NCBI GenBank assembly: GCA_000995065.1
Contig: LBWX01000003.1
Location: 114,835 to 153,283 of the forward strand
Origin: a candidate division CPR2 bacterium GW2011_GWC2_39_35
GTDB lineage: Bacteria; Patescibacteriota; CPR2
DNA length: 38,449 bases
Reading direction: 5' to 3'
This document shows, in pieces, positions 1-38,449 of the stretch. How positions within the stretch are numbered: position 1 is the first letter of the stretch; the number at the start of each line of letters is the position of its first letter. Under the pieces are notes generated by a model. That model had not been told where the DNA came from, did not search any database, and worked only from the letters and a program-made list of their open reading frames with translations. The position numbers and the translations under genes were made by a program.

Positions 1-99
1 TCTGGGGTTTCGCCCCTTGCTTCTTCAGGCAAATTCCGGAGTAAATCGTATTCTTTTTTAAAACTTATCTTCAACTTTCCGCCTATTAAAATGCGGTTC
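1..99. repeat. Left arm of a perfect 99-bp inverted repeat
   Basis: Bases 1-99 are the exact reverse complement of 1676-1774. Identity stops at base 100. The arm begins at the first base of the window, so its true left limit is unseen. On the minus strand it would encode the same C-terminal recombinase segment as the right arm, but the upstream frame is closed by a stop, so this is not a second full gene. Just inside the arm, 100-117 is a small hairpin (CTGTGC, loop GTTTAA, GCACAG). Confidence 0.95.
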
Positions 100-244
100 C
101 TGTGCGTTTAAGCACAGAAAGCATGAGAATATATTAAAATAATCCGCTAAATATATTTTCAGGCTTTGAGCCGTAAGGGTTTCCGCCCTAAGGCGAACTT
201 TGGCAAGATTTATCCCCACACCAAATTGTCGGTGTAATAAAAAT

Positions 245-273
245 TAGAAAGCATTTGAATAAGAGATAAAATA
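245..273 (+). promoter_or_regulatory. Probable promoter of the recombinase
   Basis: TTAGAA (245-250), a 17-bp spacer and TAAAAT (268-273), followed by a strong ribosome binding site GGAGGG just before the ATG at 300. Confidence 0.5.
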
Positions 274-299
274 CATATAACTAAAGCAAGGAGGGATTT

Positions 300-1838
300 A
301 TGCTAAAATACTTCATCTATTGCAGAAAGTCGTCCGAAGAGGAAGAACGGCAGATTTTATCTATTGAAGCCCAACTCCAAGAGTTAAGAGACTATGCCAG
401 GCAAAACAATCTTTTTGTAATTAAAGAATATACCGAAAGCAGGACAGCTAAAGAGCCGGGCCGACCAATATTTAATCAAATGCTTTCTGAAATGGAAAAA
501 GGGAACGCTTCGGGAATTTTAGCGTGGAATCCAGATAGGCTTGCTAGAAACAGTATTGATGGAGGGAGGATTATTTATTTGGTAGATACAGAGAAAATTA
601 AGGCGCTAAAATTCCCCACCTTCTGGTTTGATACCACTCCTCAAGGAAAGTTCATGTTAAGCGTTGCCTTTGGACAAGCCAAGTATTACACCGACAATTT
701 AAGAGAAAACATTTTAAGAGGCATAAGACAAAAGTTAAGGCGTGGCGAATTGCCGGCAAAAGCTCCCCTTGGCTACTTTAACGAGCCAAGACTACGAACC
801 ATTGAACCCGACAAAGCAACCTTTAACAAAATGAAAAATATCTTAGAGCTTTTTGCCAAAGGAAACCACACCATAACAGGGATCCAAAAAGAAATGTTTT
901 CTCTTGGCTTGGCTTCAAAAACCGGAAAACCTATTCATTTGTCTTCTATTGGGTCAATGCTCACCAATCCTTTTTATTATGGTTATTTTAAATACAGAGA
1001 TGAGCTTGTTAAGGGAAGCCACAAGCCAATGATTTCCAAGAAACTCTTTGACCAGATTCAGGCATCTTTAGACTCAAACGGAAAACCCCGAAAAGTTAAA
1101 AAACCACAAGCTTTTGATTTTCTTAACTTTGCCCTGTGTGGCGAATGCGGTTATTCCATTACGGCAGAAAAACACGTAAAAAAGAGCGGGTTAAGGTTTG
1201 TATATTATCGCTGTACCCATAAAAGCAAAGTAAAGATTTGTGGGCAACGTGGTTTTTTGCGTGAAGAAGAATTAGCCGAACAAGTTATCAATATTTGTCA
1301 AAAAGTTTCTATTCCCGATGAATGGAGAGATAAGTTTCTTGGGAAGGTGGCTGAGTGGGAGCAAGAACAAAACGACTCTTCGGGAACTTTTGCTCAAAAC
1401 ATAAAAGAGAAGATGGGAGGGGTGGATATAAAGATAGAACGTTTATCGGAAGGGTATCTTGAAGGCGCTTTTGAACTGCCGGAATACCATGAAAAGAAAA
1501 ACCAGCTTGTCGAACAAAGAAAGGATCTGGAAGAAAAACTTGAGTGTTTTGAGCAAAAAGGAAATCATTGGCTCGAACTCCTGAAAAATTGGATTTTGGA
1601 AGCCAACCAAGCAGGAAATCTTGCCAAAACAAAAAATTTCCCCGGAATGAGGAATTTCTTGAAAACCGTCGGCTCGAACCGCATTTTAATAGGCGGAAAG
1701 TTGAAGATAAGTTTTAAAAAAGAATACGATTTACTCCGGAATTTGCCTGAAGAAGCAAGGGGCGAAACCCCAGAGTGGACCCGATCGGGATCGAACCGAC
1801 GACCTCTTGCGTGCCACGCAAGCGCTCTGGCCAGCTGA
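300..1838 (+). CDS. Large serine recombinase (site-specific integrase/invertase)
   Basis: DNA strand-exchange enzyme of the large serine recombinase family. The N-terminal resolvase domain (about 1-150) shows the Y-x-R-x-S signature (YCRKS, catalytic Ser11) and the DRLARN segment. Then come a Recombinase domain (PLGYF, about 150-260), a zinc ribbon with CGECG and a later YRC...C pair (about 275-320), and a charged coiled-coil region (about 340-440). At 512 residues it is a normal length. A GGAGGG site 6 nt upstream supports the ATG. The last roughly 20 residues are antisense to the tRNA-Ala gene and the stop lies inside it, so the natural C-terminus may end earlier or change with the state of the element. 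The 99-bp inverted repeat overlaps its 3' end. No other phage or element genes are visible. Family certain; role as integrase or invertase inferred. Confidence 0.93.
   Translation: MLKYFIYCRKSSEEEERQILSIEAQLQELRDYARQNNLFVIKEYTESRTAKEPGRPIFNQMLSEMEKGNASGILAWNPDRLARNSIDGGRIIYLVDTEKIKALKFPTFWFDTTPQGKFMLSVAFGQAKYYTDNLRENILRGIRQKLRRGELPAKAPLGYFNEPRLRTIEPDKATFNKMKNILELFAKGNHTITGIQKEMFSLGLASKTGKPIHLSSIGSMLTNPFYYGYFKYRDELVKGSHKPMISKKLFDQIQASLDSNGKPRKVKKPQAFDFLNFALCGECGYSITAEKHVKKSGLRFVYYRCTHKSKVKICGQRGFLREEELAEQVINICQKVSIPDEWRDKFLGKVAEWEQEQNDSSGTFAQNIKEKMGGVDIKIERLSEGYLEGAFELPEYHEKKNQLVEQRKDLEEKLECFEQKGNHWLELLKNWILEANQAGNLAKTKNFPGMRNFLKTVGSNRILIGGKLKISFKKEYDLLRNLPEEARGETPEWTRSGSNRRPLACHASALAS
1676..1774. 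repeat. Right arm of the 99-bp inverted repeat
   Basis: Exact inverted copy of 1-99. It lies inside the 3' coding part of the serine recombinase and ends one base before the discriminator base of the tRNA-Ala gene at 1776. Confidence 0.95.
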
Positions 1839-1849
1839 GCTACGGGCCC
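1776..1849 (-). tRNA. tRNA-Ala (anticodon GGC)
   Basis: Reading the minus strand, the acceptor stem GGGCCCG pairs with CGGGTCC and contains the G3:U70 pair that identifies alanine tRNAs. The D-arm region reads TAGCTCAGCTGG. The anticodon stem CTTGC/GCAAG encloses GTGGCAC, giving U33, anticodon GGC and A37. The T arm contains GGTTCGATCCC. CCA is not encoded. The recombinase ORF overlaps it on the opposite strand. tRNA 3' ends are common integration sites for such enzymes. Confidence 0.96.
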
Positions 1850-1872
1850 AAAAATTCATTTTTACACGGGTA

Positions 1873-1901
1873 ATTATATCAAAAAAACCTGATTTCGTAA
1901 A
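1873..1901 (-). promoter_or_regulatory. Promoter of tRNA-Ala
   Basis: On the minus strand: TTTACG (1896-1901), exactly 17 bp, TATAAT (1873-1878). The tRNA 5' end follows about 23 bases after the -10 box, leaving a short leader to be removed by RNase P. Confidence 0.75.
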
Positions 1902-1993
1902 TAATTCTTTGGACCCCCGGGTTCCAGAACGAAATGCACCATTCAGGGTATAATATTGAGTCTTGAATAGAGGCAAAATGAAAGAAAAGAAAG

Positions 1994-2070
1994 CGCTCCG
2001 GGGTTTTAACATAATTTTATAAAATCTCATAACAAATGTTATGAAGTTTTGTAAAACCTGTCCCCGGAGC
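1994..2070 (-). terminator. Long hairpin terminator after the 107-residue gene
   Basis: GCTCCGGGG (1994-2002) pairs with CCCCGGAGC (2062-2070). The stem continues imperfectly inward (TTTTAAC with GTAAAAC), and a second small hairpin CATAAC/GTTATG sits in the loop. On the minus strand the stem is followed by a T-rich tract. It lies 8 bases past the stop of the minus-strand gene ending at 2079. Confidence 0.7.
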
Positions 2071-2078
2071 ACTAATCC

Positions 2079-2402
2079 TCATATAGCTATCGCGAAGCTC
2101 TCTCTATACACGCCTGGTTCTCTCGGAAGTCTTCTCCTGCCGTTGATAATCGCATCAACAAACAATCCGTATCGCGTGCAACCCTCCTTGCGTTCGTTAC
2201 TGCATTGTCTGCAGTCCCTCCGAATTGCATCTTCTGCGACTACCTTCATTCCAATCAGCCTTCCCGATGGAAAGAGATCGATGGTCGAATGACCAAGAAA
2301 TCCACTGCACATCGCCATACATGCTTTAATTCGTTCATAATCGGATTGGGCGGGCTGGCTGCAGTCTTTTTTCCTCAACTCGCCAAGATTATGACCCTTC
2401 AT
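2079..2402 (-). CDS. Small Cys-containing protein of unknown function (107 aa)
   Basis: Not recognised. The start at 2402 is chosen because GAGGAGGT lies 6 bases upstream; the longer frame to 2453 lacks such a site. The product is soluble and basic with five cysteines: one at residue 14, a CMAMC pair near residue 30, and CRQC...C near residues 70-80. The spacing hints at metal binding or disulfides but matches no finger I can name. It has a recognisable promoter and a long hairpin terminator, so it is an independent unit. Base usage is less AT-rich than the neighbouring core genes. It lies next to the recombinase and tRNA, so it could be accessory cargo. Expression signals are good; function is unknown. 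Confidence 0.65.
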   Translation of the reverse strand: MKGHNLGELRKKDCSQPAQSDYERIKACMAMCSGFLGHSTIDLFPSGRLIGMKVVAEDAIRRDCRQCSNERKEGCTRYGLFVDAIINGRRRLPREPGVYRESFAIAI

Positions 2403-2469
2403 AAATACCTCCTCGTAAAGCTCCCAACATTTTACTGTAAAAAAGCAACCCAATAGATCCCTTATGCTC

Positions 2470-2498
2470 TGTATACTACCTTGTTAAGTAAAACGCAA
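2470..2498 (-). promoter_or_regulatory. Probable promoter of the 107-aa gene
   Basis: Minus strand: TTGCGT (2493-2498), 17 bp, TATACA (2470-2475). It gives a leader of about 60 nt ending in the strong ribosome binding site. Confidence 0.45.
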
Positions 2499-2830
2499 TA
2501 CTAAAAATCATTCCATCTTTGAAGCATAAAGAATAAAGGCTATAGAGAAGCATTTATTTTGAAGATATTTTTTAAGAAAAAATTAATATTTTCTTAATTT
2601 AAATGTTGTACACCATGAGTCCTGTCCGGTAAAGAGGGCTACCCTTTTTGTCGTCATATATAAGACGCCCTAATACTTCATTCCGAACTTACCAACTATT
2701 ACATCGATAAGCAGTTCTCAACCCACTTCGTGGAGTCGAACAATAAGATTCCGTTTCCGAAGCCTTTTATTTATTATTCTCTGTTTCCTCTATTTTTCAC
2801 CCATTCACCCATCGACCTATTTACCTATTT
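2499..2830. other. Gene-free stretch downstream of clpC with two hairpins
   Basis: No credible gene. It holds an AT hairpin, TTAAGAAAA (2572-2580) with TTTTCTTAA (2589-2597), and a hairpin AAAGAGGG/CCCTTTTT (2631-2649, 3-base loop). The latter is followed by T residues on the plus strand and could end transcription there. A copy of the spaced repeat lies at 2711-2746. Confidence 0.6.
2711..2746. repeat. Spaced repeat TTCTC-N16-TCGAACAATAA, copy 1
   Basis: 36 bases matching 38347-38382 with two differences. The outer boxes TTCTC (2715-2719) and TCGAACAATAA (2736-2746) and their 16-base spacing also occur at 12267-12298 with a different centre. This copy lies about 85 bases past the stop of clpC. 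Confidence 0.85.
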
Positions 2831-5305
2831 TTACGCCTTATTCTCCACCAAGGCTTTTATTCGAAGCTCATCACCATCACGGGTTATAGCCACGGCACTT
2901 CCTTCTTTAACCTCGCCTTTTAGCACAGCGGAAGCCAGTGGATCTTCGATTAAATCCTGAATTGCGCGCCTCAAGGGTCTTGCGCCATTATCAATATCGA
3001 ACCCTTTTTCAACTAACAAGTTTTTGGCATTCTCTGCTACTTTAAGCTTTATGTTTTGCTCCGAAAGCCTTTTGCCGAGATCACCTAGCTGCAAGTTTAC
3101 AATCTTTTTGATGTCATCTTTGTCCAGTGCTCTAAAAGAGATAATCTGATCAACACGGTTTAGGAATTCCGGTCTAAAAGTTTTTTTAAGTTCGCCAAAA
3201 ACTCTTGATTTAATCTCCTTTTGTTTTGTTTCCATTTCTTTTTTCTCTTCTTGGTCATGAAGCCCAAAACCAAGGATAGAGGAAGAGTAAAGATTTTTAG
3301 CACCAATATTGGAAGTCATGATGACAATCGTATTTCTAAAATCAACTTTAGTCCCCTTGGCGTCGCTCAAATAACCATCCTCTAAAATCTGTAAAAGCAT
3401 ATTAAACACTTCGGGATGAGCCTTTTCGATCTCGTCAAAAAGAATCACCGAGTACGGTTTCCGCCTTATTTTTTCGGATAACTGGCCGCCTTCTTCATAA
3501 CCCACATAACCCGCCGGAGCTCCAACCAATCTAGAAACATTGTGTTTCTCCATAAACTCCGACATATCAATTTTTATTAGCTGTTCCTCGGAACCAAACA
3601 TCTCGGAAGCAAGGACTTTAGCTAGCTCAGTTTTTCCCACTCCGGTTGGACCAAGAAAGATAAAAGAACCAATTGGTCTTTTAGAATCAGAGATACCGGT
3701 TCTTGACCTTCTTATGGCCGAAGACACCATTTTTACGGCTTCATCCTGACCGATCACTCGGTTTCTAAGAGTTTCTTCGAGCTTTAAGAGGTTTTCGGAT
3801 TCGGTTTTTACCAAACGTTTTAATGGCACCCCAGTAATCTGCGACACCACGTCTGCAATGTCTTCCACCGATACGATTAAGGAACCAGATTCCATGACGC
3901 CTTCTTTTTGCTCAAGTTCGCTAATACGGTTTTCGATAGAAATCTGACGCGCCTGCAACCGACCGGCATAATCATAAGCCTGGTTAGCTACCGCCAGCTC
4001 TTTTTCTTCCACCGTCACGCTAAGTTCTTTTCGAAGCTTGTTTAACTCCTTTGAAACATTGCCCTTTTTTATTCTTACATGAGAAGAAGCCTCGTCTATT
4101 AGATCGATAGCCTTATCCGGCAAAGATCTGTCGTTAATATATCTTTTGGATAGCTTTACGGCCTGTATCAAAGCCTCGTCGGTAATACTTACCTTATGAT
4201 GCTGCTCATATTTTTCCCTGATGCCTTTTAAGATTTCGATTGACTCTTCAACCGAAGCCTCCTGGACAATAATCGGCTGGAATCTGCGCTCTAAAGCCGG
4301 ATCTCTTTCGATATATTTTCTATATTCGTCTATAGTTGTGGCGCCAATAACCTGAATTTCACCTCTCGAGAGAGCCGGTTTTAGGATATTAGCCGCATCC
4401 AAGGCCCCTTCGGCCGCTCCAGCACCTACCACCGTATGAAGCTCATCAATAAAGACAATTAGATCTTTGTCCCCTTTTATTTCATCAAGGATTCTTTTTA
4501 ATCTCTCCTCAAATTCACCCCGGTACTTGGTTCCGGCAATAACGGAAGCCAAATCTAACATGTAGATTTTTTTATTCTGCAAAATCTCCGGTACGTCTTC
4601 GTTTATTATCCGCTGGGCCAAACCTTCGACAATGGCTGTCTTCCCCACGCCGGCTTCGCCGATTAGAACAGGATTATTTTTAGTCCTTCTATTTATTATA
4701 GAAACTAACCGCCCGATTTCTTTTTTGCGGCCGATAACCGGATCGAGCTTTCCTTCTTTAGCCGCATTGGTTAGATCGATACTGTATTGCTCTATATACT
4801 GAGTCTTGCCTTTTTTCTTTACGGATTGAGCGTTATCGGAAACATAATAAGGCGAATTTTGAAAGTAATCTTCCACTTCTGCCTTGATGGCCGGAATATC
4901 CGCCTTCAAGGATTTTAAGATGCTGTTTGCCTTAGAGCCTTTTTGACTGAGGATCGCAAACAGAATATGTTCTGTTCCAACATAGTTCTGGCCGAATTCT
5001 CTAGCCAGAAAATATGCAAGCTCCATGCTCTTTTTTAAGGCTTCCGTTAGGCCTTTCTGGGTTCCAACTCCCCCTTTTTTTGATTCCGGATAGGCTGTGG
5101 AAAAGGAAGTCATGGATTTAACTCTGTTGTAGGTAATCCCATTTTCTTCGAGTATCTCTGAGGCTAGGCTATTTTCATTTGACAACAAACCAAGCAAGCA
5201 ATGTTCCGAACCAACATAATTAGACCCATTGTTCTTAGCAATGTCCTGGGCACTTATCAAACTTTTTTTTGCGTTTTCACTTAAACGACTTAGAAAATCG
5301 TTCAT
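2831..5305 (-). CDS. clpC: ClpC-type AAA+ protease chaperone
   Basis: Hsp100 unfoldase that feeds substrates to ClpP or remodels proteins in the cytoplasm. Two Clp-N repeats occupy about residues 1-145. The first AAA+ module has Walker A GEAGVGKT and Walker B VFIDE. A short UVR-like linker follows ([16 protein letters not shown]), as in ClpC rather than the long ClpB coiled coil. The second AAA+ module has GPTGVGKTE and ILFDE, and the D2 small domain ends the protein. An LGF tripeptide in the second module fits a ClpP-docking loop. The 824-residue length is normal. The start is supported by GAGGGGG. It follows nusA by 20 bases and is probably co-transcribed with it. No clpP gene is in the window. 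Confidence 0.96.
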
Positions 5306-5325
5306 ATACCCCCTCTTTTTTATAT

Positions 5326-6516
5326 TTAACTTTCTGTTGCTTCTTCCTTTACATCAATTCCTCGCGGTTTCCCTTCTGGAATTTCTGTTTCATCCTGAGT
5401 CTCAAGCGCTTTTATTATTTCTTCCTCAATATCTCGTTTTGCTTTTAACTGCTCCGCAGCATCTGCCGTAGCCTCGATGCCATATTCATCAGCGCCAAGG
5501 ATATCAATATTCCAACCGGTAAGTTTAGCAGCAAGCCTCACGTTCTGGCCTTGCTTACCAATAGCAAGAGATAATTGATCTTCCGGAACTCTTACCTTGG
5601 CTCTTTTTTCGGCCTCTTCAACAATAACCTCGTTTACTTTAGCCGGAGAAAGCGCATTAGAAACATAAACCTTTGGATCTTCATTCCATAAAATGACATC
5701 AATTTTTTCATCGCCAATTTCTGCCATAACCGACTGAACCCTAATGCCTCTCTGGCCAACTAATGAGCCAACCGGATCAACGCCATCCACACTCGAAGAA
5801 ACAGCAATTTTTGAACGCTGACCAGCTTCTCTGGCAATTGATTTTATTTCTACCGTTCCAGCTACGATTTCTGGCACTTCGAGCTCGAATAATTTTTTGA
5901 TCATGCCCGGATGAGATCTGGATAAAAGGATTTGGGGCCCTTTAGAGCTCTGCTCAACTTTTACTATAAAAACCTTGAGTCTCTGGCCATTGTAATATCT
6001 TTCGCCCTGAACTTGCTCTTGCGGGAATACCACTCCGGTAGCCCTTCCCAAATCAACAAAGATATTGTTGCCTTCGATTCTTTGAACAATACCATTAACA
6101 AGGTCGCCCTCTTTTTCTTTATATTCTGAGAAAACGATATCTCTTTCTGCTTCTCTGATTCTCTGAATTATAACCTGCTTTGCAGTCTGAGCTGCAATTC
6201 TTCCAAAATCGGAAACAAATTCTTGAATTTCTATTGTATCGCCAACCTTAGCGTCTTTTTTAAGCTTTCTTGCGTGATCTAAGCTAATCTGAAAATATTC
6301 GTTTTCTACTTCATCGGAAACTTCTTTTAAGACATAAATATTCGGATGACCGGTTTCTTCATCTAGGGTCACTCTAACTTCTTGGTCTTTTTGACCGTAA
6401 TCTTTTTTAAAAGCGGCGGCTAGCGCTGCTTCTACGGTTTCTAAAACTATCTCTTTCGGGATGTTTTTTTCGGCGCAAATTTGATTAATTGCCGCCATAA
6501 ATTTTTTGTCTTCCAT
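5326..6516 (-). CDS. nusA: Transcription termination/antitermination protein NusA
   Basis: RNA polymerase-binding elongation factor that modulates pausing, termination and antitermination. The N-terminal RNAP-binding domain (about 1-125) is followed by an S1 domain ([11 protein letters not shown], about 130-200), KH1 ([13 protein letters not shown]) and KH2 ([15 protein letters not shown]). A short acidic tail replaces the C-terminal repeats of enterobacterial NusA; 396 residues is usual outside Proteobacteria. The start is supported by GGAG. The usual partners rimP and infB are absent; clpC follows instead. The transcript begins at a consensus promoter about 165 bases upstream and carries two tandem hairpins just before the ribosome binding site. 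Confidence 0.97.
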
Positions 6517-6542
6517 TGTTCTCCTTCATTCGATTGTTATTT

Positions 6543-6572
6543 TCCGCCAAAGGCGGACCAGCCTTGGGCTGG
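6543..6572 (-). promoter_or_regulatory. Two tandem perfect hairpins in the nusA leader
   Basis: TCCGCC-AAA-GGCGGA (6543-6557) directly abuts CCAGCC-TTG-GGCTGG (6558-6572). Both have 6-bp perfect stems and 3-base loops. They lie in the predicted 5' leader of nusA-clpC, about 26 bases from the start codon. A regulatory role is inferred; they could also be an intergenic repeat. Confidence 0.6.
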
Positions 6573-6681
6573 AGTTGTAATATTAAATTGTCTTTCTTTA
6601 TGTATAATAATCACTTGAAACGCTTATGGCTACAAGGTTTAAAAAAAGCCGAGGTCTAAAAAACCCGACTGCTATAGCCAG

Positions 6682-6710
6682 ATTATAACTTCAACTTCCA
6701 TAAGTGTCAA
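6682..6710 (-). promoter_or_regulatory. Consensus promoter of nusA-clpC
   Basis: Minus strand TTGACA (6705-6710), 17-bp spacer, TATAAT (6682-6687): a perfect sigma70-type match. Confidence 0.88.
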
Positions 6711-6729
6711 GTAAATTATTCCAACATTT

Positions 6730-7092
6730 TTAGTTATCCACAACGGCATTCTTTAAAAGCTGGATATCCCCAGTGTCACCACAGATAGACACAACATCAA
6801 TCCTCACAGGCAATTCGGCTCCTTTTTCTTTTAAATACTCTTTAACCATCCGAATTATTTTTTGCTGCTTTCTATAACCTACTGCCTCCAAACCACTGCC
6901 AAACCGATCATTTCTTCGCCATTTTACCTCTATAAAGCAGAAAATATTACCGTCACGAGCCACAATGTCTATTTCTCCAAACCGATTTTTAAAGTTTCTT
7001 TCTAACACTTTATAGCCTTCACGTTCAATATACTCGCAAGCCAACGCTTCTCCCTTATTACCTTTAATTTTGTTATCTTTCTTGTTATTCAT
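6730..7092 (-). CDS. yraN: YraN-family (UPF0102) endonuclease-fold protein
   Basis: UPF0102 protein with a restriction-endonuclease-like fold; the family's biological role is still poorly defined. Visible family motifs: G-x-x-GE-x-x-A at residues 12-17, then GEID in the NRFGEIDIVARDG segment, then FIEVKWR, which together provide the acidic and Lys residues of a PD-(D/E)xK-like site. 120 residues is the normal length. It overlaps the end of rnhB by 8 bases, so the two are translationally coupled. The rplS-rnhB-yraN order is a known bacterial arrangement. Confidence 0.92.
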   Translation of the reverse strand: MNNKKDNKIKGNKGEALACEYIEREGYKVLERNFKNRFGEIDIVARDGNIFCFIEVKWRRNDRFGSGLEAVGYRKQQKIIRMVKEYLKEKGAELPVRIDVVSICGDTGDIQLLKNAVVDN

Positions 7093-7696
7093 GAATTAGT
7101 TCTCTCATGGGCCAAAACGACTCCCGATGCAAATCTGAGAAACCATGCTCCAAGATAGCATCTAAATGAAACTTGGTTAAGTAACCTTTATTTTTACAAA
7201 AATTGTATTCGGGGTAATTTTCATGAGCTTTGTCCATCAAGCCATCTCTATAAACTTTTGCTATTATAGAAGCACAAGCAATAGAATAATTATTTAGATC
7301 TCCTTTGACTATAGATTCGTTTGGAATTTTGAGGTTGGGCAACTTAAAATAATCGATAAAAACAAAATCCGGATTTGTTTTAAGCCCTAATGTCGCTTTC
7401 ATTAGAACTTTTTCATTAGCTCGCTGTATGCCAATACGATCAATTTCAAAGCGACTAATTTCAGCAATATTAAAAGCTATTGCATCTCTAATGATTTTCT
7501 CCCTAAGCTCCACCCTCTTTTTATGTGTTAAAAGCTTAGAATCGGCAATGCCTTTTATAGGAGACTTTTTCGGATCCATAATAACAGCCGCCGCCACAAT
7601 CGGCCCGGCCACCGGCCCTCGACCAACTTCATCAACGCCGGCGATATAATTAAAATCATAGGCAATTTGAGATTCCCCAACAAAAAAGTCTAACAT
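7085..7696 (-). CDS. rnhB: Ribonuclease HII
   Basis: Cleaves RNA in RNA/DNA hybrids and removes misincorporated ribonucleotides. The motif AGVDEVGRGPVAGP near residues 19-32 carries the catalytic Asp-Glu pair; DSKLL and the central FIDYF supply further conserved residues. 203 residues is typical. No strong ribosome binding site precedes the ATG at 7696; no better in-frame start is apparent. It lies downstream of rplS but is separated from it by a strong hairpin terminator, so it may depend on read-through or on its own weak promoter. Confidence 0.95.
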   Translation of the reverse strand: MLDFFVGESQIAYDFNYIAGVDEVGRGPVAGPIVAAAVIMDPKKSPIKGIADSKLLTHKKRVELREKIIRDAIAFNIAEISRFEIDRIGIQRANEKVLMKATLGLKTNPDFVFIDYFKLPNLKIPNESIVKGDLNNYSIACASIIAKVYRDGLMDKAHENYPEYNFCKNKGYLTKFHLDAILEHGFSDLHRESFWPMRELIHE

Positions 7697-7765
7697 GAGA
7701 TCAGTTTAAATCACAGGAAAGTAATAAGCAATAAATATCTAAAAGTTTAGAAATAAACTGACAAT

Positions 7766-7789
7766 AAAACCGCCATCGCAGGCGGTTTT
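7766..7789 (-). terminator. Terminator of rplS
   Basis: AAAACCGCC (7766-7774), loop ATCGCA, GGCGGTTTT (7781-7789). The hairpin is symmetrical with T residues on both sides. It follows the rplS stop by about 20 bases. Confidence 0.8.
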
Positions 7790-7808
7790 TAAAATATTTT
7801 TTAGAGAT

Positions 7809-8417
7809 TTATTTCTTTGAAGTTTCTTCTTTTTCCTCTTCTTCTACTTCTTCTACTTTCTCTACTGCTTCTGCTTGTTCTTTGGTCTTAACTTCCTCTT
7901 TAACCTCTTCTCTGTTCTCTATGTCTTCCTCATTTTCTGGCGTTTCGGGTGTATCTTCTTCCTTTATTTCTTCTACAGTCTCAGCTACCGGAGTTTCGTC
8001 TACAACTTCTTCTGGTTTTGCTAGCTCTTCCGGTTTTAAATCTCTCTCTTCAACATTAGTAGCCAATTTATCAAATTGTTTTTCTTGCATTCTAGCTGCT
8101 TTTCCTCTAAGGCCTCTTAGGTAGCCCAGATAAGCCCTTCTTACTTTTGCTCTTCTTATAACTTCGATCCTTACAATATTTGGAGAATGCAAAGGATAGG
8201 TTCGCTCTACCCCAACATTAGACGCAATTTTTCGAACGGTAATAGTGCTTTCGATGCCGTTTCCACCTTTGTGGCGAATTACTACGCCCTCAAAAATCTG
8301 AATTCTTTCTTTATTACCTTCTTTAACTTTTTGATGAACCTTAACGGTATCCCCGGGCTTAACAGCAGAAATATTCTTTAAATGTTTCTTCTCGATTGCA
8401 GAAATTAAATTATTCAT
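7809..8417 (-). CDS. rplS: Ribosomal protein L19 with acidic C-terminal extension
   Basis: Large-subunit protein bL19. Residues 1-115 contain the family core ([34 protein letters not shown], and the basic [15 protein letters not shown]). Standard L19 ends near residue 115; here about 85 more residues follow, dominated by Glu, Val, Lys and Thr, probably disordered. The start at 8417 is preferred over an open frame to 8540 because AAGGAAAG lies just upstream and the family begins at this Met. A good promoter precedes it and a hairpin terminator follows. The usual rpsP-rimM-trmD partners are absent. Confidence 0.96.
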
Positions 8418-8451
8418 ATCTTTCCTTTTTAGAGTATAAAAATCAGATATA

Positions 8452-8480
8452 AGTTTACTTAAAAAAATGCATATTGTCAA
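8452..8480 (-). promoter_or_regulatory. Promoter of rplS
   Basis: Minus strand TTGACA (8475-8480), 17 bp, TAAACT (8452-8457). It is divergent from the plus-strand promoter starting at 8499. Confidence 0.75.
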
Positions 8481-8498
8481 GATAAACCTACAAAAGTA

Positions 8499-8527
8499 TT
8501 GACAAAAATGAAAAAATATGGTAGAGT
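8499..8527 (+). promoter_or_regulatory. Promoter of island unit 1
   Basis: TTGACA (8499-8504), 17 bp, TAGAGT (8522-8527). It opens a run of plus-strand units that contrasts with the minus-strand flanks. Confidence 0.75.
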
Positions 8528-8602
8528 TTACGCCATACAATCGACAAAATGATTGTTTGACATAAATAGAAAGACCGAAAGAGCAAGAAAGAAGTGGTTT
8601 AA

Positions 8603-8899
8603 GTGAAGCGACACTATCCTTTTAAAAAGCAAGGTCTAGCAAGGGATAGCAAACAAGTGATTATAGCGATTATAGCAATACTCGTAATCACAATCGTCGC
8701 AAATGCTGTTCACGAGATGCACACAATGGATATCAAGATGGGACCAAACGGGTTTTTTCAACTAATAGGCGACATCATCGATATTCTCCAAGGCATCTTG
8801 AACAGAAACGGCATCAAAGAAATTCAAAAAAATATAAAACTTTCATATAGCATCAGGGGGACAAGAGCAGGAAAAAAACCTGCTCTTTTCCATTTTTAA
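8603..8899 (+). CDS. Small membrane protein of unknown function (98 aa)
   Basis: Not recognised. GTG start; the only upstream purine-rich stretch is AAGAAAGAAG, so translation may be weak. A basic N-terminus (residues 1-17) precedes one hydrophobic helix (about 18-36, [18 protein letters not shown]), then an amphipathic stretch with [17 protein letters not shown]. This suggests a single-pass protein with a cytoplasmic basic head. The last dozen codons coincide with the terminator hairpin 8863-8887, which is odd for a coding region. The promoter and terminator define a transcript of about 360 nt. An alternative is that the transcript is mainly an RNA. Confidence 0.5.
8863..8896 (+). terminator. 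Terminator of island unit 1
   Basis: AAGAGCAGG (8863-8871), a loop of seven A, CCTGCTCTT (8879-8887), then TTCCATTTTT. It overlaps the 3' end of the 98-codon frame. Confidence 0.85.
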
Positions 8900-8932
8900 A
8901 TACCCTCTTTATCGCTCCCCGAAGCTTTATTA

Positions 8933-8961
8933 TTTACAATCGATTACTCTTATGCTAAAAT
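8933..8961 (+). promoter_or_regulatory. Promoter of the structured RNA unit
   Basis: TTTACA (8933-8938), 17 bp, TAAAAT (8956-8961), placing the transcript start near 8968. Confidence 0.72.
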
Positions 8962-8981
8962 ATTTTTACATACAGGAACAC

Positions 8982-9026
8982 ATGGATATTGAAAGGATAG
9001 TGATCTATGAAAACTACTTGAACTAG
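8982..9026 (+). CDS. Possible 14-codon ORF at the 5' end of the structured RNA
   Basis: ATG at 8982 with AGGA four bases upstream; the peptide reads MDIERIVIYENYLN. It stops one base before the first long helix of the RNA (9027). The position would suit a leader peptide whose translation affects RNA folding, but an ORF this short can arise by chance. Confidence 0.25.
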   Translation: MDIERIVIYENYLN

Positions 9027-9378
9027 GCTTCTGCGGACAAGATAGCTGATCCCCTGTTTTTACAAAGGCAGATAGCTGTCCCGCACCTTCCCACAAAACT
9101 GTTGTCAGACTGGGACTAGGCAGAAGCAACGACTGGTAAGGTAAAGCAATTTCCACTACAAAGGAGTCTATTTTGCATCGGATACCAATCACAATATTTG
9201 TGCAAATCAAGAGCGTCGTCAGCGCAGACTAAAGCAGCGGTGCAGGCCGGGTAAGCCGAGTTGCGCAACCAAGAGACGAAACATGAATCTTAAGTTGTAG
9301 GCACTAATTACCCTAATTTCAACGGCCAAAAAGGAAAGTTAAGTTTGAAAGTTTTCATCTTGGACCCCACTCGGGTTC

Positions 9379-9486
9379 AACCAGGGAAATAGCCCCACCA
9401 AACACTACCTCGCAGTTTACTGCAAAACACGAAGATTCAATTTTCGTAGTTCGTAGTGTTTGGTGGATGGTCCCTGGTTTTTTTAT
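9379..9486 (+). terminator. Branched terminator of the structured RNA
   Basis: Outer stem AACCAGGGA (9379-9387) with TCCCTGGTT (9471-9479) followed by T residues. Inner perfect 14-bp stem 9395-9408 with 9453-9466 (CCACCAAACACTAC). Inside it are two small hairpins (GCAG-TTTA-CTGC and CGAA/TTCG). Confidence 0.82.
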
Positions 9487-9504
9487 TTATGATAAAACAA
9501 CCGA

Positions 9505-9533
9505 TTGACATCAAAATAAAGGTTTGATACATT
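9505..9533 (+). promoter_or_regulatory. Promoter of the microprotein operon
   Basis: TTGACA (9505-9510), 17 bp, TACATT (9528-9533), about 50 bases before the first start codon. Confidence 0.6.
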
Positions 9534-9582
9534 TACCAAAACTAAAAGACCGCAGAACCTTAAAAAACCAAAGGAGATAGCT

Positions 9583-9732
9583 ATGGAATTATCCTTCACT
9601 AACATTTTTATTCTTCTGCTGCTTGGCAAAATTGCCGCCCTTTTCTTTGCCAGGCAAATACTCGCCCTATTACTGGTATTTATCGGCACAATGATCGAAA
9701 TCTCTTGGAAAATATACCCGGAAAAAGGATAA
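9583..9732 (+). CDS. Microprotein 1, hydrophobic (49 aa)
   Basis: Not recognised. AAGGAG lies 6 bases before the ATG. The 49 residues are almost entirely one or two hydrophobic helices (about 8-22 and 25-40: IFILLLLGKIAALFF and ILALLLVFIGTMIEI) with a short basic tail WKIYPEKG, so it should sit in the membrane. First of four consecutive small genes on one transcript; the stop is immediately followed by the next ribosome binding site. It could be a toxin-like, transporter-accessory or phage-type small membrane protein; nothing visible decides between these. Confidence 0.7.
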   Translation: MELSFTNIFILLLLGKIAALFFARQILALLLVFIGTMIEISWKIYPEKG

Positions 9733-9744
9733 GGAGGTAAAACT

Positions 9745-9882
9745 ATGATAATAGTCCTAGGCACTCCAGTTGATTATCCATTAATCGCGCGGTCAACCAA
9801 AAAAATACTTGAAGTAATCTTTTCAATGTTGATGCTAATAGCAATAGCGCTACTTACAAATGAAGGAGAAATTCGAGGATAA
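9745..9882 (+). CDS. Microprotein 2, single membrane helix (45 aa)
   Basis: Not recognised. GGAGGT (9733-9738) directly follows the previous stop and lies 6 bases from the ATG, close to an ideal site. Residues 1-20 are mixed (MIIVLGTPVDYPLIARSTKK), residues 21-37 are hydrophobic (ILEVIFSMLMLIAIALL), and the tail NEGEIRG is charged. Probably a small single-pass protein. The tight stop-to-ribosome-site spacing indicates coupled translation with its neighbours. Confidence 0.68.
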   Translation: MIIVLGTPVDYPLIARSTKKILEVIFSMLMLIAIALLTNEGEIRG

Positions 9883-9896
9883 GGGAGGTGAAATAT

Positions 9897-10058
9897 ATGA
9901 CAAGGATTGGCTTACTCATCATCGCAATTGGTCTTCCAGCTATAGCAATCGTCATCACCCCAATGGGTGATCTGATGCGCGGCATTACAAAGGCGTCTTG
10001 GGCGTATACCTTCACAAGCCGGGCACACAGAGCAACGGAACGGGCATACATAGGATAA
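9897..10058 (+). CDS. Microprotein 3, N-terminal membrane helix (53 aa)
   Basis: Not recognised. GGGAGGTG ends 6 bases before the ATG. Residues 4-21 form a hydrophobic helix (IGLLIIAIGLPAIAIVIT). The remaining 30 residues are polar and basic (RAHRATERAYIG at the end). This looks like an anchored cytoplasmic tail or an uncleaved signal anchor. Third gene of the operon, 14 bases after microprotein 2. Confidence 0.65.
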   Translation: MTRIGLLIIAIGLPAIAIVITPMGDLMRGITKASWAYTFTSRAHRATERAYIG

Positions 10059-10084
10059 ACAATCGAAGGAGAACAGGATTAGCA

Positions 10085-10189
10085 ATGAAAAAAATATTTA
10101 AGAAGCTAGTCGTCGTCGCATTTTTATTTGAAGTTTACACCGCCACAGAATACCTAGAGCTACACACGAGTATCAAAGCTTATGGCTAA
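10085..10189 (+). CDS. Microprotein 4 (34 aa)
   Basis: Not recognised. The ATG at 10085 is preferred over an in-frame ATG at 9998, which lies inside microprotein 3: AGGA is 6 bases upstream and GGAG lies slightly further. The sequence begins MKKIFKKL, then a short hydrophobic stretch VVVAFLFEV, then a polar end. Shortest member of the operon. The stop is followed at once by GGAGG, but no ATG, GTG or TTG comes next. Confidence 0.55.
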   Translation: MKKIFKKLVVVAFLFEVYTATEYLELHTSIKAYG

Positions 10190-10199
10190 GGAGGCAAAA

Positions 10200-10274
10200 A
10201 TCACACAATTCACGAAATCTCAAAAAGCATCAAAAAACCAGCTAGAGACTAACAAGCCTCTCACCAAAAACTAG
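10200..10274 (+). other. Possible fifth microprotein with an ATC start
   Basis: GGAGG (10190-10194) stands 5 bases before ATC at 10200. From there 24 codons are open and stop inside the terminator hairpin. The peptide is polar and Lys/Gln/Asn-rich. ATC starts are rare, so this is speculative; the ribosome site could also be a leftover. Confidence 0.2.
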
Positions 10275-10285
10275 CTGGTTTTATC
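10234..10285 (+). terminator. Terminator of the microprotein operon
   Basis: AAAACCAGCTAG (10234-10245) pairs with CTAGCTGGTTTT (10271-10282), with a minor inner GAG/CTC pairing, then ATCTTT. Confidence 0.8.
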
Positions 10286-10301
10286 TTTGCCTTAAAAAGC
10301 A

Positions 10302-10330
10302 TTGACCCCAAAGCTATTATCAGGTAAAAT
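10302..10330 (+). promoter_or_regulatory. Promoter of the short leader-like unit
   Basis: TTGACC (10302-10307), 17 bp, TAAAAT (10325-10330), just downstream of the previous terminator. Confidence 0.7.
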
Positions 10331-10355
10331 ACCTTGGAAACTAAAAGGCAAAATA

Positions 10356-10415
10356 ATGCTTACGCTAAATTTTCTAAAGAACAAGAAATCAAAGAAAAGC
10401 TTCCGGGAAAGGTAG
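10356..10415 (+). CDS. Possible 19-aa basic peptide
   Basis: ATG preceded by AAGGC at 9 bases; the peptide is MLTLNFLKNKKSKKSFRER. Seven of its 19 residues are Lys or Arg in the second half. It lies between a good promoter and a terminator about 30 bases after its stop, as a leader peptide would. It has no known homologue that I recognise. Confidence 0.3.
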   Translation: MLTLNFLKNKKSKKSFRER

Positions 10416-10443
10416 TTTAACTTTAGTAAGCCTCAAAAAGACC

Positions 10444-10482
10444 AACCGCCTTCCAGGAAAATCCGCCAAAAGGTGGTTTTTT
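10444..10482 (+). terminator. Terminator with two mutually exclusive hairpins
   Basis: GGTGGTT (10472-10478) followed by T residues can pair with AACCGCC (10444-10450), or GGTGG can pair with the nearer CCGCC (10463-10467) through an AAAA loop. Either fold ends in the same T run. It lies about 180 bases before dapA. Confidence 0.6.
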
Positions 10483-10547
10483 AATAGCTTGCGACCTGCT
10501 GTTAAGAATCGAGAAAATTTCTAACACTAGCTCACAAGTATTGCAAA

Positions 10548-10559
10548 TTAACATGTTAA
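10548..10559. promoter_or_regulatory. 12-bp palindrome upstream of dapA
   Basis: TTAACATGTTAA is a perfect palindrome about 100 bases before the dapA start. It could be an operator; no clear promoter boxes flank it, so the call is tentative. Confidence 0.3.
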
Positions 10560-10661
10560 CAAAATTACGAATCAACCGCGATAAAGGAGGCGCGGCAACG
10601 AGAAAGTATCAGCAGCAAGGATTGTTTTGAAAAAGAAAACTCTACCGAAAGGATGATTGGC

Positions 10662-11585
10662 ATGAAACCTTGGGAACTTCTCGGATGCATCGTAGCAATG
10701 GTAACTCCATTCTTGCCAAATGATAGCGAGACGCTGGATGAGGAGGGATTGCGCAAGCTCATTAATTATCTCATTGCGGATCAGCAAGTCTCCGGAATCG
10801 TCCCTTGCGGAACAACGGGCGAGGCCCCTACTCTCACCCACGAAGAACATCTCGACGTCATAAGGATTACAGTAGAAGAAGTAAATGGCAGAGTGCCCGT
10901 AATTGCCGGAGCCGGATCAAACTCCACCAGAGAGGCAATCGAGTTAACCAAAGCCGCCGCCAGCGCGGGCGCGGACGCTACTCTTCAGGTTGGACCATAC
11001 TACAACAAGCCGAATCAAGTTGGGATCATTAAGCATTTCGAAAAGATCGCCAACGCGACCGATCTCCCGATCATTCTCTATAACATCCCCGGACGAACGG
11101 GCAAGAACATCGAACCCGAGACAATCGTCAAACTGTCAAAGGAGTTTCCAACCATCGTTGCCCTTAAAGACGCGTCAGGCGACCTCAACCAAACGATGAA
11201 AGTCATCGAGGGGACTCTGGCTTCCCGTTTCCACGTATATTCCGGGGACGATAGCCTAACTCTCCCGATCCTCAGCATCGGAGGACATGGGGTAATCTCG
11301 GTAGCCGGTCTTATTATGGGCAAAGAAATCCAAAACATGATTGATCTTGCACTTAACTTTCAATACGGCACCGCCATGGAAATCCATTACGATCTCTTGA
11401 AACTAATGAATGCATTGTTTGTCGAACCAAATCCGGCGCCGATCAAACAAGCGTTAAACTGGATGGGTCTTCCGGCAGGACCGGTCAGGCTTCCGTTGGT
11501 CGATATTTCTCCAATGAGTCAAGAACTCCTGAGGAATGAACTTGTGCGGCTCAACAAAATCGAGGAATTTGTACAACCAAGTTAG
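10662..11585 (+). CDS. dapA: 4-hydroxy-tetrahydrodipicolinate synthase-like aldolase
   Basis: Class I aldolase of the DHDPS/NAL family; DapA condenses pyruvate with aspartate semialdehyde in lysine and diaminopimelate synthesis. Visible: CGTTGEAPTLT (residues 49-59) in the pyruvate site, Tyr140 and Arg145 in LYNIPGRTG, Schiff-base Lys169 in ALKDASGD. These favour DapA over other family members. 307 residues, full length. The ATG at 10662 is chosen because AAAGGATG upstream uses the ATG at 10653 as part of its ribosome site. No other lysine gene is in the window. Its base composition is clearly richer in G+C than the core genes, which suggests transfer. It is the only enzyme in the plus-strand island. 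Confidence 0.9.
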   Translation: MKPWELLGCIVAMVTPFLPNDSETLDEEGLRKLINYLIADQQVSGIVPCGTTGEAPTLTHEEHLDVIRITVEEVNGRVPVIAGAGSNSTREAIELTKAAASAGADATLQVGPYYNKPNQVGIIKHFEKIANATDLPIILYNIPGRTGKNIEPETIVKLSKEFPTIVALKDASGDLNQTMKVIEGTLASRFHVYSGDDSLTLPILSIGGHGVISVAGLIMGKEIQNMIDLALNFQYGTAMEIHYDLLKLMNALFVEPNPAPIKQALNWMGLPAGPVRLPLVDISPMSQELLRNELVRLNKIEEFVQPS

Positions 11586-11623
11586 AAAAGCACACCAATT
11601 CCGAAATAAAGGGGGTGATTTCG

Positions 11624-11680
11624 TTGCTTCGTAAAAGATTTATGCTTCGCCCGATTGCGCGTTGCAGAGCTGGCGGCTGA
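11624..11680 (+). CDS. Possible 18-aa basic peptide after dapA
   Basis: TTG start with GGGGGTG (11611-11617) 6 bases upstream. The peptide is MLRKRFMLRPIARCRAGG. It sits between dapA and its terminator and would be co-transcribed. It is short enough to be chance. Confidence 0.25.
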   Translation: MLRKRFMLRPIARCRAGG

Positions 11681-11702
11681 CGGCAAAACCGCTAAATATC
11701 TT

Positions 11703-11760
11703 GGGAGAAACACCTGTAGCTACTTAACAGTAGCAGCTAATTATAGCTGGTGTTTTTCCC
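11703..11760 (+). terminator. Branched terminator of dapA
   Basis: GGGAGAAACACC (11703-11714) pairs with GGTGTTTTTCCC (11749-11760) with one G-U pair. Inside are GCTAC/GTAGC and AGCT/AGCT hairpins. Confidence 0.7.
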
Positions 11761-11776
11761 GAGATGTTTTTATTTT

Positions 11777-11821
11777 CTAGTTAATTATTCCCCCGCCCAA
11801 AATGCGATCTTTGTCGAAAAA
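11777..11821 (-). pseudogene. Remnant of an mnmA 3' end
   Basis: Minus strand reads FFDKDRILGGGIIN followed by TAG. The intact mnmA at 12329 ends FYDKDRVLGGGIIE. The substitutions are mostly synonymous or conservative, so this is a diverged mnmA end rather than a fresh copy. No homology is evident further upstream. See the direct repeats at 11783-11815 and 12335-12367. Confidence 0.75.
11783..11815. repeat. Direct repeat, left copy (mnmA end)
   Basis: 33 bases matching 12335-12367 at 31 positions, same orientation. The first 20 bases are identical (aattattcccccgcccaaaa), then two differences, then 11 more identical bases. It delimits a segment of about 550 bp. Confidence 0.85.
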
Positions 11822-11856
11822 AGACTTTAACAAAGCAAATTCCCTGGAAAAAAGTG

Positions 11857-11885
11857 TTGACAAAAGTAAGCCCATGACCTATAAT
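11857..11885 (+). promoter_or_regulatory. Consensus promoter of the GC-rich unit
   Basis: TTGACA (11857-11862), 17 bp, TATAAT (11880-11885): a perfect match. The predicted start is near 11892. It is followed almost at once by a hairpin GCTAA-AGC-TTAGC plus six T, and by a second hairpin AGGACT-TTT-AGTCCT (11923-11937). Confidence 0.85.
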
Positions 11886-11993
11886 ACTATCGTTAGGCTA
11901 AAGCTTAGCATTTTTTATAAATAGGACTTTTAGTCCTCATAGCAAGAAGAGTCATGTCAAAAGCACCACCGGAAGAGAGAGGAGTAGGAAAAG

Positions 11994-12089
11994 ATGAGAC
12001 GAATTTTCATCGAAACCACCGTACGGCCCTTTATTGGAAAAGCAACAACGCTCTCCGGCCGCCGGCCCCGGCCATCCTTTCAATCTTAA
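11994..12089 (+). CDS. Possible 31-aa basic peptide in the GC-rich unit
   Basis: ATG with AGGA about 5 bases upstream. The peptide starts MRRIFIETTVRPF and ends with the Arg/Pro-rich segment SGRRPRPSFQS. It competes with a 65-codon frame starting at 11954. Neither resembles a known family. Confidence 0.3.
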   Translation: MRRIFIETTVRPFIGKATTLSGRRPRPSFQS

Positions 12090-12162
12090 ACACACCCCGT
12101 CGCGAGCGATCTCGCAGATTCGAACCGATAGGAGCACTGATTATGACATGACCTAGCTAAAC

Positions 12163-12245
12163 AAATCCCCGCGCAATTTTTGCGACCAGCGTACAACCTA
12201 TAAAAGGATTGCTACAATGGACAAAAAAGCGCGGGGATTTACATT
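12163..12245 (+). terminator. Long stem closing the GC-rich unit
   Basis: AAATCCCCGCGC (12163-12174) pairs perfectly with GCGCGGGGATTT (12229-12240) across a 54-base loop, then ACATTTTAT. Confidence 0.65.
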
Positions 12246-12266
12246 TTATACAAATAAATTATAAAA

Positions 12267-12298
12267 TTCTCGACTCATTACGCTCGCTCGAACAATAA
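12267..12298. repeat. Spaced repeat TTCTC-N16-TCGAACAATAA, copy 2
   Basis: Boxes TTCTC (12267-12271) and TCGAACAATAA (12288-12298) keep the 16-base spacing of the other copies, but the centre is unrelated. It lies about 30 bases past the mnmA stop. Confidence 0.7.
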
Positions 12299-12328
12299 CT
12301 TAGAAAAATTTAATGAAAGCCGGATGAT

Positions 12329-13372
12329 TTACTCAATTATTCCCCCGCCCAAAACCCGATCTTTGTCATAAAAAACAATTGATTGGCCCGGGGTTACCGC
12401 TCGTACTGGTTCCTCGAAAATAAATCTTACTTTCTTGTCCTCCAGTTCGCCTTTTCCCGATTTTTCCATCATGTTATAACGAATTTTAGCATTAGCCTTA
12501 AAAGCTTGGCCGACATCGGCTAACCAATTTAGATGAACAGCTTTAACTTCCCGCGATTCTAAATCTTCTTCTTTGCCAATAACTAATGAATTATTCTTAA
12601 CATCAATACTAATTACATACCAGACCTCGGTGCCCGGGACATCAATTCCTCGCCGCTGCCCAATAGTATAAAAAGGCAAACCCTTGTGCTCACCCACAAC
12701 CTTGCCTAACTTATCTAGAATAGCACCGGACTTAACCTCCATTTTATCCAATCGGTTTTTTAAAAAAGCAGGATAATTATTATCCGGGATAAAACAAATT
12801 TCCTGAGACTCCGGTTTTTTGGCCGTTACAAGACCCCTCTCTTCGGCAAGTCGCCGCACTTCGATTTTTTCTAACTCGCCCACCGGAAATAAAATTTTTG
12901 ATAAATAATCCTTTTTAATGCCGTAAAGAAAATAAGATTGGTCCTTAGAATTATCAACACCTTTATAAAGTTCATTATTAATAATTCTGGCATAATGACC
13001 TGTAGCTAAAAATTCGGCGTCATATTCTTTGGCCTTATCCATCAGGTAACCAAACTTAATAACCTGATTACATCTAACACATGGATTCGGCGTCTTGCCT
13101 TCTAAATATTCCTTAACGAAATCCCCAATGACTTCTTTTTCAAATTCTTTTTCGAGGTCCACCACATAGTGGGGGATGCCGAGTTTCTCTGCCACGGCCT
13201 TAGCATCGTTTATGGCCTCGGTTGAACAACAACTTTTTGGCGAAGTTTCCGTGCCGCTATAACAAAAAAGACGCATGGTTATTCCAATAACATCGAAACC
13301 TTTTTCCTTTAAGCTTAATGCCGCTACCGACGAATCCACCCCTCCGGACATAGCCACTAAGACTCTAGGCAT
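12329..13372 (-). CDS. mnmA: tRNA-specific 2-thiouridylase MnmA
   Basis: Adds sulfur to U34 of Lys, Glu and Gln tRNAs using ATP and sulfur passed from IscS. The P-loop-like SGGVDSSVA is near residues 10-18. Catalytic cysteines are expected in CVRCNQVIKFG (near residue 100) and SQEICFIPD (near 195). 347 residues, full length. The ATG at 13372 is chosen over a TTG at 13387 because GGGAG lies 8 bases upstream of it. The extreme 3' end is duplicated at 11777-11821. The window also has iscS, though not adjacent. Confidence 0.96.
   Translation of the reverse strand: MPRVLVAMSGGVDSSVAALSLKEKGFDVIGITMRLFCYSGTETSPKSCCSTEAINDAKAVAEKLGIPHYVVDLEKEFEKEVIGDFVKEYLEGKTPNPCVRCNQVIKFGYLMDKAKEYDAEFLATGHYARIINNELYKGVDNSKDQSYFLYGIKKDYLSKILFPVGELEKIEVRRLAEERGLVTAKKPESQEICFIPDNNYPAFLKNRLDKMEVKSGAILDKLGKVVGEHKGLPFYTIGQRRGIDVPGTEVWYVISIDVKNNSLVIGKEEDLESREVKAVHLNWLADVGQAFKANAKIRYNMMEKSGKGELEDKKVRFIFEEPVRAVTPGQSIVFYDKDRVLGGGIIE
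12335..12367. repeat. Direct repeat, right copy (inside mnmA)
   Basis: Lies in the last codons of intact mnmA. Together with 11783-11815 it flanks the GC-rich unit, as attachment sites flank an inserted element. Confidence 0.85.
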
Positions 13373-13514
13373 TTGTTTTTCTCCCAACTATTACAGAATT
13401 AATATGATTTTAGCTTATTATAAAACTTAAAGCTCATGAATTATGAATTAAGAAACAAGAATATAGTTTTTTAATGTTTTTAAATTTTATTCATAATTCT
13501 TTATTCTTAATACT

Positions 13515-14540
13515 TTATTCTATCCTAATTCCTTGCTTTCCCACCCTCTTTTTAATTAATTTCAAAGTACTCTTAAATTCCCTCCGAGCTACTGCTCCGC
13601 CGGCTCTTTTTTTGTGGCCGCCGCCAAAGCCTTCAATCAAACTGACAGAATTAAAATCGGTTTCCGTCATTACCCTAAACTCTACCAGATCTCCGACAAA
13701 TTGATAGCAAACAAGAATTTTATCTCGCGCTAAAACTTCTTTTGTCTTAGCCGATAACATCTCGATAACCCGCAAATTGTTTTTGCTTTTTACTTCCACA
13801 AAAGCGATCTTTTTGCCTTTTAGGGCGTGAGAAATTCTTTCTAAATTTTCCTTTATATCCCGCCAGATGACATCATAAGCTCTAACAACTTTCTTGTCGG
13901 AATAAATCTTGTCATGTAGTTCTCTTACAGATTTGGACGCAATCACGATTCTTAGAACCTTCACTGCCAAATCATCATGTTTGTAAGCTAAAACCACAAA
14001 AGAAATAATATCTGATAATTCCCCAAACATCTCCATTTCTCTTTCCGAATATCCTTGCATGAATGCCGGCCAATTACCCGCGACGCTATCCCCTATAAGC
14101 CCAATTGCTGCCAGCCATCTAAAATCTTTTATTCCAAGTAAATCAAACACAACCTTAGAGCAAGAAAATTTACTGGAATCTTTTTCTAAAAGTTCGGGAT
14201 TAATCATCACTTCGCCGGGCCAGTTTTTTCTCTCCTTACTTAAGAGATGATGATCGATTGTTAAAATCTCGTATATTTTAGAAAGTTTAACAAATTGTTC
14301 TTTGTTATTTGGGTGGTAATCGATATTTATTACCAAATCAGGCTTGAACTTATTAATCTCGGTGCTTTGCGATTTGGTAAAATCCCTCTTTGGACTGTTT
14401 ACGGCAAGAAGTAAAAAATCCTTTTTCTCTAGAGATTTTACAACCATGGCCATCGAAACAACGCCATCAACATCGGGATGAAAGCCAATAGCAATCCTTT
14501 TCTTTTCGTTTAAAACTGTTTGTAGATTAAAGTTATTCAT
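13515..14540 (-). CDS. DHH-family phosphoesterase
   Basis: Mn-dependent DHH/DHHA1 phosphoesterase, the superfamily of RecJ, NrnA oligoribonucleases and c-di-AMP hydrolases. Visible: HPDVDG (residues 20-25) as the first metal motif, NIDYHP, the DHH signature in TIDHHLL near residue 97, and the DHHA1 glycine-rich GFGGGHKKRAGGA near residue 315 that binds substrate phosphate. The layout fits a stand-alone nanoRNase-type protein better than RecJ, which is longer. Specific substrate not decidable. Last gene of an operon with overlapping frames (8-base overlap with the DUF218 gene). AGGA precedes the ATG. Confidence 0.88.
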   Translation of the reverse strand: MNNFNLQTVLNEKKRIAIGFHPDVDGVVSMAMVVKSLEKKDFLLLAVNSPKRDFTKSQSTEINKFKPDLVINIDYHPNNKEQFVKLSKIYEILTIDHHLLSKERKNWPGEVMINPELLEKDSSKFSCSKVVFDLLGIKDFRWLAAIGLIGDSVAGNWPAFMQGYSEREMEMFGELSDIISFVVLAYKHDDLAVKVLRIVIASKSVRELHDKIYSDKKVVRAYDVIWRDIKENLERISHALKGKKIAFVEVKSKNNLRVIEMLSAKTKEVLARDKILVCYQFVGDLVEFRVMTETDFNSVSLIEGFGGGHKKRAGGAVARREFKSTLKLIKKRVGKQGIRIE

Positions 14541-15126
14541 ATGATCCTGATAATTTTATGTACAAAAGCCGGTAACCTTCCCTTAAGGTAAGCTCCACAC
14601 TTCCCGGATTCTGCCACCATTTACTTCGCCGCCAAGTCGAATCTATTGCTGAATGATTTAAAATTTGATATGAATCTCCAAGCACAGATCTAAAAGTAAG
14701 ATAAGCCCTTTTTTGATGATAGGGCGAGGTTACTAAAATAATCTTTTTAATACTTTTTTCCTCGAGGATTTCTTTAACATTTTTAGCATTTTCATAAGTT
14801 GTTTTAGACTCTTCTTCCATTAATATTTTATCCTTTGGCACATTCTGCTCTAAAGCAATTTTTTTCATGGCCGCCGCATTTGAGATTCCTTTATCCTCCG
14901 CTGCACCGGAAAAAATAATGTAGCCTCCTAAATTTTCATTTAACAGCTTAATGCCTTCTTTAGTACGCGCCTCAGTTTCCCCGCCGGATATGACTATAAT
15001 CGCATCTGATTTTAAGAGATCATCTTGGGGAGATAACCAAAATCCTAAAGAAAAAAACATTCCAATTAAGGTTATTGGAACAATAAAAATAGCTATTATC
15101 ATGAAAAACCACTTTAAAGATTTCAC
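14533..15126 (-). CDS. YdcF/SanA-type DUF218 membrane protein
   Basis: DUF218 family (ElyC, SanA, YdcF), linked in other bacteria to envelope integrity. One N-terminal membrane helix (about 7-30) precedes the domain. Conserved parts: DAIIVISGGETEAR (about 41-54), IIFSGAAED, a Glu/Thr/Tyr stretch in EEESKTTYENAKNV, and ILVTSPYHQKRA. 197 residues, typical. Chemical activity of the family is not settled. It sits in the operon CvpA-CAP, tsaC, DUF218, DHH and starts on the last base of tsaC. Confidence 0.88.
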   Translation of the reverse strand: MKSLKWFFMIIAIFIVPITLIGMFFSLGFWLSPQDDLLKSDAIIVISGGETEARTKEGIKLLNENLGGYIIFSGAAEDKGISNAAAMKKIALEQNVPKDKILMEEESKTTYENAKNVKEILEEKSIKKIILVTSPYHQKRAYLTFRSVLGDSYQILNHSAIDSTWRRSKWWQNPGSVELTLREGYRLLYIKLSGSYE

Positions 15127-15746
15127 TAGATCTCTTCTAAAGCTCCTTTTATTAATTTTTGGGAAATCACACCTTCTCTTAATATTTTAACTTTTCCTTC
15201 GGAAATATCCAATACCGTTGATGATTTTTCGAATAAAATTTCGCCCCTTATGACAACATCTGCTTTATTTAGAAGCTCTATTTCGATATCTTCAAAACTG
15301 CCCGGAGTCGGAAAATTTGCAATATTAGCTGATTTAGTAGCGATCGGACAGCCAAGTCCTTTTATAATATCTTCGGCAACCTGACTACCAGGCAACCTTA
15401 AGCCCACCTTGCCATTTGGAGCAACTTTTTGCGGCACAATCTTAGATGCCTTAAAAATGATGGTTAAAGCGCCCGGCCAAAATTCTGTCATAAGTTTGTA
15501 ACCAATTTCCGGAACCTCGGCTACCAATTTCTTAACCCAAGAAATGTTATCAATTAAAAGCGCCGTTGGTTTATCTTCTGGCCTCTCCGTATTCTGATAA
15601 AGATTTTTAAGACCTAAATTGCTGCACATAGAGGCACCGATGCCATAAACGGTATCGGTTGGGAAAATAGCCGTTCCGCCTGCTTTTAGAATCGAAACGA
15701 CTTTCCTAATATCTTCCTCAGAATGATTTTCTAGTATCTTAGACAT
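15126..15746 (-). CDS. tsaC: Threonylcarbamoyl-AMP synthase (Sua5/YrdC/TsaC)
   Basis: Makes threonylcarbamoyl-AMP from Thr, bicarbonate and ATP for t6A37 in ANN-decoding tRNAs. YrdC-fold motifs: GGTAIFPTDTVYGIG (residues 24-38), KPTALLI, FWPGALTII, VGLRLPGS and PIATKSANI. At 206 residues it is the short TsaC form without the Sua5 C-terminal domain. It shares one base with each neighbour, so the operon is tightly coupled. No other t6A genes (tsaB, tsaD, tsaE) are in the window. Confidence 0.94.
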   Translation of the reverse strand: MSKILENHSEEDIRKVVSILKAGGTAIFPTDTVYGIGASMCSNLGLKNLYQNTERPEDKPTALLIDNISWVKKLVAEVPEIGYKLMTEFWPGALTIIFKASKIVPQKVAPNGKVGLRLPGSQVAEDIIKGLGCPIATKSANIANFPTPGSFEDIEIELLNKADVVIRGEILFEKSSTVLDISEGKVKILREGVISQKLIKGALEEI

Positions 15747-16702
15747 TAGTTAGTAAACTCCTGAGAAAACATTTTACCATAAGCTCCGCCATCAATACAG
15801 CCGATCCCCACTTTATTAAAATGAGGATCCAAGATATTCGCCCTATGGCCGGGACTATTCATAAGCCCGGCATGAGCCATCTCCACATTGGGTGCTAAGG
15901 CTAAGTTCTCACCGGCATATTCGTAATCAATCCCGGCTGCTTCCATCCGATCAAACGGCGTCTTGCCCTCTAAGTTTTCATGAGCAAAATAGCCCTTTGC
16001 AAACATGTCCTTAGAATGAGTTCTCGCAACTTCGCGAAGCTGCAGTTCCATTGATAATGGTTTTAGATTATTTTTAGACCTCTCTTCGTTTAAAAGTTCT
16101 AGCATATCTTCCTCAGATTTTCTATCGGCCATTACTTCAGTTTGGGTAAATTTAAGATCAATCTTCTCGTTTTCTTTTGGTTTTACCATAAAATAAGTTA
16201 ACGAATCCTTTATGGCTCTTCCAAAAAGTTTTTGGATATCTCCTTCGTACCTCTGGGTTTTACTAACCAAAAAAGGCGCAATTGATGAAGCTAGCACCTT
16301 AGTTTTGATTGGTCCGGAAACCGGTAAGCTAACAACTAAGGTAACAATGATGGCGATCATTATAAAGGCTTTTATAAAAGAAGCGGCAATTCCTCCGGCT
16401 TTATTAACCGTTGACTCTGTTATTTTCGTTGGAAAATGACGATAAACAATCTGAGCTCCGATAAGATATAGTCCATCAATAAACATCCAGATCACAAAAA
16501 ACCCTAAAATATTAGCAAATGACTCTTGGATTTTAAAATGAGATGCAAGAAATGAGGCCGCCTCGGGATAAAACGAAAAAGAAACCATAAGAGCAAGAAT
16601 AAATCCGAATATCTCGATTAAAACTTTAATAAAGCCTTGGTAATAACCGAGGATAATATATCCGATTAAAGACAAAATGATTATAAGATCAACAATATTC
16701 AT
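15746..16702 (-). CDS. CvpA-like membrane domain fused to a CAP/SCP domain
   Basis: Two-part protein. Residues 1-165 resemble CvpA/colicin V production proteins: four hydrophobic helices starting MNIVDLIIILSLIGYIILGYY. A linker (about 170-195) leads to a C-terminal CAP/SCP (YkwD-like) domain, about 197-318: LLNEERSKNNLKPL, ARTHSKDM with the conserved His, YAGENLA, MNSPGHRANIL with the second His. CAP domains of this type are thought to act outside the cell, so the C-terminus is probably extracellular and tethered. Function unknown; CvpA is linked to envelope stress in other bacteria. First gene of a four-gene operon. No clear ribosome site before the ATG. Confidence 0.88.
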   Translation of the reverse strand: MNIVDLIIILSLIGYIILGYYQGFIKVLIEIFGFILALMVSFSFYPEAASFLASHFKIQESFANILGFFVIWMFIDGLYLIGAQIVYRHFPTKITESTVNKAGGIAASFIKAFIMIAIIVTLVVSLPVSGPIKTKVLASSIAPFLVSKTQRYEGDIQKLFGRAIKDSLTYFMVKPKENEKIDLKFTQTEVMADRKSEEDMLELLNEERSKNNLKPLSMELQLREVARTHSKDMFAKGYFAHENLEGKTPFDRMEAAGIDYEYAGENLALAPNVEMAHAGLMNSPGHRANILDPHFNKVGIGCIDGGAYGKMFSQEFTN

Positions 16703-16740
16703 ATAATAAACGTAATTTATCGCTTTCTTTTATTCAATGG

Positions 16741-16845
16741 TTAAGACACTAAATGTGATAACTCAAATATCACTAAAAAACCGAAATAAGCCCCAATAAG
16801 TAATCCGGGACTCGCTATGAAGCCAAATAAAAAACTTGTTAGCAT
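16741..16845 (-). CDS. Possible 34-aa hydrophobic peptide after iscU
   Basis: ATG at 16845, nine bases past the iscU stop; the peptide has one hydrophobic helix (LTSFLFGFIASPGLLIGAYF and onward) and stops at 16741. No ribosome site is visible. It fills the iscU to CvpA gap. It may be a real membrane microprotein or chance; a GTGATA/TATCAC inverted repeat lies inside it. Confidence 0.3.
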   Translation of the reverse strand: MLTSFLFGFIASPGLLIGAYFGFLVIFELSHLVS

Positions 16846-16854
16846 AAGTATATT

Positions 16855-17253
16855 CTATGCCTTCTTCTTATAATCCTCAATAGCCTTATGAAGCGCATCG
16901 GCTGCTAAATTAGAACAATGCTCCTTTGCCGGCGGCAGACCGCCTAGCTTGTCCGACACATCTTTTCTGGTTAGCTTTTTAGCTTCATCCAATGTCATCC
17001 CAACGGCAATTTCGGTAATCATTGACGAAGTGGCAATAGCTGCCGCGCAACCGAATGTTTTAAACTTAATGTCGGTAATTACTTCTTTACCGTTTTTTTC
17101 TTCCACTTTTATGTGCAGTTGCATCACATCACCGCAAGTGGGATTGCCAACCTTACCAATTCCAGAAGGGTTCTTAATTTCCCCAAGATTATGCGGATTC
17201 ATAAAATGATCAATTACTTTTTCGTTATACGGACCAAAACCCTTGTTACTCAT
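16855..17253 (-). CDS. iscU: Fe-S cluster scaffold IscU/NifU-like
   Basis: Scaffold on which [2Fe-2S] clusters are assembled using sulfur from cysteine desulfurase. The three ligand cysteines are Cys40 in PTCGD (with Asp42), Cys69 in FGCAAAIA and Cys113 in EHCSNLAADAL. 132 residues is normal. It overlaps iscS by one base and is the last gene of a four-gene coupled operon. The sequence pattern fits U-type scaffolds of both ISC and NIF naming; the symbol is by convention. No hscA, hscB, fdx or iscR is visible, so the pathway here is minimal. Confidence 0.95.
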   Translation of the reverse strand: MSNKGFGPYNEKVIDHFMNPHNLGEIKNPSGIGKVGNPTCGDVMQLHIKVEEKNGKEVITDIKFKTFGCAAAIATSSMITEIAVGMTLDEAKKLTRKDVSDKLGGLPPAKEHCSNLAADALHKAIEDYKKKA

Positions 17254-18458
17254 TATAAGATTCCTCCTGTAATATTTCTTAATTTTTCTACTATCGGCGG
17301 AAAAACCTCTAAAAAATAATCGATTTCTTCTTTAGTATTTTCTTTACCTAAAGAAATTCTTAAAGAGCCATGAATTTTTTCTAAAGGAAAATGAAGCGAT
17401 TTTAGAACATGCGATGGTTCGAGAGAACCAGAAGAACAAGCAGAGCCGGTAGAGATGGCGATTCCTTTAAGATCCAGATTAATCAGCATCGATTCTCCTT
17501 CGATACCATCAATTAGGAAACTGGCAATGTTTGGCAGCCTACGCACAGGGTGGCCGGTAAGACGAACATCGCTCACTTTTTTAGGAAGCTCTCGAATTAA
17601 ATAATCTCTTAATGACGCAACTTTGCTAGCATTTTCCTTCTTTTCGTCTTCGGCTAGTTGCAAGGCTGCAGCTAGGCCCATAATTCCCGGTACATTCTCG
17701 GTACCTGACCTTATATTCTCCTCATGACCACCGCCGGTTTGCGTAGCTTCAATGATTGTACCCTTTCTTACATACAAAACCCCAGTACCTTTCGGGCCGT
17801 AAAACTTATGTCCCGAAAGAGACATGATATCCACTCCTAGTTTTTTAACGTCTAAATCCAGATAAGAAGCTGCTTGAACAGCATCGGTGTGAAAATAAAT
17901 CGGTAACTTTACCCCCTTCTCCTTTCTTTCGTCTCGAGTTTTCTTAATTACTTCCGCGATTTCCGAAAGAGGCTCTACGGTTCCAACCTCGTTGTTGGCA
18001 TACATCACCGAAATCAAAGCCGTATTTTCTTTTATAGCGTCTTTTAGCTTCTTCGAATCAACTAAACCATTTTGATCCACGTCTAAATAAGTAACTTGAA
18101 ATCCAAATATTTCTTCCAATTGCTCGGTAGTATGAAGCACGGCATGATGCTCGATCTTTGTGGTTATTATATGCATCGGTTTTTTGTGGCCCTTTTTTAA
18201 AAGACCAAAAACCACTCCTCTTAAAGCCAAATTATTGCTTTCGGTACCGCCAGAAGTAAAAACAACTTCTTTTTCCTGACAGTTTAAAATATTTGCCACC
18301 TGCATTCTGGCGCCCTCTAAGGCAGCTTTTGCTTCCTGACCAAAAGAATGAAGTGACGATGCATTACCGAATTTATCGCAAAAAAATGGCTCCATATCTT
18401 TTAAGACAGACTTGTCTAGCGGGGTAGTGGCCGAGTGATCAAAATAAATTGGTTTCAT
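17253..18458 (-). CDS. iscS: Cysteine desulfurase IscS/NifS
   Basis: PLP enzyme that converts Cys to Ala and a protein-bound persulfide for Fe-S clusters and thiolated tRNA. Visible: FDHSATTPLD at the N-terminus, TSGGTESNNLA (cofactor site), HTDAVQAA, SLSGHKFYGPKG with the PLP Lys, and STGSACSSGS with the catalytic Cys on the mobile loop. 401 residues, full length. It overlaps the upstream Nudix gene by 4 bases (ATGA). It can supply IscU and probably MnmA. Confidence 0.96.
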   Translation of the reverse strand: MKPIYFDHSATTPLDKSVLKDMEPFFCDKFGNASSLHSFGQEAKAALEGARMQVANILNCQEKEVVFTSGGTESNNLALRGVVFGLLKKGHKKPMHIITTKIEHHAVLHTTEQLEEIFGFQVTYLDVDQNGLVDSKKLKDAIKENTALISVMYANNEVGTVEPLSEIAEVIKKTRDERKEKGVKLPIYFHTDAVQAASYLDLDVKKLGVDIMSLSGHKFYGPKGTGVLYVRKGTIIEATQTGGGHEENIRSGTENVPGIMGLAAALQLAEDEKKENASKVASLRDYLIRELPKKVSDVRLTGHPVRRLPNIASFLIDGIEGESMLINLDLKGIAISTGSACSSGSLEPSHVLKSLHFPLEKIHGSLRISLGKENTKEEIDYFLEVFPPIVEKLRNITGGIL

Positions 18459-18847
18459 ATCAAATTATCCTCGATTAGCTTTGGTATTAATTTTGTCTCA
18501 ATTGCTTTTACCAACCTTGGATTCTGGTTTAAAAAATTTTCCTTGGAATACCAAATCATTTCTGTTATTTCGTTATTTAGCTTTAATTTACCCTCGTAAT
18601 TTACTAAATAACTATAACTTCTAGAAACATAAGTTGTCTCGCCCTTTGGAGGTTCATAATCCAAATAAGGCTTCATTGAAATCAACTTAACCCCTAACTC
18701 TTCTAATAGCTCCCTTTTTAAAGTGACTTCTTGACTCTCACCATTTTCCATCGTTCCACCAGGAGTCCAAAAAAGATCGGAACCATAACCAGTAACCATT
18801 AAAACTTTTTTATTTTCAATAATTATAGCCGCAACCCGTTGCTTCAT
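18455..18847 (-). CDS. Nudix hydrolase
   Basis: Hydrolyses nucleoside diphosphate-linked compounds; exact substrate unknown. The Nudix box GGTMENGESQEVTLKREL followed by LEELG (about residues 30-52) matches GX5EX7REUXEEXGU in full, so the metal site is intact. 130 residues, single domain. It lies between a Phd-like gene and iscS with 4-base overlaps on both sides, which forces coupled translation. A role near Fe-S assembly is not established; repair of oxidised nucleotides would be one reason to co-express them. Confidence 0.92.
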   Translation of the reverse strand: MKQRVAAIIIENKKVLMVTGYGSDLFWTPGGTMENGESQEVTLKRELLEELGVKLISMKPYLDYEPPKGETTYVSRSYSYLVNYEGKLKLNNEITEMIWYSKENFLNQNPRLVKAIETKLIPKLIEDNLI

Positions 18848-19062
18848 TTTTTGGCCGTTATCTTAAAATCTTTAATGCAAGCCTTGCATTCTTCAACATG
18901 ATTACCAAGACTGTGCATTAACTTTTCGTAATCTTCATAACCGATTAAAACCCCAACCGGCTTAGAATAACGCATTAAAACAAAATTTTTTCCTTCTTCA
19001 AGCCCTTTTACAACTTTAGGAGTTTCGTTTTGAAGCTCATTGACATTAATAAATTCCTGCAT
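18844..19062 (-). CDS. Phd/YefM-like DNA-binding protein without a partner toxin
   Basis: The N-terminal segment MQEFINVNELQNETPKVV and the later VLMRYSKPVGVLIGYEDYEKL resemble Phd/YefM antitoxins, which bind operator DNA and a toxin. No toxin gene follows; the next frame is a Nudix hydrolase overlapping by 4 bases. The C-terminus carries CKAC (Cys59, Cys62), not typical of antitoxins, which could bind a metal or a cluster. AAGAAGGAA precedes the ATG. As first gene of the iscS-iscU operon it might serve as its regulator. The family call is moderate, the regulatory role is inference. Confidence 0.7.
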   Translation of the reverse strand: MQEFINVNELQNETPKVVKGLEEGKNFVLMRYSKPVGVLIGYEDYEKLMHSLGNHVEECKACIKDFKITAKK

Positions 19063-19090
19063 AATTCCTTCTTGTCACTTTCAAATAATG

Positions 19091-19112
19091 TTTTTCGCGC
19101 GATCGCGAAAAA
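19091..19112. repeat. Hairpin TTTTTCGCG-CGAT-CGCGAAAAA in the isc operon leader
   Basis: Perfect 9-bp stem between the operon promoter and the Phd-like gene. A related, longer hairpin with the same CGATCGCG core lies at 21506-21541. Confidence 0.7.
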
Positions 19113-19151
19113 AATAGTCATTTTGCTAATATTAAAAATTGCTATAGAAGT

Positions 19152-19180
19152 ATGGTAACTTTTACCCCTACTTTTGTCAA
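19152..19180 (-). promoter_or_regulatory. Promoter of the phd-nudix-iscS-iscU operon
   Basis: Minus strand TTGACA (19175-19180), 17 bp, TACCAT (19152-19157). Confidence 0.65.
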
Positions 19181-19303
19181 GAATAATAGACGAATGATTA
19201 TAAGTTGAATGTAAATATCATATCAAACATTAGAAATAAAACTCTTAATGGCAACAAAAGTCGAAAAAACTGTTTTTTGTTCTTTGCTTATTGTTCATTG
19301 ATC

Positions 19304-20416
19304 CTACGGTTGGTGGGCCCGTCTTAAAGCAAGGAAAATACTGCCAAGCCCCAAGAACCAGGTAATAAGACTCACAAAAAAACCAATTAGAGGAATGTTC
19401 GATAGAAGAAGATAAACAAATAAACCGCCCGCTAAAACAAAATATTCCGATTTATGAAAACCAAGTTTTTCGAAAATATATCTGCCTCCTGCTAAGGAGA
19501 CAATGATCTTACTAAATAAAATAGAAATAACATAAACCATTAACAAAATAATGGCAATCGGGATACCAATTACAGTGCAAAATAGAACAATAATAGCAAT
19601 TGGAGCTAAAAAGAAAGCCATCACACCATATAAGAAAGATTGTCCATTCTCTTTATAAATGGTGTCGGATAAACGCATAATCGGCTTATGAAATAACCAT
19701 AAGAAAAGAGTGCCCAAGAACACGTACGCAAGATATCCATAGATAAACCCGAAAATTCTTGAAGCAACGGAAACCCCGGGAGCTTTTTTTATCTGAGCCG
19801 AAACTTCTCCCTTTATTTTGGAACCACTATCAATACTTGCCGATTGTGAAGAAGTATACTTTAAGTTTCCATTAATAGTTGCCGTATCGCTAACAGAAAT
19901 ATTTGATGCATTAGCATAAACATCATTTCCAACTAGCCCTCTAATTTTTAAATCCCCCGAATACACTTTAAGGTCTTTCTTCACCGAACCATCTAAAACT
20001 GCAGTCCCGCTAGCAACTAACATATCGCCCTCAATTTTTCCCGAATTTTCTAACATCACATCGCCACCAGCTGCCAATACATCTCCGGTCACGGTTCCAT
20101 TTATGTTTACTTTTCCGCCCACGACACGAACATCACCTATAATTTTTCCTAATATTTTAACATCCCCTGCCAAAGAAATCACATCGCCCGAAACCTGACC
20201 ATCAATCGCAATATTTCCGCTAGCTGAAACAATATCTCCATTTACCGTGCCGCTCACAAAAACATCGCCTCCAGCTAAATAAAGATTGTCGCTTACAACC
20301 ATACTTTCCCCAATTACAATTTTTTCCGGCCCAACTTTATAATCGGCCGCAAAAACGATACCTGGCAAAAAGACGACTGCAATGGCAGTTATCAATAAGT
20401 TTTTTAATTTAAACAT
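19304..20416 (-). CDS. Secreted/membrane protein with bactofilin-like beta-solenoid
   Basis: A signal peptide or anchor (about 1-23, ending VFAAD) is followed by many short repeats (about 45-200) such as GTVNGDIVSASGNIAIDG, GQVSGDVISLAGDVKILG and GTVTGDVLAAGGDVMLEN. These G-x-V-x-GDV units are those of polymer-forming bactofilin-type solenoids. The C-terminal part (about 215-365) holds several membrane helices. So the solenoid should face outside, unlike cytoplasmic bactofilins. A role in envelope structure is inferred. GAGGG precedes the ATG. It stands alone with its own promoter. Confidence 0.85.
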   Translation of the reverse strand: MFKLKNLLITAIAVVFLPGIVFAADYKVGPEKIVIGESMVVSDNLYLAGGDVFVSGTVNGDIVSASGNIAIDGQVSGDVISLAGDVKILGKIIGDVRVVGGKVNINGTVTGDVLAAGGDVMLENSGKIEGDMLVASGTAVLDGSVKKDLKVYSGDLKIRGLVGNDVYANASNISVSDTATINGNLKYTSSQSASIDSGSKIKGEVSAQIKKAPGVSVASRIFGFIYGYLAYVFLGTLFLWLFHKPIMRLSDTIYKENGQSFLYGVMAFFLAPIAIIVLFCTVIGIPIAIILLMVYVISILFSKIIVSLAGGRYIFEKLGFHKSEYFVLAGGLFVYLLLSNIPLIGFFVSLITWFLGLGSIFLALRRAHQP

Positions 20417-20443
20417 TAAACCCTCGCTAATTTAACTATTACT

Positions 20444-20472
20444 AGCATAGCAAAAACTTCAATTTCTCACAA
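20444..20472 (-). promoter_or_regulatory. Promoter of the solenoid protein gene
   Basis: Minus strand TTGTGA (20467-20472), 17 bp, TATGCT (20444-20449) with a TG extension one base before the -10 box. Confidence 0.55.
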
Positions 20473-20474
20473 AT

Positions 20475-20499
20475 AAAATACCCCTATAGCATCTAGAGG
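20475..20499 (-). terminator. Terminator of the DUF2892 gene
   Basis: Minus strand CCTCTA (20499-20494) pairs with TAGGGG (20486-20481), followed by TATTTTATTT. Confidence 0.5.
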
Positions 20500-20527
20500 C
20501 ATTTACATAATATCGTCGTTTTATTTA

Positions 20528-20716
20528 TTAGTCTTTCTTCCCCATCTTGGTTAAGATTTTTTCCATCGGGCAAACTTTTGTGATTGACGACTGAAAAAGC
20601 ATCACCCCAACAAAAAGTGGTAAAAGCAACCAAGATTCACCTATATAGTAAGCCATACCAACTCCCAAAGCAACTAAACCACCGGCTACAAAACGAATAA
20701 TTTCTTCTTTTTTCAT
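20528..20716 (-). CDS. DUF2892 (YgaP-type) small membrane protein
   Basis: 62 residues with two membrane helices (about 8-24 and 28-46) and the family's C-terminal CPMEKILTKMG block. DUF2892 proteins occur alone or fused to rhodanese domains as in YgaP, often near sulfur or persulfide genes. Here a glutaredoxin and a CsoR/RcnR-family repressor lie directly upstream. It has its own promoter, so it is not simply read from the same transcript. A role in thiol or sulfur handling is inferred from context. Confidence 0.85.
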   Translation of the reverse strand: MKKEEIIRFVAGGLVALGVGMAYYIGESWLLLPLFVGVMLFQSSITKVCPMEKILTKMGKKD

Positions 20717-20740
20717 TTTTACCTCACTTTATTTAAGTTA

Positions 20741-20769
20741 ATAATAAAACACTGAGAGCTAACTGTCTA
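20741..20769 (-). promoter_or_regulatory. Promoter of the DUF2892 gene
   Basis: Minus strand TAGACA (20764-20769), 17 bp, TATTAT (20741-20746). Confidence 0.65.
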
Positions 20770-20780
20770 TGCCATAATAT

Positions 20781-20810
20781 AAAAACAAAAAACCCGCCGA
20801 AGGAGGGTTT
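20781..20810 (-). terminator. Terminator of the glutaredoxin gene
   Basis: Minus strand AAACCC (20810-20805), loop containing TTCG, GGGTTT (20795-20790), then TTTGTTTTT. It follows the stop by about 28 bases. Confidence 0.75.
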
Positions 20811-20837
20811 CTTTTTTTTACTTTATCGATCGCAAAA

Positions 20838-21068
20838 CTATTTCATTAGTTTTTCTAAGGTATTCGGATCGTATCCAATTACAAATTGGCCGTCAATCTC
20901 CGTAACCGGAACACCCATCTGGCCGGTCTTTTTTATTATCTCTTCTGCCGCTTTTTGGTCTACAGCAACGTTTAGATCTTCAAACTTAATCTTTTTTGAA
21001 TGCAACCACTCTTTCAGCATGTTGCAGTATGGACAAGTTGGGGTAGAGTAAACTTTAATATTTTTCAT
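20838..21068 (-). CDS. Glutaredoxin-like protein (NrdH type)
   Basis: Thioredoxin-fold disulfide reductase. Active site CPYC at Cys12-Cys15; MGVPVTEIDG carries the cis-Pro; GYDPNTLEKLM ends the domain. At 76 residues it fits small glutaredoxin/NrdH-like proteins and not full thioredoxin. Electron donor unknown. It lies 90 bases downstream of the repressor gene and is probably co-transcribed with it from the operator-controlled promoter, with a terminator behind it. Confidence 0.92.
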   Translation of the reverse strand: MKNIKVYSTPTCPYCNMLKEWLHSKKIKFEDLNVAVDQKAAEEIIKKTGQMGVPVTEIDGQFVIGYDPNTLEKLMK

Positions 21069-21158
21069 AAAATTCTCCTCTTTATATATTTATATAAATG
21101 TAAGATATTAAATTCTTAAAGTAAAGGAAACATTTAAATTAACTATTTTTAAAAGCCT

Positions 21159-21392
21159 TTAACTTTGAACCAATGTTCGAATCATCCTTTTTAATTTCTC
21201 ATCATCAAGCTTTTGATGGCATAGTTCGCCGTAAGCAAAAAGAGAGATTATTCCATGAATACCTGATTTTGAAGCCTTTAACTGTTGCAAAACTTCCATA
21301 CAATCTCTTTCTTCTTCAATCATCCTTTTAATACCTTGCAATTGTCCCGAAACGTAATTTATTCTTTTTAATATATCTTTTTTCTCGTTCAT
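21159..21392 (-). CDS. CsoR/RcnR/FrmR-family transcriptional repressor
   Basis: All-helical metal- or thiol-sensing repressor (DUF156). Residues ILKRINYVSGQLQGIKRMIEE and the RDCMEVLQQLKA helix are typical. Cys31 aligns with the first sensing Cys of the family. The second motif is unusual: Cys58-His59 sits two positions earlier than the Cys of CsoR or CstR, and Glu56 takes the usual His position. So copper (Cys-His-Cys), nickel or persulfide specificity cannot be assigned. GGAG precedes the ATG. A near-perfect RcnR-type operator covers its promoter, indicating autoregulation. 77 residues. Confidence 0.9.
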   Translation of the reverse strand: MNEKKDILKRINYVSGQLQGIKRMIEEERDCMEVLQQLKASKSGIHGIISLFAYGELCHQKLDDEKLKRMIRTLVQS

Positions 21393-21409
21393 CTTAACGC
21401 TCCATTAAA

Positions 21410-21449
21410 CACTCCCCCCCAGTATATGCTTTCCTAACCAACTAGTCAA
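21410..21449 (-). promoter_or_regulatory. Promoter with RcnR-type G-tract operator
   Basis: Minus strand TTGACT (21444-21449), 17 bp, TATACT (21421-21426). The -10 box runs into TACT-GGGGGGG-AGTG (21424-21410), which matches the TACT-G6-N-AGTA operator known for RcnR/FrmR-type repressors except for the last base. Binding there would block the -10 region. Confidence 0.8.
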
Positions 21450-21505
21450 CAGGTAAATCAAATAAATATCATTAGGGCTAGATAAATGAGATCAGGCTAA
21501 AGTAG

Positions 21506-21541
21506 ATGGCATTTTTTACTCGATCGCGTGAAAAATGTCAT
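21506..21541. repeat. Hairpin with CGATCGCG core upstream of corA
   Basis: ATGGCATTTTT (21506-21516) pairs with AAAAATGTCAT (21531-21541) with one G-U pair; the centre carries CGATCG. It resembles the hairpin at 19091-19112. Confidence 0.6.
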
Positions 21542-21603
21542 AATCATTATTTTAACTTAGATTGGTTGCGAATACTAAGCTAATCACATAAGAGTTGAAA
21601 AAA

Positions 21604-21633
21604 ATGAAAAAACTGTTTAAACTTAAGCGATGA
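21604..21633 (+). CDS. Possible 9-codon leader ORF coupled to corA
   Basis: ATG at 21604 gives MKKLFKLKR; its TGA (21631-21633) overlaps the corA ATG (21630-21632) as ATGA. corA itself has no visible ribosome site, so re-initiation from this leader is plausible. Very short; could be chance. Confidence 0.3.
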   Translation: MKKLFKLKR

Positions 21634-22544
21634 CTAAGCAATTAAAAGCGGAAAAATTCACCTGGATTAATATAATAAATCCAACTCAAAAAGATATTTC
21701 ACGCCTTAAGCAAGAATTTGGATTCCACGAATTAAACCTCGAGGATTGTCTTTCTAATATTCAAAGACCTAAAGTCGACGTTCAATCAAACTATCTCTTT
21801 ATTGTCCTTCATTTCCCTAGATATTTTAAAAAACTAAAAAGAATGATGTCCGAGGAGATTGATATTTTCTTAGGAAAAGATTTTATGATCACCTTACATT
21901 CGGGAAACTTAAAACCCTTAACTAAATTTTACGAAGAAATGCAAAGAGATCCGGACACCCAAGAAGAACTTACCAAAAATGGTTCGGCAATGATATTGTA
22001 TGAACTTATCTCTTATCTCTTCGAATATTGTTTCCCAATATTAGATAAGATTAGCGAAAGACTTAATAATATCGATACGGAAATGTTTGGACAAAATGCC
22101 TCTTTTATTGTTCCAGAAATTGCTAAAATTAATCAGGAAATCATCTCTTTTAGAAAGACGATTAGCCCAGAAAGACGCGTAATTCTGGATTTGGAAGAAA
22201 AAATTAAGCCTTTTTTGTCTAAGGGAAACGAACTTTATTTTGATGATATTACCGACATGGCTGAAAAAATTTGGGATAACCTCGAAAATTTTAAAGAAGT
22301 TTCCGAATCTCTTCAGAGATCTCATGATTCTTATGTCACTTACAAGCTAAACGAAGGTATTAAGATCTTAACAGTTTTTTCGGCCATGCTTTTGCCGCTT
22401 ACCTTAATAACCGGATATTATGGCATGAACGTAAAAGGCCTGCCCCTAGCCGAAAATCATTTTTCAGCCAGCATTATCTTAATTTCCATGGGTCTGTTAG
22501 TTACCTTAATGCTTTATTTCTTTAAGAAAAAAGATATCTTATAA
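21630..22544 (+). CDS. corA: CorA-type Mg2+/divalent cation channel
   Basis: Pentameric magnesium channel of the CorA/2-TM-GxN family. A long soluble N-terminal domain (about 1-240) with the conserved region WINIINPTQKDISRLKQEFG and helical stalk leads to TM1 (about 243-262), the signature YGMN (GMN near residue 265) and TM2 (about 280-298), then the basic tail FKKKDIL. 304 residues is normal. No Shine-Dalgarno site is visible; a 9-codon leader overlaps the start. Its 3' end overlaps the convergent gene at 22539 by 6 bases. Confidence 0.94.
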   Translation: MTKQLKAEKFTWINIINPTQKDISRLKQEFGFHELNLEDCLSNIQRPKVDVQSNYLFIVLHFPRYFKKLKRMMSEEIDIFLGKDFMITLHSGNLKPLTKFYEEMQRDPDTQEELTKNGSAMILYELISYLFEYCFPILDKISERLNNIDTEMFGQNASFIVPEIAKINQEIISFRKTISPERRVILDLEEKIKPFLSKGNELYFDDITDMAEKIWDNLENFKEVSESLQRSHDSYVTYKLNEGIKILTVFSAMLLPLTLITGYYGMNVKGLPLAENHFSASIILISMGLLVTLMLYFFKKKDIL

Positions 22545-23180
22545 TAGGAATCCGCAGTATTTGTCATTACATTCATCCGTGTAATATTTATCAATTTTTA
22601 ACTCTCCGGTTTTTACCGTAACAAGCTCTAAAAAGGCATCTCTGTAAGAAGAATCCTGGGCTGCGGTTTTCATATTATATTTAGTTCTTTTTTCTTTAAT
22701 ACCGACTTTAATCTTGCCATCTACTTCCTCTTCTTTTAAAATTTCGTATGATTCGGTAACCCCGCTCGCTATACTGGTCTGGAATAACTGCGGCCCACCT
22801 AGATTTCCATTGACATCCTTGCCTTCCAAAAATAAGCTTTTTTGATTTTTTTCAGACTCAGTTACGGGATCGGTAAAATAAGAAAGCATCTTTTGCGGAT
22901 CTGTAGCTTTGTAATCAGCGAAAAAAGAGTTAAGAAGGATACTTGATTTGTACTGCTTCTCTTCTTTAGACCCTGTTTGTTCTATTTCAGAATCTTCTTT
23001 ACCATCTTTGTTGCCGCTTTTTTCGTCCTCTTTTACCGAAACAGTTGGCTTTGCATTATTGTTTAATTCTTTATCGCCAGCATTTCTCGTCTTTAAAGCG
23101 AAGTAATAACCAACGCCGGCTCCAAGACTAAACAGAACTATTAATGAAATAATTATTATTATTTTGGTCTTTTTTGACAT
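22539..23180 (-). CDS. Membrane-anchored protein of unknown function (213 aa)
   Basis: Not recognised. The start at 23180 is chosen over an in-frame ATG at 23201 because AAGGGGAG lies 8 bases upstream. One N-terminal helix (about 6-28, IIIIISLIVLFSLGAGVGYYFAL), a Lys/Glu/Asn-rich linker (about 30-75), then a folded domain (about 80-213) with LLNSFFADYKATDPQKML and a DECNDKYCG end carrying two cysteines. The domain outline recalls NTF2-like or substrate-binding extracytoplasmic domains, but I cannot assign one. Likely on the outer face of the membrane. Confidence 0.75.
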   Translation of the reverse strand: MSKKTKIIIIISLIVLFSLGAGVGYYFALKTRNAGDKELNNNAKPTVSVKEDEKSGNKDGKEDSEIEQTGSKEEKQYKSSILLNSFFADYKATDPQKMLSYFTDPVTESEKNQKSLFLEGKDVNGNLGGPQLFQTSIASGVTESYEILKEEEVDGKIKVGIKEKRTKYNMKTAAQDSSYRDAFLELVTVKTGELKIDKYYTDECNDKYCGFLL

Positions 23181-23238
23181 CTTTGTTCTCCCCTTACTCA
23201 TTTATTTTAACATACTTTATAAATATCTTTTTTAAGTT

Positions 23239-23244
23239 TATAAT
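23239..23244 (+). promoter_or_regulatory. -10 box of a leaderless gene
   Basis: TATAAT (23239-23244) is six bases from the ATG at 23251; TTTATA lies 17 bp upstream. Transcription would begin at the start codon. Confidence 0.6.
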
Positions 23245-23250
23245 AAGTTT

Positions 23251-23769
23251 ATGAATCGTTACTATTTATTTGAAAAACTACTTAAGGAAAACGGACCTTT
23301 TATTATTGATGCCATAGACAGAAAAGCCGATCCTCAAGTTAGCCTCGCTTTTGATAAAGCAACCTTTTCTGACCGAACAGAAGCTCTAAGAATAAAACAA
23401 CTTGTTTTTTTAAGACCGTATAAAGACGCTAACGAACCAGTAACTCCGGTAGTTTTCACTTACTACATAAACAGCCGGGGAGAATTGGTAATTAACGGAA
23501 GCGAGATCCAAAAGATGGTTTTGGAACGCTTGAGTTCTGATGATGTCCCAAATGCTGTTCCTCACGTCATTTGGGACTTAAATTACCCTTGGAATTATAT
23601 TTACAACTTCGATGACGTAGAAAAACCCAATCCCACTCTCCACGATAGCAAGTACATCGCCTCGAGCATGGGTGCCGACTTTCATATCAGGCCAAATGAC
23701 GGCAATGCAAAACTCTACGACTTATGGAAGTACGTACTTAATCAAGAAACCGGAAAACTGCCTAATTAA
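23251..23769 (+). CDS. Protein of unknown function (172 aa)
   Basis: Not recognised. Soluble, no signal peptide or membrane segment, mixed alpha/beta composition with many aromatic residues (the segment HVIWDLNYPWNYIYNFDD near residues 110-128 stands out). No motif I can name. Transcribed from a promoter whose -10 box ends six bases before the ATG, so it is probably leaderless. It converges with the gene at 23762, overlapping by 8 bases. Codon use looks like the core genes, so there is no sign of recent transfer. Confidence 0.75.
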   Translation: MNRYYLFEKLLKENGPFIIDAIDRKADPQVSLAFDKATFSDRTEALRIKQLVFLRPYKDANEPVTPVVFTYYINSRGELVINGSEIQKMVLERLSSDDVPNAVPHVIWDLNYPWNYIYNFDDVEKPNPTLHDSKYIASSMGADFHIRPNDGNAKLYDLWKYVLNQETGKLPN

Positions 23770-24271
23770 CTTTCATCAGATGATGAATTATCTCAATTAA
23801 TTCTTTTTTGTCCATTTGTTGCATGGGTTTTATGGTAACCCAAGTGCCATTATGAATATAACTCGCGGCCATATTGCCGTTTGCTAAGCCAAAATAAACG
23901 GTTTTGCCATCAATAATGTCAATATTTAGGTCTTTCCAAGAAAGATACATCTTTAAATCTACTTCTCTTTTAAGCCGACTCTCGATAAACCAAATTGTCT
24001 CATTCTCTTTGGTAGCAAAGAATGCAAAATCATCCGGTTGAATTTTTTTTGATTCGCTAATTGATTGTTTGCTTATACTAAAACCGTCCGGCAAGTAAGC
24101 CGGCTCATATAAATCGAAAGACACTTTGTCTTTAACATATTGAAATTCAGAAGAAGCGGATGATTTTACATCACCGGAATGACCCAGAAATCCCAAAACA
24201 GCCACCAGTCCAATAACTATTACCGGAAGCAAAAATTCTTTCTTGGAATTTACAGCGATTTTCTCTTTCAT
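23762..24271 (-). CDS. Membrane-anchored DUF4367-like protein
   Basis: An N-terminal helix (about 13-30, FLLPVIVIGLVAVLGFLG) anchors an extracytoplasmic domain. The segment FDLYEPAYLPDGFSI and the later WKDLNIDIIDGKTVYF, WVTI and KKELIEIIHHL recall DUF4367/DUF4245-type domains found on anti-sigma-like proteins, but no anti-sigma part is present. 169 residues. Leader essentially absent: TGGACA, 17 bp, TAGAAT, then 9 bases to the ATG. Family assignment moderate, function unknown. Confidence 0.72.
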   Translation of the reverse strand: MKEKIAVNSKKEFLLPVIVIGLVAVLGFLGHSGDVKSSASSEFQYVKDKVSFDLYEPAYLPDGFSISKQSISESKKIQPDDFAFFATKENETIWFIESRLKREVDLKMYLSWKDLNIDIIDGKTVYFGLANGNMAASYIHNGTWVTIKPMQQMDKKELIEIIHHLMKVN

Positions 24272-24280
24272 TCTGTGGGT

Positions 24281-24309
24281 ATTCTAAAACAAAGTTTTTT
24301 TATTGTCCA
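24281..24309 (-). promoter_or_regulatory. Promoter almost touching its start codon
   Basis: Minus strand TGGACA (24304-24309), 17 bp, TAGAAT (24281-24286), 9 bases before the ATG at 24271. Confidence 0.65.
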
Positions 24310-24336
24310 GCTTTTTATCGAAATCATAAGCAAAAA

Positions 24337-26334
24337 TTAATCTTCTAGCAATTTTAGAAATTCATTTTCGTTTATGATTTTAATCCCTAAATCTATCGCT
24401 TTTTTATGTTTTGAGCCTGGATTTTCTCCAGCTACCACATAACTTGTGTTCTTAGAAACAGAGGAAGAAGCCTTGCCGCCCATATTTCTGATGATCTCTT
24501 CAGCTTCTTCTCTGGCCATCGAACTTAGAGACCCCGTAATTACAAAAGTCATCCCTTCTAGTTCATAGGATTTTTCATGAAGTTCATAACCTACTCCAGC
24601 ATCTTTTAGCTCTTTAATATACCGAAGATTATTTGGATCTCCAAACCAATTATAAATACTTGCGGCAACTTTCTTGCCGACCCCTTCTACATTCTCCAAT
24701 TCTTCTATTGAGGCATCTTTTATTTTTTCTAGGTTACCAAAATAATCGGCAAGTAAAGCAGCGGTCTGAATTCCTACATATCTTATTCCTAAAGCGAAAA
24801 TAAATTTTGCTAAAGTTACTTTTTTATGGGACTCAATAGATTCGATTATATTTGAAGCCGATTTTTCGGCAAAGCGCTCTAAGGGCTGAAGATCCCCAGC
24901 CTTAAGCTTAAACAAATCGGCCGAGTCAGTAATTAAATCTCTCGCCAAAAGCTGGTCAATAATTTTCTCGCCTAAACCCTGAATATCAAAAGCGTCCCTC
25001 GAAACAAAATGGATGATTTGCTCGCGGCGAATTGCAAAACAAGCAGTATTCGCGCACCTGGCCACCGCCTCACCTTCCGGTCTAATAACTTTACCCCCGC
25101 AAATCGGGCATTCTTTAGGCATTTTAAAATATTTTTCCTTGCCGGTTCTTAAATTCTTTAATGATTCCACCACTTCAGGAATAACATCCCCGGCCTTCTG
25201 AATAATTACCGTATCGCCAATCCTTATATCTTTTCTTTTTATTTCGTCTTCATTATGGAGCGTTGCTCTAGATACAGTAGAACCTGCTACCAAAACCGGT
25301 TCTAGAATGGCCACCGGAGTTAAGGCTCCCGTCCTACCAATACCAATCTGAATGTCCAGCACCCCGGTTGTAGCCTGCTCGGCCGGAAACTTATAGGCAA
25401 CGGCCCAACGAGGTGCCTTGCCAACCATACCGAGCCTTCTTTCTAACTCCAAACTATTAACGATAGCCACCATCCCGTCTACTTCAAACGGCAACTTGCC
25501 TTTTCTCGTGGTCCAATAATCGTAGTAATCTAAAACACATAAAAGATCGGGACAATACTTAACATGAGGACTTGTCTTAAAACCCAAATCTGCCAGAATT
25601 TTATGTTCATCTTCATGTGTCTTTTGACCCAAATCCGTAACTAAATTATAAAAATAAGAATCAAGTCTTCTGGAAGCCGCAATTTTTGGATCCAACTGTC
25701 TAATGGAACCCGCCGCAAGATTTCTCGGATTAGCATAAAATGGCAAATTTTTTAGCGTCTGCTCCTTGTTCACCCTTTCAAATTCTTGCTCCGACATAAA
25801 AACCTCGCCCCTCACCTCAATTCTTTGTTTAGTGTTTATGCCGGAAACATTATTTAATTTTAAGGGGATCGATTCTATCGTCTTTAGATTTTGAGTCACA
25901 TCCTCACCAATATAACCATCGCCCCTAGTTGAACCCTCGGCCAAAAATCCATCTTCATACACTAAAGAGATGGCGAAACCATCTATTTTAAGCTCAGCAA
26001 AGTAATCTAGTTTCTCGCTCGGCACCAGTTTAGTAATTCTGCCTTCCCAGGCCTTCATTTCTTCTTCGGCGAAAGCATCCTGAAGCGAAAGCATTGGCGA
26101 CCCATGCCTTACTTTTTTAAACCCGGAGAGAGGCTTTCCGGCCACTCTTTGGGTTGGTGAATCCGGAGTCAGATATTCCGGATATTCACTCTCCAATTTT
26201 GAAAGCTCATGCTTTAAGGAATCTAAAGCCGCATCGGAAATTTCTTGCCGGTCTAAAACATGATAAAGATAGCGATGATAATTTACTAAATCTTTAAGTT
26301 TTTCGATCCGTTCTTTGGCTTCTGTTTTTGTCAT
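24337..26334 (-). CDS. ligA: NAD-dependent DNA ligase
   Basis: Seals nicks in replication and repair using NAD. Order: domain Ia (Tyr-rich, about 1-60), adenylation domain with AELKIDG (Lys116 nucleophile, Asp118), OB fold, four-Cys zinc finger (CPIC...CANTACF, about 402-430), helix-hairpin-helix repeats (about 440-580) and a C-terminal BRCT domain (about 590-665). The start at 26334 is chosen over 26379 because the family begins MTKTEAKERI-like there and a TATAAT lies six bases upstream, implying a leaderless message. 665 residues, full length. Confidence 0.97.
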   Translation of the reverse strand: MTKTEAKERIEKLKDLVNYHRYLYHVLDRQEISDAALDSLKHELSKLESEYPEYLTPDSPTQRVAGKPLSGFKKVRHGSPMLSLQDAFAEEEMKAWEGRITKLVPSEKLDYFAELKIDGFAISLVYEDGFLAEGSTRGDGYIGEDVTQNLKTIESIPLKLNNVSGINTKQRIEVRGEVFMSEQEFERVNKEQTLKNLPFYANPRNLAAGSIRQLDPKIAASRRLDSYFYNLVTDLGQKTHEDEHKILADLGFKTSPHVKYCPDLLCVLDYYDYWTTRKGKLPFEVDGMVAIVNSLELERRLGMVGKAPRWAVAYKFPAEQATTGVLDIQIGIGRTGALTPVAILEPVLVAGSTVSRATLHNEDEIKRKDIRIGDTVIIQKAGDVIPEVVESLKNLRTGKEKYFKMPKECPICGGKVIRPEGEAVARCANTACFAIRREQIIHFVSRDAFDIQGLGEKIIDQLLARDLITDSADLFKLKAGDLQPLERFAEKSASNIIESIESHKKVTLAKFIFALGIRYVGIQTAALLADYFGNLEKIKDASIEELENVEGVGKKVAASIYNWFGDPNNLRYIKELKDAGVGYELHEKSYELEGMTFVITGSLSSMAREEAEEIIRNMGGKASSSVSKNTSYVVAGENPGSKHKKAIDLGIKIINENEFLKLLED

Positions 26335-26340
26335 GTGTGT

Positions 26341-26374
26341 ATTATAAACAGTAAACAGATAACAGTAAACAGAT
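26341..26374 (-). promoter_or_regulatory. Leaderless ligA promoter inside a 14-bp tandem repeat
   Basis: Minus strand TTTACT (26364-26369), 17 bp, TATAAT (26341-26346), six bases before the ATG. The plus-strand unit AACAGTAAACAGAT occurs twice in tandem (26347-26360, 26361-26374), so the spacer and the -35 box are repeat-derived. Confidence 0.6.
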
Positions 26375-26489
26375 AACAAAAGACACGATCACAAGCTTTA
26401 AACCCAAGATTACATGGTTAAAAATCAAGCCAAAAAATTATTAATTAAGCTTGTAATGTTTTTTTGATATTAAGCTTATTAAATGAGAG

Positions 26490-27296
26490 CTAAAACCCAA
26501 AAAAGTCTCTAGCGTTTTTCATGGTCTCGCAGGCTACATCTTCTAGAGAAATATTTTTTATTTCCGCTATTTTTTTAGCTACCTCAATCACATTTGCCGG
26601 TTCATTTATCTGACCTCTTTTTTCCTGGGGAGCTAAAAACGGCGCATCTGTTTCTATCATAAGTTGCTCTAAGGGCAAATTTTTAATAACTTCTTTCGCA
26701 CTAAAATTTTTGGGATAAGTGATATTGGCTGTAAACGATATAAGCCAGCCGTTATCCACAATCCTTTTTGCAACACTTAGATCGTAAGAAAAACAATGAA
26801 AAACCGCTTTCATGTCTTTAAACTCATTCATGATTTCCAAAGTGTCTTCGACCGCATCCCGAGAATGAATAATGATTGGTAGTCCCAACTTGTAAGCCAA
26901 TTCCAATTGTCTTATGAATAAATCTCTCTGAGCATTTTTCAAATCCTTAGCCGAGTAATTCTCTGGCATTCTAAAATAGTCTAACCCGATTTCACCCACC
27001 GCCACAATCTTATTATTTTCCAAAGCCAACTCTTCCAATTTCTCTAGCTGGACATCAATTTCCTTTTCTTCTTCAAAGAGATTATCCTCTATTAACACAT
27101 GGGGGTGCAAACCAATCGTCGCATAAATATTCTCATATTTTTTGGACAATTTATCGCTAGCTAAGGATCCCTCTAGACTAGAACCAACATTAATAATCCT
27201 TGTAACGCCTGCTTCTTCGGCTCTTTTTAAAATCTCATTCACGCTACTTTTAAACCCCGGAAAATTCAGATGCGCGTGCGTATCAATTAGCAGCAT
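26490..27296 (-). CDS. tatD: TatD-family metal-dependent DNase
   Basis: TIM-barrel amidohydrolase-fold nuclease with 3'-5' exonuclease activity in characterised members. Metal ligands visible in DTHAHLNF (residues 5-12), the Glu of VGEIGLDYFR, HSRDA, FHCFS and ETDAPFLAP. 268 residues, full length. Last gene of the metG-MFS-tatD run, 8 bases after the MFS gene. metG next to tatD is a widely conserved neighbourhood; here an MFS gene is inserted between them. Confidence 0.94.
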   Translation of the reverse strand: MLLIDTHAHLNFPGFKSSVNEILKRAEEAGVTRIINVGSSLEGSLASDKLSKKYENIYATIGLHPHVLIEDNLFEEEKEIDVQLEKLEELALENNKIVAVGEIGLDYFRMPENYSAKDLKNAQRDLFIRQLELAYKLGLPIIIHSRDAVEDTLEIMNEFKDMKAVFHCFSYDLSVAKRIVDNGWLISFTANITYPKNFSAKEVIKNLPLEQLMIETDAPFLAPQEKRGQINEPANVIEVAKKIAEIKNISLEDVACETMKNARDFFGF

Positions 27297-27304
27297 TTTT
27301 ATAT

Positions 27305-28510
27305 CTATCCTTTAGCTTCGGCTAAATATTCTTTAATTTCCGCTCTAGTCGGCGGCATAAGTCCAATCAGAAAGCTTGAAAATGCACCAATAAGCATTCC
27401 GGCAATAAGAAGTGCTTTTAAAGCCAAGAAGAAACTGGCCACATAAAGAAGAACGAAGAACAAAATTTTAGCCACATCCACACTAAATTCCATTATAGCC
27501 ATATACTCTGAACGGCTTTCTTCGTCGGCATGAAGATAATATTCCGCTGTAAAAGGTGACAGAAATATAGAATGCGTAACGGCCATCGCGATATTAAAAA
27601 ATAAAACATGAACTATAGACTCAGCTGCTGCCCTTAGAAAACTTGCAATACCATTTAAGTAGCTTCCGGTTTTAATATAATGGATCTTAGAACCTTGATC
27701 CGCTCTTTTAGAAACAAAAACCGCAATAAAAACCGTAATAAGAAGAGCTGCCGACGTAACTAAACCAATACTCTGGTAACTACCGACAATTAGAAATGCA
27801 AACAACGGCCAAATAACCATGGTGGCCGAGGATTCTATTCCACCGCTCCCATAAGCAACTAGTTGCCTTAAAACTTTCTTTTTATTAAGCCTCGAGAAAT
27901 CAATCCTTCTTTTAAGAGGGGTGTCCTTAGTTCTAAAAAGAGGTATGGTAGCTAAAAAAAAGCCCAATATAGCTACTAAATATAAAGTATCCATGTCAAA
28001 TCTCGTTGCAATAAAACCGCCAATAAAAGGCGCCATCGCACCAAGCGCACCAAGTATTAAATATAATTTTGTTATTTCGCTGGAGACTTTTCCCGTATGT
28101 TTGGCTTTGGAAAAATCAAAATGATACCCTTGCCAAAATAAAGCAAGAGCAAACGAACCCACAATGGCCACCAGCCATAACGGCCAGTGATGAGTCGGAA
28201 TCGTCCGAAGCATCCAGAAATGAAAAGCTTGAATTGGCAAGCTTAAAATAATGTTATGCTTGGGCCCAAACCTAGCAATCGTTCGGACTGACACAAATTC
28301 CAAAACAGCTTCAGCAGCGTAAAGAACAATATGAAAAACAATAATTTCTCTTATCGAAAATCCAAGATTTAATAAATAAATCGGCACAAAGATACCTATC
28401 ATACCGTTTACAAAAGATCGAATTCCCATTGCCATATAAATTTCGTTTAATTCGGTGAATTTAATTCGGTGAATATGGTGCCGAAGCAACTGACTATCAT
28501 TATGAAGCAT
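27305..28510 (-). CDS. MFS-type transporter of unknown substrate
   Basis: 401 residues with about 11-12 hydrophobic helices in two halves, separated by a basic loop near residues 195-215 (RTKDTPLKRRIDFSRLNKKK), as in the major facilitator superfamily. Both ends are in the cytoplasm by the positive-inside rule. No substrate motif recognised. It overlaps the 3' end of metG by 11 bases, so it is translated with it. Confidence 0.82.
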   Translation of the reverse strand: MLHNDSQLLRHHIHRIKFTELNEIYMAMGIRSFVNGMIGIFVPIYLLNLGFSIREIIVFHIVLYAAEAVLEFVSVRTIARFGPKHNIILSLPIQAFHFWMLRTIPTHHWPLWLVAIVGSFALALFWQGYHFDFSKAKHTGKVSSEITKLYLILGALGAMAPFIGGFIATRFDMDTLYLVAILGFFLATIPLFRTKDTPLKRRIDFSRLNKKKVLRQLVAYGSGGIESSATMVIWPLFAFLIVGSYQSIGLVTSAALLITVFIAVFVSKRADQGSKIHYIKTGSYLNGIASFLRAAAESIVHVLFFNIAMAVTHSIFLSPFTAEYYLHADEESRSEYMAIMEFSVDVAKILFFVLLYVASFFLALKALLIAGMLIGAFSSFLIGLMPPTRAEIKEYLAEAKG

Positions 28511-30080
28511 GAATTCCCTCCCATTTGTTTTCTAATCTTGGAAAAAGCATTTCTCTTTTTTCTATTTTTATACCGGGCTTAATATTAGTAAACGATTCTT
28601 TATGGTCCGGCCTGTCCCTTAAGAGCCCTTCTATTTTTAAAGATTTAGCAATCTTGATGGATGTTTCAGGCATAAATGGGTTTATCATCCAAGCAAGTTG
28701 ATGAACAGAGTCCAACAGCCCATAGAGCACCCAAGCAAGCTCGTCCATTTTTCCCTCTTTAGCTAAAACCCATGGTTTTGTGTCATCAATATATTTGTTG
28801 GCAGTTTTTATAAAATGATTAACAGCATTTAAGGCTTCATTTAATTTATAATCATCAAAGGCGTTACTACGATCTTTGTAAGCATCTTTCCACGTGTATA
28901 AATTCTCATCAGCTCTTAACGGGTGACTGTCCAGATCCTTACTAACTTCTGGCACTTTGCTATTAAAATATTTCTCAGCCATGGTTAAAACCCTCGAAAC
29001 TAAGTTTCCTAATCCTCCCGCCAGTTCAGAATTATAAATATCATCAAAACGACTGTAAGAGAAGTCACCATCTGCAGTTGAAGGAATCGCTCTAAGCAAA
29101 TAATAACGAGTGGCATCAACGCCGTATTTTTTGACAATATCCGCCGGATCGATAACGTTTCCTAAAGTTTTGGAAATTTTTTGGCTATCTACTGTTATAT
29201 AGCCATGGACAAAAATCTCCGAAGGTAGAGAAACCTTCGCCGATAAAAGCATCGCAAGCCAATATACCGCATGAAACCTTAAGATACCTTTACCAATAAC
29301 ATGTAGTTTATGGTCGTTTTCTACCCAATATTTCTTAAATAGCTCGCCATCCTCCCCATACCCAAGACCGGTAATATAGTTTGTAAGCGCGTCAAACCAA
29401 ACATACATCACGTGATCCGGATCGCCAGGGACCGGCACCCCCCAGCCCTTGGCCCTTTCTTTGGTTCTCGAAATACTAAAATCTTCAAGCCCCATCCGGA
29501 CAAAGCTTAATACCTCATTTTTTCTAGATTCGGGAATTATTTTTACCTTATCGGTTGCTATTATTTCTTCAAGTTGCCCTTGGTAATTAGATAGCTTAAA
29601 GAAATAATTTTCCTCTTCAATGACTTCTAGCTCCACCCCCGGATGCTCAATGCAAAAACCTTGGGTTAGCTCCTCTTCTTTCTTAAACTCTTCGCAACCA
29701 ATACAATAAAGCCCTTTATATGACTTTTTATAAACATCTTCTTTGCAGCAAGACTCCCAAAACTTTTGAGCGCCCTTAAAGTGATTCGGATTAGCCGTTT
29801 TTATAAAGTTATCATTTGAGATATTTAAAAGATGGTTTAGCTCCTCGAAAGCCTTGGTGTTCTCTGCTACAAAATCCGCCGTTTTCATACCTGCTTTTTC
29901 AGCCGCCTGGACATTCTTTAGACTATTTTCGTCAGCTCCCATCATAAAAAATGTATCGTCACCCATTAAACGATGGTGCCTGGCAATCGAGTCGCTTTGG
30001 CAAATTTCTAAAGCAAAACCAATATGAGGCTTGGCATTAACGTAAGGTATGGCGTTTGTGACGTAAAACTTATCTTTCAT
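28500..30080 (-). CDS. metG: Methionyl-tRNA synthetase
   Basis: Class I synthetase charging initiator and elongator tRNA-Met. The HIGH-type motif is PHIGFALE (near residue 18), a CIGCEEF zinc-knuckle half is near residue 125, and the KMSKS-type motif is KISKT (near residue 298). The anticodon-binding helical domain ends with DDTKPWVLAK and INPFMP. 526 residues with no C-terminal tRNA-binding EMAP domain: the compact form. AAGGA precedes the ATG. First gene of metG-MFS-tatD. Confidence 0.96.
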   Translation of the reverse strand: MKDKFYVTNAIPYVNAKPHIGFALEICQSDSIARHHRLMGDDTFFMMGADENSLKNVQAAEKAGMKTADFVAENTKAFEELNHLLNISNDNFIKTANPNHFKGAQKFWESCCKEDVYKKSYKGLYCIGCEEFKKEEELTQGFCIEHPGVELEVIEEENYFFKLSNYQGQLEEIIATDKVKIIPESRKNEVLSFVRMGLEDFSISRTKERAKGWGVPVPGDPDHVMYVWFDALTNYITGLGYGEDGELFKKYWVENDHKLHVIGKGILRFHAVYWLAMLLSAKVSLPSEIFVHGYITVDSQKISKTLGNVIDPADIVKKYGVDATRYYLLRAIPSTADGDFSYSRFDDIYNSELAGGLGNLVSRVLTMAEKYFNSKVPEVSKDLDSHPLRADENLYTWKDAYKDRSNAFDDYKLNEALNAVNHFIKTANKYIDDTKPWVLAKEGKMDELAWVLYGLLDSVHQLAWMINPFMPETSIKIAKSLKIEGLLRDRPDHKESFTNIKPGIKIEKREMLFPRLENKWEGIHAS

Positions 30081-30156
30081 TAAAATCCTTGAGTAAATCT
30101 GATAATTCCTTGAGCAATTTTATCACAAATTTAGCTTTAAAAATAGAAGAGAATAT

Positions 30157-30756
30157 TTAAATCTCGAGCGAATATCCCTTTAATTCTTCTTTTAAATTCT
30201 CTAAATCTGTAAATAGAATTCCTTTAATACCAAGGCTATTTGCAGCCGCTATGTTGTCTTGATTATCATCAATGAAAAGGCATTCCTCACCCTTACGGCA
30301 AAGTACATTTAAAACATATCGGTAGATTTCTTGACCGGGCTTGGCCATACCAATTTTAGCCGATACGAAAATTTTATCGGGTCTAAAGATTTCTTCCATT
30401 TTCCAGCGCTTATTCCAAGAATCAAAATGGTTTCCAAAATTTGTAAGAAGGGCGGTCTCATATTTTCCACCCAAATTTTTGGCAAATTCTTTTACCTCAG
30501 GCTTGTCCTGATAACATTGAAGATGAATTTTTAAAAGTTCATTATATCGCTCTTCAAGCCCGAAATGCTTTAAGAAATTTCTGAGAAAATCCGGGTTTGA
30601 AATCTTACCAATATCAAGCGGCCTCGCCTCCTCTTCCCAAAGATGTTTAAATTCCCGTATTGGTTTATTTAAAAATTCAGCCACCTTATCATGTGCGCCT
30701 TCAGCATCGCTAGTAGTTAAAACGCCATTATTATCAAAAATAATTGTCTTAATCAT
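30157..30756 (-). CDS. HAD-superfamily protein with an altered first motif
   Basis: HAD fold by motif I FDNNGV (nucleophile Asp8), motif II LLTNFG, Lys in KPGQEIYRY and motif IV FIDDNQDN. The residue two after the nucleophile is Asn10, where phosphatases have the acid/base Asp. Activity could therefore differ from a classical phosphatase. 199 residues with a helical cap (about 15-80), as in the YihX/epoxide-hydrolase-like group. TAAAAT lies 8 bases before the ATG, so the leader is very short. Divergent from the radical SAM gene. Confidence 0.87.
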   Translation of the reverse strand: MIKTIIFDNNGVLTTSDAEGAHDKVAEFLNKPIREFKHLWEEEARPLDIGKISNPDFLRNFLKHFGLEERYNELLKIHLQCYQDKPEVKEFAKNLGGKYETALLTNFGNHFDSWNKRWKMEEIFRPDKIFVSAKIGMAKPGQEIYRYVLNVLCRKGEECLFIDDNQDNIAAANSLGIKGILFTDLENLKEELKGYSLEI

Positions 30757-30778
30757 ATTACATTATTTTACCATGCGA

Positions 30779-30807
30779 TTGCTGGTTAATGCCAAAGAAT
30801 ATATGTT
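30779..30807 (+). promoter_or_regulatory. Promoter of the radical SAM gene
   Basis: TTGCTG (30779-30784), 17 bp, TATGTT (30802-30807), 11 bases before the ATG; no ribosome binding site. Confidence 0.5.
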
Positions 30808-30818
30808 AAAATAATCTC

Positions 30819-32195
30819 ATGAGAATTTCAAGAAGAACCATAAAATTTGATTTGGGCAATGAAACCGCCTTACTACTAAATTCAACTTCCGGAACAATTG
30901 ATATTATTCCAAATAAATTACTTAAAAACCCCTCTTCTGACACAATAAAAAAATTAACCGAAAGAGGACATCTGCTAACCAAAGATAGGGAGAAAACAAC
31001 CCTAATCAGATTAACAGAAATTGCAAAAAATCACGGCCAAAATATTCCTTATTGGTTTTATATTCTAACAACCTTAAGGTGTAACTTTAATTGCCCGATT
31101 TGCTACGAAAAAAGCACCCACAAAACCAAGGATCTAAATCTAGCAACCCTAAAAAAAATAATTAAATCCATAGAAGAAATTCAAAAAACACAACAGATCC
31201 TGAACAAAAGAATGTTTATTGTTTTATTTGGCGGAGAGCCTCTTTGCGGTAATAAAGAGGTTATCGAAAATATTTTAAAAGAATGCAAAAGGCGTCAATG
31301 GAAAGTTGTTATCGTTACTAATGGATCGCTGGTTAAAAAATACGCTAAAATTTTTAGAACTTACCGCGCTGTTATTTCTGATTTTAGAATTACATTGGAC
31401 GGACCTAAACATATCCACAATCAGAGAAGGCCTCAAAAAAATAATCTCGAAACATTTTCTTTAGTTGAAGATGCGATTGACAATTTATTAAAAGAACGCT
31501 TTACAGTTAAGATGCAGACAATTTTGGGAAACGGAAACGAAAAGCACCTGAAGGAATTGGCGAAATTTCTTCTTACAAAAAATTGGTTTCAAAACCCTAA
31601 TTATCAATGGAGAATCGAAGGGTCTCATGATTATGCCAACTTAGACCCCCAAAAAGATGAAATTTCGGAAGGGGAAATGGTTAAAACCCTGATCGATATT
31701 CTAAAAAAATACCCGGAAATATCCGCTAAAATAAAATTTGAAAGCTTTAAATATTTAGGACATATTGTAAACAGCTTTGAATGGTTGGGAACTTACAAAA
31801 CTTATTGGGGCCCAAAATATGGGTTTTGCGAACCTCAAAAAGGGTATCACTTTGTTTTTTCAACTGATGGTAAAATATTTCATTGTCCAAGAACTGTAAA
31901 CAATAAAACGTATTTAATCGGAACGGTAAACAAAGGCTTAAATTCCAAATCCAAAAAATATAAAAAGTCATCTGTTTTGGAAAAACAAAAATGCAAAAAA
32001 TGCGCTTTAAATACTTTCTGCGGGGGAGGCTGTGCCGTTCAAAAGGTATGTTATGATCATTTTGACTGCCAAAAATATACCCTACAAATTATTAATGAAT
32101 TTTTGACATTAATGAGAAAAGAAATCACCAAAAGATCTGACCCAACAAATATTGTTTATATTAATAAGCCCTGGATAGACTTTAAGAATTACTGA
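30819..32195 (+). CDS. Radical SAM enzyme with SPASM domain
   Basis: Radical SAM core starts at LRCNFNCPICYE with the cluster cysteines 88, 92 and 95 (CxxxCxxC). GGEP near residue 139 is the SAM-binding motif. The C-terminal SPASM part has GFCEP, the Cys in IFHCPR, CKKCALNTFCGGGC and later cysteines for auxiliary clusters. Such enzymes usually modify peptides or proteins. The N-terminal 75 residues are a small extra domain that may bind a substrate. No precursor peptide or transporter is adjacent; neighbours are housekeeping genes. AT-rich codon use, short leader, no Shine-Dalgarno site. 458 residues, apparently complete. Confidence 0.92.
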   Translation: MRISRRTIKFDLGNETALLLNSTSGTIDIIPNKLLKNPSSDTIKKLTERGHLLTKDREKTTLIRLTEIAKNHGQNIPYWFYILTTLRCNFNCPICYEKSTHKTKDLNLATLKKIIKSIEEIQKTQQILNKRMFIVLFGGEPLCGNKEVIENILKECKRRQWKVVIVTNGSLVKKYAKIFRTYRAVISDFRITLDGPKHIHNQRRPQKNNLETFSLVEDAIDNLLKERFTVKMQTILGNGNEKHLKELAKFLLTKNWFQNPNYQWRIEGSHDYANLDPQKDEISEGEMVKTLIDILKKYPEISAKIKFESFKYLGHIVNSFEWLGTYKTYWGPKYGFCEPQKGYHFVFSTDGKIFHCPRTVNNKTYLIGTVNKGLNSKSKKYKKSSVLEKQKCKKCALNTFCGGGCAVQKVCYDHFDCQKYTLQIINEFLTLMRKEITKRSDPTNIVYINKPWIDFKNY

Positions 32196-32844
32196 TTATT
32201 ACCACAAATTCCCCTTTTTCTTTAACCAATTCCAAAACCTCCGCAATTTTTCCTCTATATATTTCTTCAAACTTCTTGGTGAGCTCCCGGCAGACAACCG
32301 CGTTTCGGTCGCCACCTAAAAATTCTTGCAGCTGAGATAGTGTTTTTTTAATTCGGTAGGGAGATTCAAAAAAAACAATCGTTCTCTTTTCCGACTTTAA
32401 AGAATTAAAAAGAGTTTGGCGGCCTTTTTTCTTGGGTAAGAATCCTAAAAATAAAAATTCATCGGTATCAAATCCGGAAATAGAGAGTGCAGCGATCGGG
32501 GATGACGGCCCGGGAATCGGAATAATTTCGGTTTCCGGCAGCTCCTCTAGTATTTTTTTTATCAAAAACTGTCCCGGGTCAGAAATCCCCGGGGTTCCGG
32601 CATCAGAGATAAGAGCCATATTCTTTGTGTCTTTGAGAGTCTCAATAATAAAATCGACTTTTGCCAGCCTTGAATGCTGATGATAGCTTTTAACAGGCGT
32701 CGTAATCTCATACCGGCTTAGCAAGATTTTTGCGTGCCTGGTGTCTTCGGCCAATATTAAATCAACCTCTTTTAAGGTGTTTACGGCCCTATAAGTAATA
32801 TCCTCCAAGTTCCCAATTGGAGTGGCAACGATATAGAGTTTCAT
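32182..32844 (-). CDS. rsmI: 16S rRNA 2'-O-methyltransferase RsmI
   Basis: Methylates the ribose of C1402 in the decoding centre, SAM-dependent, tetrapyrrole methylase fold. Motifs: VATPIGNLEDITYRA (residues 6-20), LAEDTR, SDAGTPGISDPG and PIPGPSSPIAAL. 220 residues, so without the extra C-terminal segment of some homologues. Last gene of rpf-rsmA-acyP-rsmI; one base after acyP. Its end overlaps the convergent radical SAM gene by 14 bases. Confidence 0.95.
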   Translation of the reverse strand: MKLYIVATPIGNLEDITYRAVNTLKEVDLILAEDTRHAKILLSRYEITTPVKSYHQHSRLAKVDFIIETLKDTKNMALISDAGTPGISDPGQFLIKKILEELPETEIIPIPGPSSPIAALSISGFDTDEFLFLGFLPKKKGRQTLFNSLKSEKRTIVFFESPYRIKKTLSQLQEFLGGDRNAVVCRELTKKFEEIYRGKIAEVLELVKEKGEFVVIISNS

Positions 32845-32845
32845 G

Positions 32846-33115
32846 TTAAATTATCCTAAATTCCTCAAACTCCCCGGTTGCTTCTTTTTCTTCAATCTCC
32901 ACATCTGCAACATCGGACATTGGACTTCCTTCCCACACCCAATCAACAAAATTTTTTAAGGCGTCGTCATTCCCCTCAACAACCATCGAGATCTCGCCAT
33001 TTACTTCGTTTCTAATCCAGCCCTTAACCTTCAAGATTTTCGCTTTTTTTAAAGCATGATGCCTGTAAAACACCCCCTGAACATCGCCCGAAACCGTAAT
33101 TTCATTGCGCTTCAT
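32846..33115 (-). CDS. acyP: Acylphosphatase
   Basis: Small enzyme that hydrolyses acyl phosphates. GDVQGVFYRHHA carries the catalytic Arg near residue 18, and GWIRNEVNGEISMVVEG carries the catalytic Asn near residue 36. 89 residues, usual length. It shares one base with rsmA and ends one base before rsmI. Physiological substrate in this genome unknown. Confidence 0.93.
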   Translation of the reverse strand: MKRNEITVSGDVQGVFYRHHALKKAKILKVKGWIRNEVNGEISMVVEGNDDALKNFVDWVWEGSPMSDVADVEIEEKEATGEFEEFRII

Positions 33116-33948
33116 TAACTTAACTTCTCCTTAATTAGCTGATAAATTTTATCCCAATCTTCTACAGAAAGTTCTTCCGCTCGGAGCTTAATGTCAAAAT
33201 CAAGATTCTCTAAAATCTTTATAACCTCTTCTTTGGGAATTTGCAAGCCTCCACTTAAAGAATTGGACAGAGTTTTTCTTTTTTCGCCAAAGCCGGCCTT
33301 AACTATCCTAAAAAATAATTTTTCGTTTATGTCAAACCTTGGCTTAGAAAAAACATCTATCTTAATAATGGCTGAATCAACTTTAGGTTTTGGCCAAAAA
33401 GAAGTATTGGGAACGATGCGAACGATCTCCGGATCACCGTAAAGCTGCACAGCTACTGCCAAAACGCTCATGTTTCCAGGCCTGGCTGTTACTCTCTCGG
33501 CTACCTCTTTTTGAATTAAAAAAACGATCTCAGACGGCTTATTTAGAGCCGATTCGAGAAAATTCCGAAGTATTGGCGAGGTTATATAGTAAGGTAAATT
33601 AGCTACAATTTTATAGCCCTTGGGCAAAACAGTGGTATTAAATTTTAAGACGTGCTCTCTTACAACTTCCAAATTGTCTTCAGGCACGGTGGACTTTAAG
33701 ACCTCGATCATATTTGGATCAAATTCGACGGCTACTACTTTTTTTGCATGTTTTACAAGCTCTGAAGTTAAAACCCCCAAACCCGGTCCAATTTCTAAAA
33801 CCACATCATCTTTGTTTAAATTAGCCGCTGAAACAATAGAGAAAAGGGCTTCTTTGTCCATCAAAAAATGTTGGCCAAGTGATTTCTTGGCCCACATATT
33901 ATGAGATTTAAGGATTTCTTTTATTTGATTTAAATTCGTTAAATCCAT
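33115..33948 (-). CDS. rsmA: 16S rRNA A1518/A1519 dimethyltransferase RsmA (KsgA)
   Basis: Dimethylates two adenosines near the 3' end of 16S rRNA in late small-subunit assembly. SAM site VLEIGPGLGVLTSEL (residues 48-62); the catalytic NLPYYI near residue 117; C-terminal helical domain with FGEKRKTLSNSL. 277 residues, complete. It starts 5 bases after the Rpf-like gene, preserving a link between resuscitation-type G5 proteins and ksgA seen in Actinobacteria and Firmicutes. Two rRNA methylases in one operon (rsmA, rsmI). Confidence 0.96.
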   Translation of the reverse strand: MDLTNLNQIKEILKSHNMWAKKSLGQHFLMDKEALFSIVSAANLNKDDVVLEIGPGLGVLTSELVKHAKKVVAVEFDPNMIEVLKSTVPEDNLEVVREHVLKFNTTVLPKGYKIVANLPYYITSPILRNFLESALNKPSEIVFLIQKEVAERVTARPGNMSVLAVAVQLYGDPEIVRIVPNTSFWPKPKVDSAIIKIDVFSKPRFDINEKLFFRIVKAGFGEKRKTLSNSLSGGLQIPKEEVIKILENLDFDIKLRAEELSVEDWDKIYQLIKEKLS

Positions 33949-33953
33949 CTTGA

Positions 33954-35159
33954 TTATTTACAGCCACACACTCTTGATGTATTGGGCCAAGGCTTCCAAC
34001 CGGCTCCCCCATATACAACCCGATAAGCGGTTGCATGTATCTGAGCTGCTGTATCGTATTTGGTGGCACCTGCAAAGCCAGCTAAGGCCGCATACTTATA
34101 AAAACTGTCATCCCACTGGAAAAGGCCAACATGACCAGTGCTATCCACAGAGTATGGGTTACCACCGCTTTCTCTAAGCATCACACAGTATAAGTCAGCC
34201 GGGTCAACTCCATATTTTTTGCCAGCATCAACGATAGTGTTCCAATAAGCATTTGGATTACCTGGCTTTCTGCCCCTTTTTATTACTCTAGGCTTGGAAC
34301 TTTTGGTGACAACTTCGTTTATCAGGTCCTGGGAAGCTACCTGGCCATTCTCAAAGGTAACCCTATAAGCCTGTTCCTTAAGTCCATCCTCTCCTTCATC
34401 AATTACTTCTTGTTGGCCTTTTAAAAGTTCGTAGTCATCCTGATACGTAGTAGTTCTTAAAATAGATGCTTGCTTTTTAACAACGCTCTCAGCAACCCTT
34501 ATAATTTCGACATTTAAGCCGTTCATGACAAGCGAATCTAAACCAACATTTATTTTATCTTTATCACCTAAAATAATTTTCTTTTCAGCTAAAGCCTCTC
34601 TTACAGTATTAGCCCATGACCTAACCTCGACTGTTGTGCCATCAACCGTAACCGTAATTTTTGTCGCTCTTCTGATTTGAATTTTTTGGCCTATCCAGCC
34701 ATCCTTGGCAAAATCGGTAACTAAAGAAGATTCTACCCTGTCTTCAGGCGCCAAATTAAAATTATGTTGAGCTAAAATCTGCATCGGATCACTTAAACCA
34801 CTAAAAGTTTTGATCGGCTGCATTTCATCGAGAATCAAAACCGGTAGAGCTTTTACGATTTCGATATTTACAGTACCGCCATTCAGTTCGGTATCTAGGC
34901 CTGGATTTATAGCATCAAATTCATTTCGAGAGATTTTGGCCTGATCCAAAACTTCTCTGACATTTTTTGCAGATGATCTTATAGTGAAGGCATTGCCTTC
35001 GGAATTTATGGTGACGCTTGTTAGCGGTCTGGAAGCGATTATTTCGTTTGAAGAAGTAAGATTGCCAGAAACACTGGCAGGAATTAGGACGAAGGTTGCG
35101 AGACTTAAAGATAGTTTTTTAACAAGAACCTTCGGCACAAAATTGTTCGGTAATAAAAT
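33954..35159 (-). CDS. Rpf/YabE-like secreted G5-domain protein with lysozyme-like end
   Basis: Cell-wall-active secreted protein. Signal sequence (basic KVLVKKL then LSLATFVLIPASVSG), DUF348-type repeats (TVNGTTVEVRSWANTVREAL and relatives, about 45-235), a G5 domain (about 225-300), and a C-terminal lysozyme-like transglycosylase domain (IVDAGKKYGVDPADLYCVMLRESGG, with the probable catalytic Glu). Family members cleave peptidoglycan and some wake dormant cells. The start is odd: no ATG. GTG at 35138 has no ribosome site, whereas GGAGG stands 5 bases before an ATT at 35159 in frame. I use the ATT; the GTG is the alternative. First gene of the operon with rsmA, acyP and rsmI. Confidence 0.88.
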   Translation of the reverse strand: MLLPNNFVPKVLVKKLSLSLATFVLIPASVSGNLTSSNEIIASRPLTSVTINSEGNAFTIRSSAKNVREVLDQAKISRNEFDAINPGLDTELNGGTVNIEIVKALPVLILDEMQPIKTFSGLSDPMQILAQHNFNLAPEDRVESSLVTDFAKDGWIGQKIQIRRATKITVTVDGTTVEVRSWANTVREALAEKKIILGDKDKINVGLDSLVMNGLNVEIIRVAESVVKKQASILRTTTYQDDYELLKGQQEVIDEGEDGLKEQAYRVTFENGQVASQDLINEVVTKSSKPRVIKRGRKPGNPNAYWNTIVDAGKKYGVDPADLYCVMLRESGGNPYSVDSTGHVGLFQWDDSFYKYAALAGFAGATKYDTAAQIHATAYRVVYGGAGWKPWPNTSRVCGCK

Positions 35160-35290
35160 GGAATCCTCCGGATTAACTAGTACTTTTTTGTTTTACGCGA
35201 ACTTTTTAAAACCTTTTTATTTTGATTGTTTTCGCCCAAAATATAGTTAGTCTTGGGGCCTAAACGCTAGCTTTTTAATAAGCTTTAAAC

Positions 35291-35319
35291 ATTTTACTCT
35301 AGACCCCCTATTATGTCAA
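35291..35319 (-). promoter_or_regulatory. Promoter of rpf-rsmA-acyP-rsmI
   Basis: Minus strand TTGACA (35314-35319), 17 bp, TAAAAT (35291-35296), leaving a leader of about 125 nt. Confidence 0.78.
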
Positions 35320-35571
35320 GGAGCCGGGAAGGGCTAAGCTAAGGCAAAATTTAACATAAGCTTCATGAACAAAATTTCTAGAGTTTTTCCACAGAATAAA
35401 CACTTCGATCAATATCTAATGTCTAATTGACCTAATATAATTTCAATGATCAATAACCAAAGAATCAAAAATTTTGGACATTAGACATTAAAAATTGGGG
35501 CTTGATTAGAAATTAGAGCAATTGGGAATTAGAAATTATGTCTCTATTCTTAATTTTAAAATATTGATATT
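35320..35571. other. AT-rich spacer with degenerate ATTAGA-like repeats
   Basis: No gene. Several near-copies of ATTAGA/TCTAAT occur (for example TAATGTCTAATT near 35417 and ACATTAGACATT near 35480, which can pair with each other, and AAATTAGA twice near 35510-35530). No unit is regular enough for a CRISPR or satellite. The pairing could act as a weak terminator for pcrA. Confidence 0.5.
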
Positions 35572-37668
35572 TCATACTTTCTCAATGGGGGCAAATACAG
35601 ACGATAGCCTTTTTATTCCCATTCCCTCAAATACCACATCAATCTCCTCACCATGAACCGACACCACCATCCCTTGGCCAAATTTGGCGTGTCTTACCTT
35701 ATCTCCGGATTTGTAATCAAAAGTCGGCTCCTTGAGCTCTACCGGAGTAGTTGAAAAATCGGTAGTCAGAGATGATGGGATATCATAAATGAATCTTGAT
35801 GGCGGGTTGGATGTAATATTACCATATAAAAGCCGACTGGAAGCATAAGCCAAGTAAAGCCTTTTTCTGGCTCTGGTCATTGCCACGTAACAAAGACGGC
35901 GCTCTTCTTCCATCTCTTCCTGCTCGAGCAAGCTTCTGGAATGAGGAAAAATCCCTTCCTCCATTCCAACCACAAAAACAATAGGGAATTCCAAACCTTT
36001 GGCCGAATGCATCGTCATCAGCGTAACGGCACTCACACCTTCGGAATAATTATCTAAGTCGCTGATTAAAGAGACTTGTTCCAAGAATGATTCCAAATTT
36101 AACGATTCATCACTTTGGGCAAATTCTCTGGCAACTGATATAAATTCCCGCAAGTTTTCGACTCTTCCTTCGCCCTCAAGCGTACCATCGTCTAAATATT
36201 CCAGATAGCCCGAACTTCTTAAAATTTTTTCAATTAATTCCGGCACTCCCAAAATCTGAGAAACTGCCGCTAATTCTTCGGTAAATTGCGAAAAATCTGT
36301 AAGAGCCGCTTGAGCTTTGTTTTGAATTCCGATTTCCTCTGCCCTTTTTATTGCCTCTTTTACAGTTAAGTTCCCTTTTCTTGCAAAGTTTTCCAAGACA
36401 TCCAAGCTTTTAGCACCAATTCCCCGAGGCGGCAGATTTACCACTCTTCTAAAAGAAACCCAATCATTATCCGAATAAACGAATCTAAGATAGGCTAGAA
36501 TATCTTTAATCTCTTTTCTTTCATAAAAACGCACGCCGCCGACTATCTTATACGGCATGTTAAACTTCAAAAACTGCTCTTCTAAGGACCTCGATTGCGC
36601 ATTGGTGCGGTATAAAACTGCCACATCCTTTGGCGCGTAACCTTGGCGCCCCAGCCTGCCAAGCTCGGCAATAATAAACTGCCCCTCCTCTTTCTCATTA
36701 AAAGCTTCGTAAATTATGATGGGTAAGCCCGATTCGTTATCCGTCCATAGTTCTTTATCCGAACGCTTATCATTTTTTAAAATTACGTTATGAGCCGCTT
36801 CCAAGATATTTTTAGTCGATCTATAATTTTGTTCTAATTTAATAATCTTGGCTTCTGGATAGTCTTTATGAAAATCCAAAATATTTCGATAATTTGCCCC
36901 TCTCCAAGAATAAATCGCTTGATCATCGTCCCCAATTGCACAGATATTATGATGCTTCTTGGCCAGGAGCTTCGTAAAAAGATATTGCACGTGGTTAGTA
37001 TCCTGATACTCGTCCACCAAGATATATTCAAACTGTTTTTGGTATTTTTCTAAAACCTCAGGAAATTTACCGAATAACTCAACAGTTCTTAGAAGCAAAT
37101 CGTCAAAATCTAAAGCGCCATTTTCTTTAAGCCTTTTATCGTATTCAAAGTAAACTTTAGCTACAATATCCTGAAAATTCCCTACCGCCGTACTTTCGTA
37201 GTCTATAGCTGAAACCATCTCGTTTTTAGCCGAAGAAATACTCGAGAGAATTGCCCTTGGGTTATATTGCTTGTTATCAATAGATAAAAATTTCATCGAG
37301 TCTTTAATAACCGTCATCTGATCACCTTCGTCATAAATAAGGAAACGAGATTTGTAGCCCAAAAGTTCGATATCTTTTCTTAAGATCTTAACGCAAATAG
37401 AATGAAAGGTTCCGGCAAAAGGAAATTCTTCCTTGGCACCAACTAGTGCCGCAATTCTGGTTTTCATCTCCTTGGCCGCCTTATTGGTAAAAGTGACGGC
37501 TAAAATATTAAAAGGACTCACTTGTTTCTCGCACACTAAATAGGCGATCCGGTGAGTTAGGGCCTTGGTTTTGCCCGATCCGGCCCCCGCCAAAATTAAA
37601 ACCGGCCCCTTAGTTGTTAGAACCGCATCTTTTTGCTCTGGATTTAAAGTAGATAGAATATCTGACAT
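35572..37668 (-). CDS. pcrA: UvrD/PcrA-type superfamily 1 DNA helicase
   Basis: 3'-5' helicase used in repair and replication restart. Q-motif LNPEQKDAV (residues 8-16), Walker A GAGSGKT (28-34), Walker B VDEYQDT, motif III GDDDQAIYSWRGA, motif IV QNYRST, motif V MTMHSAKGLEF and motif VI YVAMTRARKRL. The C-terminal KVRHAKFGQGMVVSV resembles the Tudor-like RNA-polymerase-binding domain of PcrA. 698 residues, full length. A TATAAT ends 8 bases before the ATG and there is no ribosome site, so the leader is minimal. Single gene. Confidence 0.95.
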   Translation of the reverse strand: MSDILSTLNPEQKDAVLTTKGPVLILAGAGSGKTKALTHRIAYLVCEKQVSPFNILAVTFTNKAAKEMKTRIAALVGAKEEFPFAGTFHSICVKILRKDIELLGYKSRFLIYDEGDQMTVIKDSMKFLSIDNKQYNPRAILSSISSAKNEMVSAIDYESTAVGNFQDIVAKVYFEYDKRLKENGALDFDDLLLRTVELFGKFPEVLEKYQKQFEYILVDEYQDTNHVQYLFTKLLAKKHHNICAIGDDDQAIYSWRGANYRNILDFHKDYPEAKIIKLEQNYRSTKNILEAAHNVILKNDKRSDKELWTDNESGLPIIIYEAFNEKEEGQFIIAELGRLGRQGYAPKDVAVLYRTNAQSRSLEEQFLKFNMPYKIVGGVRFYERKEIKDILAYLRFVYSDNDWVSFRRVVNLPPRGIGAKSLDVLENFARKGNLTVKEAIKRAEEIGIQNKAQAALTDFSQFTEELAAVSQILGVPELIEKILRSSGYLEYLDDGTLEGEGRVENLREFISVAREFAQSDESLNLESFLEQVSLISDLDNYSEGVSAVTLMTMHSAKGLEFPIVFVVGMEEGIFPHSRSLLEQEEMEEERRLCYVAMTRARKRLYLAYASSRLLYGNITSNPPSRFIYDIPSSLTTDFSTTPVELKEPTFDYKSGDKVRHAKFGQGMVVSVHGEEIDVVFEGMGIKRLSSVFAPIEKV

Positions 37669-37731
37669 GCCAACATATTATAATGAGGATTTGTGAAAAA
37701 AGAAAGCGAATATCAGTCCTATAAAAAAATA

Positions 37732-37760
37732 TTGATAACCATATCTAGAAATGATAGAAT
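37732..37760 (+). promoter_or_regulatory. Promoter of the 128-aa orphan gene
   Basis: TTGATA (37732-37737), 17 bp, TAGAAT (37755-37760). The leader contains AAATAGAAAG and later CGAAAGA, also present in that order in the leader at 8560-8585. Confidence 0.72.
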
Positions 37761-37831
37761 GCCGTGGGATTGAAATAGAAAGCTATTTACCAATTGATCA
37801 AGAGATAAAGTCGAAAGATTAGGGGGGTAAT

Positions 37832-38218
37832 ATGAGAACAGCGACAAAAGACCCGACAAGAACAGCGAAGACTAATTTCATTGAAGATCTGCTAGCACTA
37901 ATCGAAGCAATAAAAGATCCAAATTCTGATTCCAGAGACCTTCATTTAAAAGCAGCCAGACTAAGAAACAAATGCAATTCTCATAAAAAGGTTTCTGCCA
38001 TCATCAGGATAATCCACGCCTCGAAACAAAAATACAGATCCGAGGAATATACCTTAGAAATGATGACTTACCTTCTAATGATCGTTGCCGGCGGGAAAGC
38101 CTTCTTAAAAAGCAGCGAGAGGGGATTTTTGTCTAGCATATCCTGCTGGAAAGTGGTCGGCGAGAGCGAAGAAATCAGCGCTCTAATGAGAGATATCCTT
38201 ACCCTGGATAACAAATGA
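37832..38218 (+). CDS. Protein of unknown function (128 aa)
   Basis: Not recognised. GGGGGG lies 6 bases before the ATG. Predicted mostly helical and basic: a Thr/Lys-rich head (residues 1-15), LLALIEAIKDP, a run of Arg/Lys/His residues (40-70) and a more hydrophobic segment TLEMMTYLLMIVAGGKAFL (about 75-93), then a mixed tail. Two cysteines. It may be an accessory nucleic-acid-binding or membrane-associated protein; nothing decides this. It forms a complete unit with promoter and long compound terminator, in the style of the island at 8499-12245. Confidence 0.7.
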   Translation: MRTATKDPTRTAKTNFIEDLLALIEAIKDPNSDSRDLHLKAARLRNKCNSHKKVSAIIRIIHASKQKYRSEEYTLEMMTYLLMIVAGGKAFLKSSERGFLSSISCWKVVGESEEISALMRDILTLDNK

Positions 38219-38228
38219 CCATAGATAG

Positions 38229-38293
38229 AGACGGAAAAGATAAGAGCTGGGTTTATATACTCAAACCCAGCTCTTACAATGCCGTCTTTTTTT
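38229..38293 (+). terminator. Compound terminator of the 128-aa gene
   Basis: Outer stem AGACGG (38229-38234) with CCGTCT (38282-38287) followed by seven T. Inner perfect 14-bp stem TAAGAGCTGGGTTT (38241-38254) with 38263-38276. Confidence 0.9.
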
Positions 38294-38346
38294 ATTTTAT
38301 TACTTTTACTTAATTTTTAACTCTTGATTCTTAATTCTATTGGAGA

Positions 38347-38382
38347 GTAGTTCTCCACCCACTTCGTGGAGTCGAACAATAA
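38347..38382. repeat. Spaced repeat TTCTC-N16-TCGAACAATAA, copy 3
   Basis: 34 of 36 bases match 2711-2746. In this copy CTCCAC and GTGGAG inside the motif form a perfect 6-bp hairpin. No gene is visible from here to the window end at 38449. Confidence 0.85.
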
Positions 38383-38449
38383 TCCCATCGAGCTATAAAG
38401 GCATTAGCCATCAGCCTACTTTCTTCTCCACACCAATCGCACAATCGGG

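Follow-up and report, generated by a model that had tools for sequence, protein, structure and literature searches.

We tentatively read positions 8968-9486 of the window (the whole 38,449-nt stretch of DNA analysed here, part of contig C3; the genome measures 1.12 Mb) as a small transcription unit whose untranslated RNA of about 510 nt would have little structure in its body and would most probably owe any activity to base pairing. It is reasonable to see a discrete, gene-free transcription unit in this region, and an orphan small transcript is plausible. A new large structured RNA, which the original prediction had placed here, is not supported. The promoter and terminator were read from the sequence; transcription, its start site and any function are inferred.

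A predicted transcription unit without a gene

The predicted transcript is encoded on the + strand (8968-9486), is about 510-520 nt long and has neither a coding frame nor a detectably structured body. The 17-bp-spaced promoter of the original prediction was recovered as a sigma-70-type site, TTTACA-17-TAAAAT (8933-8961, + strand), with 10 of 12 consensus matches and an extended -10 element (TG ahead of the -10), and the transcript would start near 8968. Since the upstream ORF ends in its own terminator, the RNA needs a separate start, and the extended -10 promoter is present to provide one. Promoter-like sites are nonetheless common by chance, with 9 found in 2.3 kb versus about 5.6 expected in shuffles.

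At its 3' end the unit carries a branched intrinsic terminator (9379-9484, + strand) in which an outer stem, the perfect 14-bp inner stem (9395-9408/9453-9466) that had been predicted and two apical hairpins form a structure spanning 9379-9479, with a T7 run at 9478-9484. Its folding z score is -7.49 over 115 nt and -8.39 over 111 nt, and its folding energy is the lowest among 979 T-tract sites in 271 kb of contig C3. Apart from loci that the searches gave, the genomic background came from contig C3 only, each stretch being analysed separately. Because a T run is missing from the reverse strand, the terminator functions on the + strand only. Among the elements that the original prediction named, it is the only one clearly above chance.

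Only six promoter-to-terminator units without an ORF were found on contig C3, and the RNA unit alone among them combines an extended -10 with a terminator below -20 kcal/mol. The region might instead be a functionless spacer, the remnant of sequence that decayed between a terminator and a promoter, any transcription of it being no more than a by-product. We consider this rather doubtful, given that the exceptional terminator serves no gene but only the RNA unit, even though 39 stretches of 350 nt or longer on contig C3 lack an ORF, promoter-like sites arise readily by chance and conservation was not found anywhere searched.

The absence of a long gene was borne out: no + strand ORF in the RNA exceeds 19 aa, which is shorter than in 99% of shuffles. 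The three forward frames have codon scores of -0.10, 0.00 and -0.26, compared with 0.19 (sd 0.10) for genes and a mean of -0.12 for intergenic sequence, and no codon signal was detected in any of the six frames. Frames were also translated with X at stops and compared with Pfam, and no match was obtained for the whole 8983-9389 frame, for two further + frames or for one - frame of 8901-9500. A pseudogene was therefore rejected, there being neither a Pfam match nor a codon signal in six frames. It is also unlikely that the RNA is a messenger for very short peptides, namely MDIERIVIYENYLN (8983), MHRIPITIFVQIKSVVSAD (TTG, 9173) and MKVFILDPTRVQPGK (TTG, 9345). MHRIPITIFVQIKSVVSAD is preceded by an AAGGAG site and MKVFILDPTRVQPGK by an AAGGA site, with its stop just ahead of the terminator inner stem; two of the three thus have Shine-Dalgarno sequences of 5-6 matched bases, as in about 6% of shuffles, and the adjoining operon also encodes microproteins. 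Such a messenger would, however, depend on TTG starts, carries no coding signal, stands barely above chance and has no relative against which its peptides could be compared.

Fold of the RNA body and search for relatives

The whole unit has a folding z of -3.7, and the stretch 8995-9486 one of -4.4. The whole-unit value is due to the terminator, as z comes close to zero once the terminator is removed (-0.23 and -0.28, i.e. as in dinucleotide-shuffled sequence). Likewise, 120-nt sliding windows give z values between -1.2 and +1.2 up to the terminator, and then -7.5. The ORF-free stretches of contig C3, several of which contain tRNAs or rRNA, have a mean z of -2.0. The claim of a large structured RNA was thus not borne out, with a z of -0.28 for the body versus -5.1 for the genome's own tmRNA and -4.6 for its RNase P RNA, both used as positive controls, although such a score is compatible with a fold that proteins or tertiary contacts stabilise.

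Two elements on which that claim had drawn exist but at chance level. The perfect 8-bp helix GCTTCTGC (9027-9034)/GCAGAAGC (9120-9127) is present, yet 35% of shuffles have an 8-bp helix inside 110 nt. Similarly, AGATAGCTG does occur twice, at 9040 and 9070, but a repeated 9-mer is found in 28% of shuffles. The helix would close a possible, weakly supported three-way-junction domain (9027-9127, + strand), whose z is -2.4 with boundaries picked post hoc and -1.95 with looser boundaries.

A search with the Rfam covariance models, which the original prediction had proposed, matched no family. With Rfam 15 there was no match in the RNA at gathering score and none in lax searches, the best chance match reaching 17.6 bits versus the 63 needed. 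The reported lack of RNase P, tmRNA and SRP signatures was confirmed by covariance-model searches. Since the tmRNA (C5:18930-19309, 146.5 bits) and the RNase P RNA (C2:288397-288840, 112.3 bits) are found elsewhere in the genome, we rejected a hidden copy of either; a hidden SRP RNA was rejected because neither RF00169 nor RF01854 has a match in the genome or, at E <= 10, in the region.

The genome itself, estimated to be complete, has no SRP RNA of these two families and no Ffh M domain (PF02978), whereas Ffh was found in 14 of 14 control genomes; RF00169 was found in none of 40 Patescibacteria. This lineage may be without SRP, or its SRP parts may have diverged strongly.

No homologue of the RNA was detected by blastn in 40 relatives or in phages or plasmids, and none that was convincing in 380 Patescibacteria genomes, where weak matches, the best of them covering 34 nt of the terminator at 2.7e-4, were judged to be due to chance. 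Pattern searches of viral contigs gave nothing beyond one isolated 17-mer, which was judged likewise. A single-sequence covariance model spanning the 5' domain (9021-9133) matched only itself in the 380 genomes and the loci retrieved. As far as these data reach, the RNA appears to be private to its species, and with no homologue found its body gives no sign of selection. In a limited literature search, we found no small-RNA work on this lineage.

It is quite unlikely that the RNA founds a new class of large structured RNAs in which the fold does the work and the 9027-9127 three-way junction forms one domain. The case mainly illustrates that a large structured RNA cannot be deduced from a strong terminator plus an ORF-free stretch. 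The GC content of 0.44 (upper part of the intergenic range), the z of about -2 for the 5' domain and the unusually short + strand ORFs would fit such an RNA, but the folding z of the body is far from the values for tmRNA and RNase P RNA in this genome, no Rfam family matches, and neither the 5'-domain covariance model nor blastn yielded a homologue.

Genomic setting and the downstream microprotein operon

The RNA stretch is flanked by the L19 gene, which is divergent and on the minus strand, and by dapA (10653-11585, dapA equivalog 347 bits), in a series of mini transcription units that comprises 8499-8899, the RNA itself, 9505-10283 and perhaps 10302-10483. Judged by ribosomal protein L19, the closest relative with a name is CPR2 bacterium GW2011_GWC2_39_10 (Patescibacteria), in which the L19 gene is present. 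The sequence upstream of L19 differs there from that of the window and blastn found no copy of the RNA, and a conserved gene order was therefore rejected.

Other features of the contig may be mentioned. The GC content of dapA (about 0.48-0.52) is clearly higher than that around it (about 0.37-0.44), and the gene was possibly acquired by transfer. At 300-1849 of the window, a serine recombinase gene (300-1838) ends at a tRNA-Ala gene (1775-1849, minus strand), an arrangement that suggests integration of an element at this tRNA. Outside the window, contig C3 also carries Rfam matches to a c-di-GMP-II riboswitch (L069:11378-11463, minus strand, 62.4 bits) and to a SAM riboswitch (L070:13755-13875, minus strand, 44.8 bits, barely above the Rfam cut-off).

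The unit immediately downstream of the RNA (9505-10283, + strand) is a microprotein operon with a promoter at 9505-9533, ORFs of 49, 45, 53 and 34 aa in a row (9583-10189), perhaps a further ORF of 30 aa, and a terminator-like repeat at 10234-10282. The original prediction spoke of four membrane microproteins; the four ORFs are there, and those of 49, 45 and 53 aa have good Shine-Dalgarno sites and clear transmembrane segments, but the 34-aa product is only moderately hydrophobic. For all four the proposed frame outscores both of the remaining forward frames, though the absolute codon scores lie below those of most genes. Pfam, PHROGs, NCBIfam and PADLOC gave no family for the microproteins. 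These orphan proteins have no relatives in the 380 genomes beyond their own and, for two of them, none in viral contigs. If transcribed, the RNA would be an orphan small RNA beside an island of orphan membrane microproteins.

The suggestion that the RNA regulates or works with this operon found no support. Its pairing with the operon is at or below chance overall, for which reason an action on the operon by pairing was rejected, and no alternative pairing partner rivals the terminator. It is very unlikely that the RNA is a leader whose branched terminator acts as an attenuator, regulated read-through switching the operon on: despite a terminator directly upstream of the operon and a short ORF at the RNA 5' end (8983-9027), the operon has a promoter candidate of its own (9505-9533), and attenuation was rejected for want of a competing helix, the best upstream competitor for the terminator 5' arm, equalled in 73% of shuffles, reaching -15.9 versus -38.6 kcal/mol for the native pairing.

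Candidate antisense pairing and comparison with known systems

Given that the body has little intrinsic structure, the action of the RNA, if any, would most likely be via base pairing. A poorly structured body would leave sequence exposed, and the RNA might then pair as an ordinary small regulatory RNA does, rather than work as a folded machine. The leading candidate partner, marginally supported, is the start region (8593-8626) of an ORF in the upstream mini transcription unit (8499-8899, + strand), which consists of a promoter (8499-8527), the ORF (8603-8899) and a terminator (8859-8897). This ORF of 98 aa has one transmembrane segment, a GTG start and a weak ribosome site. With its stop codon placed inside the T run of the unit's terminator, the ORF may have an mRNA that reaches no further than that codon. 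The mRNA region 8603-8858 folds above shuffles (z -4.2).

A 5' segment of the RNA (8989-9019, + strand) is complementary to 8593-8626 through helices of 14 bp and 9 bp and is a candidate antisense seed of marginal significance. Positions 8989-9002 pair with 8612-8625, and the complementarity is in register around the GTG start. Pairing there would silence the upstream ORF at translation initiation. The longer duplex has an energy of -37.7 kcal/mol, which 2 of 175 control gene starts reach, and compared with shuffled RNA the 14 bp + 9 bp helix has a p of 0.005-0.01. Pairing that is equally good occurs in 2.3% of ordinary 326-nt stretches of contig C3; with looser alignment scoring 43% of shuffles match it, and windowed duplex energy gives a p of 0.13. 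In predicted folds, each of the two sites is in part already paired. The weak ribosome site of the upstream ORF and the place of its stop codon also count against this reading. Since several neighbours were tested for pairing, we treat this result as a lead only. There is a slim chance that a type I toxin-antitoxin-like pair of the CPR2 lineage lies within the island of orphan membrane microproteins, with the RNA as antisense partner and the upstream single-membrane-span protein as its counterpart.

Like the large structured RNAs of Rfam, such as tmRNA and RNase P RNA, the RNA is a few hundred nt long and has its own transcription unit; unlike them, it matches no covariance model and, outside its terminator, shows no surplus of folding stability. 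In the type I toxin-antitoxin-like pair TimP/TimR, 18 nt of complementarity link the 5' region of the sRNA with the 5' region of the timP mRNA (PMC7667032). As in that system, a small membrane protein lies here beside a candidate antisense RNA with 5'-to-5' complementarity and an intrinsic terminator. TimR and timP are, however, divergent and their homologues keep the complementarity (PMC7667032), whereas here the arrangement is tandem, the RNA is about 510 nt long, the 14 + 9 bp pairing is near chance and toxicity is only conjectural. With DinQ/AgrB (PMC3567139) the RNA shares an antisense stretch at its 5' end, its own promoter and terminator and an adjoining gene for a single-membrane-span peptide. 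It differs in having about 23 paired positions in two blocks and a tandem arrangement, read from sequence alone, in contrast to the 30 of 31 complementary nt and the divergent arrangement of AgrB and dinQ (PMC3567139). Thus, TimR/timP and AgrB/dinQ resemble the candidate pairing in its place, not in its extent.
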